A DNA stretch of 64,000 bases from assembly GCF_030286555.1 (NCBI RefSeq), contig NZ_JASVWF010000003.1, forward strand, positions 1-64,000. Reading direction: 5' to 3'. The position numbers were made by a program, and so were the translations under genes. Under the pieces are notes generated by a model that worked only from the letters and a program-made list of their open reading frames with translations, was not told where the DNA came from and made no database searches. This DNA comes from Actinomycetospora termitidis. Lineage in GTDB: Bacteria; Actinomycetota; Actinomycetes; Mycobacteriales; Pseudonocardiaceae. Positions 1-64,000 of this stretch are shown one piece after another; the stretch's first letter is position 1, and each line of letters begins with the position of its first letter.

Positions 1-2
1 CC

Positions 3-77
3 TTCACCTGGACCAAGACCGCCGAAGAGATCCTGCCCCACGCCACCCGTCAGCGAACTTCAGACGCGCGACACTAG
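3..77 (+). mobile_element. C-terminal end of an IS630-like transposase (cut by window edge)
   Basis: The frame beginning at base 3 reads FTWTKTAEEILPHATRQRTS and a few more residues before TAG at 75-77. The F-x-W-T-K-T-A-x-E-I-L signature is the usual C-terminal end of IS630/Tc1-type transposases, just after the catalytic DDE domain. Only about 24 residues are visible, so it cannot be judged whether the element is intact. The stop overlaps the end of the convergent small gene on the minus strand. Family assignment comes from the recognised tail motif alone. Confidence 0.55.
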
Positions 78-334
78 CGGGGTCTCGCCGCCGCCTGGGT
101 CACGTAGCGCTCCACCGCGTCGCGCGCCTCGTAGATCGTCCGGGCGTGGCCGTAGCGGTTCGCGTCGAGCGTGGAGTGCGTCCAGCCGCCGGGCGGCACC
201 CGGGTGCCGAGGGTCAGATACCCGATCTGGCGGTCCCAGAGGATTTCCGACTCGAATCCGCGCGGATCGTCCCAGCGCCACGAGTACCCGTGGTCCTCGG
301 ACGACTCGAACACCTCGATACCGTCGATCTCCAT
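74..334 (-). CDS. Hypothetical protein, 86 aa
   Basis: A small ORF with actinobacterial codon bias (GC at third positions) and an ATG start, divergent from the gene at 376 with 41 bases between them. The protein is polar and rich in W, Y, D and R (WRWDDPRGFESEILWDRQ), with no signal peptide or membrane segment. It lies between a transposase end and the gas vesicle operon. I do not recognise the family; no function is suggested. Confidence 0.45.
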   Translation of the reverse strand: MEIDGIEVFESSEDHGYSWRWDDPRGFESEILWDRQIGYLTLGTRVPPGGWTHSTLDANRYGHARTIYEARDAVERYVTQAAARPR

Positions 335-375
335 GATTTCTTCCTCCCCGTCGAAGTGAATCGTAGAGTCGATGC

Positions 376-633
376 GTGACCGTCTACGTCTCGATCCCGC
401 AGGTTCCGTTGACCCTCAAGTTCGAGGAGTCGATGGACGAGGTCGCGGCGCACCTGCAGGAGCTCGTCGAGGGCGCGAAGGTGCACCGCTACCACCTCGA
501 CAACGGAGCGATGGTGCTCGTGGCCTGGGGCGTTATCCAGGCGCTCACCATCAACGAGGGTCCGCGGACGCTGGAGCTCGACGAACTCAACCGGGGGTTG
601 AGGGCGTCGGTGCAGACGATCGCGGACGGCTGA
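376..633 (+). CDS. Hypothetical protein, 85 aa
   Basis: Starts at 376 and ends two bases before the convergent stop of gvpK. The protein has a mixed alpha/beta look (MTVYVSIPQVPLTLKFEESMD, then a helical stretch with MDEVAAHLQELVEG and a strand AMVLVAWGVIQALTI). No signal peptide, cysteines or membrane segments. It pairs divergently with the 74-334 gene. Codon use matches the surroundings. Family not recognised. Confidence 0.5.
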   Translation: MTVYVSIPQVPLTLKFEESMDEVAAHLQELVEGAKVHRYHLDNGAMVLVAWGVIQALTINEGPRTLELDELNRGLRASVQTIADG

Positions 634-635
634 CA

Positions 636-923
636 TCAGCGGTCCCGCGGCAGCAGCGACCCCAGCGGACCGAGATCGAGATTCAGGTCCGCCGGGGTCA
701 GCCCGAACTGCTCGGTCAATTCGTCCATGGCATCGGACAGGTGCATGAGCGCGGTCCCGAGTTCCTCCTCCTGCTGCTCGGTGAGATCCTCGCTCTCGAC
801 CCGCCGAATGGCCTGACGTTCCATCAACTGGCGGAGCAGTTCGACGATCGTCAGGACCAGTTTCATGAGGTCCCGCCGGACCGCGTCCTTGTCGATCTCG
901 ATCCGGTTCGCGTCGTCAGCCAT
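636..923 (-). CDS. gvpK: Gas vesicle protein GvpK
   Basis: A 95-residue protein with the GvpK pattern: a basic N-terminus (IEIDKDAVRRDLMKLVLTIV), the helix ELLRQLMERQAIRR, then an acidic linker (ESEDLTEQQEEELGTALMHL) and a short C-terminal helix. GvpK is a small helical accessory protein needed for gas vesicle assembly in most known gvp clusters. It is the last gene of the ten-gene operon, overlapping the upstream gvpS-like gene by eight bases. Start is the ATG at 923. Family length is usually 90-120 residues, so it is complete. Confidence 0.85.
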   Translation of the reverse strand: MADDANRIEIDKDAVRRDLMKLVLTIVELLRQLMERQAIRRVESEDLTEQQEEELGTALMHLSDAMDELTEQFGLTPADLNLDLGPLGSLLPRDR

Positions 924-1206
924 CGCGCACCCGCCCGGACTCCACCCGCTCGGACTCCACCCGCTCGGACTCCACCCGCTCGGACTCCACCCGCTCGGCC
1001 GGCACGGCCAGGGGCACGGTCGGCTCCGCGGGCGTGATCGAGGTGATCAGCGCTCGCAGCGACACGCGGACGAGGTCGACCCCTGCCAGGGAGATCGTCA
1101 GGTCGCCGGTGAGCACGACCCCGCCCGCGAGGAGCCGGTCGAGCAGGTCGACCAGCGCCACCTCGCGGTCCCCGAAGAGCGAGGTCTCGCGTGACTGGAC
1201 GGTCAC
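916..1206 (-). CDS. gvpS: GvpA/J-family small gas vesicle protein with ERVES repeats (GvpS position)
   Basis: A GTG start at 1206 overlaps the end of the upstream gvpL-like gene. The 96-residue product has a GvpA-type core at about residues 16-57 (VALVDLLDRLLAGGVVLTGD, then SLAGVDLVRVSLRALITSI), as in GvpA, GvpJ, GvpM and GvpS. In Streptomyces-type clusters the gene between gvpL and gvpK is gvpS, hence the name. The C-terminus is odd: four perfect ERVES pentapeptides (residues 71-90) followed by GRVRDG, encoded by a 15-base tandem repeat at 931-990. The tail is outside the conserved core and probably disordered. Confidence 0.8.
   Translation of the reverse strand: MTVQSRETSLFGDREVALVDLLDRLLAGGVVLTGDLTISLAGVDLVRVSLRALITSITPAEPTVPLAVPAERVESERVESERVESERVESGRVRDG
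931..999. repeat. 15-base tandem repeat inside the gvpS-like gene
   Basis: The unit ccgctcggactccac is present three times in perfect register (946-960, 961-975, 976-990), with a one-base variant at 931-945 and a partial copy after 990. On the coding strand it yields the ERVES pentapeptide series. Each change by one unit keeps the frame, so copy number could vary without inactivating the gene. Confidence 0.9.
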
Positions 1207-1946
1207 GTGGCACCCCCGGCGAAGGAGTACGGCACCCACGGGCCGGTGAGCTCGAGGTCCAGCCGACGGTCCTCGGCGAGCCGTCCGACCAGGGCACGGA
1301 GGTCGTCCGCGGCCGACCGGTCCACGAGGTAGGCGCCGTTGAGCACCATCCGCTCGGACCGCCCGGTCAACGACCGGTCCTGCGGCGCGTGCCGACGCGC
1401 CGCGACGGCGAGGTCCGCGAGGGCGGCGTCGATCTCGTCGGCGACCCGCTCGGCCTCGGTGACCGCGGCGTCGCCCTCGCGCAGCGCCGTCCGGCGGGCG
1501 CGCAGGTACGCCGCGCCCGACGTGGGCCGCTCCGGACCGGACCCGGAACCGGACGCCGAGGACGGCCGCATGAACGCCTTGACACCCCACTCGTCGCGGT
1601 CGGTGATCCGGTCGAGCACCGCGGTGAACGCCTCGTGGCCCTCGCGCAGCACCGCGCGGACCCGGTCGTCGTCGAGGTAGACGGTGGCCAGCGCCAACGG
1701 GGCGATCGCGTGCTCGCGCCCGGCCGCCTCCACCACCCCGTGGTGGGCGCGCGCGACCGTCGCGAGCCACGCCAGGTCCTCGCGGTGCTCGTCGAGGTCC
1801 TCGAACGCCTCCCGCTCGACGTCGGAGACGATCGCCTGCAGCCCCGCCTCCCCGACCAGCCGCAACGCGCCGCCGCCGACCCCACCCGACCCGACGTCGG
1901 GAATCTCGGACAGGTCGCGGCCGACGGCGTAGAGGTAGGTGATCAT
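1203..1946 (-). CDS. gvpL: Gas vesicle protein GvpL/GvpF family
   Basis: A 247-residue member of the GvpF/GvpL family. It opens with the family signature MITYLYAVGRDL, followed by LQAIVSDVEREAFEDLDEHR, then HHGVVEAAGREHAIAPLALAT and LDRITDRDEWGVKAF. Two such proteins occur per actinobacterial gvp operon; they bind nascent GvpA and the vesicle surface. ATG start at 1946 overlaps the gvpJ stop (ATGA); its stop overlaps the gvpS-like start. By position between gvpJ and gvpS this is called gvpL. A Ser/Gly-rich insert (SSASGSGSGPERPTSG) lies near the middle. Confidence 0.85.
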   Translation of the reverse strand: MITYLYAVGRDLSEIPDVGSGGVGGGALRLVGEAGLQAIVSDVEREAFEDLDEHREDLAWLATVARAHHGVVEAAGREHAIAPLALATVYLDDDRVRAVLREGHEAFTAVLDRITDRDEWGVKAFMRPSSASGSGSGPERPTSGAAYLRARRTALREGDAAVTEAERVADEIDAALADLAVAARRHAPQDRSLTGRSERMVLNGAYLVDRSAADDLRALVGRLAEDRRLDLELTGPWVPYSFAGGAT

Positions 1947-2338
1947 CCGTCGTCCTCCTCCTGCGCCACCGGCTTGCGACGACGGCGGGCCGGCGCCCTG
2001 GTCTGCGCCTGCTCGAGGGCCGCGATCCGCTCGCGCAACCGCTCGTTCTCCTCCTCCAGCTCGCCGCGACCGGCGGAGAGCGTCGGATCGCGCTCCCACC
2101 AGTCGATCCCCATCTCCTTCGCCCGGTCGACGGAGGCGACGACGAGGCGGAGCTTGATGGTCAGGAGCTCGATGTCGAGCAGGTTGATCTGGATGTCCCC
2201 CGCGATGACGATGCCCTTGTCGAGCACGCGCTCCAGGATGTCCGCGAGGTCGGTGCCCCCCGGTTGCCGCACGGTCTCCGGACCCTGGCGGCCACCGGCC
2301 TGGGGCATCGAGCCCGTCCACCGGACCGGCTCGTTCAT
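1943..2338 (-). CDS. gvpJ: Gas vesicle protein GvpJ (GvpA family)
   Basis: A 131-residue GvpA-like minor structural protein. The core (about residues 29-77) reads LADILERVLDKGIVIAGDIQ then LLDIELLTIKLRLVVASVD, followed by MGIDWWERDP, which is typical of GvpJ rather than GvpA. After it comes a leucine/arginine coiled-coil-like stretch (EELEEENERLRERIAALEQ, in part) and a basic-then-acidic end (RAPARRRRKPVAQEEDDG). GvpJ is thought to help nucleate the conical vesicle tip. An AGGAGG lies just upstream of the ATG at 2338, eleven bases after the gvpO stop. Confidence 0.85.
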   Translation of the reverse strand: MNEPVRWTGSMPQAGGRQGPETVRQPGGTDLADILERVLDKGIVIAGDIQINLLDIELLTIKLRLVVASVDRAKEMGIDWWERDPTLSAGRGELEEENERLRERIAALEQAQTRAPARRRRKPVAQEEDDG

Positions 2339-2349
2339 GCAGCCTCCTC

Positions 2350-3072
2350 TCAGTCCTCGTCGCCGCGGCCGCGGGTGTACCGCGACACGCGGCGGTAGCC
2401 GACGAGCTCCCCGTCGGCGTCCATCTCGACCTCGTAGATGGCGAGCAGATCCGTGGAGTCCGGGATGCGGCGGCTCTCGACGACCTCCAGCCCGACCGTC
2501 CAGCCGTCCTCCTCACGGCGCACGGACGTGACGCTCTCGGACTCCTTGCCGGTCATCTCCATGACCTGCTCGGCGGCCCACCGGGCCACGACACGCGTCG
2601 GGACCTTCTTCGGCCGCTGCGGCTCGGGCTCCGGCTCGGGCTCCGACTCGTCCTCGACGTCGTCGAACTCGTCCTCGTCGTCCTCGAACTCGTCCTCGTC
2701 GTCGACGAACTCGTCCTCGTCCTCGTCGCCGTCCTCGAGGTCCTCGTCGAGGTCGTCCTCGGGTTCCGGCTCCGGTTCGGGTTCCCGACGACGGCGGCGC
2801 GGACGCTCCTGGTCCGTCGGCGCCGGCTCCGGTTCCGGCTCCCGACGACGACGGCGCGGGCGCTCCTGATCCGTCGGCGGTTCCGGTTCCGGCTCCGGTC
2901 GACGGCGACGCCGGGGTCGTTCCTGGTCCGTCGGTGACTCGGCCCCGTTCTCCGACCGGCGCCGACGCGGCCGCTCACCACCCGCCGAGGAGTCCGTGGC
3001 CCGTCGCGTCCGGCGGCGGTCGGACTCCTCGAGCGGGCTGCGGCGACGGCGGGGGCGTTCGGTCCCGCTCAC
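2350..3072 (-). CDS. gvpO: GvpO with a repetitive charged N-terminal extension
   Basis: The last 85 residues of this 240-residue protein form the GvpO core (about 155-235): VARWAAEQVMEMTGKESESV, then a strand-rich part ending TDLLAIYEVEMDADGELVGY and RRVSRYTRG. The first 150 residues are low complexity: ERPRRRR occurs at residues 5, 33, 51, 70 and 89, three times preceded by TDQ, separated by (EP)n stretches, then an acidic block (about 105-143) rich in D and E. GvpO is normally 100-140 residues, so the extension roughly doubles it. GTG start at 3072 overlaps the gvpG stop (GTGA). The basic-acidic design suggests a disordered interaction region; this is inference. Confidence 0.82.
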   Translation of the reverse strand: MSGTERPRRRRSPLEESDRRRTRRATDSSAGGERPRRRRSENGAESPTDQERPRRRRRPEPEPEPPTDQERPRRRRREPEPEPAPTDQERPRRRRREPEPEPEPEDDLDEDLEDGDEDEDEFVDDEDEFEDDEDEFDDVEDESEPEPEPEPQRPKKVPTRVVARWAAEQVMEMTGKESESVTSVRREEDGWTVGLEVVESRRIPDSTDLLAIYEVEMDADGELVGYRRVSRYTRGRGDED

Positions 3073-3314
3073 GTACCACCGCCCCCGGGCTCACGTCCGG
3101 TCAGCCGGGCCAGCAGGACGTCCTGCTGGGCGTCGCGCTCCTCCTCGGTGATCTCGCCGCGCTCGAAGGCGTTGTCGAGATCGTCGATCTGCGCGCGGAT
3201 GACCCCCGGGTCGTTCAGCCGGTGGTCGACCTGCTCCTCGATCCGCTCGGCCACCCACACCACACCGCGCACCGGGGCGAGCGGCAGCAGGAGGAGTTCG
3301 GTGAAGAGCCCCAC
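3069..3314 (-). CDS. gvpG: Gas vesicle protein GvpG
   Basis: An 81-residue protein with the GvpG layout: an amphipathic N-terminus MGLFTELLLLPLAPVRGVVW followed by a long charged helix (AERIEEQVDHRLNDPGVIRA, LDNAFERGEITEEERDAQ). GvpG is a small accessory assembly protein paired with GvpF. GTG start at 3314 follows the gvpF stop by one base, and its stop overlaps the gvpO start, so it is translationally coupled on both sides. Length agrees with the family (80-90 residues). Confidence 0.85.
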   Translation of the reverse strand: MGLFTELLLLPLAPVRGVVWVAERIEEQVDHRLNDPGVIRAQIDDLDNAFERGEITEEERDAQQDVLLARLTGREPGGGGT

Positions 3315-3315
3315 C

Positions 3316-4152
3316 TCAGCCCCCGTCCCCGGCCGCGCCCGGCTGCGTGTCGCCGTCGGGGACGTCGTACTCCGGCAGGAAGTCGAAACACGCCGTCGGC
3401 CCGAACAACCGCAGGTCGACGCGCCCGGACCACTCGTCCCCGAGGTCGTCCACGGCCCGCTCGAAGTCGGTCCGGTGATCGCGCCGGATGAGGAACGCGA
3501 CGTGGACCGCTCCGGTCTCGCCGCTCACCTCCTTGACCACCGTCGCGACGGCGTACCGCCCGAGGGCGTCCACCACGGCCTGGGCGTCAGCCGCGCGAAT
3601 GGCGTCCATGGCCTGGGAGACGGCCTCGCCGAGCTTGACGCGGTCGTAGTACGAGGCGTCCTCGTCCATTCCGCTGATCCGCTCGCGCAGATCCCGGATC
3701 GACGGGTTCTCCTCGACGATCCGCGTCAGCACCACGTCCTGCTCGTAGTCCCCGCGCAACGAGAACTGCACGAGCTCGGCCATGTCCTCGAGCGCCCGGG
3801 AGAAGTACTCCCGGTGCGGGTCCAGCAGTTCCGCACGCACCGCGTCGTCGTCGGTCAGGACCGCGCCGAACCGCATCGGCAGCACGGCGGCGTCGGCCGC
3901 GATCGCGTTGAGCACGCGTTCGTGGGCGAGCAGGTGCTGACGGGTCCCGAGCGGCCGGTCGACCGCGACGTCGCTGATGACGGCCGCGAGCGGACCCGAG
4001 CTGACCAGGCCCAGCCCGGACTCCCCGCTCTCGCTGCCGGTGTCGACGGCCTCGAGGTCCTCGGGGATGCGCTGCCCGGAGCGCAGGATGCCGTACACGT
4101 AGGAGCCGATGCGCTCCCCTCCGGAGTCCTGCTCCGGAGCCTCGGCGCTCAC
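3316..4152 (-). CDS. gvpF: Gas vesicle protein GvpF
   Basis: A 278-residue GvpF/GvpL family protein. The family opening [20 protein letters not shown] appears at about residue 18, followed by [40 protein letters not shown] and a C-terminal ferredoxin-like lobe ([20 protein letters not shown]). GvpF binds GvpA subunits during shell growth. GTG at 4152 is chosen because it overlaps the gvpA stop as GTGA; a longer frame exists but begins inside gvpA. Gene order gvpA-gvpF-gvpG is that of Streptomyces clusters. Confidence 0.87.
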
Positions 4153-4532
4153 TGCTCCTGCTTCCGGCTCGAACGACGCTCGTCGCGGAGCTCGTCCCAC
4201 TTCTCCTTGCCGGCGTCGAGGACCCCCTTGGTCTTCCCCTTGGCGCCGCCCTTCATGGTGTTCTCGGTGAGCCCACCCATGAACTCGCCGAGGTCCTTGC
4301 CGCCCTTGGCGTGCAGGTCGAGACGGTTGGTCGCCTCGGCGAACCGCAGGTAGGTGTCGACGCTCGCCACCACGATGCGGGCGTCGATCGTGATGAGCTC
4401 GATCCCGACGAGCGAGACCTTGACGAACGCGTCGATCACCAGGCCCTTGTCCAGGATCAGATCCAGGACCTCGGCCAGGCCACCCTGCGGGGCCTTCTGC
4501 ACCCCACCGCCCTGTCGTTGGCTGACGGTCAC
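4149..4532 (-). CDS. gvpA: Gas vesicle major structural protein GvpA
   Basis: A 127-residue product with the GvpA core at about residues 19-62: [20 protein letters not shown] then [20 protein letters not shown]. GvpA forms the ribbed protein shell of the gas vesicle. The GTG start at 4532 is chosen over the longer frame (to 4580) because AGGAGG lies at an ideal distance upstream and the family begins here. The C-terminal 50 residues are unusually long and basic/charged ([20 protein letters not shown]) compared with the 70-residue cyanobacterial form, but such tails are common in actinobacterial GvpA. Middle of the operon, coupled to gvpF. Confidence 0.9.
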
Positions 4533-4598
4533 GTTGCCTCCTTGCACCACCTGGTCCGTGACCCGGGCGCGCTGCTGCACCCGGAGGGGCGTCGGGGA

Positions 4599-5852
4599 TC
4601 AGGCCGGGGTCGGCTCCCGGCGGCCCCGGCGGCGGCGCGGCCTGCTGTCCCGGTCCGCGCCCTCCTCGTCGTCCGCGACGTCGTCCAGCTCGTCGTCCGG
4701 CTCGTCGTCGGCGAGATCCTCGTCGTCGGCGACGTCCTCGAGGTCGTCGTCGGCGAGCTCGTCGTCCGCGAGCTCGTCGTCGAGGTCGTCCTCGTCGGCC
4801 GCGAGCTCCTCGTCGGCCAGTTCGTCGTCGTCGAGCTCCTCGTCGGAGGGCTCGTCGGAGAACTCGTCGTCGTAGACGTCCTCGCCGTCGTAGTCCTCGT
4901 CCTCCTCCTCGGCGGCGCGCTCCTCCTCGAGGGCCTCCTCGTGGGTCTTGACGACCTCGCTGTCGCGAATCTCGCCGCGCCAGCCCTCGATCTGGTCGCG
5001 ATTCACGAGGGAATCCATCATCACGTAGCGGCAGAAATGCTTGAACTCCAGGCGCGCCCGGCGCCCGACCGCCCGCCAGATGTTCCCGGTCTTCTCGAAG
5101 AATCCCTGCGGGTAGTACTCCATGATGAGCACGATCCGCGTCAGGTTCGGCGCGAGCTCACTGAAGGTGACGATTCCGTCCGCGCGACCCTTCTGCCCCG
5201 ACGAGGTCCAGAGGATGTGCGAGTCGGGAATCTGTTCGACGATCGTCGTCTCCCAGGACCGCTTCGACCAGAAGACCTTGGCGTGCCACGTGACCTTCTC
5301 GTCCGAGGACTGGTCGACGTTCTCGACCTTCTTCATGAAGCTCGGGAAATCGGCGAACTGCGTCCACTGGTCGTAGGCCAGACGCAGCGGGACCCCGACG
5401 TCCTGGGCCTCGAAGATGTTCATGAACTTGAACTTGCCGCGGGCCCCTGCGGCCCCACCGCCGCCCGAACCGCCGGAGCCGCCCTCGCCGTCGTCGTCCC
5501 CGTCGTCGTCCGAGCCCCCGAGCCCGGGGATGACGTTGCCGAGCGCGCCGGTGACCCGGTCCTTGAGTGCCCCGGCCCCGGCGCTGAGGGCGCCCTTGAT
5601 CGGGCTCTCGCCCTGGAGGGCGGAGGCGCCTCCGCCGAGCGCGCTGGTCAACCCGACCCCGCCGTTCTCCGCGACGTCGGACAGCCGATCGGCCAGTCCC
5701 TCCACCTGGGTCAGCGCGGCCTCGCCGAGCTTGCCGACGAGCCGGGTCACCAGGGTCTGGGCCGCCTCCTTCAGCCGGTCGGTCGGCAGGGCATCGGCGA
5801 TCGAACCGGGCGCGCTCGTCCCGTTCGTCGTGTTCGTCGCGGTCTCAGTCAT
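4599..5852 (-). CDS. SRPBCC/polyketide-cyclase-like gas vesicle operon protein with acidic tail (GvpZ position)
   Basis: A 417-residue protein in three parts. Residues 1-110 are a helical region (ALPTDRLKEAAQTLVTRLVG); 111-140 are a Gly/Ser/Asp linker; about 142-280 form a START-like SRPBCC fold (MNIFEAQDVGVPLRLAYDQW, WTSSGQKGRADGIVTFSELA, LIMEYYPQGFFEKTGNIWRA). The rest is very acidic, ending with DSRPRRRRGRREPTPA. SRPBCC proteins are regular members of Streptomyces-type gvp clusters; I believe this is the gene called gvpZ there, but did not verify it. ATG at 5852 overlaps the upstream stop by eight bases. Ligand and role unknown. Confidence 0.78.
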   Translation of the reverse strand: MTETATNTTNGTSAPGSIADALPTDRLKEAAQTLVTRLVGKLGEAALTQVEGLADRLSDVAENGGVGLTSALGGGASALQGESPIKGALSAGAGALKDRVTGALGNVIPGLGGSDDDGDDDGEGGSGGSGGGGAAGARGKFKFMNIFEAQDVGVPLRLAYDQWTQFADFPSFMKKVENVDQSSDEKVTWHAKVFWSKRSWETTIVEQIPDSHILWTSSGQKGRADGIVTFSELAPNLTRIVLIMEYYPQGFFEKTGNIWRAVGRRARLEFKHFCRYVMMDSLVNRDQIEGWRGEIRDSEVVKTHEEALEEERAAEEEDEDYDGEDVYDDEFSDEPSDEELDDDELADEELAADEDDLDDELADDELADDDLEDVADDEDLADDEPDDELDDVADDEEGADRDSRPRRRRGRREPTPA

Positions 5853-6813
5853 CGCTTCCCCTCGACCGTCGGGTCGACGAGGCGGCGGCGCCCGATCGCG
5901 AGCGGCCACCCCCCGACGAGGTCCGGGACGTCCGCCCCGAGGAGGCCGACCGCCCGTTGCTCGACGACCCCGACTTCGCGGAGCCCGCCTTGGTGGAGCC
6001 CGACTTGGCGGAGCCGGACCTGCTGCCCGACGAGCCGGCCTTCGTGCTCGTCCGCACCGCGGGCTTGCCCGAGGAACCGGCACCACCCGACGGGGCACGG
6101 CGGGCGCGCCGCGGCCGTTCCTGGTCCGTGACGGGACCGTCCGACGCGGCGGCCTCGTCCGGCTCGTCCGTGTCCTCCTGCGCCACCTCGACGGAGCCGG
6201 CGTCCGCGTCCTCCGCGTCCTCGGTGTCGTCGATGTCCCCATCGACGACATCGTCGACGGCGTCCTCGTCGAGCACCTCGTCGTCGGCCGGCGCCTCCTC
6301 GACCGTCTCGGGCTGCTCCTCGGCGGCGTTCTTGCGGCGGCGGCCCAGCCCCTTGCGTGCGGACCCCGCGACCCCGCCGACGGCCTTGCCGGTCTTCCCC
6401 ACGGTGTCCCCGACGGCCCCTCCGGCCTCGGTCACCGTGTCACCGACGGCGCCACCCGCCTGCCCGGCCGCCTGCCCCGCGGCCTGGGCGGCGCCCGCGG
6501 CCGGCTTGCCGAGGTTCTCGACCCGGTCCACGAGGCTGTCGGTCAGGGACTCCATGCGGGACGAGGCGGCGGCCATCACCGCCTCCCGGCCGACCTCGAG
6601 CAGCCGGCCCCGCACCGCCGTGTCGAGCCGCTGGAGCTCGGGCGACGAGTCCACGAGCTTCGACGCGGCCGCGAGCAGCTGCGTGGGATCGGTGGGGAGC
6701 TTCTTCCCGACGAGGGCCCCGCCCAGCATGATCGCGAGCTTCATCTTCTTGGTCCGCCCGAGCAGATAACCGCCCACCACGGCGAGGACCAATTTCGCGC
6801 CACCCATCAGCAC
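5845..6813 (-). CDS. Gas vesicle operon first protein, membrane-associated with charged/Ser-rich tail (GvpY position)
   Basis: A 322-residue protein that opens the operon. It has an N-terminal hydrophobic segment (GGAKLVLAVVGGYLLGRTKK) and a second one (LAIMLGGALVGKKL), a helical part to about residue 105, then low-complexity blocks: Ala/Gly repeats (GGAVGDTV twice at about 120-138), an acidic block (170-225), the motif TDQERPRRARR at 229-239, and a Ser/Gly/Lys/Arg tail. The TDQERPRR motif is the same as in GvpO of this operon. Position suggests the gene called gvpY in Streptomyces clusters. Function unknown; anchoring or scaffolding is possible. Confidence 0.7.
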   Translation of the reverse strand: MLMGGAKLVLAVVGGYLLGRTKKMKLAIMLGGALVGKKLPTDPTQLLAAASKLVDSSPELQRLDTAVRGRLLEVGREAVMAAASSRMESLTDSLVDRVENLGKPAAGAAQAAGQAAGQAGGAVGDTVTEAGGAVGDTVGKTGKAVGGVAGSARKGLGRRRKNAAEEQPETVEEAPADDEVLDEDAVDDVVDGDIDDTEDAEDADAGSVEVAQEDTDEPDEAAASDGPVTDQERPRRARRAPSGGAGSSGKPAVRTSTKAGSSGSRSGSAKSGSTKAGSAKSGSSSNGRSASSGRTSRTSSGGGRSRSGAAASSTRRSRGSDD

Positions 6814-7579
6814 ATACCCCGCATTCCCCTAGGGCGCGTGGGCACGACACCTCGCGCGTCGTCGACTTTCTTCCCGGACACTTGCGGCCTCCAAACGTCA
6901 CCGGCCGAATCTCTGGATCATTCCGATCCGAGCCGGAGGGGCGGACCATACAAGTCGTGATCCATTGAGGCGACACCGGCGGCCGCGATCGGAGAATGTT
7001 CGGCCGTTCAGCCCTGGACCCGCCCTGGTAAACCATCCGGTGAATGCGCACTGATCCACAGCGAATGCACGAGAAATGCCGAGCAATTGGCTCCGCGACA
7101 GTTCGCAGAAGAATCCTCGCGCTGGACCTGCTGCATCGTCGCGGTTGGTCCGAACACGGAGCACGATCATGTCTCGGACCGGCAACGTCTTCCACGTGGC
7201 GAGAGAGTGGCCCAGATCACTAGAGCATGCGGGCCAGACGACGACGCGTGACGGCCGTCCCGTCGGTGCGCCGTCCGCGCCAACCGACTGCGGCCGTTCC
7301 CCGAGGTGACCGAGTGGTCACGGCGCGAGACCACGACCCGGCGGCGACCCCCGGACATGCCACGGCCCCGTGGTCCCACCCGGGGCAGCGGGAGGGAGCA
7401 CGGGGCCGTGGTGCGGGGAGCGGACGAGCGGGAGGGGATGCCCCGCCGACCGGGTCGGAGTCGGTCGGGAGGGGCGCGTCCCGCGTTCGCCGCGGTGGTG
7501 CCGGACGGGGAGTTCCGGCACCGCCCCGCGTCGTTCGAGCCGGTCGGGGAGGGCCGGCGGACGCGGGGAGGCGTGCGGG
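6814..7579. other. Intergenic region upstream of the gas vesicle operon
   Basis: About 770 bases with no convincing gene. Short frames on both strands (for example 6898-7185 minus and 7076-7309 plus) lack family signatures and normal codon bias. Bases 6840-7170 are noticeably less GC-rich than the neighbourhood and probably contain the gvp promoter, though no clear -35/-10 pair stands out. The distal half contains a 16-base inverted repeat GTGACC-GAGT-GGTCAC (7306-7321) and the large hairpin listed separately at 7360-7411. Confidence 0.6.
7360..7411. terminator. Strong hairpin, probable terminator of the 7580-8170 gene
   Basis: Arms CCACGGCCCCGTG (7360-7372) and CACGGGGCCGTGG (7399-7411) are perfectly complementary, and pairing continues inward (TCCC with GGGA, CCC with GGG) with two mismatches around an eight-base loop. 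It lies about 170 bases downstream of the stop of the secreted protein gene. There is no T-run, as is common for actinobacterial terminators. It could instead be a repeat element. Confidence 0.55.
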
Positions 7580-8170
7580 TTACGAGAAGGAGAGCACGCT
7601 CGGCAGGCCGGCGGGGGCGGCCTTCGCGGCCCAGTGCTGCACGTCGGCCTTGCCGTTGGAGACGGCGTGCTGCACGTCGTCGCCCATCAGGCCGACCTGC
7701 TCCCGCGCCTCGTCGGCGGTCAGGCCGTCCTTCACCGCGGCGGTCCAGTTGTGCTGGGCGTGCGCGATGTCGTTCTTGGCGTTGTCGCCGGCGTGGCCGA
7801 GGTCCTTGACCATGTCCGCGACCGGCAGCTCCGGCAGCGACTCCGCGCTCGGCGCCGACTTCTTCAGCGACTCCGAGACGTCCTTCGCGTGGTGCTGCAG
7901 CTTCTCGCCGTGACCCTTGACCGAGTCGGCGCTGATCTTCTCGGTGCTGACCTTCTTCGAGGCGTCCGAGACCTTGTGCGCGCCCTCGGTGACCTGGTGC
8001 GCCACCTCGTGACCCATGGACTGGGGCGACGGCGCCTCGTGCGCGAACGCCATGGAGGCGGTGCCTCCGGCGACCGCCATGACGGCGGCGGCCGTGAAGG
8101 CGCCCCGTCCGGCGATGCGAGCGGCCTGGGACGCCACGTGGGGAGCGTGGGGAGCGAGATGAGCGCCCAT
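7580..8170 (-). CDS. Secreted hypothetical protein, His-rich and helical
   Basis: A 196-residue protein with a Sec-type signal: polar N-terminus, hydrophobic stretch GAFTAAAVMAVAGGTASMAF and a probable cleavage site AFA-HEA. The mature part is hydrophilic, helical and rich in H, K, A, S and D (for example HEVAHQVTEGAHKVSDASKK, KGHGEKLQHHAKDVSESLKK), recalling apolipoprotein-like or LEA-like amphipathic proteins. No cysteines and no recognised domain. It sits alone between gatB and the gas vesicle operon, with its own upstream region and a hairpin downstream. Function unknown; export is the only firm prediction. Confidence 0.6.
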   Translation of the reverse strand: MGAHLAPHAPHVASQAARIAGRGAFTAAAVMAVAGGTASMAFAHEAPSPQSMGHEVAHQVTEGAHKVSDASKKVSTEKISADSVKGHGEKLQHHAKDVSESLKKSAPSAESLPELPVADMVKDLGHAGDNAKNDIAHAQHNWTAAVKDGLTADEAREQVGLMGDDVQHAVSNGKADVQHWAAKAAPAGLPSVLSFS

Positions 8171-8380
8171 GCGGAAGGCCTCCTCCTATCGGTGTCTACA
8201 GATACGACCTGTCGGCGGATCAAGCACTGATCCGACCGGAGCCTCGGCTACGAGCCGTTCTCCAAGGACTCCAACGGGTGAGCACCGTGTTGGTTACGGA
8301 TCGGTCACGACGCGTCGAGAAAGGTCGTCCTCGTCACTCTGGGCGACCGGGGGCCACGATCAGTGATCATCTTCGGACAC

Positions 8381-8427
8381 ACGAACGGCACTCTCGCTGC
8401 ATCTACGTGCGCGAGAGTGCCGTTCGT
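8381..8427. terminator. gatB: Perfect 17-bp hairpin downstream of gatB
   Basis: Left arm ACGAACGGCACTCTCGC (8381-8397) pairs perfectly with GCGAGAGTGCCGTTCGT (8411-8427) across a 13-base loop. It lies 16 bases beyond the gatB stop on the minus strand, the expected place for the terminator of the gatC-gatA-gatB operon. The remainder of the 8171-8443 gap holds the probable promoter of the secreted protein gene and no ORF. Confidence 0.75.
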
Positions 8428-8443
8428 TCGGGAGGGGGGTGGG

Positions 8444-9961
8444 TCAGGCCCCGGCGGCCACCCGCTCCAGCACCAGCGACTGCACGCGGGCCGCGTCGGC
8501 CTGCCCCCGGGTCGCCTTCATGACCGCGCCCACGATCGCGCCGGCGGCCTTCGTCTTGCCCGCCCGGATCTTCTCCGCGACGGCGGGCTGCGCGGCCAGG
8601 GCCTCGTCGACCGCGGCCGTCAGGGCCGAGTCGTCGCTCACGACGGCGAGCCCGCGGCCGGCGACGACCTCGTCGGGCGTCCCCTCCCCCGCCAGCACGC
8701 CGTCGACGACCTGGCGAGCGAGCTTGTTGGTGAGCGTGCCCTCGGCCACCAACGCGATCACCCGCGCGACGTCCGTGGGCGTGATCGCGAGCTCCGCGAG
8801 CTCCACGCCCGCCGTGTTGGCCTGCTGGGTCAGGTAGGACACCCACCACGACCGGGCCGATTCCGCCGGTGCCCCCGCCTCGACGGTGTCCGCGACGAGG
8901 TCGAGTGCGCCCGCGTTGACCAGGTCGCGCAGCTCCTCGTCGGAGAGGCCCCAGTCGGTCTGGATGCGGGCCCGGCGTTCCCACGGCCGCTCCGGCAACC
9001 CGGCGCGCAGCTCCTCCACCCAGGCGGCCGACGGCTCGATCGGCACCAGGTCGGGCTCCGGGAAGAAGCGGTAGTCGGCGAAGGTCTCCTTCGGGCGCCC
9101 GGCGGAGGTGGTGCCGGACTGCTCGTCGAAGTGCCGGGTCTCCTGGGTGATCGTGCCGCCGGAGAGCAGGACGCCGGCGTGGCGGCCCATCTCGTAGCGG
9201 ACCGCCCGCTCGACCGAGCGCAGCGAGTTGACGTTCTTGGTCTCGGTGCGGGTGCCGAACTCGGTCGTGCCCTTCGGCATCAGCGAGACGTTCGCATCGC
9301 AGCGCATCGAGCCCTGGTCCATGCGGACGTCGGAGACGCCCAGGCCCTGGACCACGTCGCGCAGGGCCGAGACGTAGGCCCGCGCGATCTCCGGGGCGCG
9401 CGTCCCCGCCCCGAGGATCGGCTTCGTGACGATCTCGATGAGGGGCACGCCCGCCCGGTTGTAGTCGAGCAGGGAGTACGAGGCGCCGTGGATGCGGCCC
9501 GTCGCCCCGCCCATGTGCAGCGACTTGCCGGTGTCCTCCTCCATGTGCGCCCGCTCGATCTCCACCCGCCACGTCGTCCCGTCGTCGAGGGGCACGTCGA
9601 GGTACCCGTCGAAGACGATCGGGTCGTCGTACTGGGAGATCTGGAAGTTCTTCGGCATGTCCGGGTAGAAGTAGTTCTTCCGGGCGAAGCCGCTGCGCTC
9701 GCGCACCTGACAGTTCAGCGCCAGGCCGATCTTGACGGCGCCCTCGACCGCGCGGCCGTTGACCCGCGGCAGCGAGCCCGGCAGCCCCAGGCACACCGGG
9801 CAGACGTTCGTGTTCGGCTCGGCGCCGAACTCGTTGCGGCAGCCGCAGAACATCTTCGTCGCGGTGTTGAGCTCCACGTGCACCTCGAGCCCCATCACGG
9901 GGTCGAAGCGCTCGCAGACCTCCTCGACGGTGTAGGGCGCCGCGTCGACGGTGCTGGTCAT
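8444..9961 (-). CDS. gatB: Aspartyl/glutamyl-tRNA amidotransferase subunit B
   Basis: A 505-residue GatB. The N-terminal kinase domain shows [20 protein letters not shown], the zinc-site cysteines CGC and CPVC at about residues 43-65, and [20 protein letters not shown]; the YqeY-like C-terminal tail ([20 protein letters not shown]) binds tRNA. GatB phosphorylates the side chain of misacylated Glu-tRNAGln or Asp-tRNAAsn before transamidation. ATG at 9961 overlaps the gatA stop (ATGA). Order gatC-gatA-gatB on one strand gives a complete amidotransferase. Confidence 0.96.
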
Positions 9962-11478
9962 GCGTTCTCCAACACAGCTGGGTCCGGGATGGTGGAGGCG
10001 AAGGGGGTTCCCGACGACGTGTCCCGGGCCAGTTCGTAGGCGGCCGCGACCCGGTAGGCGCGGTCGTCGGCGAGGGCGGGGGCCATGACCTGCAGCCCCA
10101 CCGGCATCCCGTCGTCGGCGGAGAGACCGCACGGCACCGAGAGCCCGGCGTTGCCGGCGAGGTTGGTCGGGATCGTGCACAGGTCGGCGAGGTACATCGC
10201 GACGGGGTCGTCGACGCGGTCGCCGATCGGGAACGCCGTCGTCGGGACCGTCGGGGAGACGAGCACGTCGCAGTCCTCGAACGCGGCCGCGAAGTCCCGC
10301 ACGATCAGCGTCCGGGCCTTCTGCGCCTTGCCGTAGAGCGCGTCGTACGAGCCCGCCGACAGGGCGTGGGTCCCGATCATGATGCGGCGCTTCACCTCGG
10401 GCCCGAAGCCCGCCTCCCGGGTCAGCGACATGACCTGGTCGGTCGAGTGCGACCCGTCGTCGCCGACCCGCAGGCCGTAGCGCATCGCGTCGAAGCGGGC
10501 GAGGTTCGACGACGCCTCGCTCGGCGCGATGATGTAGTACGCCGGCATCGCGGCGGTGAACGACGGGCACGAGACCTCGACGACCTCCGCGCCCAGGTCG
10601 GTCAGCACCCGCACCGCGTCGGTGAACGCCGCGAGCACACCGGGCTGGTAGCCCTCGCCGGACAGCTCCGTGACGACACCGACCCGCACCCCGGCGAGGT
10701 CCCCGCGGGCGCCCGCCAGCGCGGCCTCCACGACCGGCGGCAGCGGCGCGGCGATCGAGGTCTGGTCGGCCGGATCGTGCCCGCCGACGACCTCGTGGAG
10801 CATCGCGGCGTCGAGCACGCTGCGCCCGAACGTGCCGATCTGGTCCAGCGAGGAGGAGAAGGCGACCAGGCCGTAGCGGGACACCGTGCCGTAGGTCGGC
10901 TTCACCCCGACGAGGCCGGTGAAGGCACCGGGCTGCCGGATCGACCCGCCGGTGTCCGAGCCGAGCGCGAGCGGCGCCTCGCCCGCGGCGGTCGCAGCGG
11001 CGGACCCGCCGCTCGAGCCGCCGGGCACCCGCGAGGCGTCCCACGGGTTGCGCACCGCACCGAAGGCGGAGTTCTCGTTCGACCCGCCCATGGCGAACTC
11101 GTCGAGGTTGGTCTTGCCCAGCGGCACGAGTCCGGCCTCGCGCAGGCGGGTCACCACGGTGGCGTCGTAGGGCGGACGCCAGCCCTCGAGGATGCGTGAG
11201 GCGCAGGTGGTGGGCATGTCGGCGGTCGCGATGTTGTCCTTGACCGCGACCGGCACGCCGGCCAGCGGGCCGCGGATCGTGCCGGCGGCGATCTCCTCGT
11301 CGATCGCGGCGGCGGCGGCGAGCGCGCCCTCGGCGTCGACGTGCAGGAACGCGTTGAGCGAGCCGTCGACGGCCTCGATGCGGGCCAGGTGCGCGCGGGT
11401 GACCTCGACCGAGGACACCTCGCGGGCCTGCACCCGGCGGGCGATCTCGGCGGCGGACAGGCGGGTCAGCTCGGTCAC
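9958..11478 (-). CDS. gatA: Aspartyl/glutamyl-tRNA amidotransferase subunit A
   Basis: A 506-residue amidase-signature protein. It contains the catalytic Lys region [20 protein letters not shown], the Gly/Ser-rich signature ([16 protein letters not shown]) and the nucleophile stretch [20 protein letters not shown]. The Ser-cisSer-Lys triad releases ammonia from glutamine for transamidation by GatB. GTG at 11478 is chosen because it overlaps the gatC stop (GTGA) and gives the family start [15 protein letters not shown]. In M. tuberculosis pfkA separates gatA from gatB; here they are adjacent. Confidence 0.96.
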
Positions 11479-11771
11479 TGCGACTCCCCCAGGATGCGCG
11501 GCACGCGGAAGCGGCCCTCCTCGGCCTCGGGCGCGCCGGCCAACGCGGCCTCGCGGGGCAGGCTCGGCGCGGGCTCGTCGGGGCGCAGCACGTTGGTCAA
11601 CGGGGCGACGTGGCTGGTCGGCGGCACGTCGTCGGGGATCTCGGAGACGCGACCCACGGTGTCGAGGATCGCGTCGAGCTGGCCGGAGAACACGTCGAGC
11701 TCGTCGTCGGTGACGGCCAGGCGGGCCAGGCGGGCCAGGTGCGCGACGTCGGAGCGCGTGATGTCGGACAT
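11475..11771 (-). CDS. gatC: Aspartyl/glutamyl-tRNA amidotransferase subunit C
   Basis: A 98-residue GatC with the usual pattern: [40 protein letters not shown] and [20 protein letters not shown]. GatC wraps around GatA and stabilises the GatAB interface. ATG at 11771 has GGAGG at a suitable distance. It is the first gene of the operon; two small GC hairpins (11800-11817 and 11819-11836) lie in its leader. Confidence 0.95.
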
Positions 11772-12077
11772 GATCCTCCGTGTCGGGGGACGGACTCGGG
11801 TTCCGTCCCCTCGGAACTCCCGCACGCGGGTGCGGGCCGTACCGATCCATCCTAGGCGTCGGACGGATCCGCCCTCGACGAGGTTTGACGGCGCCGGCCG
11901 ATGGCCATCTCCCGCCCGGACGTGCCGCGGCCCACCCCGTGCCGCACGGCACCGGCCCCCGCGACCCACCCCGTCGCCCGCGGGCCGCCCGACTGGCACA
12001 CTCGCCGCGCCCGACGACGACGTCCGCCGGGCTCGTCGGCGTGCGCGGGAATCGCGAGGAGACAGGACGGAGGCGAC
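11772..12077. other. Divergent intergenic region between gatC and the ACT gene
   Basis: About 305 bases without a gene. It must hold two divergent promoters. On the gatC side two adjacent hairpins are visible: GTTCCG/CGGAAC (11800-11805 and 11812-11817) and CCCGCAC/GTGCGGG (11819-11825 and 11830-11836). They would form in the gatC leader RNA if transcription starts upstream of them. No known riboswitch architecture was recognised. Confidence 0.45.
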
Positions 12078-12755
12078 GTGACCTACCTGCTGCGCGTGGT
12101 GCTCCCCGACCGGCCGGGCACGCTCGGCGCGGTCGCGTCGGCCCTCGGGGTCGAGGGAGCGGACATCCTCAGCGTGGACGTGGTCGAGCGTCACCAGGGA
12201 CAGGCGGTGGACGACCTCGTCGTCGACCTGCCCTCGGCCCGCCCACCCGATGTCCTGATCACGGCGGCGGAGTCGGTGCGCGACGTGGTCGTCGAGTCGG
12301 TCCGCCCGTTCTTCGGACCGCTGGACACGGCCCGGGAGCTGGAGCTGGTGGAGAGCGTGGCCGCGGCCCCCGACGACGGGCTCTCGTTGCTGGTCGACGC
12401 GGTCCCGCGGATCTTCCGGTCCGCCTGGGCGCTCGTGGTGGAGGCGTCGAGCGGCGACGTCTGGAGCGACGGCGGCACCCGGGTCCGCCGGGTCGCGGCC
12501 AGCTCCGCGGCCCCCGAGACCGAGGCCGAGACCCTCCCGTGGCTCCCGCTCGTCAAGGCGACGGTGCTCGACCCGGCGGCCGGGCACACGGTCCCCCAGG
12601 CGTGGACCGACCTCGACACCGAGCTCGCGGCGGCCCCGCTGGGGCGTTCGGACCGAGCCGTGGTGGCGGGCCGTCCCGGCGGTCCCGGCTTCCGGCCGTC
12701 CGAGCTGGCGCGCCTGTCGCACCTGGCGGGGATCGTCGCGACGATGACGGGCTGA
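12078..12755 (+). CDS. ACT-domain amino-acid-binding protein
   Basis: A 225-residue protein with an N-terminal ACT domain ([20 protein letters not shown], then [20 protein letters not shown]), the classic beta-alpha-beta ligand-binding unit of amino-acid-responsive proteins. The rest is a variable domain with no catalytic motif. It corresponds to M. tuberculosis Rv3013, which also lies between gatC and ligA. GTG at 12078 is preceded by GGACGGAGG. Likely a stand-alone amino acid sensor; the ligand cannot be read from the sequence. Confidence 0.8.
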
Positions 12756-12807
12756 GCCGGCGCCGTCGGTCGTCGGCGGTGTGGTCGGCGGTGGTCGGCG
12801 GCAGGGA

Positions 12808-13620
12808 TCAGCGGCGGCTGTCGGGGCGGCCGCGCAGACCGAACCCGCCGAAGTTCGACCCCCACCCGGACCGGCGGCGCTCCGCGAGTCGGGGGCTCAC
12901 CGCCTGGCCGAGGGCGTAGCGCACCAGCTCCTCGTTGCCCGTCGCCAGCCACGTGCCGTCCGGACCCTTGAGCGTGTCCTCGAAGCCGATGCGGGTGTCG
13001 AGGTTGTTGCGCCGGGCGTAGTCGAGGACCGGCCAGGCGCCGCCCTCCTCGCCGTGCAGCAGGATCGGCACCTGCATCGGGCCGAGGGCCTTGAGGATCC
13101 GCACCGCTTCGGCGACCGCGGTGTCCGGGTCGGTGACCGTGACCTCGGCGAGCACCCGCACGGTGCCGCTCGGGACACCGGCCTGCTTGAGCTGCACGGC
13201 GTCGCCGGTGGTCCACACGCCCAGCTCGATCCCGATGCCCACCGAGTCCAGCGCCTCGCACACGATCTCCCAGCCGCGCTCGTGCACGTTGACCGAGGCG
13301 ACGTCGGGCCGGGCGTGGTGGGGCAGGCGGGCCCACTGCTGCACCAGTTCGGTGCGTTTGAACGGGTTCGGCTCGACCCAGCGGGCCGTGGTGACCCCGA
13401 TCTCCATCGACGGCGCGGCCTGCCGGATCGCCGACACGACGGCCCCGATCGGGCCCGGGTCGAGGCTCTCCTGGCCGTCCACGTCCCGCGGGTGGACGTG
13501 GAAGCTGGTGACGCCGAGCGCGGCGACCGCGCGGGCGTCCCGGGCCAGATGGCGCGGTGTCATCGGCACGGCGGGGTAGACGTCGGCGGGGCGGGCACCG
13601 TTCGGGCAGCACTGCAGCAC
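12808..13620 (-). CDS. 3-keto-5-aminohexanoate cleavage enzyme family (BKACE, DUF849)
   Basis: A 270-residue BKACE-family protein: VLQCCPNGARPADVYPAVPM near the start, then ALGVTSFHVHPRDVDGQESL with the HVHPRD metal-binding signature, EIGVTTARWVEP, PDVASVNVHERGWE and the C-terminal RIGFEDTLKGPDG. These TIM-barrel enzymes use zinc to condense acetyl-CoA with beta-keto acids and cleave them; substrates vary widely. GTG at 13620 is chosen because the family begins exactly here with GGGAGG upstream. The usual N-terminal glutamate zinc-site region is slightly divergent. Not obviously in an operon. Confidence 0.8.
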   Translation of the reverse strand: MLQCCPNGARPADVYPAVPMTPRHLARDARAVAALGVTSFHVHPRDVDGQESLDPGPIGAVVSAIRQAAPSMEIGVTTARWVEPNPFKRTELVQQWARLPHHARPDVASVNVHERGWEIVCEALDSVGIGIELGVWTTGDAVQLKQAGVPSGTVRVLAEVTVTDPDTAVAEAVRILKALGPMQVPILLHGEEGGAWPVLDYARRNNLDTRIGFEDTLKGPDGTWLATGNEELVRYALGQAVSPRLAERRRSGWGSNFGGFGLRGRPDSRR

Positions 13621-13766
13621 GTCGGTGTCACCTCCCCTCGTCCCGTCGCGCGGACGGCCCCGCGGCGTCGACTGCGTACAGTCTTCAACCTCCCGGGTGT
13701 CGACGGCAACGTCTGCACGTGCGTCTGCACGCTTTTCCGACGATGCCACCCGTCCGCCACAGGTGC

Positions 13767-13797
13767 GGTCACTCTGTGCCGCAGCCCGAGTGTGACC
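13767..13797. terminator. ligA: Weak hairpin downstream of ligA
   Basis: GGTCAC (13767-13772) and GTGACC (13792-13797) can pair, with partial further pairing inside, seven bases past the ligA stop on the minus strand. Position fits a terminator but the stem is short. Two direct copies of GTCTGCACG lie slightly further on (about 13711-13730), upstream of the BKACE gene start. Confidence 0.3.
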
Positions 13798-13803
13798 TCC
13801 GAC

Positions 13804-15981
<2,178 letters not shown>

Positions 15982-16019
15982 TCACGCCCGATCGCGGGCG
16001 GGCCTCGCCGGTCCGGGTG

Positions 16020-17099
16020 TCACCAGGACGACGGCGGGTCGGCGAAGGCCGCCGCCAGCTCCACCGTGCGCGCCAGCGCGGTGCGCGTCCACGCCGGGGT
16101 GGCTCCCGCGAGCCCGCACGCGGGCGTGACCACCGTCCGGTCGGCGAGCCGGGCGCGGTCGAAGCCGAGCCGGTCGGCGAGGTCGAGCGCCGGCCGCGCG
16201 AGGGCCGCGAGCTCCGGGGCCGGGCCCTCCGCGAGCGTGGGCACCAGCCCCAGCCACAGCTCCGTCGGGCCGTCCCACAGCTCGCCGAGGGCGTCCAGCA
16301 CCGCGGGGGCACGGTCCAGGGCGAGCAGGTCGACCGCCATGCCGTCCACACCGGTCGCCCCGAGCAGCGCCAGCGGCGGCGTCGGGTGGCAGCAGTGCGC
16401 CACGACGCCCACCGCGCCCGCGTCCCGGGCCGCCTCCACCAGCACCGCGAGCCCGGACCGCGCCTCGGCGCCGGGCACCGCGCGCACGGTGCCGTACCCG
16501 CTCGGGGTCGGCAGTGACCCGGCGAGGACCGCGGGCAGCGTCGGCTCGTCGATCTGGACGACGACGCCCGCGCCGGTCCGGCGGGCGAGCTCGGCGACGT
16601 GGCCGCGCAGGCCCTCGGCGAGGCTCTCGGTGAACTCGGCGACCGCCCCGCGGTCGGTGAGCACGCGGTTGCCGCTGCGCAGCTCGACCCCGGCGCACAG
16701 CGTCCAGGGCCCCGCGACCTGCGTCTTCACCCGCCTCGGCGCGGCGCCGGTCTCGCCGATCGTCGTGTCGAGCGCGTCGACGTCGCGGCCCAGCAGGTCG
16801 ACCCCACGCCGGTGCTGACCGCCCGGCCGTTGGGCCACGCGGTAGCCCGAGGGCCGCACCTCCACCGCCAGGTCGATCAGCAGCGCCGCGGCCCGGCCGA
16901 CCATGTCGGCCCCGACCCCGCGGTCGGGCAGCTCGGCGACGTGCGGGAACGACGGCAGCTCCCCGACCACCACGCGCGCGGCCTCGTGGTGGTCGACACC
17001 GGGCAGCGACCCGATCCCGGTGGCACGCTCCTCGGGGCGCAGGGGCTCGGCCGGGTCCGGCACCGACCCGTCGTCGGGAAGACCGGGAAGATCGCTCAC
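16020..17099 (-). CDS. MetE-like cobalamin-independent methionine synthase domain protein
   Basis: A 359-residue single-domain protein resembling the C-terminal barrel of MetE: ERATGIGSLPGVDHHEAARV, LPSFPHVAELPDRGVGADMV, VKTQVAGPWTLCAGVELRSG, VVVQIDEPTLPAVLAGSLPT and the metal-site HCCHPTPPLALL, ending with VVTPACGLAG. It is half the length of true MetE (about 750) and lacks the folate-binding N-terminal half, so it may use another methyl donor. Same neighbour as ligA in mycobacteria (Rv3015c). GTG at 17099 chosen; the frame extends further but overlaps the divergent gene. Confidence 0.8.
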   Translation of the reverse strand: MSDLPGLPDDGSVPDPAEPLRPEERATGIGSLPGVDHHEAARVVVGELPSFPHVAELPDRGVGADMVGRAAALLIDLAVEVRPSGYRVAQRPGGQHRRGVDLLGRDVDALDTTIGETGAAPRRVKTQVAGPWTLCAGVELRSGNRVLTDRGAVAEFTESLAEGLRGHVAELARRTGAGVVVQIDEPTLPAVLAGSLPTPSGYGTVRAVPGAEARSGLAVLVEAARDAGAVGVVAHCCHPTPPLALLGATGVDGMAVDLLALDRAPAVLDALGELWDGPTELWLGLVPTLAEGPAPELAALARPALDLADRLGFDRARLADRTVVTPACGLAGATPAWTRTALARTVELAAAFADPPSSW

Positions 17100-17124
17100 G
17101 CGACCAGGTGTACCAGGGAGGACC

Positions 17125-17946
17125 GTGCCGGACCGCAACGGACGACTGCTCGGCATCGGAGCGCTGAGCGGGGTCGTGGGTGGGCTGCTCGGCGGCGGGA
17201 ACGGGGTCCTGACGGTGCCCGCGCTGGCGCACTACACGCGCCTGTCCCGACCCGCGGTGCACGGCACCTCCACGCTCGCCGCGGCCTCGGTGTGCGCGGT
17301 CGGCGCCCTGGTCTACTGGCTCGTCGGCGGCACGATCGACCTGCGGGCCGGGGCCGGGATGCTCGTCGGCGGGATGATCGGCGGGTTCTACGGCGCGAAG
17401 CTCGTCGCGCGGGCGTCCGAGACCCTGCTGCGGGTCCTGCTGATCGCGATCCTCGTGCTGACGGCCACGAAGCTCTACCTCGACGCGGCAGGGCTCGACC
17501 CCGTCTCCGACGGCGCCGTCGTGCCCGCCGACCTGCTCGCGACGTGGTGGTTCGTGGTGCCGCTGTCGGTGGTGGTGGGCGTCCTCGTCGGCGCGTGGGC
17601 GGGTGCGATGGGGCTCGGCGGCGGGCTGCTCGCGGTGCCGGCGCTGGTGCTGCTGTTCGGGGTCGACCTGCACACCGCGGCCGGGACGTCGTTGCTGGTG
17701 TTCCTGCCGAACTGCCTGGTGGGCGGCCTGTCCCACTGGCGGCAGGGCACGGCCGACCTGCGGATCGCGAACCTCGTCGGGCTCGCCGCGGCCCCCGGCG
17801 CGGCCGCGGGCGCGCTGCTGGCGCTCGCGCTGGGCAACGTGGTGCTGGGCGTCGTCTTCGGCACCTTCGCCGCGGTCATGGCGCTGCGGGAGATCGTGCA
17901 GCTGGTGCGGCGGCAGCGTCGTCGTCCCGGTCCCGACGCCGGGTGA
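17125..17946 (+). CDS. TauE/SafE-family sulfite/organosulfur permease
   Basis: A 273-residue membrane protein with about eight hydrophobic segments and the duplicated TauE/SafE half-repeat: VVGGLLGGGNGVLTVPALAH near the N-terminus and LVGAWAGAMGLGGGLLAVPA in the second half. Such proteins export or import sulfite, sulfoacetate or related anions. GTG at 17125 follows GGGAGG and is divergent from the MetE-like gene with 25 bases between starts, so the two promoters overlap. Sulfur metabolism links the two only loosely (inference). Confidence 0.85.
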   Translation: MPDRNGRLLGIGALSGVVGGLLGGGNGVLTVPALAHYTRLSRPAVHGTSTLAAASVCAVGALVYWLVGGTIDLRAGAGMLVGGMIGGFYGAKLVARASETLLRVLLIAILVLTATKLYLDAAGLDPVSDGAVVPADLLATWWFVVPLSVVVGVLVGAWAGAMGLGGGLLAVPALVLLFGVDLHTAAGTSLLVFLPNCLVGGLSHWRQGTADLRIANLVGLAAAPGAAAGALLALALGNVVLGVVFGTFAAVMALREIVQLVRRQRRRPGPDAG

Positions 17947-17974
17947 AGCCCGGCCTGGCACCCTGGAGCGCGCG

Positions 17975-18799
17975 ATGCTCCACCTCGACGAAGCCACGTG
18001 GCGTGCCCGCGAGCGGGCGCACGCCGAGCGCGCCGACGCGCTGACCGCCGCGCACCGGGCGCGGCGGGCACGTCACGAGTCGCACCCCGTCGAGGACTTC
18101 CTCTACACCTACTACCCGACGCGGCCGAACCGGTTGCGGGTCTGGCACCCCGGCCCGGGCGTGACGCTGATCGACAGCGACCGGTCGGGCTGGAGGCACT
18201 ACTCCCCCGACGGCAGCCACGTCGACCCGACGAGCATCCGACCCGCGACCGTCGCCTTCGTCCGCGGCCTGCTCACCGCCACCGCCTCCCGTGCGCCGCA
18301 CCTCGGCTGCTTCGGGCTGCACGAGTGGGCCATGGTCTACCGGGCGGACGCCACGCGGCACGCGGTCCCGCTACGGCTCGGCGGCGCGGGCACGGACGCC
18401 GTGGTGGAACAGCACCGGCTCCGCTGCACGCACTTCGACGCCTACCGGTTCTTCACCGACGAGGCCGCGCCCCGCAACGTCGAGACCCCGACGCGCGAGC
18501 GCCAGGTCGAGCTCGAGCAGCCGGGCTGCCTGCACGCGACCATGGACCTCTACAAGTGGGCGACGAAGCTCGGCCCGCTCGTCCCGGGCGAGCTGCTGCT
18601 GGACTGCTTCGAGCTCGCCCGCGACGTCCGCGTGCTCGACATGCGGGCCTCGCCCTACGACCTCGCCGACCACGGGTACGAGCCCGTCCCCATCGAGACG
18701 GCCGCGGGGAAGGCGACGTACGCGGAGGCCCAGCAGGAGTTCGCGGTCCGCGGCGCCGGTCTGCGCGAACACCTCCTGGACGTCCTGCGCGATTGCTAG
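17975..18799 (+). CDS. Conserved actinobacterial protein often annotated 3-methyladenine DNA glycosylase
   Basis: A 274-residue protein with the family hallmark HPVEDFLYTYYPTRPNRLRV WHPGPGV, plus LGCFGLHEWAMVYR and HFDAYRFFTDEA later and QPGCLHATMDLYKWATKLGP. Databases commonly label this family 3-methyladenine DNA glycosylase, but I see no helix-hairpin-helix or known glycosylase signature, so the function is unproven. Conserved His and Glu residues (HEWAMVY, CLHATMDLYKW) suggest a metal or catalytic site. ATG at 17975; 28 bases after the permease stop, possibly co-transcribed. Confidence 0.65.
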   Translation: MLHLDEATWRARERAHAERADALTAAHRARRARHESHPVEDFLYTYYPTRPNRLRVWHPGPGVTLIDSDRSGWRHYSPDGSHVDPTSIRPATVAFVRGLLTATASRAPHLGCFGLHEWAMVYRADATRHAVPLRLGGAGTDAVVEQHRLRCTHFDAYRFFTDEAAPRNVETPTRERQVELEQPGCLHATMDLYKWATKLGPLVPGELLLDCFELARDVRVLDMRASPYDLADHGYEPVPIETAAGKATYAEAQQEFAVRGAGLREHLLDVLRDC

Positions 18800-18812
18800 C
18801 ATTGCTGGCATG
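18793..18812. promoter_or_regulatory. Candidate toxin-antitoxin operator at the antitoxin start
   Basis: The stretch ATTGCTAGC-ATTGCTGGC-ATG contains a tandem 9-base repeat and the palindrome TGCTAGCA, immediately before and touching the antitoxin ATG at 18810. Ribbon-helix-helix antitoxins bind short repeats at exactly this position to repress their own operon. Assignment rests on position and symmetry only. Confidence 0.4.
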
Positions 18813-19070
18813 GCCACCATCACCGTGCGGGATCTCGACGACGAGGTGCGCTCCCGCCTGCGCGTCCGCGCCGCCGAGAACGGGCGGTCCATGGAGGCCG
18901 AGGTCCGGGCCATCCTCGAGGCGGCGGTCCGCCCGTCGCGCACGGAACGACGACGGGCCGGCCTGGAGAGAGCGCGCGCACTGGCTGCAGAGGTCGGCGG
19001 GTTCGACGACGTCTTCGCGAACATCCCGCCGCGTGCGGACTACCCGCGCGAGAGTCCGTTCGACCGGTGA
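18810..19070 (+). CDS. FitA/VapB-type ribbon-helix-helix antitoxin
   Basis: An 86-residue protein starting MATITVRDLDDEVRSRLRVR, which is the FitA-like RHH fold: N-terminal DNA-binding strand ATITVRDL, then two helices with AAENGRSMEAEVRAILEAAV. The C-terminal half (LERARALAAEVGGFDDVFAN and IPPRADYPRESPFDR) is the toxin-binding tail. GTGA overlap with the downstream PIN toxin. Together they form a complete type II toxin-antitoxin pair inserted in the housekeeping region. Confidence 0.88.
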   Translation: MATITVRDLDDEVRSRLRVRAAENGRSMEAEVRAILEAAVRPSRTERRRAGLERARALAAEVGGFDDVFANIPPRADYPRESPFDR

Positions 19071-19480
19071 TCGTCGTCGACACGAACGTCCTCTCCGACC
19101 TCACGAAGCCGAACCGCAGCGACGGGCTGGAGAGCTGGTTCGCCACGGAGCCCGAGGTCGTCGTCGTGTCCGCGGTGACACTGGCGGAGATCGACATGGG
19201 CATCGCGATCATGCCGGCGGGAGCCCGTCGCGAGATGACGGCGTTCGCGATGCGCGCGATCGTCGACGACAGCCTCGAGGGCGTGGTCATCCCGTTCGAT
19301 CGGGCGGCGGCCGAGCAGTACGGGCCCGTCGTCGCCGCCCGCCGGGCTGCCGGTCGGCCGATCTCGATCGCCGACGCCCAGATCGCCGCCATCTGCCGGG
19401 CGCGCGGAGCCACGCTGGCCACCCGGAACGTCCGGGACTTCGAGCACACCGGCATCACCGTGTTCGACCCGTCGTCGTGA
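19067..19480 (+). CDS. FitB/VapC-type PIN-domain toxin
   Basis: A 137-residue PIN ribonuclease: IVVDTNVLSDLTKPNRSDGL gives the first catalytic Asp, SAVTLAEIDMGIAIMPAGAR the Glu, and ISIADAQIAAICRARGATLA then ATRNVRDFEHTGITVFDP the remaining Asp residues. This quartet coordinates magnesium for RNA cleavage. The start GTG at 19067 overlaps the antitoxin stop. The FitB-like subfamily fits the FitA-type partner and the ending GI-VFDP. Confidence 0.9.
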   Translation: MIVVDTNVLSDLTKPNRSDGLESWFATEPEVVVVSAVTLAEIDMGIAIMPAGARREMTAFAMRAIVDDSLEGVVIPFDRAAAEQYGPVVAARRAAGRPISIADAQIAAICRARGATLATRNVRDFEHTGITVFDPSS

Positions 19481-20121
19481 GCCTCGAGGAGCTCGTCGCG
19501 CGGGCGCGGCGGCTCGTGAACCCCGATCGTCGAGCCCTGCTCGGCATCGCCGGCGCACCCGGCGCCGGCAAGACGACGCTCGCGCTCGCGCTCGTCGAGG
19601 CGCTCGGGTCCGAGGCGGTGCACGTCCCGATGGACGGGTTCCACCTGGCCGACGTCGAGCTGGACCGGCTGGGCCGCCGGGCGCGCAAGGGCGCGCCGGA
19701 CACCTTCGACGCCGACGGGTACGCCACGCTGCTCGGCCAGCTGCGCGAGCCTTCGTCCGGAACGGTCTACGCGCCCGCCTTCGACCGCGAGATCGAGCAA
19801 CCCATCGCTGGATCGATTCCGGTAACCTCCTCCTGCCGGCTGGTCGTCAGCGAGGGGAACTACCTCCTCGTCGACGATCCGGCGTGGCGGGCCGTACGCG
19901 CCCGGTTCGACGAGGTGTGGTTCCACGAGACCGACGAGGTCGCGCGGCGCGAACGCCTCGTCGGGCGCCACGTACGGTTCGGCAAGACCCGCGACGAGGC
20001 CGTCGCGTGGGTCGAGGCCATCGACGAGCCGAATGCGCGGCTGATCGAGGCCACCCGCTCGCGCGCCGACCTGACGACGGCGTGGGAGGGGCCGACGCGA
20101 CGGGAGGACCAGGTCGGATGA
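19477..20121 (+). CDS. P-loop nucleoside/sugar kinase, uridine-kinase-like
   Basis: A 214-residue kinase of the uridine kinase/pantothenate kinase superfamily. Walker A is GIAGAPGAGKTTLALALVEA (about residues 24-42), followed by VHVPMDGFHLADVELDRLGR, the GAPDTFDADGY substrate motif, and LVVSEGNYLLVDDPAWRAVR, with the lid WFHETDEVARRERLVGRHVR. The family is often annotated nucleoside/nucleotide kinase or fructose transport protein FrcK-like; the substrate is uncertain. GTG at 19477 overlaps the toxin stop, and its own stop overlaps the pfk start, so toxin, kinase and pfk are translationally coupled. Confidence 0.82.
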   Translation: MSLEELVARARRLVNPDRRALLGIAGAPGAGKTTLALALVEALGSEAVHVPMDGFHLADVELDRLGRRARKGAPDTFDADGYATLLGQLREPSSGTVYAPAFDREIEQPIAGSIPVTSSCRLVVSEGNYLLVDDPAWRAVRARFDEVWFHETDEVARRERLVGRHVRFGKTRDEAVAWVEAIDEPNARLIEATRSRADLTTAWEGPTRREDQVG

Positions 20122-21512
20122 CGGCAACAGGGGACGACGCGGGCCTGGCGGCCGAGATCAAGCCCGGCGACCTCGACATCGAGACCCTCGGCCCGGCGCG
20201 GATCAGCTCGCCGCTCTCGCCGTTGCTCGACGCCAGCCGGGGCACGACGGAGCACTACGTCGACTCCGGGGACCGCGTGCTGCTCGACGACACCGCGGCC
20301 GGGATCGCCCGCCGCGGGGCCTCGCTCGAGGACCTCCCGGGCCTCGAGCCCTGCGGGCCCCGTCGCCAGATCTACTTCGACCCCTCGAAGACCCGCGCGG
20401 GCATCGTCACCTGTGGCGGCCTGTGTCCGGGCCTCAACGACGTCATCGCCGGCCTCGTCCGCACCCTGACCTACCACTACGGCGTCCGGCGGGTCGTCGG
20501 CTTCCGCAACGGCTACCGCGGCTTCGTCTCGGCCTACGGCCACGACGTCGTCGAGCTGACCCCGGAGTCGGTCCGCGACTCCCCGGTCGACGGCGGCACG
20601 TTCCTCGGCACCTCCCGCGGCCCGCAGGACCCCGAGGAGATCGTCGACTGCCTCGAGCAGATGCACCTCAACGTGCTGTTCGTGATCGGCGGCGACGGCA
20701 CGATGCGCGGCGCGATGGAGATCGCCCGGGTGATCCGTGAACGGGGACTCCGGATCGCGGTCGTCGGGATCCCGAAGACCATCGACAACGACATCCCGTT
20801 CATCGACCAGAGCTTCGGTTTCCAGACGGCGTTCGCCGAGGCCAGCGACGCGATCCGCTCCATGACGGTCGAGGCCAAGTCGACCCCGGGCGGCGTCGGG
20901 CTGGTGAAGCTCATGGGGCGGCACTCCGGGTTCATCGCCTGCTACGCGTCCCTGGTGCGCTCGGACGCCGACGCGGTGCTGATCCCGGAGGTGCCCTTCG
21001 AGCTCGACGGCGAGACCGGACTGTTGGAACACCTGCGCCGCCGGGTGTCCACGCGCGGGAACGCCGTGGTCGTCGTCGCCGAGGGCGCGGGCCAGGACCT
21101 GCTCGACCCGATCGGCCGCACCGACGCGTCGGGCAACTCGAGGCTCGCCGACGTCGGACCGTGGCTCAAGGAGCGCATCGAGGACCACTTCGCGACGGCG
21201 GGCACGGAGACCTCGGTCCGCTACGTCGACCCGAGCTACCTGATCCGCAGCGTCCCCGCGAACCCCTACGACAGCGTCTACACGGTCCGGCTCTCCCATG
21301 CCGCGGTGCACGCCGCCATGTCCGGTCGGACCGCCATGGTGGTCGGGCGGGTGCGGCGCCGCTTCGTGCACATCCCGATGTCGCTCGCCGTCAGCCGCCG
21401 CAACCAGGTCGACCCGCACGGCGACCTCTGGATGGCCGTGCTGGAGTCGACCGGCCAGCCGTGGCGCTTCGGCGAGGACTCCGGCGCGCCGACCGGGGCG
21501 CCGCACGCCTAA
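20118..21512 (+). CDS. 6-phosphofructokinase, long actinobacterial/plant-like clade
   Basis: A 464-residue phosphofructokinase. Motifs: GIVTCGGLCPGLNDVIAGLV, FRNGYRGFVSAYGHDVVELT, FVIGGDGTMRGAMEIARVI, GIPKTIDNDIPFIDQSFGF and KLMGRHSGFIACYASLV. The GGDGT glycine usually indicates ATP use, whereas the lysine in PKTIDND is usual for pyrophosphate enzymes; this mixed state is typical of the long ATP-dependent clade. ATG at 20118 overlaps the kinase stop. M. tuberculosis has pfkA in the gat region too, but that is the shorter type, so this is not the same gene. Confidence 0.88.
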   Translation: MTATGDDAGLAAEIKPGDLDIETLGPARISSPLSPLLDASRGTTEHYVDSGDRVLLDDTAAGIARRGASLEDLPGLEPCGPRRQIYFDPSKTRAGIVTCGGLCPGLNDVIAGLVRTLTYHYGVRRVVGFRNGYRGFVSAYGHDVVELTPESVRDSPVDGGTFLGTSRGPQDPEEIVDCLEQMHLNVLFVIGGDGTMRGAMEIARVIRERGLRIAVVGIPKTIDNDIPFIDQSFGFQTAFAEASDAIRSMTVEAKSTPGGVGLVKLMGRHSGFIACYASLVRSDADAVLIPEVPFELDGETGLLEHLRRRVSTRGNAVVVVAEGAGQDLLDPIGRTDASGNSRLADVGPWLKERIEDHFATAGTETSVRYVDPSYLIRSVPANPYDSVYTVRLSHAAVHAAMSGRTAMVVGRVRRRFVHIPMSLAVSRRNQVDPHGDLWMAVLESTGQPWRFGEDSGAPTGAPHA

Positions 21513-21850
21513 CCGGTGAGCAGCCCCGCCACCAGGTGCGACGGGGCGGGCGCCGGCGCGCCGGCCCGTAGCCACGCGCAGCACTCGGCCACGTCGGCCG
21601 GTTCGTGGAGCGGGCCGACCACGAGCGCCGGGCCGACCGGACGGCGATGGGTGTCGCAGGGCTGCACCAGCACGGTCGCGCCCGCCGACGTCGTTGCCGT
21701 GGAACAGCCCTGCAGGCACCCCGAACGCACGAGCACGCCGTGCGGCGTCGCCCGGATCGCGGCGCGGAGCTCGTCGTCGCAGTCGTGCGGTGCGGCGGCG
21801 GCGTGCGGGCAGGCCTCCACCCCGCAGGCGACCACGGTGACGCCGTTCAT
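21509..21850 (-). CDS. Small cysteine-rich protein, possible thioredoxin-like [2Fe-2S] ferredoxin
   Basis: A 113-residue protein with eight cysteines: [42 protein letters not shown] and AECCAWL. The pattern C14-x9-C24-x20-C45-x3-C49 resembles the thioredoxin-like ferredoxin arrangement, and the ending [18 protein letters not shown] fits that fold. It is coupled by ATGA overlap to the L31 gene in a locus otherwise devoted to zinc-independent proteins. Fe-S binding is inferred from cysteine spacing; zinc binding or metal handling is an alternative. It converges on pfk with a four-base overlap. Confidence 0.6.
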
Positions 21851-22098
21851 CGCCGGCCGTACCGCTGGTTGAACTTCTCGATCCGGCCGCCCCGCTCGAT
21901 CGGCCGGGCCGTGCCGGTCCAGATCGGGTGCGACGACGAGGAGATCTCGACGTCGAGTACGGGGTACGTCTTTCCGTCGGTCCAGGTGATCGTGGGCAGC
22001 GTCCGCGTACCGACGACGGTGGACCGCGTCAGGAACGTGTCGCCGCTGGTCTGGTCCCGCACGACGACCGGTCCGTAGGTGGGGTGGATGTCCTTCAT
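21847..22098 (-). CDS. rpmE2: 50S ribosomal protein L31 type B (zinc-independent)
   Basis: An 83-residue type B L31: [59 protein letters not shown] and NQRYGRR. It has no cysteine, unlike the zinc-binding CxxC form, and replaces it when zinc is scarce. ATG at 22098 overlaps the stop of the upstream CobW-like gene; its stop overlaps the next start. Part of the minus-strand arm of the probable Zur-controlled locus. Confidence 0.93.
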
Positions 22099-23330
22099 GC
22101 CTGCTCTCCTCGGTTCTCCACGGGGACCGCGGGCCCCTCCAGTTCGTCGCACGGATCGGTGTGGCTGAGGCCGAACGGGTCGGGGAACGCGCGCCAGGCG
22201 TCCTCGCCGAGGGCGAGCTCGTCGTCAGTCAGCAGCGCCAGGTCGAGGGCGGCCACGACGTCCGCGGGCTCGGCGTCGTGGAGCAGCACGACGAGCTGCT
22301 GCTCGCGATCACCCCAGCGCTCGTCCCAGCGCAGTGAGGCCGACGCGCGGCGCACCTCGTCGACGTCGTCCCACGCGAGCGAGTCCGCCAGCCACCGGCC
22401 CGCCATCCCGATCTGCAGCCCGCCACCGGCGGACTCGATCCACAGCGCGTGCTCCGGCCGGGACGCCACCCACACCCGTCCACGGACCCGCACCGTGCCG
22501 GTGAGCAGGACGTCGAACGCCTCGTGCAGGCGCTGTGGGTGGAACGGGCGTCGCAGACCCACGTGCAGCAGCGACACCCCGACGTCGCGGGTCAGCGGCG
22601 GCTGACCGCGCAGCAGCGGGCCGTGCGGGTCGTCCGGGACGCCGCACCGGGTGTCGGGGTGCAGCTCGGCGAGCACGGGGGTGACGTCCGGGATCGCGTC
22701 CACGCCGGCGGCGTCCAGCCGGCGGGCCTGCGGAGCGAGCCGCGCGAGGACGGCGTCACGCCGGACCCGCTCCCACGGCTCGGGCCCTCCCACGACGACC
22801 AGCACGTCCGCGAACTCCGCGTGGCCCACCACGATCTGCGCGACGGTGCGGTCGTCGTCCTCGGTGAGGGCCAGGCCGCGGTCGGCGAGGGCGTCGTCGG
22901 ACCCGGCGTCGTCGAGCCAGCGCTCGCCGTCGAGGACGGCGACGACCCCGACGAGGTCGAGGGCCTCCGTCACCGGCCCGTTCCCGCCGTCCGGGACGAC
23001 GTGCGCGAGCGCCTCGCAGACCGGCTCGGGCTCCATCCCCGGGTCCAGCAGCAGCACGACGCGCCCGACCCCGTCGTCGTCGGCCAGCTCCAGCAGCAGC
23101 GGCAGCAGGTCCTCGCGCAGGGTGCAGGAGACGCAGCCGTGCGCGAGTTCGAGGGCCGTCGTCGTCCAGCGGCCCTCGCGGTGCACCGCGCGCGTGACGA
23201 CGCCCTCACCGAGTCGTCGCAGGTCGTGCGCCACGAGCACGGTGCGCGGGTTCGCCGTCGCCACCGCCTCTCCGGTGGCGAGCACGGCGTCGCGGTCGAC
23301 CCCGCACACGATCACCAACGGGTCCGGCAT
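22095..23330 (-). CDS. CobW/YciC-family protein lacking the P-loop (mycobacterial C-minus operon type)
   Basis: A 411-residue CobW-like protein. Conserved parts are [20 protein letters not shown] (equivalent of the GCxCC metal motif, here GCVSC), [60 protein letters not shown] and [16 protein letters not shown]. The Walker A loop GxxGxGKT expected near the N-terminus is absent ([19 protein letters not shown] stands there). The same loss occurs in the CobW-like protein of the mycobacterial alternative ribosomal operon. It may act as a zinc-sensing or ribosome-associated factor rather than a GTPase. First gene of the minus-strand arm. Confidence 0.8.
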
Positions 23331-23350
23331 CAGGGAATCCTCCTCGGTCG

Positions 23351-23374
23351 GCTAACGTTAACGATAATCGATAC
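23351..23374. promoter_or_regulatory. Candidate Zur operator between the divergent zinc-starvation genes
   Basis: The 62-base gap between the divergent starts at 23330 and 23393 contains GCTAACGTTAACGATAATCG followed by ATACC: an AT-rich island with the palindromes TAACGTTA and CGAT-A-ATCG. Actinobacterial Zur sites are AT-rich palindromes around GATAATC/GATTATC, and all neighbours are typical Zur targets. One shared site could silence both arms when zinc is plentiful. Assigned on context and resemblance, not a scored match. Confidence 0.55.
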
Positions 23375-23392
23375 CAACACGGAGGAGGAGAG

Positions 23393-23557
23393 ATGGCCCG
23401 CAACGAGATCCGGCCGATCGTCAAGATGCGCTCGACAGCCGGCACGGGGACGACGTACGTCACCCGGAAGAACCGGCGCAACGACCCCGACCGGCTCGTG
23501 CTCCGCAAGTACGACCCGCAGGTCCGCCGCCACGTCGACTTCCGCGAGGAGCGCTGA
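23393..23557 (+). CDS. rpmG: 50S ribosomal protein L33 (zinc-independent paralogue)
   Basis: A 54-residue protein: [20 protein letters not shown], then [20 protein letters not shown] and [15 protein letters not shown]33 is easily recognised by [10 protein letters not shown] and the basic tail. No cysteines, so it is the C-minus form. ATG at 23393 follows GGAGGAGGAG, a very strong ribosome binding site. The stop overlaps the rpsR start (TGATG). Confidence 0.95.
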
Positions 23558-23796
23558 TGGCCTCCGCGCGGGTCCCACGGCCCGCGCGGAGGAAGGCGAA
23601 CCCGCTGCACCAGCGCGGTCTGACCTCGGTCGACTGGAAGGACACGACGCTGCTGCGGACGTTCGTCTCGGACCGCGGCAAGATCCGTTCCCGGCGGGTC
23701 ACCGGGCTGACCGGGCAGCAGCAGCGTCAGGTCGCGTCGGCGATCAAGACCGCCCGCGAAATGGCCCTGCTCCCCTACACGTCCACCGCCCGATGA
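23557..23796 (+). CDS. rpsR: 30S ribosomal protein S18 (zinc-independent paralogue)
   Basis: A 79-residue S18: [40 protein letters not shown] and [20 protein letters not shown]. The cysteine-containing N-terminal motif of the standard form is missing. Coupled to rpmG and to rpmB by one- to four-base overlaps, giving stoichiometric production of the alternative set. Confidence 0.95.
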
Positions 23797-24029
23797 GCCG
23801 GCGCTGCCAGGTGACCGGGCGCGCCCCGTCGTCGGGGAAGAACGTCTCGCACTCGCACGTGCGCACCAACCGCTGGTTCCGGGTCAACGTGCAGTCGAGG
23901 CGGTTCTGGCTGCCCTCGGAGAAGCGGTGGGTGCGGCTGCGACTGTCGCCGAAGGGGATCCGGACGGTCGACCGGGCCGGGATCGAGGCGGTCGTGGCAC
24001 GGCTGCGCGCGGCCGGGGAGAGGGTCTGA
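23793..24029 (+). CDS. rpmB: 50S ribosomal protein L28 (zinc-independent paralogue)
   Basis: A 78-residue L28: [40 protein letters not shown] and [20 protein letters not shown]. Only a single cysteine (C5) is left of the C-x2-C pairs seen in zinc-binding L28, as is usual for this paralogue. ATG at 23793 overlaps the rpsR stop; the stop overlaps the rpsN start. Confidence 0.95.
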
Positions 24030-24334
24030 TGGCGAAGCGGAGCAAGATCGTCAAGAACGAGCGTCGCAAGGAGACCGTCGCCCGGTTCGCGGCCCGCCGG
24101 GCGGAGCTGAAGGAGATCGTGCGGCACCCGTCGTCGTCCGACGACGCGCGCGCGGCCGCCGTCGCGGAGCTGGCCCGCCAGCCCCGGGACGCGAGTGCCA
24201 CGCGGGTGCGCAACCGGGACGCGGTCGACGGGCGGCCGCGCGGCCACCTGCGGGCGTTCGGCCTGTCGCGCGTCCGTCTCCGCGAGTACGCCCACGCCGG
24301 CTACCTGCCGGGCGTGACGAAGTCGAGTTGGTGA
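24029..24334 (+). CDS. rpsN: 30S ribosomal protein S14 (zinc-independent paralogue)
   Basis: A 101-residue long-form S14: [20 protein letters not shown], then [20 protein letters not shown] and [20 protein letters not shown]. The long form lacks the CxxC...CxxC zinc site of the short 61-residue S14. ATG at 24029 overlaps the rpmB stop. It belongs to the alternative ribosomal set made in low zinc. Confidence 0.95.
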
Positions 24335-24343
24335 GGGAGCGCG

Positions 24344-24466
24344 ATGAAGGTCCGTGCGTCGCTGAGGGCGTTCAAGCAGAAGCCGGGCTCGGTCGTGGTG
24401 CGCCGCCACGGCAGGACACTGGTGATCAACAAGAAGAACCCGAAGTGGAAGGCCCGTCAGGGCTGA
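24344..24466 (+). CDS. rpmJ: 50S ribosomal protein L36 (zinc-independent paralogue)
   Basis: A 40-residue protein, [20 protein letters not shown] then [20 protein letters not shown], matching type B L36 over its whole length. It has none of the C/H zinc ligands of standard L36. ATG at 24344 lies nine bases after the rpsN stop with AGGGAG between. It closes the plus-strand arm of the locus; its end overlaps a convergent small gene by ten bases. Confidence 0.93.
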
Positions 24467-24723
24467 TCGGTGACCCGCAGCAGGAGGGCGACGAAGGCGT
24501 CGGCCTGCAGTCGCCCTCCGCTGCGGGGCTCCGCTCCCCGGGCCTCGTCGTCGGCCCGCAGCTCGTCGGACACCCGGGCGAGCGCGCGGAGCAGGGATTC
24601 GGCGAGTTCCGGGGCGATGTCGCCGGTGAGCTCGAGATCGCCGTCGTCGCGACGCCGGGTGCGCACGCTCGCGAGCGCCTCGCGCAACGTGGCGCGGGGC
24701 TCGCCGGCGACGTCGTCCGTCAG
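24457..24723 (-). CDS. Small hypothetical protein coupled to the PRC-barrel gene
   Basis: The frame runs [60 protein letters not shown] and on to LRVTDQP. A TTG at 24687 or a CTG at 24723 overlapping the PRC-gene stop (CTGA) would serve as start; no ATG or GTG is available. The protein is acidic and helical with normal codon bias, so it is probably real, but the start is uncertain. Its end overlaps rpmJ by ten bases. Function unknown. Confidence 0.45.
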
Positions 24724-25073
24724 CGCCGTGCCAGCCGCCGCCCGGTGCCCGGGGTGAGCGGGATGCCGTAGTGCTCGAAGATCGCGGGCTCGTCGGAGGC
24801 GGGCAGCTCGCCGTCGGTGTCGATCGACGGGGCGTCCTTGGCGAGGTCCTTGTCCACCGTGACCTTGACGTGGTCCGGGTGGACCGTCGCCCCGTGCAGC
24901 GGCACGAAGACGAGACGCTTGCCCGAGAAGATCCCGGTCGTCACGGTGACGAAGGCGGGCTCGTCGGTGGCGGTGTCGTAGTACACCGCCTCGAGGTCAC
25001 CGATCTTCGACCCGCTCGGGTCGACGACCTTCTTGCCCAGCCAGTCGCGGATGTTCTCGGCCTCGAAGCCCAT
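24720..25073 (-). CDS. PRC-barrel domain protein
   Basis: A 117-residue protein with a PRC-barrel at about residues 8-75: IRDWLGKKVVDPSGSKIGDL, EAVYYDTATDEPAFVTVTTG, FSGKRLVFVPLHGATVHPDH. PRC barrels are small RNA- or protein-binding folds, found stand-alone in many stress-related actinobacterial proteins. The C-terminal part [20 protein letters not shown] is the usual actinobacterial ending. Followed by a coupled small gene. Confidence 0.82.
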   Translation of the reverse strand: MGFEAENIRDWLGKKVVDPSGSKIGDLEAVYYDTATDEPAFVTVTTGIFSGKRLVFVPLHGATVHPDHVKVTVDKDLAKDAPSIDTDGELPASDEPAIFEHYGIPLTPGTGRRLARR

Positions 25074-25133
25074 GGGCGCCGATCATAGGGCGCTTCCTTC
25101 CCGACGACGGGTCGGCGCGCTCCGACGCCCTCG

Positions 25134-25270
25134 GCTCCCTTGTCGCGGCGAATCACAACGACAAGCGACCTGGGCTCCCTTGTCGCGGGCAATCGCACCT
25201 CCCCCGACACCCTGTCGCTGGGAATCACAACGACAAGGCGGCGCCGCACCGGCAACTCCCCGCGACAAGG
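25134..25270. repeat. Imperfect tandem/inverted repeats with TTGTCG and CGACAA
   Basis: The words CTTGTCG and CGACAAG recur: CTTGTCG at 25139-25145 with CGACAAG at 25159-25165, CTTGTCG at 25179-25185, CCTGTCG at about 25211-25217 with CGACAAGG at 25231-25238, and CGCGACAAGG at 25261-25270. GAATCACAACGACAAG occurs twice identically, and GGCTCCCTTGTCGCGG twice. The array sits in the gap between the PRC gene and mnmA and does not code. It may be a decayed short mobile repeat or a protein-binding array. Confidence 0.6.
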
Positions 25271-25295
25271 TGCACCGCGCGCCGGTGGGCGCGGA

Positions 25296-25341
25296 CTTCA
25301 GTGGCGATCGGGTGCCATGAGAGCACCCGATGCCGCTGAAG
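25296..25341. terminator. mnmA: Long hairpin downstream of mnmA
   Basis: CTTCAGTGGCGATCGGGTGC (25296-25315) pairs with GCACCCGATGCCGCTGAAG (25323-25341), leaving one bulged base, one wobble and a seven-base loop. It begins 17 bases past the mnmA stop on the minus strand, as expected for the terminator of the iscS-mnmA operon. Confidence 0.75.
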
Positions 25342-25357
25342 ATCGGTCGGACCGCCG

Positions 25358-26452
25358 TCAAGACGTGGCCGCGATGGTCGCCGAGCCGAGGACGCGGTCA
25401 CCGTCGTAGACCACGACCGCCTGGCCCGGCGCCACCCCGCGCAGGGGCGCGCCCAACGCGACCGACAGGCCGTCGTCACGAACCTCCACCGCGGCCGGCG
25501 CGACCCCGCCGTGCGCGCGTACCTGCACCGTCACGTCGCTCACCGACCCGCGCGGGCCGTGCCACACTGGCGCCTCGGTCGACAGCGCCACCACGTCCAG
25601 CGACTCCACCGGGCCCACCTGCACCCGGCGCGACACCGGTTCGATCCCGAGCACGTAGCGCGGCCGGCCGTCGGGCGCGGGCCGCGACAGGCCGAGCCCG
25701 TGTCGCTGGCCGACGGTGAAGTTCTGCACCCCGCCGTGCCGACCCAGTACCGCCCCCGACGCGGCGTCGACCAGCTCACCCGGCGCCTCGTCGATGCGTG
25801 AGGACAGGAAATCCTGCGTGTCGCCGGAGGGGATGAAGCAGATGTCGTGGCTGTCGGGCTTCTCCGCCACGACGAGCCCGCGCCGGGCCGCCTCCGCGCG
25901 CACCACGGACTTGAGCGAGTCGCCCAGTGGGAACATCGCGTGGGCGAGCTGGTCGGCCGTGAGGACGCCCAGCACGTAGGACTGGTCCTTGTCCGGGTCC
26001 GCCGCCCGCCTCAGCACCCCGTCGTGCAGGCGGGCGTAGTGCCCCGTCACGACCGCGTCGAAGCCCAGGCCCAGCGCCCGGTCCAGCACGGCGGAGAACT
26101 TGATCTTCTCGTTGCAGCGCAGGCACGGGTTCGGCGTGCGGCCCGCCGCGTACTCGGCGACGAACGGCTCGACGACGTCCTCGCGGAACCGCTCGGCCAT
26201 GTCCCACACGTAGAACGGGATGTCGAGCACGTCGGCGCAGCGGCGGGCGTCGCGGGAGTCCTCCACCGAGCAGCACCCACGGGCGCCCTCGCGCATCGTC
26301 GCGGGCTTCGCCGACAGCGCCAGGTGGACGCCGACGACGTCGTGTCCGGCGTCCTTCGCGCGTGCCGCGGCGACGGCCGAGTCGACCCCGCCGCTCATGG
26401 CTGCGAGGACGCGGAGCGGAGCGGAGCCGGACCGGGGGCTCGGGTCCCGCAC
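25358..26452 (-). CDS. mnmA: tRNA-specific 2-thiouridylase MnmA
   Basis: A 364-residue MnmA. PP-loop [20 protein letters not shown] binds ATP; catalytic cysteines lie in [16 protein letters not shown] and [35 protein letters not shown] and QSYVLGVL follow. It adds sulfur to the wobble uridine of Glu, Gln and Lys tRNAs using sulfur from IscS, whose gene is directly upstream. GTG at 26452 lies two bases after the iscS stop. An internal start near VLAAMSGG is possible but gives a short N-terminus. Same pairing as Rv3024c/Rv3025c. Confidence 0.95.
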
Positions 26453-26454
26453 GG

Positions 26455-27675
26455 TCAGGTCCCCACGCGCTCGGCGGTTCGCGCGGCGCGGGTGGACGCA
26501 CCCCGGGCCCGCTCGACCACGGGTCCGATGGCCGCGACCGCCGCATCCACGTCGGCCGCCGTCGAGGAGTGCCCGAGCGAGAACCGCAGCGAGCCGCGAG
26601 CGGCGGCCTCGTCGACCCCCATCGCGAGCAGCACGTGCGAGGGCCGCGCCACCCCGGCGGTGCAGGCCGAGCCGGTGGAGCACTCGATCTCGTGCGCGTC
26701 GAGCAGCATGAGGAGGCTGTCGCCCTCGCAGCCGGGGAACGACAGGTGCGCGTTGCCCGCGAGCCGTGCCGGCCCACCGTTGAGCAGCGGGGCGTCCAGT
26801 GGCACACCGTTGAGCGTGGCGTCCGGGACGACCCCGATCAGCCGCGCCACCAGGTCGTCCCGCAAGACCGCGAGCTCCGTGGTGCGCCGCGGCACCGCGT
26901 CGACGGCGGACTCCACCGCCGCCGCCAGCGCCACCGTGCCGGCCACGTCCAGCGTGCCGGAGCGCACGTCGCGCTCCTGGCCGCCGCCGTGCAGCAGGGG
27001 CACGCACACCGCGTCCCGGCGCAGCAGCAGCGCCCCGACGCCGACCGGCCCGCCGAGCTTGTGCCCCGTCAGCGACAGGGCGTCCGCGCCCGAGGCGGCG
27101 AAGTCGACCGGCAGCGACCCGACCGCCTGCACCGCGTCCGTGTGCAGGGGGACGTCGAACTCGTGGGCCACCTCGGCGAGGGCGCGGACGTCGTTGACCG
27201 TCCCGACCTCGTTGTTCGCCCACATCACGCTGACGAGCGCGGTCTCGCCCGGGTGGGCCTCGAGCTCCGCGCGCAGCACCTCCGGGGACACCCGGCCGAC
27301 CGCGTCGACCGGCAGCACGACGAGCGTCGCGCCCTCGTGCGCGGCGAGCCACTCGCCGGCGTCGAGGACCGCGTGGTGCTCGACGGCCGAGACGACGACG
27401 CGGGTCCGGCGCGGGTCCGCCGCCCGGCGGGCCCAGTACAGGCCCTTGAGCGCGAGGTTGTCGCCCTCGGTGCCGCCGGTGGAGAGCACCACCTCGGTGG
27501 GCAGCGCGCCGACGGCCTCGGCGATGGTCTCGCGGGCCTCCTCGACGTCGCGTCGCGCTCGCCGGCCCGCCGTGTGCAGCGAGGAGGGGTTGCCGACACG
27601 GCCGAGCGCCTCCGTGTAGGCGGCGACGGCCACGGGCAGCATCGGCGTGGTGGCCGCGTGGTCGAGGTAGGTCAT
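26455..27675 (-). CDS. iscS: Cysteine desulfurase (IscS/NifS type)
   Basis: A 406-residue PLP enzyme: [60 protein letters not shown], the PLP-lysine region [20 protein letters not shown], and the active-site cysteine in [19 protein letters not shown]. It releases sulfur from cysteine for tRNA thiolation and Fe-S clusters. ATG at 27675 fits the family start; upstream frame is shadow. Coupled to mnmA. Confidence 0.95.
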
Positions 27676-27757
27676 CGTCTGCCGAGCGTAATCCTCATCG
27701 TGGCGTGCGCACCCGTGGATGTCCTCCAACGACGCACGGATCGGGCCCGGACGCGCG

Positions 27758-27792
27758 GAAGGGCACCCCCGGGAGTCCCGGAGGTGCCCTTC
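27758..27792. terminator. etfA: Hairpin terminator after etfA
   Basis: GAAGGGCACC (27758-27767) pairs with GGTGCCCTTC (27783-27792); inside, CCGGG and CCCGG pair around an AGT loop, with one mismatch between the two helices. It lies 12 bases past the etfA stop and separates the etf operon from iscS-mnmA. Confidence 0.8.
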
Positions 27793-27803
27793 ACGACGGC
27801 GGG

Positions 27804-28763
27804 TCAGGACGACCGCTTGCCGACCTCCTCGGTCAGCTGCGGGGTGACCGAGAACAGGTCACCGACGATGCCGAAGTCGGCGATCTCGAAGATCGGGGCC
27901 TCGGGGTCCTTGTTGACCGCGACGATCGTCTTCGAGGTCTGCATGCCGGCGCGGTGCTGGATCGCGCCGGAGATGCCCAGCGCGATGTACAGCTGCGGCG
28001 ACACGGTCTTGCCGGTCTGCCCGACCTGGAACTGGTTCGGGTAGTAGCCGGAGTCGACCGCGGCGCGCGACGCACCGACGGCGGCGTGCAGCGAGTCGGC
28101 GAGGCCCTCGACGACGTCGAAGTTGTCGGCCGAGCCGACACCACGGCCACCGGCGACGACCACGGTCGCCTCGGTGAGCTCGGGGCGGTCGCCGCCGACG
28201 ATCGGCGCCCGGTTGGACACCTTCGCCGCACGCGCGCCATCGATCGCGGGGAGGTCGACGGTCTCCTGCGTCCCGGCGCCCGCGTTCTCCTCGACCTCGA
28301 TCGAGCCGGAGCGCCACGAGATGACCGCGGTGTCCGTGGTGACGTGCGACTGCACCGTGAAGGCCCCACCGAAGATCGAGTGGGTGCCCGCGCGCTCGCC
28401 GTCGACGTCGATCAGGTCGTTCAGCCAGCCCGAGTTGGTGCGCACCGCGAGGCGGCCCGCGACCTCGCGGCCGTCGGCGCCGGCGGGGATGAGCACCGCG
28501 GGGGGCGACACGCGCTCGACGAGGGTCGCGAGCGCGTCGACCTGCGGGGTCGACAGGTAGTTCACCGCGTCGTCGGACTCGGCGACGTAGATCTTCTCGG
28601 CGCCGTGGGCGGCGAGGCCCTCGGCGAGCTTCGCGGCCGTGCCCGGCGTGCCGACGACGACCGCCGACGGCTCGCCGATGCGGCGCGCCGCGGTCAGCAT
28701 CTCGTAGGTGTTCTTCTTGATCTCGCCGTCGACGTGGTCGACGAGGACCAGCACTTCAGCCAT
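27804..28763 (-). CDS. etfA: Electron transfer flavoprotein alpha subunit
   Basis: A 319-residue EtfA/FixB. N-terminal [20 protein letters not shown] and [20 protein letters not shown], then the FAD-binding C-terminal domain with [59 protein letters not shown] and [20 protein letters not shown]. With EtfB it passes electrons from acyl-CoA dehydrogenases to the respiratory chain. 36 bases downstream of etfB; equivalent to Rv3028c. Confidence 0.96.
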
Positions 28764-28799
28764 GTCCGTGGGTCTCCTCTATCGCTCGTGGACGGCAGC

Positions 28800-29585
28800 T
28801 CAGATGAGCTTCTGGCCGACGAGGAACTCGGCGATCTTCGCGCCGCCGTCGCCCTCGTCCTCGACCTTCTGACCGCCCGACTTCGGCGGACGCGGGGCGA
28901 AGGAGTCGACCTGCACGAGCGAGCCGGCGAGCCCAACCTCGGAGGCGTCGAGCCCCAGGTCGGAGATCCCGATCTTGCTGACCGGCTTCTTCTTGGCCGC
29001 CATGATCCCCTTGAACGAGGGGTAGCGCGGCTCGTTGATCTTCTCGCCGACGCTGACCACGGCGGGCAGGGACGCGGTGACGTCGCAGGTGCCCTCGTCG
29101 GTCTCGCGCTTGACCGTGGCGGTGCCGTCGGAGACCGACAGCTCGTTGGCGTGGGTCAGCGACGGCCAGCCGAGCAGCTCGCCGAGCACGCCCGCCATCG
29201 CACCGCTGCGGCCGTCGGTCGCCTCGTTGCCGGCGAGGACCAGGTCGACGTCGCCGACGGTGCCGATCGCCTTGGCCAGGACCTTGGCGGTCGCGACGGC
29301 GTCGGAGCCGTGGATCGCCTCGTCGTTCACGTGCACGGCCTTGTCCGCGCCCATCGAGAGGGCCTTGCGGATGGCGTCGGTCGCGCGGTCGGGACCGGCG
29401 GTGAGGATGGTGACCTCGGCGTCGCCGCCGGCCTCCTTGATCTTGAGCGCCTCCTCGACGGCGCGCTCGTTGATCTCGTCCAGCACCGCGTCCGACGACG
29501 CGCGGTCGAGGGTCTTGTCGCCGTCGGAGAGCGTGCGCTCCGACCAGGTGTCCGGCACCTGCTTGATCAGTACGACGATGTTCAT
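28800..29585 (-). CDS. etfB: Electron transfer flavoprotein beta subunit
   Basis: A 261-residue EtfB/FixA: MNIVVLIKQVPDTWSERTLS, INERAVEEALKIKEAGGDAE, the adenine-nucleotide-binding VDLVLAGNEATDGRSGAMAG, and LPAVVSVGEKINEPRYPSFK GIMAAKKKP. It forms the EtfAB heterodimer. ATG at 29585; the upstream 225-base divergent region carries repeated GTAA/TTAC half-sites that may control fatty-acid oxidation genes. Equivalent to Rv3029c. Confidence 0.96.
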   Translation of the reverse strand: MNIVVLIKQVPDTWSERTLSDGDKTLDRASSDAVLDEINERAVEEALKIKEAGGDAEVTILTAGPDRATDAIRKALSMGADKAVHVNDEAIHGSDAVATAKVLAKAIGTVGDVDLVLAGNEATDGRSGAMAGVLGELLGWPSLTHANELSVSDGTATVKRETDEGTCDVTASLPAVVSVGEKINEPRYPSFKGIMAAKKKPVSKIGISDLGLDASEVGLAGSLVQVDSFAPRPPKSGGQKVEDEGDGGAKIAEFLVGQKLI

Positions 29586-29630
29586 GGGTCCGCTGTGACC
29601 TCCTGTACTCAACGGCCGGCCATTGCCCCG

Positions 29631-29761
29631 CCGGTAACTTACCCGTCGGTAACAACGCCACTGACCCGACTGTCCCACGTCCACGCCCTCACGGCGACGT
29701 GGCGTACCCCTCTCATGTTACTCGCGAGTAGGTAGTAGGGAGCTACTGGTCGGTAACTTAC
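29631..29761. promoter_or_regulatory. Cluster of TTACC/GGTAA-type operator-like sites upstream of etfB
   Basis: CGGTAACTTAC occurs identically at 29632-29642 and 29751-29761. Around them are the inverted repeats TTACC-CGTC-GGTAA (29639-29652) and TACTCGCGAGTA (29719-29730, a perfect palindrome), and CTACTGGTCGGTAA (29743-29756). The set lies between the divergent etfB and the small gene at 29811. Such sites are typical of dimeric TetR- or GntR-type repressors of fatty acid genes; the regulator is not in the window. Confidence 0.5.
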
Positions 29762-29810
29762 GGGTCGTAGTGTGAAGGGGACACATCGGATTCCCGGTAG
29801 GAGATCAGTC

Positions 29811-29969
29811 GTGCCCGGTCTGTTCAGCAAGGTCTCGGAGTTCCTCAAGAGCCCGCAGGGCCGCAAGTACACCGACCAGGCCAAGCGCTACGCGTCGGAC
29901 CCCAAGAACCGCGCCAAGGCGCAGGAGATGTTCAAGCGTTTCGGGGGCGGCGGCAAGAAGCAGCCCTGA
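29811..29969 (+). CDS. Small basic hypothetical protein, 52 aa
   Basis: GTG at 29811 after GGTAGGAG gives VPGLFSKVSEFLKSPQGRKY, TDQAKRYASDPKNRAKAQEM and FKRFGGGGKKQP. It is a basic amphipathic helix followed by a Gly/Lys tail. A longer frame from 29772 exists but the ribosome binding site favours 29811. Tiny proteins with a K-x2-E-F-x-S-P-Q-G-R motif are common in actinobacteria; function unknown. Divergent from etfB across the operator-like cluster. Confidence 0.65.
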   Translation: MPGLFSKVSEFLKSPQGRKYTDQAKRYASDPKNRAKAQEMFKRFGGGGKKQP

Positions 29970-29982
29970 TGCCGACGGCGGG

Positions 29983-31194
29983 TCATCCGGTCACGGCCCG
30001 GCCGTCCCGGTAGACCGCCCGCAGGCGGGCCGAGAGGTCGTCGAGCCCGCCCTCGCCGGTGAGCCCGCCGTCGACCACGCACAGGTCGGCGGCGAGGCCC
30101 GGAGCGACGCGGCCGGTCACGTCGCCCAGCCCGAGCAGCCGCGCGCCCGCGGAGGTCGAGGCCGCGACGACGGCCTCGGGCGCCATCCCGCAGGCCTGCA
30201 TCAGGGGCAGCTCGGACAGGTTGCGTCCGTGCGGCCCGACCCCGGAGTCGGTCCCCATGACGATCCGCACCCCCGCCTCGACGGCCCGCTGGATCGAGTC
30301 GGTGTGCACGTCGACCACGGCCGCGGCCTTCGCGACGACCTCGGCCGGCAACCGTGCGCCCGCCCCGGCCGCCTCCAGGACCGCCCGGGGCGCCACGAGC
30401 GTCGGGACCAGCGCCGTGTCGTGCTCCAGCATCAGCGCGATCGCCTCGTCGTCGAGGAAGATCCCGTGCTCGACGGACCGGACCCCGGCCCGCACGGCGT
30501 TCTTCACCCCGGTCGCGCCCTGCGCGTGTGACATCACCTCGCGCCCCTGCGCCGCCGCCTCGGCGACGACGACGGCGATCTCCTCCGGCGAGAACTGGGT
30601 GTGCTCCGGGTCGTCCCCGGGCGAGAGCACCCCGCCCGTCGTGCAGATCTTCACGACGTCGGCGCCCGCGCGCAGCACCTCGCGGACCTTCGCCCGCACG
30701 CCGTCGACCCCGTCGCAGACGCCCTCCGGGCGGCCGGGGTGCGGCAGGGACAGCGGGACACAGTGCCCGGAGGGCAACCAGCCGTCGGAGTGTCCGCCGG
30801 TCTGGCCGAGGATCGTCACCGCGATCCGCATGCGTGGACCGGCGACCAGCCCGTCCTCGACCGCCTTCCGCACCCCGACGTCGGCGCCGCCCGCGTCCCG
30901 CACGGTCGTCACGCCGGCCCGCAGGGTCGCCGTCAGGTTCCGTGCGGCGGCGAAGAACTGGTAGCTGAACGGCGTGGTCAGGCGGGACATCAGGTCGATC
31001 CCGGAACTCGTGACGTGCACGTGGGCGTCGACGAAGCCCGGGGTGATCGTCGCTCCCGCGCAGTCGAGGGCCTCGTCGCCGTCCAGGCCCGACCCGACGT
31101 CGAGAACGAGCCCGTCGGAGACGACGACGTCCGCGCGCGCGGCCGGCGCCCCCGTCCCGTCCAGGACCTCGCCGCCCTGCAGGACCAGCCTCAC
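29983..31194 (-). CDS. Metal-dependent amidohydrolase (imidazolonepropionase/prolidase-like)
   Basis: A 403-residue amidohydrolase: GATITPGFVDAHVHVTSSGI carries the HxH metal pair, LRAGVTTVRDAGGADVGVRK follows, then ADVVKICTTGGVLSPGDDPE with the carbamylated lysine, VMSHAQGATGVKNAVRAGVR and SVEHGIFLDDEAIALMLEHD with metal His residues, and IVMGTDSGVGPHGRNLSELP with the catalytic Asp. This group hydrolyses Xaa-Pro or Xaa-Lys/Arg dipeptides or ring amides. GTG start overlaps the symporter stop (GTGA), so substrate is probably imported by the neighbour. Confidence 0.88.
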   Translation of the reverse strand: MRLVLQGGEVLDGTGAPAARADVVVSDGLVLDVGSGLDGDEALDCAGATITPGFVDAHVHVTSSGIDLMSRLTTPFSYQFFAAARNLTATLRAGVTTVRDAGGADVGVRKAVEDGLVAGPRMRIAVTILGQTGGHSDGWLPSGHCVPLSLPHPGRPEGVCDGVDGVRAKVREVLRAGADVVKICTTGGVLSPGDDPEHTQFSPEEIAVVVAEAAAQGREVMSHAQGATGVKNAVRAGVRSVEHGIFLDDEAIALMLEHDTALVPTLVAPRAVLEAAGAGARLPAEVVAKAAAVVDVHTDSIQRAVEAGVRIVMGTDSGVGPHGRNLSELPLMQACGMAPEAVVAASTSAGARLLGLGDVTGRVAPGLAADLCVVDGGLTGEGGLDDLSARLRAVYRDGRAVTG

Positions 31195-32615
31195 GTCGTG
31201 ACCTCCTCACGTTCCGGGGCGCGCGTGCGCCGCTCGACCAGGGCTCCGATCCCGACGACGAGCAGGTTGGGCACCAGCGCGATCAGGCCCTCGTTCACGG
31301 TGCCGCCGTAGGGCCCGAACGTCAGGGCGATGACCACGACCTCCCCGACGACGAGGCCCGCGAGCACCGGCCTCAGCCCGACCCAGCGGCGGGCGAACAG
31401 CGCCAGCGCGAGCGCCGGGACGAGCTGGTCGAGCCCGGAGTAGGTGAGCAGCAGCAGGTTCGCGAGCAGGTCGGGCCGCGCGATCGCGAGGACGAGCGCG
31501 AGCGCCGTCAGGCCCACGACGGAGGCCTGGTTGGCCACGGTCTGGCCGCGGTCCGTCGTCGTGCGGACGATGTTGCGGGCGACGAGCGAGGACATCCCGA
31601 TGATCAGGCCGGCTGCGGGGACCATCGCGGTCGCGGCGGTCGCGACGACGACGATCCCCACGAACCACGACGGGAACGCCTGCGCCGCCATCGCGAGGAG
31701 GGCACCGTTGCTGCTGGTCTCCGGCGGGAGCGCGGTGAACGCGACGAAGCCGGTGATCATCGGGATGACGAGACAGACCGAGTAGACCGGCAGGAAGGCG
31801 TAGTTGCGGCGGACCGCCCGCTCGGAGCCGGCGGAGAGCAGGGCCGGCCACATGTGCGGCAGCGTCAGGAAGAGCACGCCGAGGGTGGAGGCCACCGTCG
31901 AAGAGATGAAGTACCCGGCGTCGTACTCGCCCTCGTGGATGGTGAGCATGCGCGGCGCGTCGGCGAGCACGCGCTCGAACGTCGCGCCGATCCCGCCGTT
32001 GACCTCGGCCGGGATCACCACCAGCAGCACCACGAGGACGACGAGCATGAGCGCGTCCTTGAGGTAGGACGTCGTCGCGACGCCGCGGATTCCCGACCAC
32101 AGCACGAACGCCACGACCAGCACGAACGCGACGACCATGCTCACCGTCCCGTTCGCCTTCGCCCCGGTGGCGAGCTGGACCGCGAGCCCGAGCCCGGTGA
32201 TCTGCAGCTGCAGGTAGGGCAGGAGGAAGACCACGCCGAGGACCGCGACGAGGGTGCCGAAGCCGCGCGATCCGAAGAAGTCCGCGAGGAAGTCGGCCTG
32301 GGTGACCTGGCCCCGCTCGCGGGCCCGGCGCCAGACGACGGGTCCGAGGAAGTACAGGCCCGCGTAGGCCAGCGGCACGTAGGGCAGGGCGTAGAGCGCG
32401 GCCGCACCGCCGGCGAAGGCGAGCCCGGCCATGCCGAGGAACGTGAAGGTCGTGAAGACCTCGCCGGCCTGGAGGAACCACATCGTCCAGGAGCCGAAGC
32501 GCCGGCCGCCGACGGCCCAGTCCGAGACGTCGGTGATCGCGCCGCGGCGGCCGGCGAACCCGACGGCGGCGATGACGACGATCCCGACGACGGTGACCAC
32601 CAGGACCGTGCTCAT
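31191..32615 (-). CDS. Sodium:solute symporter family transporter
   Basis: A 474-residue membrane protein with about 13 hydrophobic segments and the SSS pattern DVSDWAVGGRRFGSWTMWFL, LQAGEVFTTFTFLGMAGLAF, VTQADFLADFFGSRGFGTL and MWPALLSAGSERAVRRNYAF. It imports organic solutes with sodium. ATG at 32615 overlaps the DUF3311 stop (ATGA). Together with flanking hydrolases it forms an uptake-and-hydrolysis operon for a peptide-like or N-acyl amino acid compound (inference). Confidence 0.88.
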   Translation of the reverse strand: MSTVLVVTVVGIVVIAAVGFAGRRGAITDVSDWAVGGRRFGSWTMWFLQAGEVFTTFTFLGMAGLAFAGGAAALYALPYVPLAYAGLYFLGPVVWRRARERGQVTQADFLADFFGSRGFGTLVAVLGVVFLLPYLQLQITGLGLAVQLATGAKANGTVSMVVAFVLVVAFVLWSGIRGVATTSYLKDALMLVVLVVLLVVIPAEVNGGIGATFERVLADAPRMLTIHEGEYDAGYFISSTVASTLGVLFLTLPHMWPALLSAGSERAVRRNYAFLPVYSVCLVIPMITGFVAFTALPPETSSNGALLAMAAQAFPSWFVGIVVVATAATAMVPAAGLIIGMSSLVARNIVRTTTDRGQTVANQASVVGLTALALVLAIARPDLLANLLLLTYSGLDQLVPALALALFARRWVGLRPVLAGLVVGEVVVIALTFGPYGGTVNEGLIALVPNLLVVGIGALVERRTRAPEREEVTT

Positions 32616-32845
32616 TCGCCGTCCTCCCGCGTCGAGGGGTCGAGCTCCGCTCCGCTGCGTCTCCCGTCCCGGGTGAACTCCAGCGCGGCGAGGACGGGGG
32701 TGATGAGCAGGACGAGCACGCCCATCCACACCATGATCGACGGCAGGCCGAACCACAGCGCGGGTGTGTTGACGAAGCCCAGGAGCGGCGCGGCGAGCAG
32801 CCCGAGGGTGATCAGCCCGAGCAGGACGTAGCAGGTGGGGCGCAC
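32612..32845 (-). CDS. DUF3311-type small transporter partner
   Basis: A 77-residue protein with two hydrophobic segments (VLLGLITLGLLAAPLLGFVN and LPSIMVWMGVLVLLITPVLA) and a charged tail. Small proteins of this type precede SSS transporters and are thought to be accessory subunits (as YhdT is for PanF). GTG at 32845 has GGGAGG upstream and lies 14 bases after the M20 hydrolase stop. Confidence 0.75.
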   Translation of the reverse strand: MRPTCYVLLGLITLGLLAAPLLGFVNTPALWFGLPSIMVWMGVLVLLITPVLAALEFTRDGRRSGAELDPSTREDGE

Positions 32846-32859
32846 GATCGGCCTCCCGG

Positions 32860-34044
32860 TCAGGGGTGACGCTGCAGGGAACGGCGGGCGAGCTCGGCGT
32901 GCAGGAGCACGCCGTCGGACATCACGGACTCGTCGAAGACGGCCCGGGGGCTGTGGTTGGACGGGGTGCGCTCCGGGTCGCCGACGGCGGCGCCGAGGAA
33001 CGCGAACGCCCCCGGCACGGCCTCGAGCACCCGGGAGAAGTCCTCCGCGCCCGTCTCGGGGTGCGACATCTGCACCACGCGGTCCGCCCCGAGGAGCTCC
33101 GCCGCGACCCCGGTGACGAAGGCGGTCTCGGCGCCGTCGTTGACCGTGGCCGGGTACTCGCCGGCGACGACGACCTCGGCCTCGCAGCCGTGGGCCCGCG
33201 CGATGTCGTGGCACACCTGCGGCACGAGCTCGAGCATCCGCTCGCGGGCCCCGGCCGAGAAGGTGCGGACGGTCGCGTCGAAGGACGCGGAGTCGGGGAT
33301 GATGTTGCTCTTCGTGCCGCCCTCGATCCGGCCGACGGTGAGGACGACGGGGTCGAACACGTCGAAGCGGCGGGTGATCATGGCGTGGAGCCCGGAGACG
33401 ACCTCGGCGAGCGCCGAGATGGGGTCGCGGGCCCGGAACGGTGCCGACCCGTGCCCGCCCGCCCCGTGCAGCGTCACCTCGACGGTGGCCCGCGCGGCCA
33501 TCACTGTGCCCGGGCGGGTGTTGACGGTCCGCGGGGCGTAGGTCGAGGCCATGACGTGCAGGCCGTAGGCGCTGGACACGCGCGGTCCGGCCGCGTCGAG
33601 GACCCCCTCGGCGATCATGTGGGACGCCCCGTCCCAGCCCTCCTCGCCGGGCTGGAACATGAACACGACGTCGCCGTCGAGCGCGTCGCGGTGGGCGCTC
33701 AGCACCTGGGCGGCGCCGACGAGCATGGCCGTGTGCAGGTCGTGGCCGCAGGCGTGCATCGCGCCGTCGACCTCGCTGGTGAACGGCTCGCCGGACTGCT
33801 CCTGCAGGGGCAGCGCGTCCAAGTCGCCGCGGAGCAGGACGGCTCTGTCGCTCCGCGCGCCCCGCAGCACCGCGGTCACGCTCGTCGTCGTGGTGCCGGT
33901 GGTGATCTCGAGCGGCAGCCCGCGCAGTGCCTCGAGCACCGTCTCCTGCGTCCGCGGGAGCTGCAGGCCGACCTCCGGGGCCCGGTGCAGGCGGCGCCGC
34001 AGGTCGACGAGGTCACCGGCCAGTGCCACCGCGTCGTCGCGCAT
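32860..34044 (-). CDS. M20-family amidohydrolase/aminoacylase
   Basis: A 394-residue M20D peptidase-like protein: RRRLHRAPEVGLQLPRTQET, LLRGDLDALPLQEQSGEPFT, MHACGHDLHTAMLVGAAQVL with the metal His and catalytic Asp, VVFMFQPGEEGWDGASHMIA with the catalytic Glu pair, and SHPETGAEDFSRVLEAVPGA. These enzymes remove acyl groups from N-acyl amino acids or cleave hippurate-like amides. First gene of the four-gene operon 34044-29983. Confidence 0.9.
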   Translation of the reverse strand: MRDDAVALAGDLVDLRRRLHRAPEVGLQLPRTQETVLEALRGLPLEITTGTTTTSVTAVLRGARSDRAVLLRGDLDALPLQEQSGEPFTSEVDGAMHACGHDLHTAMLVGAAQVLSAHRDALDGDVVFMFQPGEEGWDGASHMIAEGVLDAAGPRVSSAYGLHVMASTYAPRTVNTRPGTVMAARATVEVTLHGAGGHGSAPFRARDPISALAEVVSGLHAMITRRFDVFDPVVLTVGRIEGGTKSNIIPDSASFDATVRTFSAGARERMLELVPQVCHDIARAHGCEAEVVVAGEYPATVNDGAETAFVTGVAAELLGADRVVQMSHPETGAEDFSRVLEAVPGAFAFLGAAVGDPERTPSNHSPRAVFDESVMSDGVLLHAELARRSLQRHP

Positions 34045-34077
34045 GCGTGGGCAAACTACCGGTCCGCGCGCGTGCCG

Positions 34078-34605
34078 TCAGGTACGGCGGCCGAGCGTGC
34101 GGTGGATCAAGATGATCTCTGCAGTATTCGTGCGGCCCGGCCGTCGTTCGACGTGGACCTCGTCGACGAAGCACGTCTCGGCGATCGCATGACGCTGCCG
34201 CGCGAGGTCGTCGACGGTGAGGCCCACCGGAATCCACACGCGGACGACCGTCGCGCCGGGCATCGCGGAGCTGTCGATCACGCTCGGGGTGAGCCGACGG
34301 TGCCGGCTGCAGATCCCGAGTTCGAGGAACGCCTGCTGGAGCCGGCGCGACATCACGATCCGCCGCCACTGCCCGAGCACCATCTCACGCACCTCCACCG
34401 ACAGCAGGGTCACCAGAAGCAGAGCGACGACGAGCAGGCGCGGCCAGGAGCCGGACCCGAGCCAGAGGGAGAAGCCGAGCGCGCCCAGGAGGGTCCCGAG
34501 CTCGATCTCCGTGCGGTGCCGGAGCACCACCCGGTGCGGCGCGCGGGGCTTGCGCGGCTGCGGACGTTCGCCCCAGTCCCCGGGGTCGAGCCGCCGGGCA
34601 CTCAT
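34078..34605 (-). CDS. Membrane protein with C-terminal domain resembling the N-domain of actinobacterial FtsK/TraB-like proteins
   Basis: A 175-residue protein with one or two hydrophobic segments (IELGTLLGALGFSLWLGSGS and WPRLLVVALLLVTLLSVEVR) and a cytoplasmic domain MPGATVVRVWIPVGLTVDDL, ARQRHAIAETCFVDEVHVER, TNTAEIILIHRTL. That last pattern (hydrophobic strand, G-L-T-x-D-D, helix, C-x3-EVHVER) recalls the pre-motor domain of FtsK/TraB-like translocases of actinobacterial integrative elements, but no ATPase motor follows. ATG at 34605 preferred over a frame to 34698. Divergent from the HTH-toroid gene. Resemblance is a personal impression, unverified. Confidence 0.5.
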   Translation of the reverse strand: MSARRLDPGDWGERPQPRKPRAPHRVVLRHRTEIELGTLLGALGFSLWLGSGSWPRLLVVALLLVTLLSVEVREMVLGQWRRIVMSRRLQQAFLELGICSRHRRLTPSVIDSSAMPGATVVRVWIPVGLTVDDLARQRHAIAETCFVDEVHVERRPGRTNTAEIILIHRTLGRRT

Positions 34606-35034
34606 GTGCCACCGCCGTAGGACCACGGACCGAACGAACCAACACCTTCCATCACTGCCTACCCCCCGACTGCCTACTTTCGGGAACATCTGCAGCATGG
34701 CTGCCCGACATACGCCTACGTAATGCCTACCTCACGGCGTTGGCCGAATCGTTGCCAACTGCACCGGTGTAGGTAGATCACCTACCTATGCCCCTTGCAC
34801 CCTGGACGAGGTCGCAATGAGGTCGCGGGGAGGTCACACCCTCGCGACGGCGTCACGGCGGGATATGGGAGTCTGCGCGCCATTACCTGGTGCAACGGGG
34901 GAATCATGGCGCAGGTCGTCCTCGGGGAATCATCACTCGGACGCTTGTCTACCGGTGAGTCACGGTGGAAAGGGACGAAGGTAGCGCCTACCCTACGTCT
35001 CCATGGCTCGTGTCCTACCTACTGCACTCCGGTG
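34606..35034. promoter_or_regulatory. 430-base divergent control region with GCCTAC words and a 19-base palindrome
   Basis: GCCTAC occurs at 34657-34662, 34672-34677, 34714-34719 and 34725-34730, and again near 34986. At 34770-34788 is the palindrome TAGGTAG-ATCAC-CTACCTA (perfect seven-base arms), whose arms contain the same word reversed. The region is less GC-rich than flanking genes. It lies between the membrane protein gene and an XRE-type regulator, so autoregulation is plausible. An alternative in-frame ATG at 34906 with GGGGGAA upstream exists for the regulator, but codon bias between 34906 and 35034 is poor. Confidence 0.6.
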
Positions 35035-35035
35035 A
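35003..35035 (+). CDS. Possible leader peptide MARVLPTALR overlapping the regulator start
   Basis: ATG at 35003 begins a ten-codon frame whose TGA (35033-35035) overlaps the ATG of the HTH-toroid gene as TGATG. TACCCT (34989-34994), a fair -10 element, lies just upstream and would give a nearly leaderless transcript. Translation could be coupled to the regulator gene. Ten codons could easily arise by chance. Confidence 0.25.
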   Translation: MARVLPTALR

Positions 35036-36267
35036 TGCCGGCCGAGCCGCGCCGACGCGAAAGCGCTTTCGGTACCGCTCTCCTCACCGCCCGGCGACGC
35101 GCAGGTCTGACGCAGACTGCGGTCGCGGAGCACCTCGGCGTGCAGCGGGCGATGGTGTCGCAGTGGGAGACCGGGCGACACCGCCCCTCCCAGGTCAACG
35201 TCGACAGACTCGGTCGACTCCTCGACGCGACGGAGGAATTGACCGCGGCAAGTGGGCTGACCACCCCGGCGGAGGGTCCACCGGCGATCGTTCCCGCGAC
35301 GGAGGCACCGTCGGGCACAACCCTGTACGACGTACATCGCGGCCTGGGCCGGGTCCTCGTCGAGGCACTCGTGCACGACGACGACGGGCGACCGTCGGGG
35401 TGGCGACGCGATTTCCGCCCCGACCGTCCCCCGAGTGCCTTCACGACGGCGTCCGCGATGCGCCTCCTGACGGCCATCCAGGACCCGCCGTACGTCGACC
35501 GGCACGCCCTCGGTGAACGGCTCCTCGAGTTCCACTATCCCGAGGGTGGATGGGGCACGAGGGCGATCGGTCGCCGCCCCGAGGCGACGGCCGTCGTCAT
35601 CGACGCGTTGGAGCGGATCGGCGCCACCTTCGACATCGACGAGGCACTGCACGAGCTCGCCACCATGCTGAGCGAGTCGGACCGGCAACACACCTACGTG
35701 CTGGTCGAGGCCCTGAGTACGACGGCCCGACTCCGACCGACCTCCGACCTGGCCCGTGAACTCGCAGCGCACCTGCTCGCCAACCGGGACGCCAGGAGTC
35801 TCGCCTGGCCGGAGAAGCGCCCGGCCGTCCCGGGCGCCGTCCCACGGCCGTCGACGGCCCACACGGCGCGCGCTCTGACCGTTCTCTCGTACGGGCTGGA
35901 ACGTGGTCTCGACGATCCCGACGGCGAGTACCTCGGCGCGATCGAGTCGGGACAACGGTGGCTCGAGGAGAACGCGAACCTCGCGCCGATCCGGGAGAAC
36001 GTCGAGCCGGAGGGGCAGCGCGACCTCGAGATCCGGCACTTCACCCCAGCGCTCGTGGCGCACGCCCTCGCGTCGGTCCGGTCGCCGTCGTGGGATCTGC
36101 TGGCGCGAGCGCTCGCCGAGGTGTGGCGGTCCTACAACTCGTCGATCGAGCGCTGGCAATGGCCGAACGGGGACGTTCCGGTCTGGCTCCAACTCGATGC
36201 CCTCCGCGCGGTGACGGCGGCCCACGCCCGACAGACGATGGTGCCGATCGAGGGTGGAGAGCAGTGA
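35035..36267 (+). CDS. XRE-type HTH protein fused to an alpha/alpha-toroid (terpenoid-cyclase-like) domain
   Basis: A 410-residue protein. Residues 12-66 are an XRE helix-turn-helix: FGTALLTARRRAGLTQTAVA, EHLGVQRAMVSQWETGRHRP. After a proline-rich linker (to about 105) comes a helical region of toroid type: LLEFHYPEGGWGTRAIGRRP EATAVVIDAL, QHTYVLVEALSTTARLRPTS, STAHTARALTVLSYGLERGL and GAIESGQRWLEENA, typical of prenyltransferase/squalene-cyclase repeats. No DxDD cyclase motif is visible, so the toroid is probably a ligand- or protein-binding domain. The stop overlaps the first cupin start (GTGA). Confidence 0.65.
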   Translation: MPAEPRRRESAFGTALLTARRRAGLTQTAVAEHLGVQRAMVSQWETGRHRPSQVNVDRLGRLLDATEELTAASGLTTPAEGPPAIVPATEAPSGTTLYDVHRGLGRVLVEALVHDDDGRPSGWRRDFRPDRPPSAFTTASAMRLLTAIQDPPYVDRHALGERLLEFHYPEGGWGTRAIGRRPEATAVVIDALERIGATFDIDEALHELATMLSESDRQHTYVLVEALSTTARLRPTSDLARELAAHLLANRDARSLAWPEKRPAVPGAVPRPSTAHTARALTVLSYGLERGLDDPDGEYLGAIESGQRWLEENANLAPIRENVEPEGQRDLEIRHFTPALVAHALASVRSPSWDLLARALAEVWRSYNSSIERWQWPNGDVPVWLQLDALRAVTAAHARQTMVPIEGGEQ

Positions 36268-37115
36268 TACCGGCAGCCGGCACGCATCTCTCGGTTCTCG
36301 AGATCGCGGACATGGTCGGCACCCGGCCGGAGGTCGAGGAGCTCGAGCACGCGATGACGTTGGTCCGCGAGAGCGGGCCCTCGGTGGCGGAGCTGTTGAA
36401 CTCGGCGCTCAGTCAGCCGCTCCTCGCCCAGGTGACGTCCCGGTCCTACCTGCATCCCAACGGCTTCGCCAAGATCGTCCTGCACGACGCGGGCCCGACC
36501 GGGACCTCCGTGCGGTTGCACGTCTGGCCTGCCGTCGAGAACCCTTCACCGGAGGACCTGGCGAACCGGCGCGACTCCGCCCCGCACGGCCACCGCTGGA
36601 ATTTCGCCTCCACCCTGATCGCGGGCAGTGGCCTGCTCGTCGAGGAGTTCGAGGTGCACCACGTCGACGACGACACCGTGGTCGACCCGGGCGAGACAGT
36701 GTGGGACGAGATGATGTTCCGGCCGTCCGTGACCGCCTCCCTCGTGCCGCACGGCAAGGCCCGCCTCACGTGCCGCGAGTACTGGGTGCGCGACCCCATC
36801 CGTGACATCTACTGGTGCGATGTGACCGACGTCCACACCATCGGCCCCATCGACGCCGACATGACGGCCACGCTCGTCCTCCAGGGCCCCGAGGTCCGAC
36901 CGACCGCGGCGGTCTACCGGCGACCGGACAGCCCTGCGGATCCCGGCCGGCGGACTCTGGCGGAGCACGAGATCGCGGAACTGATCCAGACCGTGCTCGC
37001 CGCGATCGGCGGCCCGCGGTCACCGGAGCGGACCGAGCCCGCGGTCGGCGGGCGCATGGTCGCCGTCGGTCCGTCGACGACGGAGCTGGAGATTCTCGGA
37101 CGACCTACTCTCTGA
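36264..37115 (+). CDS. Three-histidine cupin-like protein, paralogue 1
   Basis: A 283-residue protein not assigned to a named family. A helical N-terminus (to about 60) is followed by a beta-rich domain: SYLHPNGFAKIVLHDAG, TSVRLHVWPAVENP, then APHGHRWNFASTLIAGSGL with H108-x-H110, and YWCDVTDVHTIGPID with H191. Two close His plus one His on a later strand is the cupin metal pattern of thiol-dioxygenase-like proteins (3-His); the acidic ligand of ordinary cupins is absent. A tail of about 60 residues follows. GTG at 36264 overlaps the HTH-toroid stop, indicating co-expression. Confidence 0.6.
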   Translation: MIPAAGTHLSVLEIADMVGTRPEVEELEHAMTLVRESGPSVAELLNSALSQPLLAQVTSRSYLHPNGFAKIVLHDAGPTGTSVRLHVWPAVENPSPEDLANRRDSAPHGHRWNFASTLIAGSGLLVEEFEVHHVDDDTVVDPGETVWDEMMFRPSVTASLVPHGKARLTCREYWVRDPIRDIYWCDVTDVHTIGPIDADMTATLVLQGPEVRPTAAVYRRPDSPADPGRRTLAEHEIAELIQTVLAAIGGPRSPERTEPAVGGRMVAVGPSTTELEILGRPTL

Positions 37116-37150
37116 CGAGCGGGAGCGGTCCGAACGGGGGTGGTGCGGAC

Positions 37151-37858
37151 GTGGACGGGAGCAGCGCAGCACGACGTCTGGTCGATCTCGATTCGACCCT
37201 TCCGGCGCTCGCGGCGCCCGACCCGACGGTCGACCAGCTCGCCGACATCGTTCAGGCGTTGCAGCAGACCGACGCCCTCGCCCGGACGTTGCGCGAGGTC
37301 GGTGGCGACATCACGGCCTCCGCTGATCTCGGGGCGCACTCGAGCTGGCACCCCCTCGGATTCGCCAAGTTGCAGCTCGGGGCGCTGCCCGGCACGGAGG
37401 TGCGGCTTCGGCTGCACGTGTGGGCGGACTCCGGGCACGCCGTCCGGACCCAGGACGATCCGCACTCGCATCGGTGGCGCTTCGCGTCGACCGTGGTCTG
37501 GGGTGCGCCGCTCCGCGTGGTGCATTTCGAGGAGTCCGAGGCGGGCCAGGAGTTCCATCGGTTCGAGTACGCGCCCCCGTGCGGAGCACTCCATCCTGCG
37601 GGTCGACGCTCGTTGAGCGCGGTGGACCGGTCCGAGCGACGCCGGGGCGAGCTCTACCGGTGCGAGCGCGGGACGGTCCACACGATTCAGCCGGTCGATC
37701 CCGGTCTCCTCACGACGACGCTCATCGCGCGGGGCCCGGACCGAGGCGAGTCGACGCCGGTCTACCGACGGGACGACGATGCGGTGATCTCCGAGCGACC
37801 TCATCTCTCGGGAGCCGAGGTCCAGAGGCTCCTCGAGCGCGTCCTGCCGCCCGACTGA
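37151..37858 (+). CDS. Three-histidine cupin-like protein, paralogue 2
   Basis: A 235-residue paralogue of the preceding protein, colinear with it: SSWHPLGFAKLQLGALPGTE, VRLRLHVWADSGHAV, DPHSHRWRFASTVVWGAPL (H105, H107) and YRCERGTVHTIQPVD (H177), ending TPVYRRDDD where paralogue 1 has AAVYRRPDS. The N-terminal helices (TVDQLADIVQALQQTDALAR) also match. It lacks the C-terminal tail of paralogue 1. GTG at 37151 follows GGGGGTGG, 35 bases after paralogue 1. Both probably bind iron or a similar metal; substrate unknown. Confidence 0.6.
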   Translation: MDGSSAARRLVDLDSTLPALAAPDPTVDQLADIVQALQQTDALARTLREVGGDITASADLGAHSSWHPLGFAKLQLGALPGTEVRLRLHVWADSGHAVRTQDDPHSHRWRFASTVVWGAPLRVVHFEESEAGQEFHRFEYAPPCGALHPAGRRSLSAVDRSERRRGELYRCERGTVHTIQPVDPGLLTTTLIARGPDRGESTPVYRRDDDAVISERPHLSGAEVQRLLERVLPPD

Positions 37859-37860
37859 TG

Positions 37861-38370
37861 TCAGTCCGGGCGGCGGTGACGGCCACCGGCGTCGCGGACC
37901 GGGTGGGGGGCACGGGCCGGACCCGGCGTCGGCGCCGACGGCAGCGCCAGTGGAGCGCGGGAGGCGGCGATCGCCTTCTGCGTCGGGGGCGCCATCCCGG
38001 AGCGCAGGAGTCGGACCAGGGCCTCGTACCACTGGACCAGCACGGCCCACGGAGTCGGCTGCGGTGGGCGCGACTCACGGCGGCGGCGCGTGACGGCTTC
38101 ACGGCAGGGTCGGCAGACGTGCGCCGCGACCGCGCCCAGCGGGGCCATGTCCACCGCGACCCCGCACAGGGCCATCGGTGGCTGGCCGGTGCGGTTCGCC
38201 TGCTCGAGCTCGGTGGCCATCACGGCGTGTTCGGAGCGGTCGGCCCGCGAGGTCATCGACAGCGGACGGTCACCGGGTACCGGAGGCGGCCAGGATCCCC
38301 AAGCGCCGGCGGGACGCTCCCCGACCGTCGATCGCGCGTCGGTTGCCGTTCGGCGCGCGTCGGTGGTCAT
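37861..38370 (-). CDS. Hypothetical protein with a CG...H-x-C-x2-C zinc-finger-like segment
   Basis: A 169-residue protein, convergent with the second cupin gene (two bases apart). The middle reads MALCGVAVDMAPLGAVAAHV CRPCREAVTRR, a C-x(18-20)-H-x-C-x2-C arrangement like small actinobacterial zinc-finger proteins. Flanks are low complexity and Arg/Pro/Ala-rich, with no signal peptide. ATG at 38370 is preferred over an upstream start at 38505 inside a hairpin. Function unknown. Confidence 0.5.
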   Translation of the reverse strand: MTTDARRTATDARSTVGERPAGAWGSWPPPVPGDRPLSMTSRADRSEHAVMATELEQANRTGQPPMALCGVAVDMAPLGAVAAHVCRPCREAVTRRRRESRPPQPTPWAVLVQWYEALVRLLRSGMAPPTQKAIAASRAPLALPSAPTPGPARAPHPVRDAGGRHRRPD

Positions 38371-38493
38371 GGGCCCATTCTGCGGCCACGAGGGGCGACC
38401 CGGCGGATGGTCCGTGCCGCCCGTGCGGGTGAACTTGCTCGCCCGGCCACCACGGCGCTCCGTCACGTGATCGGCCGGTGGCCTGATCATGCG

Positions 38494-38549
38494 CGAGAAG
38501 TACATGAGGCACCTTCCGAGGTCCTCCTGCGTGCCTCATGTACTTCTCG
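38494..38549. terminator. 18-bp hairpin between the zinc-finger gene and the siderophore-binding gene
   Basis: CGAGAAGTACATGAGGCA (38494-38511) and TGCCTCATGTACTTCTCG (38532-38549) pair perfectly over a 20-base loop. It lies about 85 bases past the stop of the siderophore-binding lipoprotein gene (minus strand). It is either that gene's terminator or a repeat element; the AT content of the arms is high for this genome. Confidence 0.55.
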
Positions 38550-38585
38550 GCGGAGCGGTCGCCGACGATGTGGCCTTCCTGGCGT

Positions 38586-38618
38586 CCAGTGCAAGCAGTG
38601 ACGCATTGCTTGCAGTGG
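38586..38618. terminator. Second hairpin close to the siderophore-binding gene stop
   Basis: CCAGTGCAAGCA (38586-38597) pairs with TGCTTGCAGTGG (38607-38618) with one mismatch, and a nine-base loop. It begins 17 bases beyond the stop at 38635 on the minus strand, closer than the 18-bp hairpin, and could be the true terminator. Confidence 0.55.
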
Positions 38619-38634
38619 GGCCCGGGGACGCGAC

Positions 38635-39594
38635 CTACCGGACCGCCTGCGCCAGCGGGCGCACCATCGCGTCGATCGCCACCGGCAGCGACAGCGGGCT
38701 GGAGAATCCGACCGCGCCGGCGAACAGCGAGGTCTCGGTGCCGAGGAAGGCGACGCGGTTCTGCGCCACCACGGGCAGCGAGTTGAACGTCGGGATCGCG
38801 CGGGTCGTGGCCTCGTCCGCACCGAAGACGGCGAGCGCGTCCTTGTTCAGCTCGCCGAGCTGCTCGGTGGACAGCGACTGCGTCACCGGCGGGACGGCGA
38901 AGCCGAGGCCGGCGAACACCTGGGTGCGGAGGTCGTCGGCGCCCAGGGAGTTGGTCTCCCCCGCCGCCGTCAGGTCGACCGCGATCGTCTTCCCGGCGAA
39001 CTGCGGGTTGGCGGCCTTCGCGTCCGCGAACTTCTGCTCGACGCCCGCGATCGCCTGCTCGGCCCGCCCCGACTCCCCGAGTGCCTGCCCGGTAATGCGC
39101 GTCTGCTCCTGCCACGGCACGGCCACGTTGTCCTGCGGATCCGCGACGGTCGGCGCGATGCGCGAGAGCGCGTCGTAGTCCGGACGCTCCATGTAGGAGT
39201 AGACGCCCAGGATCAGGTCAGGGCGCAGCGAGGCGATCTTCTCGACGTCGAGCTGGTTGCTCCCGACGAGCTCCGGCCGCGCCCCGTTCAGGGCCTGCTG
39301 GGCCCACGGCCGGTTCGCGGCGTCGAACGAGCCCAGGTTCTCGCGCTGCCCGACCGGGACGACGCCGAGCGCGAGCGCGAAGTCGACGTCGTTGTAGCCC
39401 ACCGTCACGACGCGCAGCGGCTTGGTCGGGATCGTCGTCTCGCCGAACTTGTGCTTGATGGTCACCGGGAAGCCGGGCGACGGGGCGGCCGACGGGGCCG
39501 GCTGCGAGGACTCCCCGCCGCAGGCCGAGAGCAGGAGGGCGGCGACGAGGCCGAGGACGAGCGCTGCGACGGATCGCAGACGGCGGACAGGCAT
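38635..39594 (-). CDS. Iron-siderophore ABC transporter substrate-binding lipoprotein
   Basis: A 319-residue lipoprotein. Signal peptide with lipobox VAALLLSACGG (cleavage before Cys at about residue 25), then the periplasmic-binding fold of the FecB/FepB group: TIKHKFGETTIPTKPLRVVT, VGYNDVDFALALGVVPVGQR, LRPDLILGVYSYMERPDYDA LSRIAPTV. It captures ferric siderophore outside the membrane. An IdeR-type iron box lies 36 bases upstream of its ATG, so it is likely repressed by iron. The ATPase and permease genes follow upstream on the same strand. Confidence 0.9.
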   Translation of the reverse strand: MPVRRLRSVAALVLGLVAALLLSACGGESSQPAPSAAPSPGFPVTIKHKFGETTIPTKPLRVVTVGYNDVDFALALGVVPVGQRENLGSFDAANRPWAQQALNGARPELVGSNQLDVEKIASLRPDLILGVYSYMERPDYDALSRIAPTVADPQDNVAVPWQEQTRITGQALGESGRAEQAIAGVEQKFADAKAANPQFAGKTIAVDLTAAGETNSLGADDLRTQVFAGLGFAVPPVTQSLSTEQLGELNKDALAVFGADEATTRAIPTFNSLPVVAQNRVAFLGTETSLFAGAVGFSSPLSLPVAIDAMVRPLAQAVR

Positions 39595-39629
39595 CAGGAC
39601 GGCTCCGAACGGACGACGATGGCAATTCG

Positions 39630-39649
39630 GTAGGTGAGGCTCACCTAAG
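39630..39649. promoter_or_regulatory. IdeR/DtxR-type iron box
   Basis: TAGGTGAGGCTCACCTAAG at 39631-39649 is a near-perfect match to the 19-base palindrome TTAGGTTAGCCTAACCTAA bound by IdeR/DmdR/DtxR. It lies directly upstream of the siderophore-binding lipoprotein gene, where an iron-loaded repressor would block transcription. Confidence 0.85.
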
Positions 39650-39661
39650 AACTACCGAAGG

Positions 39662-40516
39662 TCAACTGTCCGTAACGTCACGATCGTGGCGATGCCGCCG
39701 ACCGATCGGCAGGACCAGCGGCGAACCGCTCACCGGGTCCTCGACGACCTTCGCCTCGAGCCCGAACACCTCCCGCATCGTCGACTCGGTCAGCACCTCC
39801 GCCGGGGTCCCGGAAACCACGATCCGGCCGTCGCGCATCGCCACGAGCCGGTCGGCGTAACGGGCGGCGAGGTTGAGGTCGTGCAGCACCATCACCACCG
39901 TCCGCCCGCGCTCGCGGTGCAGGCGCTCGACGAGGTCGAGCACGTCGACCTGGTGGGCGAGGTCGAGGAACGTCGTCGGCTCGTCGAGCAGCAGGACGTC
40001 CGTGCCCTGGGCGAGCGCCATCGAGATCCAGACGCGCTGGCGCTGGCCGCCGGAGAGCGTCTCCAGCGGCCGGTCGGCGAACTCGCCGGTGCCGGTCCAG
40101 GCCAGTGCCTCGGCGACGACGGCCTCGTCGTCCGGACTCCACTGCCGGAACCACCGCTGGTGGGGGTGACGGCCGCGCGCGACGAGGTCCGCGACGACGA
40201 GTCCCTCCGGCGCGACCGGGTCCTGCGGCAGCACGCCGAGCACCGTCGCGACCTGCCGGGACGGCATGCGGTCGATCCGCTCACCGTCGAGCAGCACGTG
40301 CCCGTGCCGCGGGGCGAGCAGGCGGGCCATGGCGCGGAGCAGCGTCGACTTCCCGCACCCGTTCGGGCCGATCACGGCGGTCACGGTGTTCTCGACGACG
40401 TCGAGGTCGAGACCGCCGCCGTCCCCTCCCCCGACCACGAGCTCGTCGTCGTACCCGATCTTGAGGCCCTCGGCCCGCAGCCGCGTGCGCGCGGCATCGG
40501 TCACGTCGGAACTCAC
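39662..40516 (-). CDS. Iron-siderophore ABC transporter ATP-binding protein
   Basis: A 284-residue FecE/FepC-type ATPase: Walker A AVIGPNGCGKSTLLRAMARL, Q-loop LGVLPQDPVAPEGLVVADLV, signature ETLSGGQRQRVWISMALAQG, Walker B DVLLLDEPTTFLDLAHQVDV and switch His VVMVLHDLNLAARYADRLVA. It powers siderophore import through the two adjacent permeases. GTG at 40516 overlaps the permease stop (GTGA). Confidence 0.93.
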   Translation of the reverse strand: MSSDVTDAARTRLRAEGLKIGYDDELVVGGGDGGGLDLDVVENTVTAVIGPNGCGKSTLLRAMARLLAPRHGHVLLDGERIDRMPSRQVATVLGVLPQDPVAPEGLVVADLVARGRHPHQRWFRQWSPDDEAVVAEALAWTGTGEFADRPLETLSGGQRQRVWISMALAQGTDVLLLDEPTTFLDLAHQVDVLDLVERLHRERGRTVVMVLHDLNLAARYADRLVAMRDGRIVVSGTPAEVLTESTMREVFGLEAKVVEDPVSGSPLVLPIGRRHRHDRDVTDS

Positions 40517-41586
40517 ACGGTCCTCCTCCGGGTCCGGCGCACGAGCAGGTAGAGCAGGTAGGGGGCGCCGACGACGACCGTCACGACCCCCACGGGCACG
40601 GCCTCCCCGAGCACGGTGCGTGCGACCAGGTCGGCGGTGACGACGAGCAGCCCACCGCCCAGGGCGGAGGCGACCACGGGCGGGCGCGAGCCCCCGGAGA
40701 GACGCAGCATGATCTGCGGGACGACGAGCGCGACGAAGCGGATCGGGCCGGCGCACGCGGTCGCGACGGCGGCCAGCACGACGGCGAGACCGACGATCCC
40801 GGCCCGGGCACGGTCCACCCGCACCCCGAGCCCTCGCGCGGCCTCGTCGCCGAGCTCGAGCGCAGCCAGACGGAAGGCGAGCACGATCGCCAGCGGCAGC
40901 CCGATCGCGACGACGATGCCGGCCGGGACCACGTTCTCCCACGAACGGCTCGCGAGCGACCCGCGCAGCCACGTGAGGACCTGGCCCGCCTGCAGCACGT
41001 TCGCCGAGACGAGCAGCCACGTCGTCAGCGACACCGACGCCGAGCTCACGCCGATCCCGACCAGCAGCAGCCGGAACCCGTCGAGCCCGCGACGGTAGGC
41101 CAGGGCGTACACCAGCGCGGCGGCGAGCAGCCCGCCCGCGAGTGCGGCGAGAGGCGTACCGATCGGGGACACCGCCAGCCCGGCGGCCCCGGCCCCGCCG
41201 GTCAGCACCACCGACGCCACCGCGGCCACGCTCGCGCCGTCGGTGACGCCGAGGATGTCCGGGCTCGCCAGCGGGTTCCGGACGACGGCCTGGGTCAGCG
41301 CCCCGGCGAGCCCCAGCGCGGCCCCGACGAAGATGCCGGTCAGCGTCCGCGGCAGGCGCAGCTCGGTGACGATGTAGGCGTCGGCCGAGTCGCCGCCACC
41401 CAGCAGGATGCGCACGACCTCGGTGACCGGGATCGGGAAGTCCCCCCGCCCGAGGTTCACCGCCGACACCACGAGCAGCGCCACGAGCGCGACCACGGCC
41501 ACGGTGACCGCACGCGGACGCCACACGCCGGTGACGGGCCCGGCGCGGAAGCCGCGCCGGGCCCTCGTCGTCAGGAACGGGGTCAC
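40513..41586 (-). CDS. Iron-siderophore ABC transporter permease (FecD-like)
   Basis: A 357-residue FecCD permease with about nine to ten membrane segments: RLPRTLTGIFVGAALGLAGA LTQAVVRNPLASPDILGVTD, LLLVGIGVSSASVSLTTWLL and CAGPIRFVALVVPQIMLRLS. The GA..G..Q...RNPLA.P..LG signature marks the family. GTG at 41586 overlaps the upstream permease stop. Partner of the FecC-like permease to make a heterodimeric channel. Confidence 0.92.
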   Translation of the reverse strand: MTPFLTTRARRGFRAGPVTGVWRPRAVTVAVVALVALLVVSAVNLGRGDFPIPVTEVVRILLGGGDSADAYIVTELRLPRTLTGIFVGAALGLAGALTQAVVRNPLASPDILGVTDGASVAAVASVVLTGGAGAAGLAVSPIGTPLAALAGGLLAAALVYALAYRRGLDGFRLLLVGIGVSSASVSLTTWLLVSANVLQAGQVLTWLRGSLASRSWENVVPAGIVVAIGLPLAIVLAFRLAALELGDEAARGLGVRVDRARAGIVGLAVVLAAVATACAGPIRFVALVVPQIMLRLSGGSRPPVVASALGGGLLVVTADLVARTVLGEAVPVGVVTVVVGAPYLLYLLVRRTRRRTV

Positions 41587-42629
41587 AGCCGCGCCAACTT
41601 CCGCCGCCGGACGAGCGCGATGAAGAACGGGGCGCCGACGACGGCCAGCACGATGCCGACCTGCAGCTCCCCCGGGCGGACGACGAGACGGCCCACCACG
41701 TCGGCGACGAGCACGAGCGTCGCCCCGCCGAGGCCGGCGACGGGCAGCAGCCACCGGTGGTCGGGCCCGGTGAAGAACCGCGCGATGTGCGGCGCAACCA
41801 GGCCGACGAAGGAGATCGGCCCGGCGACCGCGACCGCAGACCCGGCGAGCAGGGTGATCGCGGCGATGCCGACGGCGCGGGCCCGGCCCACGTGGCGCCC
41901 GAGCCCGCGGGCGGTGTCCTCGCCGAGTGCGAGCACGTTGAGCGCCGGGGCGTTGGCGGCGGCGAGGACGAGCCCGGCGAGGACGAAGGGGGCGACCCGC
42001 AGCGCGGCGGACGAGCCACGGTCGTCGAGGGCGCCGGCCGACCAGAAGCGGTAGGCGTCGAGCGAGGAGGTGTCGCGCAGCACCAGCGCGGAGGTCGTGG
42101 CGATGAGCAGCTCGCTCACCGCGACACCGGCCAGTGCCAGCGTGACCGGGGTCGGGCCGCCCGAGCGGCTGCCGCCGAGGGAGGCGAGCGCGAACACCAG
42201 GCAGCTCGCGAGGGCCGCGCCGGCGAAGGCGAACCACACCGTGCCGTACAGGCTGGTGACGCCGACGAACTGGATCGCGATCACGAGCAGGAACCCCGCG
42301 CCGGCACTGACGCCGAGCAGGCCCGGGTCGGCCAGCGGGTTGCGAGTGTGGCCCTGCATCAGCGCCCCGGCGATCCCGAGCGCGATCCCGACCAGGGCGC
42401 CGAGCAGCGTGCGCGGGATCCGGAGGTCGCGCACGATCGCGACCGACTGGTCGGTGCCGCTCCCGGTCAGGCCCGCCCACACCTGCGCCGGGGTGAGCAG
42501 GGCCGCGCCGACCGCCACCGAGAGCACCGCAGCGACCAGGAGCGCGATCACCGCGATCCCGACGACGAGCAGCGGCCGGCGGGTGCGCGGGAGGTGCTGC
42601 TCGGTCGGTCGTGGGACCAACGTCGTCAC
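41583..42629 (-). CDS. Iron-siderophore ABC transporter permease (FecC-like)
   Basis: A 348-residue FecCD permease: RIPRTLLGALVGIALGIAGA LMQGHTRNPLADPGLLGVSA, VTLALAGVAVSELLIATTSA and AVAGPISFVGLVAPHIARFF. First gene of the permease-permease-ATPase operon. GTG at 42629 follows GGGGAGG. A longer frame extends to 42785 but crosses the iron box and lacks a ribosome site. The iron box at 42682-42700 lies 53 bases upstream. Confidence 0.92.
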   Translation of the reverse strand: MTTLVPRPTEQHLPRTRRPLLVVGIAVIALLVAAVLSVAVGAALLTPAQVWAGLTGSGTDQSVAIVRDLRIPRTLLGALVGIALGIAGALMQGHTRNPLADPGLLGVSAGAGFLLVIAIQFVGVTSLYGTVWFAFAGAALASCLVFALASLGGSRSGGPTPVTLALAGVAVSELLIATTSALVLRDTSSLDAYRFWSAGALDDRGSSAALRVAPFVLAGLVLAAANAPALNVLALGEDTARGLGRHVGRARAVGIAAITLLAGSAVAVAGPISFVGLVAPHIARFFTGPDHRWLLPVAGLGGATLVLVADVVGRLVVRPGELQVGIVLAVVGAPFFIALVRRRKLARL

Positions 42630-42681
42630 CGGGGCCTCCCCTCGGGTCGCGGTCGGTGCGCGCGTGGGCACCGGAGGTGAC

Positions 42682-42700
42682 TGAGGTGAGCCCAACCTAA
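42682..42700. promoter_or_regulatory. Second IdeR/DtxR-type iron box
   Basis: TGAGGTGAGCCCAACCTAA matches the IdeR consensus TTAGGTTAGCCTAACCTAA at 16 of 19 positions. It is placed between the FecC-like gene (minus, start 42629) and the methyltransferase gene (plus, start 42739) and could affect both. Confidence 0.75.
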
Positions 42701-42738
42701 CCGACACCCCCGACAGCGACGGGCAGCAGGATGGCCCC

Positions 42739-43491
42739 GTGAGCGAGACCCTCCCGCTGACCGGCGAGCGCACCGTGCCCGGCATCCCGGCGGAGAACTA
42801 CTGGTTCCGCCGCCACGAGGCGGTCTACCTCGCGCTCCTCGACGACTGCCGCGACGCGGTCGTGCTGGAGGCGGGGGTCGGCGAGGGGTACGGCGCGGCG
42901 CTGCTGGCCGGGGTGGCGTCACGCGTGGTCGGACTGGAGCTCGAGGAGGCGGCGGCGGCCCACGTGCGCCGCCGCTACGGACTCGACGTCGTCCGGGCCG
43001 ATTTGCAGACGCTCCCGCTGGCGGATGACTCCGTCGACGTCGTCGTGAACCTGCAGGTGATCGAGCACCTCTGGGACCAGCCGGGGTTCCTGCGCGAGTG
43101 CGCGCGCGTGCTGCGCCCCGGCGGGCGGCTGCACTGCTCGACGCCGAACCGGCTCACCTTCTCCCCCGGCAACGCCCTCGACAACCGCCCGCTCAACCCG
43201 TTCCACACCCGCGAGCTGGCGGCACCGGACCTCGACGGGATGGTCAGGGCGGCCGGGTTCGAGGCCGTGACGATGCGCGGGCTGCACCACGGGGCGCGAC
43301 TGCTCGAGCGGGACCGGCGCCACGGCGGGTCGATCGTGGACGCGCAGGTCGCGCTGGCCCTCTCCGGTGCGTCGTGGCCGGCCGCGCTGACCGACGACGT
43401 CGTCGCGGTGACGGTCGAGGAGTTCGACCTGCGCACCGACGACGTCGACGCCTCGCTGGACCTCGTCGTCAGCGCGGTACGGCCGGCCTGA
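42739..43491 (+). CDS. Class I SAM-dependent methyltransferase (Rv3030-like)
   Basis: A 250-residue methyltransferase. Motif I VVLEAGVGEGYGAALLAGVA, motif II region GLELEEAAAAHVRRRYGLDV, ADLQTLPLADDSVDVVVNLQ and VIEHLWDQPGFLRECARVLRPGG. It is the likely counterpart of mycobacterial Rv3030, a gene of the methylglucose lipopolysaccharide cluster lying next to the GH57 and GT4 genes; here a toxin-antitoxin pair and a small membrane protein separate them. GTG at 42739. Its end overlaps the convergent VapC gene by 23 bases. Confidence 0.82.
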   Translation: MSETLPLTGERTVPGIPAENYWFRRHEAVYLALLDDCRDAVVLEAGVGEGYGAALLAGVASRVVGLELEEAAAAHVRRRYGLDVVRADLQTLPLADDSVDVVVNLQVIEHLWDQPGFLRECARVLRPGGRLHCSTPNRLTFSPGNALDNRPLNPFHTRELAAPDLDGMVRAAGFEAVTMRGLHHGARLLERDRRHGGSIVDAQVALALSGASWPAALTDDVVAVTVEEFDLRTDDVDASLDLVVSAVRPA

Positions 43492-43867
43492 CGTCGGTGT
43501 GGACGAAGTCGTCACCCTTGTACAAGAGCGGCTCGTCGGCGTCCTTCGCCAGCGCGTAGGCGAAGCAGTCGCCGAGGTTCAGCTTCGCCGGGTGCCCGGA
43601 GCCACGTCCGAACTCGCGGTGCGCCTGCCGGGCGAGGCGTGCCTGGTCGACCGTCAGCGGTTCGATCTGCACCCGCATCCCCCGGAGGTAGCGATCGAGT
43701 TGGTGGCTCAGCACCGGGTCCCGACGCCCGTCGACGACCAGGGAGCACTCGACGTAGGTGCCCGCCGACATTCGGCCGCGACCGGCCGCCAGCAGGGCAT
43801 CGTGATAGAGCCGGGCGTCGTCCTCCCCCTGGAGTACCGCGACGATCGCCGACGAGTCGACGATCAC
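43469..43867 (-). CDS. vapC: VapC-type PIN-domain toxin
   Basis: A 132-residue PIN ribonuclease: VIVDSSAIVAVLQGEDDARL (first Asp), SAGTYVECSLVVDGRRDPVL (Glu), KLNLGDCFAYALAKDADEPL (Asp) and LYKGDDFVHTDVRPAVPR. The sequence belongs to the type often called VapC28-like. GTG at 43867 overlaps the antitoxin stop (GTGA). Together with vapB it forms a type II toxin-antitoxin pair different from the one at 18810. Confidence 0.9.
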   Translation of the reverse strand: MIVDSSAIVAVLQGEDDARLYHDALLAAGRGRMSAGTYVECSLVVDGRRDPVLSHQLDRYLRGMRVQIEPLTVDQARLARQAHREFGRGSGHPAKLNLGDCFAYALAKDADEPLLYKGDDFVHTDVRPAVPR

Positions 43868-44130
43868 CGGGGGAGACCCGTCTCCTCGTCGTACAGGAAC
43901 GCCGTCGGGTCCTCGTCGGGGTCGTACGGACCCCAGCGCGCTGCCGCGTCCCGGGCGATCGCCCAGGCCGCACGACCACGCTCCTCCTCGGCACCCTCGC
44001 GCAGCCTCAGCCGGGCGAGCCGCTCCCGGACGGCCGTCGTCACGGCCTCGGTCAGGCTCTCGCCCGCCTCGTCGGCCAGCTCCCGGGCGAGGGCGTAGGT
44101 CTCGTCGTTCTTGATGTTGAGCGCCGCCAT
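43864..44130 (-). CDS. vapB: VapB-type antitoxin
   Basis: An 88-residue antitoxin: MAALNIKNDETYALARELAD and EAGESLTEAVTTAVRERLAR form the PSK/VapB-type DNA-binding part, and RWGPYDPDEDPTAFLYDEET GLPR the toxin-neutralising tail with the usual YDE-GLP ending. ATG at 44130. Two palindromic sites just upstream are probable targets for the VapBC complex. Confidence 0.9.
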   Translation of the reverse strand: MAALNIKNDETYALARELADEAGESLTEAVTTAVRERLARLRLREGAEEERGRAAWAIARDAAARWGPYDPDEDPTAFLYDEETGLPR

Positions 44131-44132
44131 CG

Positions 44133-44169
44133 TTCCTCCATGGTGGAATCCGACGGTACCATGGTGGAA
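44133..44169. promoter_or_regulatory. Duplicated palindromic operator upstream of vapB
   Basis: CCATGGTGGAA occurs twice, at 44138-44148 and 44159-44169. The first lies in the near-palindrome TTCCTCCATGGTGGAA (44133-44148), the second holds the perfect palindrome ACCATGGT. Spacing is 21 bases, two helical turns, as expected for cooperative VapBC binding. Confidence 0.6.
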
Positions 44170-44175
44170 CGACGG

Positions 44176-44376
44176 TCAGGCCGGCTTCGAGGACTTCTCC
44201 CACAGCTCGCCGCCGGTGAGCACGTAGACGAACGGCACGACCGGGACGAGCGCGAGGACGCCCCACACGATCTTCGCGGTGCCGCTGAGTTCGGGCCGCA
44301 CGATCAGGTTCAGCCACACCAGGATCACCGCGATCGGGTGCAGGAAGCAGACGAGCAGTTCGGCGATCTTCTTCAT
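44176..44376 (-). CDS. Small two-segment membrane protein
   Basis: A 66-residue protein with two hydrophobic segments: ELLVCFLHPIAVILVWLNLI and KIVWGVLALVPVVPFVYVLT, ending GGELWEKSSKPA. ATG at 44376 begins MKKIAELL; an upstream start at 44430 adds a proline-rich N-terminus without support. Resembles short membrane proteins with a PLDc-N-like W-x5-P motif. Function unknown; it lies between vapBC and the branching enzyme gene. Confidence 0.6.
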   Translation of the reverse strand: MKKIAELLVCFLHPIAVILVWLNLIVRPELSGTAKIVWGVLALVPVVPFVYVLTGGELWEKSSKPA

Positions 44377-44501
44377 CTCGGGGGCCTTCCGCCGCAGGTC
44401 GCCCGACGGTAGCGAGATCGGGGGATCCACTCCAGCTCCCGACCTCCTGGGAGAGATCGACTACCCGGCGGTAACCTGCCCGGACCACCACGAGGAGGGC
44501 G

Positions 44502-46016
44502 ATGAGCCGGTCGGAGGGCACGTTCTGCCTGGTCCTGCACTCCCACCTGCCCTGGCTGGCCCGGCACGGTTCCTGGCCGGTCGGCGAGGACTGGCTCTAC
44601 CAGGCGTGGGCGCACTCCTACCTGCCCGTCGTCGACGTGCTGCACCGCCTCGCCGACCGGGGCCACCGCAACGTCCTGACCCTCGGCGTCACGCCGGTGC
44701 TCGCGGCGCAGCTCGACCACCCGTACACGCTGCGCGCGATGCACTCCTGGCTCGCCGACTGGCAGCTGCGGGCGCACACGACGCACGCGCGCCTGCCGGA
44801 GGTGGCCACCCGCGAGCACCGGGCGGCCGCGCAGGCCCTGGACACCTTCGAGCGGACCTGGCGCCACGGTGGGTCGCCGGTGTTCCGGGGCCTCGCCGAC
44901 GCGGGCGTCGTCGAACTCCTCGGCGGCCCCCTGACGCACCCGTTCGGCCCGCTGCTCCCCGGGCGGGTCCGGCGCTTCCTGCTCGACGGCGGGTTGCGCG
45001 ACACCGCGCGCCGGCTCGGCGCCCGACCGGAGGGCATCTGGGCGCCGGAGTGCGGCTACGCGCCCGGGATGGAGCGCGAGTACGCCGCGTCCGGGGTGGC
45101 GCGGTTCCTGGTCGACGGCCCCGCCCTGCACGGTGACACCGCCGCGGCGCACCCGGTCGACGGGTCGGACGTCGTCGCGTTCGGCCGCGACCTGGAGGTC
45201 ACCTACCGGGTGTGGTCCCCGCGCGCCGGCTACCCCGGCGGCCCGGACTACCGCGACTTCCACACCTTCGACCACGCCTCGGGTTTCAAGCCGTTCCGCG
45301 TCACCGGGAAGCGGGTCGCCCAGAAGGCGCCGTACGACCCGGACCGGGCCGCGGCCGCCGTCGCGAAGGACGCGGCCGACTTCGTGGAGACGGTCGTCGC
45401 CCGCCTGCGGCAGGTGCGGCAACGCCGCGGACGGCCCGGGCTCGTCGTCGCCGCCTACGACACCGAGCTCTACGGCCACTGGTGGCACGAGGGGCCGGCG
45501 TTCCTGGAGGCCGTGCTGACCGCGCTGCCCGAGGCCGGGGTGCACGTGACGACGCTGCGGGGTGCGGTCGAGGCCGGGCACGTCGAGGAGCCGGTGGTGC
45601 TCCCGCCGTCGTCGTGGGGGTCGGGCAAGGACTGGCGGGTCTGGGACGGAGCGGCGGTGGCCGACATGGTCGCCGACAACACCGACGTCGCCACCCGCCT
45701 GCTCGCGGCCGTCGACGGCGTGTCCCGCCCGACCGGCCGCGACGCGACGCTCGACACCCTCGCCGTGCAGGCCGCGCTGGCGCTCTGCAGCGACTGGGCG
45801 TTCATGGTCACGAAGGACTCGGCCGCCCACTACGCGCGCCGTCGCGCCGCGGAGCACCGTGACCGGGTGCGCGAGCTGACCGACCTGCTGCCCGCGGGCC
45901 GGCACGCCGACGCCGCCCGGCGGGCGGCGGACTTCGCCGTGCAGGACGACCTGTTCGGCCACCTGGACGCGCGCCACCTGGTGCACGCCCGCTCCCGAGC
46001 GCTGGCGCACGCATGA
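44502..46016 (+). CDS. GH57 1,4-alpha-glucan branching enzyme (Rv3031-like)
   Basis: A 504-residue GH57 enzyme: FCLVLHSHLPWLARHGSWPV GEDWLYQAWAHSYLP at the start, nucleophile Glu in IWAPECGYAPGMEREYAASG (E183), and acid/base Asp in VAAYDTELYGHWWHEGPAFL (D320), plus the C-terminal helical domain ending RAAEHRDRVRELTDLLPAG. It introduces alpha-1,6 branches; its mycobacterial counterpart Rv3031 serves methylglucose lipopolysaccharide synthesis. ATGA overlap with the next gene. A TACCCGGCGGTAA site at about 44462-44474 resembles those upstream of etfB. Confidence 0.9.
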   Translation: MSRSEGTFCLVLHSHLPWLARHGSWPVGEDWLYQAWAHSYLPVVDVLHRLADRGHRNVLTLGVTPVLAAQLDHPYTLRAMHSWLADWQLRAHTTHARLPEVATREHRAAAQALDTFERTWRHGGSPVFRGLADAGVVELLGGPLTHPFGPLLPGRVRRFLLDGGLRDTARRLGARPEGIWAPECGYAPGMEREYAASGVARFLVDGPALHGDTAAAHPVDGSDVVAFGRDLEVTYRVWSPRAGYPGGPDYRDFHTFDHASGFKPFRVTGKRVAQKAPYDPDRAAAAVAKDAADFVETVVARLRQVRQRRGRPGLVVAAYDTELYGHWWHEGPAFLEAVLTALPEAGVHVTTLRGAVEAGHVEEPVVLPPSSWGSGKDWRVWDGAAVADMVADNTDVATRLLAAVDGVSRPTGRDATLDTLAVQAALALCSDWAFMVTKDSAAHYARRRAAEHRDRVRELTDLLPAGRHADAARRAADFAVQDDLFGHLDARHLVHARSRALAHA

Positions 46017-47242
46017 AGGTGCTGCTGGTCTCCTGGGAGTACCCGCCGGTCGTCGTCGGGGGGCTCGGTCGGCACGTCGGCGCGCTCGCGACGCACCTCG
46101 CGGCGCAGGGCCACGACGTCGTCGTCCTGACCCGTCAGCCCACCGGCACGGACGCCTCGACCCACCCGACCACGGACACGGTCGTCGACGGCGTCCGGGT
46201 GCTGCGGGTCGCCGAGGACCCGCCGCACCTGGAGTTCGTCCGGGACCTCGTCGCGTGGACCCTCGCGATGAATCATGCCCTGGTACGCGCGGCCACGAGG
46301 CTGCTGCGCGACTGGCACCCCGAGGTGGTCCACGCCCACGACTGGCTCGTCGCCCCCGCCGCGATCACCCTGCGCGAGCTCGCCGACGCCCCGCTCGTCG
46401 CGACGATCCACGCCACCGAGGCCGGCCGGCACGGCGGCTGGCTCTCGCAGACGCTGAACCAGCAGGTGCACTCCGCGGAGTGGTGGCTCACGAACGCCGC
46501 GGACGCCGTCATCACGTGCTCGCAGGCGATGCGGACCGAGGTCGCGGACCTGTTCGAGATCGACCCGGCCGGGATCACCGTGCTGCACAACGGAATCGAC
46601 GCGCGCGGCTGGTCCGGGGTCACGGCGCCCGCCGCGGGAGCGCCGACGCTGGTCACGTTCGGTCGGCTGGAGTGGGAGAAGGGCATCCAGGACGTCATCG
46701 CGGCGCTCCCCGCGATCCGGCGGGCGCACCCCGGCACGAGGCTGATGATCGCCGGGTCCGGCTCGCACGCGGGGTGGCTCGCGGCGCGGGCGCGCGAGGC
46801 CCGGGTGCGGCGGGCCGTCGTCATGCTGGGCCACGTCGACGACGCGTCGCTCACCCGGCTCCTGGGCTCGGCGTCCGCGGTCGTCCTGCCGTCTCGCTAC
46901 GAGCCCTTCGGCATCGTCGCGCTGGAGGCCGCGGCGGCGGGCGCGCCCCTCGTGGCGTCGCGGGCCGGCGGGCTCGGCGAGGTCGTCCTCGACGGGGTCA
47001 CCGGGCTCTCATTCGACCCGGGCGACGTCGCCGGCTGCGCGACGGCCGTGATCGCCGCCCTCGACGACCCCGCTGCGTCCCGACGGCGGGCCGACGCGGC
47101 CCGCGAGCGCCTGGACACGGACTTCGCCTGGCCGACGATCGCCGCGGACACGGTCGCGCTCTACCGCGCCACCCGCCGTCGCGAATACGTCGAGTTGGGC
47201 CGCCCGAAGATCCCGGGCGGCAACGTGTTCGGGCGGACCTGA
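46013..47242 (+). CDS. GT4 alpha-1,4-glucosyltransferase (Rv3032-like)
   Basis: A 409-residue GT-B transferase of family GT4: MKVLLVSWEYPPVVVGGLGR HVGALATHLAAQGHDVVVLT, WHPEVVHAHDWLVAPAAITL, ITVLHNGIDARGWSG, FGRLEWEKGIQDVIAALPAI and the sugar-nucleotide site SRYEPFGIVALEAAAAGAPL VASRAGGLGEVV. Mycobacterial Rv3032 elongates the glucan of methylglucose lipopolysaccharide. ATG at 46013 overlaps the branching enzyme stop. Confidence 0.9.
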   Translation: MKVLLVSWEYPPVVVGGLGRHVGALATHLAAQGHDVVVLTRQPTGTDASTHPTTDTVVDGVRVLRVAEDPPHLEFVRDLVAWTLAMNHALVRAATRLLRDWHPEVVHAHDWLVAPAAITLRELADAPLVATIHATEAGRHGGWLSQTLNQQVHSAEWWLTNAADAVITCSQAMRTEVADLFEIDPAGITVLHNGIDARGWSGVTAPAAGAPTLVTFGRLEWEKGIQDVIAALPAIRRAHPGTRLMIAGSGSHAGWLAARAREARVRRAVVMLGHVDDASLTRLLGSASAVVLPSRYEPFGIVALEAAAAGAPLVASRAGGLGEVVLDGVTGLSFDPGDVAGCATAVIAALDDPAASRRRADAARERLDTDFAWPTIAADTVALYRATRRREYVELGRPKIPGGNVFGRT

Positions 47243-47246
47243 GCGG

Positions 47247-47305
47247 ACGAGAGGACCCTCATGGGGCTGCGACCGCGTGGCCCGGCCCCATGAGGGTCCT
47301 CTCGT
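47247..47305. terminator. Bidirectional 20-bp hairpin terminator
   Basis: ACGAGAGGACCCTCATGGGG (47247-47266) pairs perfectly with CCCCATGAGGGTCCTCTCGT (47286-47305). It lies five bases after the GT4 stop and overlaps the stop codon of the convergent acyltransferase gene, so it can end transcription from both sides. Confidence 0.9.
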
Positions 47306-48018
47306 CACTCCTGGGCCGCCTCCGCGGCGGCCCGCGCGGTCTTGCGCGCGATGTCGGCGAGGGCGGCCCGCTCGGCGGCCGCGGCTTCGTAGTCGGCGAC
47401 CCGGTCGCGGACGACCCGCGCAGGCGCCCCGACGGCCACCGCGTAGTCCGGGACGATCCCCTTCACCACGGCGTGCGCGCCCAGCACGCAGCCCTTCCCG
47501 ACCGTCGCCCCGCGCAGCACTGACACCTTCGTCCCGATCCACGTCTCCGGGCCGATGCGCACCGGGGACTTGACGATGCCCTGGTCCTTGATCGGGACGT
47601 GGATGTCCTCGTAGCGGTGGTCGAAGTCGGTGACGTAGATCCAGTCGGCGAGCAGGGTGGAGTCGCCGAACTCGACGTCGAGATAGCAGTTGATCGTGTT
47701 GTCGGCGCCGAACACGGCCTTGTCGCCGATGCGCAGCGACCCCTCGTGGCACCGGACCTTCGTCCGGTCGCCGATGTGGGTGAACCGCCCGATCTCGAGC
47801 CGGCCCAGCCCCGGCCGGCACTCCAGCGCGACGTCCTTGCCGAGGAACACCATGCCGCGCAGCACGATGTGCGGCTGGCGGACGCGCACCTTCAGGATCC
47901 GCCAGTAACGGACCAGGTACCAGGGGGTCCAGGCCCGGTGGCGCACGATCCAACGCAGCGTCGCCAGGGAGACGAGGCGCGCCTGTTCCGGGTCGTCCCG
48001 GGTCGCCCAACTGCCCAC
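47305..48018 (-). CDS. Hexapeptide-repeat acyltransferase (Rv3034c-like)
   Basis: A 237-residue left-handed beta-helix acyltransferase. Hexapeptide repeats run through CRPGLGRLEIGRFTHIGDRT, VRCHEGSLRIGDKAVFGADN, IGPETWIGTKVSVLRGATVG and KGCVLGAHAVVKGIVPDYAV, closing with VGAPARVVRDR. The matching mycobacterial gene (Rv3034c) is in the methylglucose lipopolysaccharide region and is considered an acyl/acetyl transferase. GTG at 48018. Divergent from ribokinase. Confidence 0.85.
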   Translation of the reverse strand: MGSWATRDDPEQARLVSLATLRWIVRHRAWTPWYLVRYWRILKVRVRQPHIVLRGMVFLGKDVALECRPGLGRLEIGRFTHIGDRTKVRCHEGSLRIGDKAVFGADNTINCYLDVEFGDSTLLADWIYVTDFDHRYEDIHVPIKDQGIVKSPVRIGPETWIGTKVSVLRGATVGKGCVLGAHAVVKGIVPDYAVAVGAPARVVRDRVADYEAAAAERAALADIARKTARAAAEAAQE

Positions 48019-48047
48019 CGGCCGAGGGTACTGGGGAGGATGTGGCG

Positions 48048-48905
48048 GTGACCTCGGTGACCGTCGTCGGCAGCGTGAACCTGGATCTCGTCGCCCGTGT
48101 GGCCCGCCTGCCCTCCCCCGGCGAGACGTTGACGGCCCACGGCGTCACGCGCCACCCCGGCGGGAAGGGCGCCAACCAGGCGCTCGCGTGCGCGCGGCTC
48201 GGCGCGACGGTGCGGCTGGTCGGAGCGGTGGGCGCCGACCCACTGGCGGACGAGGCCCTGGCGCTGCTGCGCGCCGAGGGCGTCGAGCTCTCGGCGGTGA
48301 CGGCGGTCGACGCCCCGACCGGCACCGCGATGATCCAGGTCGACGACGACGGCGAGACCACGATCGTCATCGACACCGGCGCGAACGGCCTCGTGTCGTT
48401 CTCCGACAGCTGGGGCACGGACGTCGTCATGACCGTCCTCGAGGTCCCCGACGACGCCGTCGCCGCCGCGATGGCCGCGCCCGGCTTCACCGTCCTCAAC
48501 GCGGCCCCGGCGAGGGAGGTCCCGGCGGAGGTGCTGAGGACCGTCGACCTGCTCTCGGTCAACGACGACGAGCACGCCATCCTCGGCCGCACCGCCGACC
48601 TCGACGCACTCCCCGCCGTCGCCGTCACCCACGGGTCGGCGGGAGCGACGCTGTACCGCCGGGGCCGTGCGACCGCCTCGGCCGAACCACCGCCGGTCGA
48701 CGCCGTCGACGGCACCGCAGCAGGGGACGCCTTCACCGCCGCGCTCGCGCTGTCGTTGGCCGAGGGCGGCCCCGACGACGCCGCCCTGCGCCGGGCCTGC
48801 CTCGCGGGCGCCCTCACCACCACCCGGGCCGGTGCCCAACCCGCACTGCCCACGCTCGACGAGATCCGCGACTACATCCTGGAGAACCCTGCATGGCTCC
48901 GCTGA
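48048..48905 (+). CDS. rbsK: PfkB-family carbohydrate kinase, probable ribokinase
   Basis: A 285-residue PfkB kinase: VVGSVNLDLVARVARLPSPG and TRHPGGKGANQALACARLGA form signature 1, and VDGTAAGDAFTAALALSLAE signature 2 with the catalytic Asp. The N-x-D and GGKGAN motifs favour ribose. Usually 295-310 residues, so slightly short in the middle (before LSVNDDEHAILGRT). GTG at 48048 chosen over 48042 for better spacing to GGGGAGGA. The next gene, nucleoside hydrolase, yields ribose and overlaps by 13 bases: a salvage pair. Confidence 0.85.
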   Translation: MTSVTVVGSVNLDLVARVARLPSPGETLTAHGVTRHPGGKGANQALACARLGATVRLVGAVGADPLADEALALLRAEGVELSAVTAVDAPTGTAMIQVDDDGETTIVIDTGANGLVSFSDSWGTDVVMTVLEVPDDAVAAAMAAPGFTVLNAAPAREVPAEVLRTVDLLSVNDDEHAILGRTADLDALPAVAVTHGSAGATLYRRGRATASAEPPPVDAVDGTAAGDAFTAALALSLAEGGPDDAALRRACLAGALTTTRAGAQPALPTLDEIRDYILENPAWLR

Positions 48906-49831
48906 TCATCGACACCGACCCCGGCGTCGACGACGCGTTCGCCCTCGCCGTCGCGGCCCGGGCCCCGGAGGTCGACCTGCTGGCCGTCACGACCGTGCAC
49001 GGCAACGTCGGGGTCGAGCAGACCACCGAGAACGCACGCCGTCTGCTCGGCACGTTCGGGCGGCCGGACGTACCCGTCGGCCGCGGCGCGGACCGGCCGC
49101 TGGTGCACCTGCTCGACCGTCGCGCCGACGACGTCCACGGCGACGACGGGCTGGGCGGGAAGTCGCTCGACTTCGGCCCGCCGGTGGAGGAGTCGCCGCG
49201 GCGGGCCGTCGAGCTGATGATCTCGGTGCTGGAGGCCGCGACCGAGCCGGTGACGATCGCCGCCATCGGGCCGTACACGAACGTCGCGACGCTCCTGTCC
49301 GCCCGGCCCGACCTGGAGTCGAGGATCGGCCGGTTCGTGCTGATGGGCGGGTCGATCGCCTACGGCGGGAACGTCACCGCGGCCGCCGAGTTCAACGTGT
49401 GGGGCGACCCCGAGGCAGCACGACGGGTCCTGGCGGGCTCACGGGTCCCGACGACGCTCGTCCCCCTCGACCTGACGATGCGGGTCACCCTCTCCGACGC
49501 CTGGCTGGACGACCTCGCGCAGGCCTCGCCGCTCGGCGCCGCGCTGTCGTCCACCCGGGACGCCTACCTCGCGGTGTACGCGGCCCGCTTCGGCACGCCG
49601 GCGATCCCGGTGCACGACGCGGTCGCGGTCCTCGAGGCGATCGTCCCGGGAACGGTGCGGACGATGCCGATGCCGGTGGACGTCGACACCTCGTCCGGTC
49701 CCGGCCGCGGCGCGACGATCGGCGACATGCGCGGGTCGGAGGCCGTGGAGCTGGGTCGACCGGTCGACGTGGCGCTGGACGCGGACGCGACCTTCATCCG
49801 GGCGGAGCTGCGCCGGCGGCTGACCGCCTGA
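48893..49831 (+). CDS. Nucleoside hydrolase (IunH/RihA family)
   Basis: A 312-residue nucleoside hydrolase: PLIIDTDPGVDDAFALAVAA carries the calcium-binding DTDPGVDDA motif, VTTVHGNVGVEQTTENARRL, VTIAAIGPYTNVATLLSARP, VLMGGSIAYGGNVTAAAEFN and PAIPVHDAVAVLEAIVPG with the late Asp. It splits ribonucleosides into base and ribose, which ribokinase then phosphorylates. ATG at 48893 lies inside the end of rbsK. Confidence 0.92.
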   Translation: MAPLIIDTDPGVDDAFALAVAARAPEVDLLAVTTVHGNVGVEQTTENARRLLGTFGRPDVPVGRGADRPLVHLLDRRADDVHGDDGLGGKSLDFGPPVEESPRRAVELMISVLEAATEPVTIAAIGPYTNVATLLSARPDLESRIGRFVLMGGSIAYGGNVTAAAEFNVWGDPEAARRVLAGSRVPTTLVPLDLTMRVTLSDAWLDDLAQASPLGAALSSTRDAYLAVYAARFGTPAIPVHDAVAVLEAIVPGTVRTMPMPVDVDTSSGPGRGATIGDMRGSEAVELGRPVDVALDADATFIRAELRRRLTA

Positions 49832-49834
49832 CGG

Positions 49835-50398
49835 TCACTGTTCCCCGGTGCTCACGTCGTAGTAGCCGACGACGCCCGTGCAGCCGTGGCGGGCGAACTC
49901 GGCGTCCTCGTCCAGCCCGGCCGGGTCGAGCGCGGCCACGGCCCGCAGGTCCCGGTCGACGAGGGTGTCGAGGGCCCGCCACCGGGCGGTGGGCTCCTCC
50001 TCGTCACCGGCGTCGAGGGCCCGCCGCACCAGGGCCGCCTGCTCGGCCACCCCCGTCGTCGGGAACGCGCGGGCGGCCAGGTCGGCGGCCCAGAGGACGT
50101 CCTCGACGTGGTAGCCGACCCAGCGGCGGCGCCGCGCGATCGGCCCGAGGGTCGGCCACCGCTTGCGGGCGGCCTGCCGCGAGTGCCCGGTGACCGTCGC
50201 CAGGTCGGCCAGGCTCGCCCCGAGCCACGCCGCGGTCTCGGCGGCGGCGACGGTCCGGGCGGCGGCCCGCGCCCGCACCGCCGCCTCGTCCTCCAGCGCC
50301 GCGTGGACCGCCGCGAGGGCCTCGTGCCGGCGGCGCTGCTCGTTCCCGCGGTCATCCGGCTTCGGACCGGGGTCGGCGACTGACAACTCCTGGTTCAC
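49835..50398 (-). CDS. Hypothetical protein with an HTH-like segment
   Basis: A 187-residue protein. Residues about 53-82 read AAETAAWLGASLADLATVTG HSRQAARKRWP, a plausible helix-turn-helix, followed by W-rich and helical parts. Arg/Ala/Glu-rich N-terminal coil. GTG start at 50398 lies inside an inverted repeat (50394-50421). Likely a DNA-binding protein of an actinobacterial family; target unknown. It is convergent with the nucleoside hydrolase gene and last in the minus-strand run from echA. Confidence 0.6.
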   Translation of the reverse strand: MNQELSVADPGPKPDDRGNEQRRRHEALAAVHAALEDEAAVRARAAARTVAAAETAAWLGASLADLATVTGHSRQAARKRWPTLGPIARRRRWVGYHVEDVLWAADLAARAFPTTGVAEQAALVRRALDAGDEEEPTARWRALDTLVDRDLRAVAALDPAGLDEDAEFARHGCTGVVGYYDVSTGEQ

Positions 50399-50421
50399 AG
50401 CACGGAGCCTAGCGCTGTGAA
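50394..50421. promoter_or_regulatory. Inverted repeat over the start of the HTH-like gene
   Basis: TTCACAGC (50394-50401) and GCTGTGAA (50414-50421) are perfect complements 12 bases apart and include the GTG start (50398) and the stop region of the upstream methyltransferase gene. Could be an autoregulatory operator for the HTH-like protein, or a small hairpin sequestering its start codon. Confidence 0.4.
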
Positions 50422-51575
50422 CCTGACGTTGTCACGGCTTCGCACACGGAGGCGTGCGCGCCCCGTCCCACCCGGGCGAGCACGACGGTCGCCGCGTGCG
50501 GCCCGGCCAGCTTGAGCCTCGGCCGGAGGCGGTCCGGGTCGACGTCGAGCCCGCGCACCAGGATCTCGACCCGCCCCACCTCCCGACGGCGCAGCGTCTG
50601 CCGGAGGGCCTTCTCGCTGTAGGGCCCGTGCTCCAGCACGCGGAACGCCCTCGTTCCCGACGGCGGGTGCGGTCCGGTCAGGTAGGCCAGGTGCGGGTCG
50701 AGCTGGGCGAGGCCGTGCCGGGCGGCGTAGTGGCGCACCAGTCCGGCGCGGACGACCGCGCCGTCGGGGTCGACCAGCCACTGATCGACGTCGGTCACGG
50801 GGCAGGTGTCGTCGTCGAGATCGGTGACCTCGTAGCCGGGGCCGGCCGAGAGCAGCACCGTCGCCCGCCGGCGCGGGCCGTCGTCGGGAACCAGCCCGGC
50901 CGACCACAGCGCCGCCTCCCGCACGCGACCGTCCAGCGACACCAGCTCGACCTCCCGCGCCCACGGCACGAGGGTGAAGTCCAGGCCGGGGGCGGTCGAC
51001 ACGACGAGGTCCGGGCCCGGCAACGAGCCCAGCGGCGGGGTCATCTCCTCGGGGCGCCGGACGCGGCGTCCCGAGGACGTCCGCCGCGCCGGGTCGGCCA
51101 CGACCACCGAGTCCCGGGTCACGGGTGCGAGAGCGTCCGCCCGCACGAGCCACGCGGCCGGCACGTTCGCGCGCGCCATCGCCAGGCGCACCGGGTCGAG
51201 ATCGGAGCCCACCACGCGGTCCAGCACCCCCGACAGCGCGGCGACCTCGACGCCCACCGAGCACGTCACGTCGTGCACCACGCGGCCGTCGGCGACCGCC
51301 GCGAGCCGCCGCGCCCGGTGGTCGGCCACGGGCACGGCGGTCGCCTGCTCGAGCGCGTCGGAGGTCCAGAACCAGCCGTCCGGGAACCGGTCGAGAGCGC
51401 GTCCCCGGAGCAGTGCCGTCTCCAGCAGCGAGGCGGCGTGCTCGTCGCCGATCAGTCGCCGGGCCGTGGCGACGTCGCGGAGCGGGTCCCCGGTGGGGAC
51501 GAAGGACGCCAGCGCCGCGCGCCCCGCACCCGACGTCAGGAACCCGACGTCGGGGACGGAGAACGCGAACGGCAC
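50409..51575 (-). CDS. THUMP-like/SAM methyltransferase-fold protein (Rv3037c-like)
   Basis: A 388-residue protein: FLTSGAGRAALASFVPTGDP and RLIGDEHAASLLETALLRGR, then the Rossmann part HDVTCSVGVEVAALSGVLDR VVGSDLDPVRLAMARANV, VVVADPARRTSSGRRVRRPE (DPxR motif) and a C-terminal THUMP-like region GTRAFRVLEHGPYSEKALRQ TLRRREVGRVEILVRGLD. Corresponds to Rv3037c, a conserved mycobacterial methyltransferase of unknown target, probably RNA. GTG at 51575 follows the next gene's stop by one base. Confidence 0.78.
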   Translation of the reverse strand: MPFAFSVPDVGFLTSGAGRAALASFVPTGDPLRDVATARRLIGDEHAASLLETALLRGRALDRFPDGWFWTSDALEQATAVPVADHRARRLAAVADGRVVHDVTCSVGVEVAALSGVLDRVVGSDLDPVRLAMARANVPAAWLVRADALAPVTRDSVVVADPARRTSSGRRVRRPEEMTPPLGSLPGPDLVVSTAPGLDFTLVPWAREVELVSLDGRVREAALWSAGLVPDDGPRRRATVLLSAGPGYEVTDLDDDTCPVTDVDQWLVDPDGAVVRAGLVRHYAARHGLAQLDPHLAYLTGPHPPSGTRAFRVLEHGPYSEKALRQTLRRREVGRVEILVRGLDVDPDRLRPRLKLAGPHAATVVLARVGRGAHASVCEAVTTSGSQR

Positions 51576-51576
51576 G

Positions 51577-52521
51577 TCAGAGGGAGACGGGCGGCGCCGG
51601 CTTCACCCCGGTGACCAGGGCGTTGTAGAACAGCCCGCGCGGGACGACCCGCGAGAGCACGTGCTCGTCGAGCCACGAGAGCCGCTGCCAGGACCGGTAG
51701 GCGAACATCGCCCAGGGGAACCCGAGCTTCTCCGGCGGGACGGCCGCCTCGAAGGTCCGCACCGGCCAGCCGAACAGCGCCGCGGCGAACTCCTCGGTCA
51801 CGCACCGCACGTCGACCGCACCGGCCGCGAGCGCGAACCGCTCCAGACGCTCCGGGGAGAACGTGTGCTGGTCGACGACCGCCTCCAGCGCCGCCGCCCG
51901 CGACGACTCGTCCAGCTCCGCCTGCGGCCGCCGCCAGCCCTGCAGCGGGCCCAGCTTCGTCAGGGTGGTCGTGGCCCACCAGGTCGCCTGACCGAGCTTG
52001 CGGGCGTACAGGTCGCCGATCGTGGTCGGCTCCCCCGCGAACACGAACCGCCCGCCCGGCCTGAGCACGCGGAGGATCTCGCGGAAGGCCCGGTCGAGGT
52101 CCGGGATGTGGTGCAGGACGGCGTGCCCGACGACGAGGTCGACGGAGTCGTCCGGCATCGGGATCGTCTCCGCGTCGGCGACCTTGCCGTCGACGTCCAG
52201 CCCGAGGCCCTGCGCGTTCCGCACGGCCACCTCGACCATGCCCGGGGACAGGTCGGTGACGGTGCCCTTCGTCGCGATCCCGCCCTGCATGAGGTTGAGC
52301 AGGAAGAAGCCGGTGCCGGAGCCGATCTCGAGGGCGTGCTCGAACGGGCCGGCATCACCCGCGACGGCCCGGAAGCGGCCCACCGCGAACGAGATGCAGC
52401 GCTCGTCGTACGAGATCGACCACTTCTCGTCGTACGTGCCCGCCTCCCAGTCGTGGTACAGGACGTTGGCAAGCTTGGGGTCGTCGAAGGCCGCGTCCAC
52501 CTCGGCCTGGGTGGGCGCCAT
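51577..52521 (-). CDS. Class I SAM-dependent methyltransferase (Rv3038c-like)
   Basis: A 314-residue methyltransferase: FDDPKLANVLYHDWEAGTYD EKWSISYDERC, motif I HALEIGSGTGFFLLNLMQGG, GTVTDLSPGMVEVAVRNAQG, VGHAVLHHIPDLDRAFREIL RVLRPGG and a long C-terminal part WAMFAYRSWQRLSWLDEHVL. It resembles UbiE-type small-molecule methyltransferases. ATG at 52521 overlaps the echA stop by one base (TGATG). Same order as Rv3038c-Rv3039c. Confidence 0.85.
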   Translation of the reverse strand: MAPTQAEVDAAFDDPKLANVLYHDWEAGTYDEKWSISYDERCISFAVGRFRAVAGDAGPFEHALEIGSGTGFFLLNLMQGGIATKGTVTDLSPGMVEVAVRNAQGLGLDVDGKVADAETIPMPDDSVDLVVGHAVLHHIPDLDRAFREILRVLRPGGRFVFAGEPTTIGDLYARKLGQATWWATTTLTKLGPLQGWRRPQAELDESSRAAALEAVVDQHTFSPERLERFALAAGAVDVRCVTEEFAAALFGWPVRTFEAAVPPEKLGFPWAMFAYRSWQRLSWLDEHVLSRVVPRGLFYNALVTGVKPAPPVSL

Positions 52522-53300
52522 CAGCGGCCCAGGAACTGGGCCTTGCCGGGCCCGTTCTCGACGAAGCTGCGCATGCCGATGACCTGGTCCTCGGTGCCGA
52601 ACAGCGCGGCGAAGACCTCGGACTCGAAGTCCAGCCCGTCGCGCAGGTCCATGCCGAGCCCGCGGTCGATCGCGTTCTTGGCCGCCGCGAGCGCGCGCGT
52701 CGGGCCGTTGGCGAACTGCTCGGCCCACGCCCGCGCCCGGGTGTAGACCTCGTCCGGCGCGACGACCTCGTCGACGATCCCCAGCTCCAGCGCCTCCGGC
52801 ATCTTCACGAAGCGCCCGGAGAAGATCAGGTCCTTGGCCTTCGCGGGGCCGATCAGCCGCGCGAGACGCTGCGTCCCGCCGCCGCCCGGGATGATGCCGA
52901 GCAGGATCTCCGGCAGGCCGACGGTGGCGTTGTCGCCCGCGATCCGCCGGTCGCACGAGAGCGCGATCTCGAACCCTCCGCCGAGCGCGTAGCCGGTCAG
53001 CGCGCACACCGTGGGCTTCGGGATCTCGGAGACCGCGCCGAAGCCGTGCGAGAGCTCGCGCGAGCGGGCCGCCATCTGGGCGTAGGTGAGGTCGGCCATC
53101 TCCTTGACGTCCGCGCCGGCCGCGAGGACCTTCTCGCCGCCGTAGACGATCACGGCGCGCACGTCCTCGCGCTGGGCCGCCTCGGAGGCGACCTGCGCCA
53201 GCTCGACGTTGACCTGCCGGTTCACCGCGTTCATCGGCGGGCGGTCCAGGCGGATGGTGCCGATGCCGCCCTCGACCTCGAGGCGCACGAACTCCGTCAC
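52521..53300 (-). CDS. Enoyl-CoA hydratase/isomerase (EchA17-like)
   Basis: A 259-residue crotonase-fold enzyme: IGTIRLDRPPMNAVNRQVNV, AVIVYGGEKVLAAGADVKEM (oxyanion-hole AGADVKEM), ALTGYALGGGFEIALSCDRR IAGDNATVGLPEILLGIIPG GGGTQRLARLIG with the two catalytic Glu positions. It hydrates 2-enoyl-CoA in fatty acid oxidation. GTG at 53300. Coupled to the downstream methyltransferase; counterpart of Rv3039c. Confidence 0.92.
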   Translation of the reverse strand: MTEFVRLEVEGGIGTIRLDRPPMNAVNRQVNVELAQVASEAAQREDVRAVIVYGGEKVLAAGADVKEMADLTYAQMAARSRELSHGFGAVSEIPKPTVCALTGYALGGGFEIALSCDRRIAGDNATVGLPEILLGIIPGGGGTQRLARLIGPAKAKDLIFSGRFVKMPEALELGIVDEVVAPDEVYTRARAWAEQFANGPTRALAAAKNAIDRGLGMDLRDGLDFESEVFAALFGTEDQVIGMRSFVENGPGKAQFLGR

Positions 53301-53333
53301 GTCACAGCTCCTTTGATCGAGTTCCGCCGGAGA

Positions 53334-54158
53334 CTAGCGCCGGTAGGCGGTGAACCGACCGCGCCGGCTCAGCAGCTCCAGCGGCTGGTCGAACGCGGCC
53401 GACAGGTTCTCCGAGGTCATCACGTCGTCGAGCAGGCCCTGCGCGACGATCCCACCCTCGCGCAGCAGCATCCCGTGCGTGAAGCCGGGCGGGATCTCCT
53501 CGACGTGGTGGGTGACCATCACCATCGTCGGACCGTCCGGGTCGGCGGCCAGCGCGGTCAGCCCGGCCACCAGGTCCTCCCGGCCGCCGAGGTCGAGCCC
53601 GGACGCCGGCTCGTCGAGCAGCAGCAGCTCCGGGTCGGTCATCAGGGCCCGGGCCAGCATGGTGCGCTGCCGCTCGCCGGACGAGAGCGTGCCGAAGGTC
53701 CGGTCGGCGAGCGGCAGGGCGCCGAGCACCTCGAGCATCGCCTCCGCGCGCCCGTCGTCGACCTCCTCGTACGACTCCCGCCACGTCCCGAGCACGCCGT
53801 AGCCGGCGCTGCGGACCACGTCGCGCACCGTCTCGTCGGACGGCACCCGGCCGGACAGCGCGGCCGACGCCAGCCCGATCCGTTCCCGCAGCTCGAACAC
53901 GTTCACCCGGCCCATGCGCTCGCCGAGCAGGTCCACGGTGCCCACGGTGGGGTGCATCTCCGCGGCGGCCAGGCGCAGCAGCGTGGTCTTGCCGGCGCCG
54001 TTCGGGCCGATCACCACCCAGCGCTCGTCGACCTCGACGGTCCAGTCGATCCCCGTGACCAGCGTGTTCCCGTTGCGGCGCACCGAGACCCCGCGCAGGC
54101 GCACGATCTCGTCGGCGTGCGGGCGGTCGTCGGTGGCAGGGAACGGGGCGGCGCTCAC
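53334..54158 (-). CDS. ABC transporter ATP-binding protein (Rv3041c-like)
   Basis: A 274-residue ModF/YfmF-type ATPase: Walker A WVVIGPNGAGKTTLLRLAAA, Q-loop region RVNVFELRERIGLASAALSG, signature FGTLSSGERQRTMLARALMT, Walker B ELLLLDEPASGLDLGGREDL and switch TMVMVTHHVEEIPPGFTHGM. No permease gene is adjacent, as in M. tuberculosis, so it may be a soluble ABC protein. GTG at 54158 has GGAGAGG nine bases upstream; ATG at 54167 and 54221 are alternatives. Confidence 0.85.
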   Translation of the reverse strand: MSAAPFPATDDRPHADEIVRLRGVSVRRNGNTLVTGIDWTVEVDERWVVIGPNGAGKTTLLRLAAAEMHPTVGTVDLLGERMGRVNVFELRERIGLASAALSGRVPSDETVRDVVRSAGYGVLGTWRESYEEVDDGRAEAMLEVLGALPLADRTFGTLSSGERQRTMLARALMTDPELLLLDEPASGLDLGGREDLVAGLTALAADPDGPTMVMVTHHVEEIPPGFTHGMLLREGGIVAQGLLDDVMTSENLSAAFDQPLELLSRRGRFTAYRR

Positions 54159-54232
54159 AGTGGCCATCCTCTCCGATCCGATCCGGGCGAACATGGCTGG
54201 GGACGGGTCCTGTTCGGGCACGATCGCCCCTC

Positions 54233-56275
54233 ATGCGCGCAGGAGCAGAGCGGGGCGTCCGACTCGACGGGAGCGGCACGCTCTCCGTCGCCGTCCCCGC
54301 CACCACCACCGCCGAGGCCGTCGAGGTGTGCCTGCTGGACGGCACGTGGGAGTCCGGACGGCGGGTGGAGCTCGTTCCCGACGACGACGGCTGGTGGCGC
54401 GGGCAGGTCCCGGACGTGGCGCCCGGCACCGGCTACGGCCTGCGGGTCCACGGGCCGTGGTCCCCCGCGAAGGGCCTGCGCACCAACCCCGCGAAGCTGC
54501 TCGTGGACCCGTGGGCACGCCGCGTCGACGGCCGCTTCACCTCGCTGGCCGCCGCCCTGCCCTACGCCGACGACGACGCCTTCTCGACGTCCGCGTCGAC
54601 GACCGACTCGGCCGGCTCGGTCCCCTACGCGCTGGTGCCGGAGCCCGCACCCGCCGTCGGGAAGGATCGTCCGGGCGTGCCGTGGCGGGACACGGTCGTC
54701 TACGAGACCCACGTGCGCGACCTCACGATGCGCCACCCCGAGGTGCCCGCCGACCTGCGGGGGACGTTCGCGGGGGTGGCGCACCCCGCGGTCGTCGAGC
54801 ACCTCACGCGGCTCGGGGTGACGACCGTCGAGCTGCTGCCGGTGTTCGCGAACGCCCCGGAGCCGTCGCTGATGGCGCGCGGGGCGCGCAACCACTGGGG
54901 CTACTCGACGCTGGCCTACCTCGCACCGGAACCGCGCTACGCGTCCGTGCGGGGACAGGAGATCGCCGAGTTCCGGGCGATGGTCGACGCCCTCCACGCC
55001 GCGGGGCTGGAGCTGGTGCTCGACGTGGTGTTCAACCACTCGTGCGAGGGCGGGGTGGACGGGCCGTCGCTGTCGTGGCGCGGGCTGGACGCGCCGTCCT
55101 GGTACCAGCTCGGTCCCGAGGGCCGCGACATCGACTTCACCGGCTGCGGCAACACCTTCGACGCCGGCTCGCCGCTGGTCGAGGCCCTCGTCCTGGACTG
55201 CCTGCGGTACTGGGTGACCGAGATGGGCGTCGACGGGTTCCGGTTCGACCTGGCGTCGACGCTGGGTCGGCCCGGCGGGTCCGGGTTCTCGCGCGACGCA
55301 CCGTTGCTGGCCGCGATGGCCGCGGACGACGTGCTGTCCGGCGTGAAGCTGGTCGCCGAGCCGTGGGACGCGACCGGCGAGGGCTACCAGGTCGGCGGCT
55401 TCGGGTGCCCGTGGGCGGAGTGGAACGGGCGCTACCGCGACGGGGTGCGCGACTTCTGGCGCGGCCACGGCCCGGTCTCGGAGATCGTGACGCGCCTGGC
55501 CGGCTCGTCGGACATCTACTGGCCGCGCCGTGGTCCGGCGGCCTCGGTGAACTTCGTGACGGCGCACGACGGCTTCACCCTGGCCGACCTGGTCTCCTAC
55601 GACCACAAGCACAACGAGGCCAACGGCGAGGACAACCGCGACGGCACCGACGACAACCGCTCCTGGAACGGCGGGGTGGAGGGACCGACCGACGACCCGG
55701 GGGTGCGGGCGGTGCGGGAGCGCCAGGTGCGGAACCTGCTCACCACGCTGGGCCTCTCCGCGGGCACCCCGATGCTCCTCGGCGGCGACGAGCTCGGGCA
55801 CACCCAGCACGGCAACAACAACGCCTACTGCCTCGACGACGAGACCTCGTGGCGGGACTGGTCCGGCCTCGGGTCGCTCGCCGACTTCACCGCCCGCGTG
55901 TTCGCGCTGCGCCGCGAGGTCTCCGAGCTTCGCCGCGGCGACTTCTTCTACGGCCACTCCGACCTGCCCGACGGCGAGGTCCCGGACATCGTGTGGCTCT
56001 CCGAGACCTCCCGCGAGCTCGGCGCCGAGGACTGGGGCCACCACCGCGAGACGCTGGTCGTGCGCGTGCGCTCGGCGTCGTCGGTGCTGCTGGTGCTGCA
56101 CGCCGGGGGTGGGGACGTCGACATCGAGCTGCCGGGGTGGCTGGGCGACACCGCGTGGACGCCGGCGCTGACCTCCGGGACCCCGGACGGCACGCCGTCG
56201 TCGGTGGAGCCGCTGCCCGCGGGTGCGTCGGTGACGGTCCCGCCGCACACGTTCCTGGTGTTCCGCTCGGTGTAG
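54233..56275 (+). CDS. glgX: Glycogen debranching enzyme GlgX
   Basis: A 680-residue GH13 isoamylase-type protein: N-terminal CBM48 (PGTGYGLRVHGPWSPAKGLR TNPAKLLVDPWAR), DTVVYETHVRDLTMRHPEVP, GLELVLDVVFNHSCEGG, nucleophile D339 in VDGFRFDLASTLGRPGGSGF, acid/base E376 in KLVAEPWDATGEGYQVGGFG, and D446 in NFVTAHDGFTLADLVSYDHK. It removes alpha-1,6 side chains from phosphorylase-limit glycogen, fitting glgP and glgE nearby. ATG at 54233. Confidence 0.94.
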   Translation: MRAGAERGVRLDGSGTLSVAVPATTTAEAVEVCLLDGTWESGRRVELVPDDDGWWRGQVPDVAPGTGYGLRVHGPWSPAKGLRTNPAKLLVDPWARRVDGRFTSLAAALPYADDDAFSTSASTTDSAGSVPYALVPEPAPAVGKDRPGVPWRDTVVYETHVRDLTMRHPEVPADLRGTFAGVAHPAVVEHLTRLGVTTVELLPVFANAPEPSLMARGARNHWGYSTLAYLAPEPRYASVRGQEIAEFRAMVDALHAAGLELVLDVVFNHSCEGGVDGPSLSWRGLDAPSWYQLGPEGRDIDFTGCGNTFDAGSPLVEALVLDCLRYWVTEMGVDGFRFDLASTLGRPGGSGFSRDAPLLAAMAADDVLSGVKLVAEPWDATGEGYQVGGFGCPWAEWNGRYRDGVRDFWRGHGPVSEIVTRLAGSSDIYWPRRGPAASVNFVTAHDGFTLADLVSYDHKHNEANGEDNRDGTDDNRSWNGGVEGPTDDPGVRAVRERQVRNLLTTLGLSAGTPMLLGGDELGHTQHGNNNAYCLDDETSWRDWSGLGSLADFTARVFALRREVSELRRGDFFYGHSDLPDGEVPDIVWLSETSRELGAEDWGHHRETLVVRVRSASSVLLVLHAGGGDVDIELPGWLGDTAWTPALTSGTPDGTPSSVEPLPAGASVTVPPHTFLVFRSV

Positions 56276-56285
56276 GCGCGGTCCA

Positions 56286-56337
56286 CCGTAGTGAGTGGCG
56301 CCGTGCAGCGACACGTGCGCGTGGTGCCACTGACGTC
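56286..56337. repeat. Hairpin repeat, left copy (inverted relative to right copy)
   Basis: Read on the minus strand it is GTCAGTGGCACCACGCGCAC followed by about 25 more bases that return as GCCACTCAC, forming a hairpin. The same sequence, about 80 percent identical over 45 bases by eye, occurs on the plus strand at 57311-57360. The two copies face each other around the DUF559 gene. The hairpin may also serve as glgX terminator. Confidence 0.7.
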
Positions 56338-57214
56338 AGGGGCGAGCGCGCTCGGCCAGCGCTTCGCGGACCGTGAGCACGAACTTCTCGGGGCGTTCCT
56401 TGAGCTCGTGCCAGTTCGTGCGGATCACCACCCAGCCGGCGAGCACGAGCGCGTTCTGCCGGTCGGAGTCGTGCAGGAAGGCGCGCAGGTCGCGGTGGTA
56501 GGCCCACCCGTCGACCTCGACGAGGATCCGTCGGTCGACGAAGGCGAGGTCGAGCAGGGCGGGTCCGTGCCGTGGGAGCACGACGCGGTGATCGGCGACC
56601 CACCCCGTGATGCCGGCGCGCCGCAGGGCTCGATGGGCCATCCGTTCGGCCTCCGACCGTGCGCCTCCCGCGGCCAGGGCGAGCAGCGCGGTGCAGACGG
56701 CGGCCCCGTAACGACGCCGGCTGCGACCGTGCACCTCCTGGAGCGCGTCGAGAGTCACCAGCCCCTTCTGCAGGACCCGGTCCATGAGCTTCGCCCCGGC
56801 GATCAGCCCCAGGGCGGCCACGGCGGCGAGGACGGTGGCGGCACGCTTGGTGACGAACAGCCCGTCGACGGCCACGCGATCCCCAGCAGGCACGGCCCGT
56901 CGGACCACCGTCACCCCGGGCCGCGGACGCGGTTGGTTCCGCTGGGCGACGGCGATCTCCACCTCGGTCGGAGCCACGTCCACCATGCGCCACCAGTAGG
57001 CGGCGGACCGGCCGACGAGCGTGGCGTCCGCGCCGAGGGACAGCATCGCGATCCGGATGCGTGCCCGGGGCGTCAACGGGTGGTCGGTCGTGCGCAGCAC
57101 GCCGTGCGCAGGGCGCTCCCACTCGCCGCGGCGGATCTTGCCGGCGATCGCCGCCCGCGTGTAGCCCGCCTGCTTCGCCTGCTCGACGGTCGCCACGCCG
57201 TCCTGGTCGCGCAT
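56336..57214 (-). CDS. AbiEi-like antitoxin domain fused to DUF559 nuclease-fold domain
   Basis: A 292-residue protein of a large actinobacterial family. N-terminal winged-helix of AbiEi type (GVATVEQAKQAGYTRAAIAG KIRRGEWERPAHGVLR), middle VVRRAVPAGDRVAVDGLFVT KRAATVLA, and a C-terminal DUF559/Vsr-like domain (ALLDLAFVDRRILVEVDGWA YHRDLRAFLHDSDRQNALVL AGWVVIRTNWHEL) with D and E-V-D nuclease-type residues. Possibly a defence or mobile-element protein. ATG at 57214 used; GTG at 57256 adds 14 residues. Flanked by hairpin repeats. Confidence 0.75.
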   Translation of the reverse strand: MRDQDGVATVEQAKQAGYTRAAIAGKIRRGEWERPAHGVLRTTDHPLTPRARIRIAMLSLGADATLVGRSAAYWWRMVDVAPTEVEIAVAQRNQPRPRPGVTVVRRAVPAGDRVAVDGLFVTKRAATVLAAVAALGLIAGAKLMDRVLQKGLVTLDALQEVHGRSRRRYGAAVCTALLALAAGGARSEAERMAHRALRRAGITGWVADHRVVLPRHGPALLDLAFVDRRILVEVDGWAYHRDLRAFLHDSDRQNALVLAGWVVIRTNWHELKERPEKFVLTVREALAERARP

Positions 57215-57310
57215 CTGCGCCCGCAGCGCAGCGGCGCCGACCTGACTGGTCCTCACACGGGAACCGACGCACACCGGCCCGCATCGGCTCCCAGTTCCTG
57301 GCCGGCGACC

Positions 57311-57360
57311 GATGTCAGTGGCACCGCGCGCACCTGCGGCAGCACCGTGCCACTGACTTC
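57311..57360. repeat. Hairpin repeat, right copy
   Basis: GTCAGTGGCAC (57314-57324) and GTGCCACTGAC (57347-57357) pair perfectly around a 22-base loop. Bases 57311-57360 match the reverse complement of 56286-56337 closely, including GTCAGTGGCACC and CGCGCAC. The rest of the gap 57215-57444 contains no gene. It might also act as glgP terminator (84 bases past its stop). Confidence 0.75.
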
Positions 57361-57444
57361 GCCGTGTCGGTGGGCCGCGGCGAGCAGGCGACCGGGTTGA
57401 CGACGGGCCCGACCAGCGCCGGGACCCGCCGTCGGGAAGGGGAC

Positions 57445-59976
57445 CTACGCCGGGAGGACGACCTTGCCCAGCTCGACCGGGGACGCGAGCAGCTCGTGCG
57501 CCGGCAGGACGCGGACGGTGTAGCCGAGCACGCCCGCGTGCGGGAGCGCCACCGTCGCCTCGAAGGTCTGCGTGTCCCCCGCCGAGCCGACCGTCGCCAT
57601 CGGCGACACGACCGCCCCGGAGAGCTCGTCGGACTCGTCGGCCCGGCCCACGACCGCCTGCACCAGCACGTCCGAGGCGGAGAGGCCACCCAGGTCCACC
57701 GTCGCGCGGACGGTCATCGGCGCGCCCAGCACCGGGGTGTCGGCCGCGCCGGAGACGTCGACCTCCGCCACGCGCACCGACGGCCACGCGGCGTCCAGGC
57801 GGGCCCGGAACTCGGCGAGTTCCTTGGCGCCGGCGAACGCGTCGGCGGCCACGCGGCGGGCGGCACGGGCCGCGGGCGTGTACCAGTCGGTGACGTAGTC
57901 GGTGACCATCCGCGAGGCCTGCACCTTCGGCGAGAGGGTCGCGAGGGTGTGCCGCACGAGAGCGGTCCAGCGGTCCGGGACGCCGTCGGCGCCGCGGTCG
58001 TAGAACAGCGGCGCGACCTGCGTGGACATCAGGTCGTACAGCGCCGCGGCCTCGATGTCGTCGCGGCGGTCGGGGTCGTCGACGCCGTCGGCGGTCGGGA
58101 TCGCCCAGCCGTTGCGGCCGTCGTAGAGCTCGTCCCACCAGCCGTCGCGCACGGACAGGTTGAGCCCGCCGTTGAGCGCCGACTTCATGCCCGAGGTCCC
58201 GCACGCCTCCAGCGGACGCAGCGGGTTGTTCAGCCACACGTCGCAGCCCCAGTAGAGGTACCGGGCCATCGACATGTCGTAGTCGGGCAGGAAGACGATC
58301 CGGTGCCGGACGGCAGGGTCGTCGGCGAACCGGACCATCTCCTGGATGAGCCGCTTGCCGGAGTCGTCGGCGGGGTGCGACTTCCCGGCGATCACGAGCT
58401 GCACCGGGCGCTCCGGGTCGAGCAGCATCGACCGCAGCCGCTCCTGGTCGCGCAGCATCAGGGTGAGCCGCTTGTAGGTCGGCACCCGGCGCGCGAAGCC
58501 GATGGTGAGGACGTTCGGGTCGAACACGCGCTCGGTCCAGCCGAGCTCGGGCTCCGAGGCGCCGCGGTCGAGCCAGGACGCGCGGACCCGCCGCCGGACC
58601 TCGGACACCAGGCGGGCCCGCAGCGTGCCGCGGACCTCCCAGAGCAGCGAGTCGGACACCCCGAACAGCTCGGGCCCCGCACCCGCGGCCGCCGCACCCG
58701 CCGTCAGGCCGACCATCTCGCGCGCGGTCCAGGTGGGGCCGTGCACGCCGTTGGTGACCGAGCCGATCGGCACCTCCGGCGCGTCGAACCCGCCCCACAG
58801 CGACGAGAACATGCCGCGGGAGACCTCGCCGTGCAGCTGCGAGACGCCGTTCGAGCGCTGGGCCAGGCGCAGCCCCATGTGCGCCATGTTGAACATGTCC
58901 GGGTCGGGCTCGCGGCCGAGCGCGAGCACCCGGTCGGTGGGGATGCCGGGCACCAGGTCGGCGGAGAAGTAGTGCTCGACGAGGCCGATCGGGAACCGGT
59001 CGATGCCCGCGGGCACCGGCGTGTGCGTGGTGAACACGGTGCCGGCGCGGACGGCCGCGAGGGCCTGGTCGACGTCGAGACCCGCCGTCGTGACCAGCTC
59101 GCGCATGCGCTCCAGGCCGAGGAAGCCCGCGTGGCCCTCGTTGGTGTGGAAGACCTCCGGCGCCGCGTGCCCGGTGACCCCGCAGTAGGCGCGGACCGCG
59201 CGCACCCCGCCGATCCCGACGAGGATCTCCTGCCGGATGCGGTGCTCGGAGTCGCCGCCGTAGAGCCGGTCGGTGATGTGGCGCAGGTCGGCGTCGTTGT
59301 CCTCGATGTCGGCGTCGAGCAGCAGCAGCGGCACGCGCCCGACCGACGCGACCCAGATGCGCGCCCGCAGCACCCGGCCCTCGGGCAGGGCGACGTGCAC
59401 CAGCAGCGGCGCACCGTCGGAGCCGGTGAGCAGGTGCAGCGGCAGGCCCTGCGGGTCGAGCGACGGGTACTGCTCCTGCTGCCAGCCGTCGAGCGAGAGC
59501 GACTGCCGGAAGTAGCCGGAGCGGTAGAGCAGGCCCACCGCGATCAGCGGCACGCCGAGGTCCGAGGCCGCCTTGAGGTGGTCCCCGGCGAGGATGCCGA
59601 GGCCGCCGGAGTAGTTCGGCAGCACCTCGGAGACGCCGAACTCCATCGAGAAGTAGCCGATGCCGGCGGGCAGGTCCTGACGGCCCTGGTACCAGCGCGG
59701 CTCGCTCAGGTAGGTCCGCAGGTCCTCGGAGACCTCGCGGACCCGCTCGACGAAGCGGTCGTCCGCGGCGAGCTCGGCCAGCCGGGCCGGGCCCACCTCG
59801 CCGAGCAGACGCACGGGGTCGCCGCCGGTCGAGCGCCAGGCCGCCTCGTCGACCGCCGCGAACAGGTCCTGCGTCGGACCGTGCCAGGTCCAGCGCAGGT
59901 TCGTCGCGAGGTCCTGGAGGGGCGCGAGCGCGGCCGGCAACTGGGCGCGGACGGAGAAACGACGCAGTGCTCTCAC
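57445..59976 (-). CDS. glgP: Alpha-glucan phosphorylase (GT35, DUF3417 type)
   Basis: An 843-residue phosphorylase with the DUF3417 N-terminus ([32 protein letters not shown]), [70 protein letters not shown] and the pyridoxal-phosphate lysine region [20 protein letters not shown]. It releases glucose-1-phosphate from alpha-glucans or uses maltose-1-phosphate-derived chains. GTG at 59976 chosen because mycobacterial GlgP starts MKALRRFTVRAHLP; an ATG at 60015 is also in frame. Divergent from glgE, as in mycobacteria. Confidence 0.93.
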
Positions 59977-60058
59977 GGGGTGGAGCCTAGGCAAGACCTC
60001 CGGACGCGCCGTCATCGCCCGTCGCGGCTGGATCGATTCGCTGGCTACGCTGCGTCGC

Positions 60059-63000
60059 GTGAGCGTGCTGGGGAGATGGTGGCCGTCCGGACGACGGTCC
60101 GAGGGTGCTGACGACGAGGCCGGGACCGGCAGGCTCGACCTGCCCACCGAGGCGCAGGAGGACGCGGCGCCACCCCGCCGCAGCGAGCCCTGGAGCGGGC
60201 GGTTCCGGGCGATCGTCACCGGTCGACGTACCGGCGAGTTCCCCGTTCCCGACGCCGGGTCGGTGCCGGCCGAGGGGCCCCGCACCGGCTCCGACGGCGC
60301 GGCCGCCGCCGAGGACCTCCCGCCGCGCTACGACCCGCGCGAGCACCCGTCGCCCACCCGCCGGCCCTGGGGCTCGGCGGGCGAGGTCGAGCTCGGCCCG
60401 CCGCCGCCCCCGGACGCCCCGGTCGACCCCGGCACGCCGTCCGGCCCGATCCCGGCGCCCGGCCGGTCGGCCACCGTCGACCGGCTCCGACGGGGTCACG
60501 ACGGCGGGTCCCTCGAGGCCTCGATCGCCGGCGGTCCGACCGTCCCCTCCACGCCGGTGCCGGCGACCGCGCACCCCGGGTCCCCCGCCGCGCCCGCGTG
60601 GTCGCGCTCCACCCGCACCGGCGGCTTCCGGGCCGTCGTCCCGCCGTGGCGCCATCCGGTGGTCCCGCAGGCCGGGCCCGACGCCGACGAGGCGCCCACC
60701 GCGCTCACCCGGCGTCCCACCGAGCCGAGCGCATCGAAACCGGACGGTTCGGGTAGGGCGACGGACATGAGTTCGTCGCCCGCCGATCGGCCGACCACCG
60801 AGCACGGGGCGCCTCCCTTCGGCGTCCCCGGTCGCCACGCGCGCACCGACGCCCCGTCGGCCTCTCCCGCCGTGGGCCCGTCCGACGACCCGCTGACCTC
60901 GCCGACCGTGCCCGCCCCCCTCGACGACGAGCCGGTCACCTCCCCGGCCGCCGACGGCACCGGGCTCGACCTCGGCCGCCGCGACGCCGCCGACGAGCCC
61001 CTCGACGACCAACCCGTCACCTCCCCCGCCGCCGACGGGTCCGGACTCGACCTCGGCCGCCGCGACGCCGCCGACGAGCCCCTCGACGACCAACCCGTCA
61101 CCACTCCCGCGGCCGACGGGTCCGGGCTCGCCCTGGGCGCCGTCGCCTCCGGCGCCGCCCTGGGTGGCGCTGCCGCCTCCGGCGCTCCGGCGTCCGGCGC
61201 TGCTGCCTCCGCGGACGAGCCGGTGGCCGACGCCGAGTGGGCCCCGGTGGATCAGGGCGGGCCCGCCGAGAGTCACACCACGCAGGTCCCGGAGCCCGCC
61301 GAGCTGCCGGACGTCGCACTCGGCGAGGCCGACACCTCCGACACCTCCGACACCTCCGACACCTCCGAGGCGGCCGACCCCATCGAGGACACCCCCGCCG
61401 CCGAGGAGCCCGAGGTCGTCACGCCCACCGCGGCCGAGACCGACCCGGAGCCCACCCCCGACGAGGCGCCCGCCGCGACCGTCGGCCCGGCGCTCGCGCA
61501 GGCCGACCCCGTCCCCGCGCCGGCGCCCACGCGGACCCCCACCACCGGCGACCTCGCCGCCGAACGCGCCCGCCTCGCGCAGGGCCGGCTCGGCATCGAC
61601 GAGGTGACCCCCGAGGTGTCGGGCGGGCGGTTCCCGTCGAAGGCCGTCGTCGGCGAGGTCGTCCCGGTGACCGCCTCGGTCTGGCGCGAAGGTCACGACG
61701 CGATCGCCGCGACGCTGGTCTGGCAGCGCTGCGCCGACGTCGACCACGCGGACGCCGAGGCGGTGGCGACCGCGCCCGTCGTCGGGCACGAGCGCACTGC
61801 GCGCATGGCGAGCCTGGGCAAGGACACCGACCGCGCCGCCGGCAGCCTGGTCGCCGACGCGGAGGGCCTGTGGCGCTTCCGGGTCGACGCGTGGAGCGAC
61901 CCGTGGGCCACCTGGCGGCACGCCGTCGAGGTGAAGGTCGCGGCCGGTCAGGGCCCGGGCGAGCTCGCCAACGACCTGGAGTCCGGCGCCCGCGTGCTCG
62001 ACCGCGCCGCCGCGCAGATCGAGGACCGCACCGCCGTCGACGAGGTCGGTCACCAGCCGGCGTCCGAGGCCACCACGCCGCTGGAGATGCCGCCGTCGGT
62101 CACGTTCGCCGCGGAGCTGCGCGAGGCCGCCGCGTCCCTGCGCGACACGGAGCGCCCGCTGGTGGAGCGCCTGGCGAAGGCCCTCTCCGAGCCGGTGCAG
62201 CGGACGATGACCGAGCGCCCGGTCCGCGAGCTGATCACCCGCGGCGCCGACCACCACGTGCTCGTCGAGCGCCCGCGGGCCCTCGACGGTGCCTGGTACG
62301 AGTTCTTCCCTCGCTCCACCGGTGGCTGGGACGACGAGGGCCGCCCGGTCCACGGCACGTTCGCCACCGCCCGCTCCGAGCTCGAGCGCGCCGCCGCCAT
62401 GGGCTTCGACGTGGTCTACCTGCCGCCGATCCACCCGATCGGCACGGTCAACCGCAAGGGCCCGAACAACACGCTCACCCCCGGCCCGGACGACGTGGGG
62501 TCGCCCTGGGCGATCGGCTCCGCGGACGGCGGGCACGACGCGGTCCACCCGCAGCTGGGCACGATCGACGACTTCGACGCGTTCGTCGCGCGGGCGCACG
62601 AGCTGGGCCTCGAGGTCGCGCTCGACTTCGCCCTGCAGTGCGCGCCCGACCACCCGTGGGCCGCGACCCACCCGGAGTGGTTCACGGTGCGCCCGGACGG
62701 GACGATCGCGTACGCCGAGAACCCGCCGAAGAAGTACCAGGACATCTACCCGGTCAACTTCGACACCGACCCGGACGGCATCTACGCCGAGTCGCTGCGG
62801 GTGGTCCTCTACTGGCTCGCCCACGGCGTGCGGGTGTTCCGCGTGGACAACCCGCACACCAAGCCCGCCGACTTCTGGTCCTGGCTGATCGCCAAGGTCC
62901 ACGAGGTCGACCCGGGCGTGGTCTTCCTGGCCGAGGCGTTCACCCGCCCGGCGCGGCTGTTCGGCCTGGCCAAGGCCGGGTTCAGCCAGTCCTACACGTA

Positions 63001-63664
63001 CTTCACGTGGCGGACCGGCCGCGACGAGCTGCGCGAGTTCTTCGAGATGCACCGTGACCGCATCGACGAGGCCCGGCCGAACTGCTTCGTCAACACCCCG
63101 GACATCCTCCACGAGTCGCTGCAGACCGGCGGGCCCGGCATGTTCGCGATCCGGGCGACGCTGGCGTCGATGCTGGCGCCGTCGTGGGGGGTGTACGCGG
63201 GCTTCGAGCTGTTCGAGTGGCAGCCGGCCAAGGCGGGCAGCGAGGAGTACCTGGACTCGGAGAAGTACCAGCTCCGGCCCCGGGACTTCGACCGCGCACT
63301 CGCCGAGGGCCGCAGCCTGCAGCCGTGGATCACGCGGCTCAACGAGATCCGCCGGGCCCACCCGGCGGTGCGGCAGCTGCGGACGCTGCGCTTCCACGAG
63401 ACCGACAACGACGCGCTGCTGGCCTGGTCGAAGACCGACCCGATCACCGGCGACACCGTGATCGGCGTGGTCACGCTGAACCCGTTCGGCGCCGAGCAGG
63501 GCACGCTGCGCCTGGACATGGAGGCGCTCGGTCTCGACCCGTTCGCCCGCTTCGGAGCGTTCGACGAGGTCTCGGGCCAGGTGTTCGACTGGGGCCAGAC
63601 GAACTTCGTCCGCCTCGAGCCGTGGCGCGACGTCGCGCACCTGGTGTCGGTGCAGAAGCGGTAG
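60059..63664 (+). CDS. glgE: Alpha-1,4-glucan:maltose-1-phosphate maltosyltransferase with long N-terminal extension
   Basis: A 1201-residue protein whose last 680 residues are GlgE: N-domain [77 protein letters not shown], nucleophile D930 in [20 protein letters not shown] and acid/base E959 in [20 protein letters not shown]. Family length is 650-710. Residues 1-500 are disordered, Pro/Ala/Asp/Thr-rich, with an 81-base repeat (27 residues, [16 protein letters not shown]...) and (DTS)4. Third-position GC supports coding from GTG 60059; ATG at 60768 is an alternative. GlgE elongates glucan with maltose-1-phosphate. Confidence 0.9.
60911..61138. repeat. glgE: 81-base tandem repeats inside glgE
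   Basis: Units begin near 60911 (variant), at 60992 and at 61073, exactly 81 bases apart. They encode copies of a 27-residue unit starting [20 protein letters not shown] and ending LGRRDAA. The second and third are nearly identical for about 65 bases, indicating recent duplication. Confidence 0.85.
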
Positions 63665-63676
63665 CGGCGCGAGCCG

Positions 63677-63724
63677 TACGAGCGGGCCGTTCGTCACCTT
63701 CTTCCGTGACGAGCGGCCCGTTCG
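63677..63724. terminator. glgE: Hairpin terminator after glgE
   Basis: ACGAGCGGGCCGTTCGTCAC (63677-63696) pairs with GTGACGAGCGGCCCGTTCGT (63705-63724) with two G-U wobbles and the eight-base loop CTTCTTCC. It lies 12 bases after the glgE stop. Confidence 0.85.
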
Positions 63725-63815
63725 TCCGTTCCGGGGAGGTTCCCGACGGCGGGTCCGGGCACTTTCCGGCGGTCCCGCGCGTTGGACCGGGTGAGATCGA
63801 CCCTGGAGGTCCCCC

Positions 63816-64000
63816 GTGCTGTTGCTCCTCGCGTTCCTGGCCTACGTCGCCGTCGAGATCTGGGTCCTGGTCCTGGTGGGCCAGGCGGTCGGGTTCCTGG
63901 GGCTGCTGGGCCTGCTGATCCTCTCCGCGGTGGTCGGCGCCTGGGCCCTGCGGCACGAGGGCCGGCGCTCGCTGACCGAGCTCGGCCGGGCCGTGCAGAA
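63816..64000 (+). CDS. FxsA-family membrane protein (N-terminal part, runs off the window)
   Basis: GTG at 63816, preceded by CTGGAGGT, opens VLLLLAFLAYVAVEIWVLVL, VGQAVGFLGLLGLLILSAVV and GAWALRHEGRRSLTELGRAV before the window ends. FxsA-type proteins have the pattern EIW/EI, then G-x3-G-L-L-L-I, then G-x3-L-R-x-E-G and have two to three membrane segments; in E. coli FxsA lowers phage T7 exclusion by F plasmids. Only about 61 residues are visible. Confidence 0.78.
   Translation, partial: MLLLLAFLAYVAVEIWVLVLVGQAVGFLGLLGLLILSAVVGAWALRHEGRRSLTELGRAVQ

Follow-up and report, generated by a model that had tools for sequence, protein, structure and literature searches.

The question raised by this locus is whether a DNA-binding protein fused to an alpha/alpha toroid forms a functional unit with the cupin-like genes behind it, and what such a unit might do. 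The locus lies in the window analyzed in this work, a stretch of 64,000 nucleotides from Actinomycetospora termitidis, for which a first-pass annotation had proposed a regulated unit that perhaps senses a ligand and modifies it with metal-dependent oxygenases. The central gene, R (35035-36267, forward strand), starts with ATG and encodes 410 amino acids, with an XRE helix-turn-helix (HTH) at approximately residues 12-71 and the toroid at approximately residues 94-405. Its 3' end overlaps the start of C1 (36264-37115, forward strand, GTG start, 283 amino acids) by GTGA, and the GTG of C2 (37151-37858, forward strand, 235 amino acids) follows the C1 stop at a distance of 35 bases, so that the coordinates of the ORFs agree with both the coupling of R to C1 and the spacing of the two cupin genes that had been described. 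C1 is a 3-His cupin with a thiol-dioxygenase-like predicted fold, and C2 is a second cupin of ancient divergence that has these three His as well. M (34078-34605, reverse strand) is divergent from R and encodes 175 amino acids from an internal ATG, the longest ORF starting at 34698; it contains a hydrophobic stretch, as judged by eye, and matched no Pfam or NCBIfam family. Z (37861-38220, 119 amino acids) is convergent to R-C1-C2. The orientation of both flanking genes was thus described correctly, whereas the label "zinc-finger-like" for Z found no support in Pfam or NCBIfam. Z was also rejected as a part of the locus, since 8 of the 18 genus genomes possess it, 5 of them without R and C.

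The pairing of toroid and cupin is recurrent and was found in both families sampled (297 genomes each). In the family of the window, the toroid profile matched 22 genomes and the cupin profile 46. All 22 toroid genomes possess a cupin directly downstream, with E values below 1e-56, and the remaining 24 cupin genomes contain weaker cupins only (E above 1e-44) and no toroid match; since the cupin profile was seeded with window-like cupins, some of them from sampled genomes, this gap in E values is partly built in, but the adjacency is not. In the Streptomycetaceae, the toroid was detected in 22 genomes, 21 of which have a cupin downstream, at a distance within about 0.25 kb in 19 cases and of 0.86-1.04 kb in genomes G780 and G809; genome G803, which has a weak partial toroid match, gave no cupin match. 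The cupin profile matched 45 Streptomycetaceae genomes, including 24 without a toroid, and its score fails to separate linked from unlinked cupins. Cupins without a toroid, which had been named as evidence against a system should they predominate, thus occur in about half of the genomes for the wide superfamily and are not the rule among the close cupins. A class-wide sample of 394 genomes yielded the toroid in 6, the window included. Toroids without a cupin found nearby were seen at loci L058 and L059, of which the former lies near a radical SAM gene (1466-2530; Pfam-confirmed) and a PfkB gene. A radical SAM gene was also recognized by eye near a toroid-less cupin (L150, 4180-5265), and the gaps preceding the cupins of G780 (L171, 2301-3176) and G809 (L176, 2469-3221) are occupied, from the end of the toroid gene, by an endonuclease/exonuclease/phosphatase-like gene, likewise identified by eye.

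What the toroid does bears directly on the nature of the unit. The proposed fusion of an XRE domain to a toroid was confirmed by the HTH matches of R in a Pfam scan (PF13560, E 3.4e-12, over the cut-off; PF01381, E 3.2e-10) and by an alpha/alpha toroid fold that is confident in predicted structure models. The toroid part of R matched no Pfam family, and a sequence search of solved structures with the toroid profile returned nothing convincing. The predicted fold is common to class II terpene cyclases, squalene-hopene cyclase and drimenyl diphosphate synthase, but these enzymes possess a DxDD motif and the toroids of the R family are instead fused to an HTH or to putative membrane helices. DxDD was present in all 7 SHC rows and absent from 16 of 18 R-family rows, that of the window included, with the other two carrying it at differing positions; judging from these alignments, it is not a motif of the R family. 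Sequence similarity between toroid and SHC is weak (12% and 11%), and the aligned region shifts between row sets, so that it was not used for the placement of residues; the profile comparison retained 8 of 10 CDO rows and 7 of 8 SHC rows, with L156, L159, and L167 left out as badly framed. Arg, Glu, and His residues are invariant in the toroid, and its top structural matches are sugar epimerases. These features are also those that would be expected of an epimerase- or cyclase-like enzyme with a new active site, which would make a small molecule together with the cupin and the DCD-like and ThiL-like proteins described below, with the HTH only adding feedback. Such a biosynthetic role is in keeping with the linkage of toroid and cupin in proteins without an HTH, namely, four Streptomycetaceae proteins (L140, L142, L171, and L176, the four whose start was read) and one of Bailinhaonella, all with hydrophobic stretches at the start by eye, and with the conserved motifs of the DCD-like and ThiL-like proteins. 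However, DxDD is missing, the CCTAC repeats upstream of R point to a regulatory protein, and a related toroid lies beside a VMAP conflict system, where no cupin was detected (L059), so that this reading is considered unlikely, if far from negligible. The HTH-less proteins nevertheless imply that transcription control cannot be the sole role of the pair. As far as the sequences indicate, its core is toroid plus cupin and the front end varies, being an HTH in the window and putative membrane helices in the Streptomycetaceae copies read.

The cupins provide the second clue. The cupin fold of the C1/C2 family is confident in predicted models, and all three His are conserved without exception in an alignment of 75 cupins, which agrees with the 3-His cupins originally proposed. 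C1 and C2 are indeed paralogues, with 32% identity over 192 residues (E 3e-20). A recent duplication was considered and rejected, as they fall into separate clades (support of 1.0 each) together with metagenomic relatives. Among the family loci, only that of the window contains two cupins, which stem from two old clades, and the C2-like P0015 and the C1-like P0021, whose contigs are both listed with a length of 1796, suggest another two-cupin locus. Thiol dioxygenases (CDO, MDO, ADO, mercaptosuccinate and ergothioneine dioxygenases, and B. subtilis YubC, 4QM9) have in common with the C1/C2 family the cupin barrel and the order H-x-H ... H, but there is no convincing sequence match between them, and the C1/C2 family has extra N-terminal helices. 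The cupin part of C1 and C2 had no Pfam match, including none to PF05995; comparison of the cupin profile with 8 fetched CDO homologues gave a probability of 0.2%; a search of the sequences of solved structures with this profile returned nothing convincing; and a weak PHROG match was obtained (E 0.006). The SxHxY outer-sphere motif is a feature of CDO and was present in 7 of the 8 CDO rows, with SVHVF in the other one. In the last strand of the cupins, T-x-V-x-Q is found near the place of SxHxY/SxHxF in CDO, as located without residue-by-residue alignment, and the motif of the cysteine dioxygenases seems to be replaced in these cupins.

Fuller forms of the locus occur among the relatives of the window. 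In the 22 family genomes, 23 loci were counted, one of them (L132) on a short contig. This count omits a second, decayed copy in G192 (L145, G192:C10, 5730-6355), in which fragments of toroid, cupin, and DCD lie in series. M was upstream and divergent in 19 of these 23 loci, a DCD-like gene was present in 16 (with a remnant in L125), and a ThiL-like gene was present in 17. At L055, these two genes matched the Pfam families DCD (PF22769, E 1e-25) and AIRS (PF00586, E 3e-19), and the matches among solved structures were dCTP deaminases (E 2.5e-13) and thiamine-monophosphate kinases (E 2.6e-23). All 17 translated DCD rows contain S-x-x-A-R-x-G followed by LTLE or ITLE, and the 11 translated ThiL rows contain NLSDLAAAG and DVSDGL throughout, GGD-x-x-DG in 10 cases, and GFGDDCAVL in 4. 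The presence of these genes in the fuller loci suggests that the ligand is perhaps nucleotide- or phosphate-bearing. In a profile search, both genes were absent from the three Actinomycetospora loci (window, G003, and G014). At L130 (10121-10567) and L131 (10089-10514), an M-like gene is located downstream of the ThiL-like gene, and L131 lacks an upstream M.

The spacer between M and R (34606-35034) is the proposed operator region. It contains CCTAC or its complement 11 times, compared with 1.3 expected from dinucleotide shuffles, none of 1000 of which reached 11, and the inverted repeat TAGGTAG-ATCAC-CTACCTA at 34770-34788. In 21 of 24 loci, the excess of CCTAC had a P value of 0.004 or less, and in 20 of 24, the densest 400 bases for CCTAC of the whole stretch lie inside the spacer; the spacer limits in the relatives are approximate and the loci of genus g16 are close kin, so that the 24 loci are not independent. 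A pooled test was based on 15 of the 24 loci, from which eight close g16 relatives and L125, also of g16, were dropped and in which L134 and L057 were kept. With the window excluded (14 loci), CCTAC occurred 81 times versus 14.9 expected and ranked first of 512 5-mers, as compared with 11 versus 6.6 and 10 versus 4.7 in control stretches elsewhere in the pooled loci. In 10 of the 13 loci examined, two copies face each other, CCTAC being followed by GTAGG at 5-10 bases from start to start, and the spacers of G003 and G014 have direct CCTAC repeats. XRE proteins are described as commonly binding palindromes at their own promoters (PMC12565409). Against the operator reading, the excess is not significant in L125 (P of 0.19) and L057 (0.20) and is weak in L134 (0.014). 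In the upstream regions of two Streptomyces toroid genes and of four XRE genes that neighbor M paralogues, CCTAC was counted 0-2 times. In a search for operators elsewhere in the genomes, a pattern of three CCTAC copies matched in 7 of 12 genomes and met the M-R spacer only in G003 and G014; it misses the spacers of the window and other genomes, where the copies are spaced or turned otherwise. Its totals against a reversed control were 4 to 0 in G003, 7 to 0 in G014 (where several matches overlap within a single repeat), and 2 to 2 in G000, and in the other nine genomes, they summed to 7 versus 29.

R might alternatively be an XRE regulator in the style of Scr1/WhiJ, pleiotropic for development or antibiotics, that carries a toroid by chance and has the cupins as ordinary targets. 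The XRE-DUF5753/DUF397 pairs (Scr1/Scr2 and relatives), as presented in PMC10364602, are likewise formed by an actinobacterial XRE protein, whose C-terminal domain varies, and a partner encoded downstream, but R has a toroid in place of DUF5753, and a cupin replaces DUF397. This idea draws on the PF13560 match of the HTH and on M-like paralogues beside other XRE genes in the genus; yet a Pfam scan of M, R, C1, C2, and Z gave no DUF5753 or DUF397 match, and the linkage of toroid and cupin persists even where the HTH is absent, which makes it very improbable.

The favored reading, to which somewhat less than an even chance is given, is that M, R, C1, and C2 represent a trimmed form of a self-regulated actinobacterial sensor-enzyme unit, and in this respect, the earlier interpretation is partly supported. 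The XRE domain of R would bind the CCTAC repeats between M and R and control both divergent transcripts, and the toroid, a terpene-cyclase-like ring that lacks the catalytic DxDD, may have a pocket where a small ligand binds and switches R. The cupins, given their predicted fold, would be Fe-dependent oxygenases of the thiol-dioxygenase type that make, alter, or clear this ligand, and in the fuller loci, the DCD-like protein and the ThiL-like kinase may add steps on a related phosphate-bearing compound. Against this model, the invariant polar residues of the toroid and its epimerase matches are also compatible with an enzyme, the three Actinomycetospora loci lack DCD and ThiL, and SxHxY seems to be replaced. 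A broader and rather doubtful proposal places toroid and cupin at the center of an actinobacterial signaling system not described before, in which the acid-less ring would serve as a sensor with exchangeable front ends (XRE, membrane helices, or a VMAP neighborhood), and cupin, DCD-like, and ThiL-like proteins would make or clear a nucleotide- or thiol-derived signal.

XRE regulators, cupins, and toroids are each known, but a search of open-licence papers found no account of their close coupling, of interchangeable front ends, or of the locus with five genes, nor a title or abstract describing the M-R-C gene set. In many actinobacteria, the toroid-cupin pair seems to form a self-controlled gene unit not described so far: tightly linked in two well-sampled families, it is unnamed beyond its HTH in Pfam, NCBIfam, and PADLOC. 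Its predicted operator is open to direct testing. If the toroid is a sensor, a cyclase fold has been reused for ligand sensing. The genes linked to it, for the cupin and for the deaminase-like and kinase-like proteins, point toward a small molecule.

The distribution of the locus bears on a further explanation, an anti-phage or other conflict system in which R senses an invader-linked signal, the DCD-like protein drains or alters nucleotides, and the cupin oxidizes a target. R and C were found in 3 of the 18 genus genomes, and this patchiness would suit such a role. Most flanking genes in G014 and G003 show 77-96% identity to their window counterparts, whereas R (39-43%), the cupins (34-38%), and M (46-63%) are far more divergent. 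A toroid also lies next to EAD2/VMAP genes at L059 (7578-11540), where, in Amycolatopsis pretoriensis, a different but related HTH-toroid protein directly precedes an EAD2/VMAP protein and a MoxR-like AAA gene, as in the VMAP ternary conflict systems presented by Kaur et al. 2020 (PMC7159879), with no cupin found. However, VMAP, MoxR, and vWA were unmatched in the five window proteins scanned with Pfam, no PADLOC family was matched except via the HTH part, and the DCD gene by which dCTP-deaminase defense depletes nucleotides was not matched in the window in the profile search. Of the 13 loci in one genus, the Amycolatopsis-like g16, 10 moreover keep a common flank, and a conflict system is judged improbable. 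The context of the g16 loci is common on the left in these 10 and on the right in 7 of 13; identities are 77-96% for R and 90-99% for many flank genes, and L129-L131 have no flank gene in common with the g16 reference. In G001, the amidohydrolase gene and Z adjoin, with a gap of about 86 bases as measured from the match ends; M-R-C lies between these two genes in G003 and G014. To the right of Z, the genes of the window are common to G014, with no match in the stretches fetched from G003 and G001. Taken from these comparisons, the locus fits a fast-diverging module that some lineages have gained, lost, or replaced. Base composition gave no signal of transfer, and this line of evidence was rejected: M, R, C1, and C2 have a GC3 of 0.84-0.90, compared with a mean of 0.915 (standard deviation, 0.072) in a crude comparison set of 36 further long ORFs. 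A close M is confined to the three genomes with R and C, being divergent from R in G003 and G014 as well, and five weaker M paralogues are located at other positions, in these three genomes as well as G001 and G013. At the Actinomycetospora-like loci L047-L051, the first of which belongs to the genome of the window, M-like paralogues lie near XRE genes that, by eye, resemble the DUF5753/DUF397 type.
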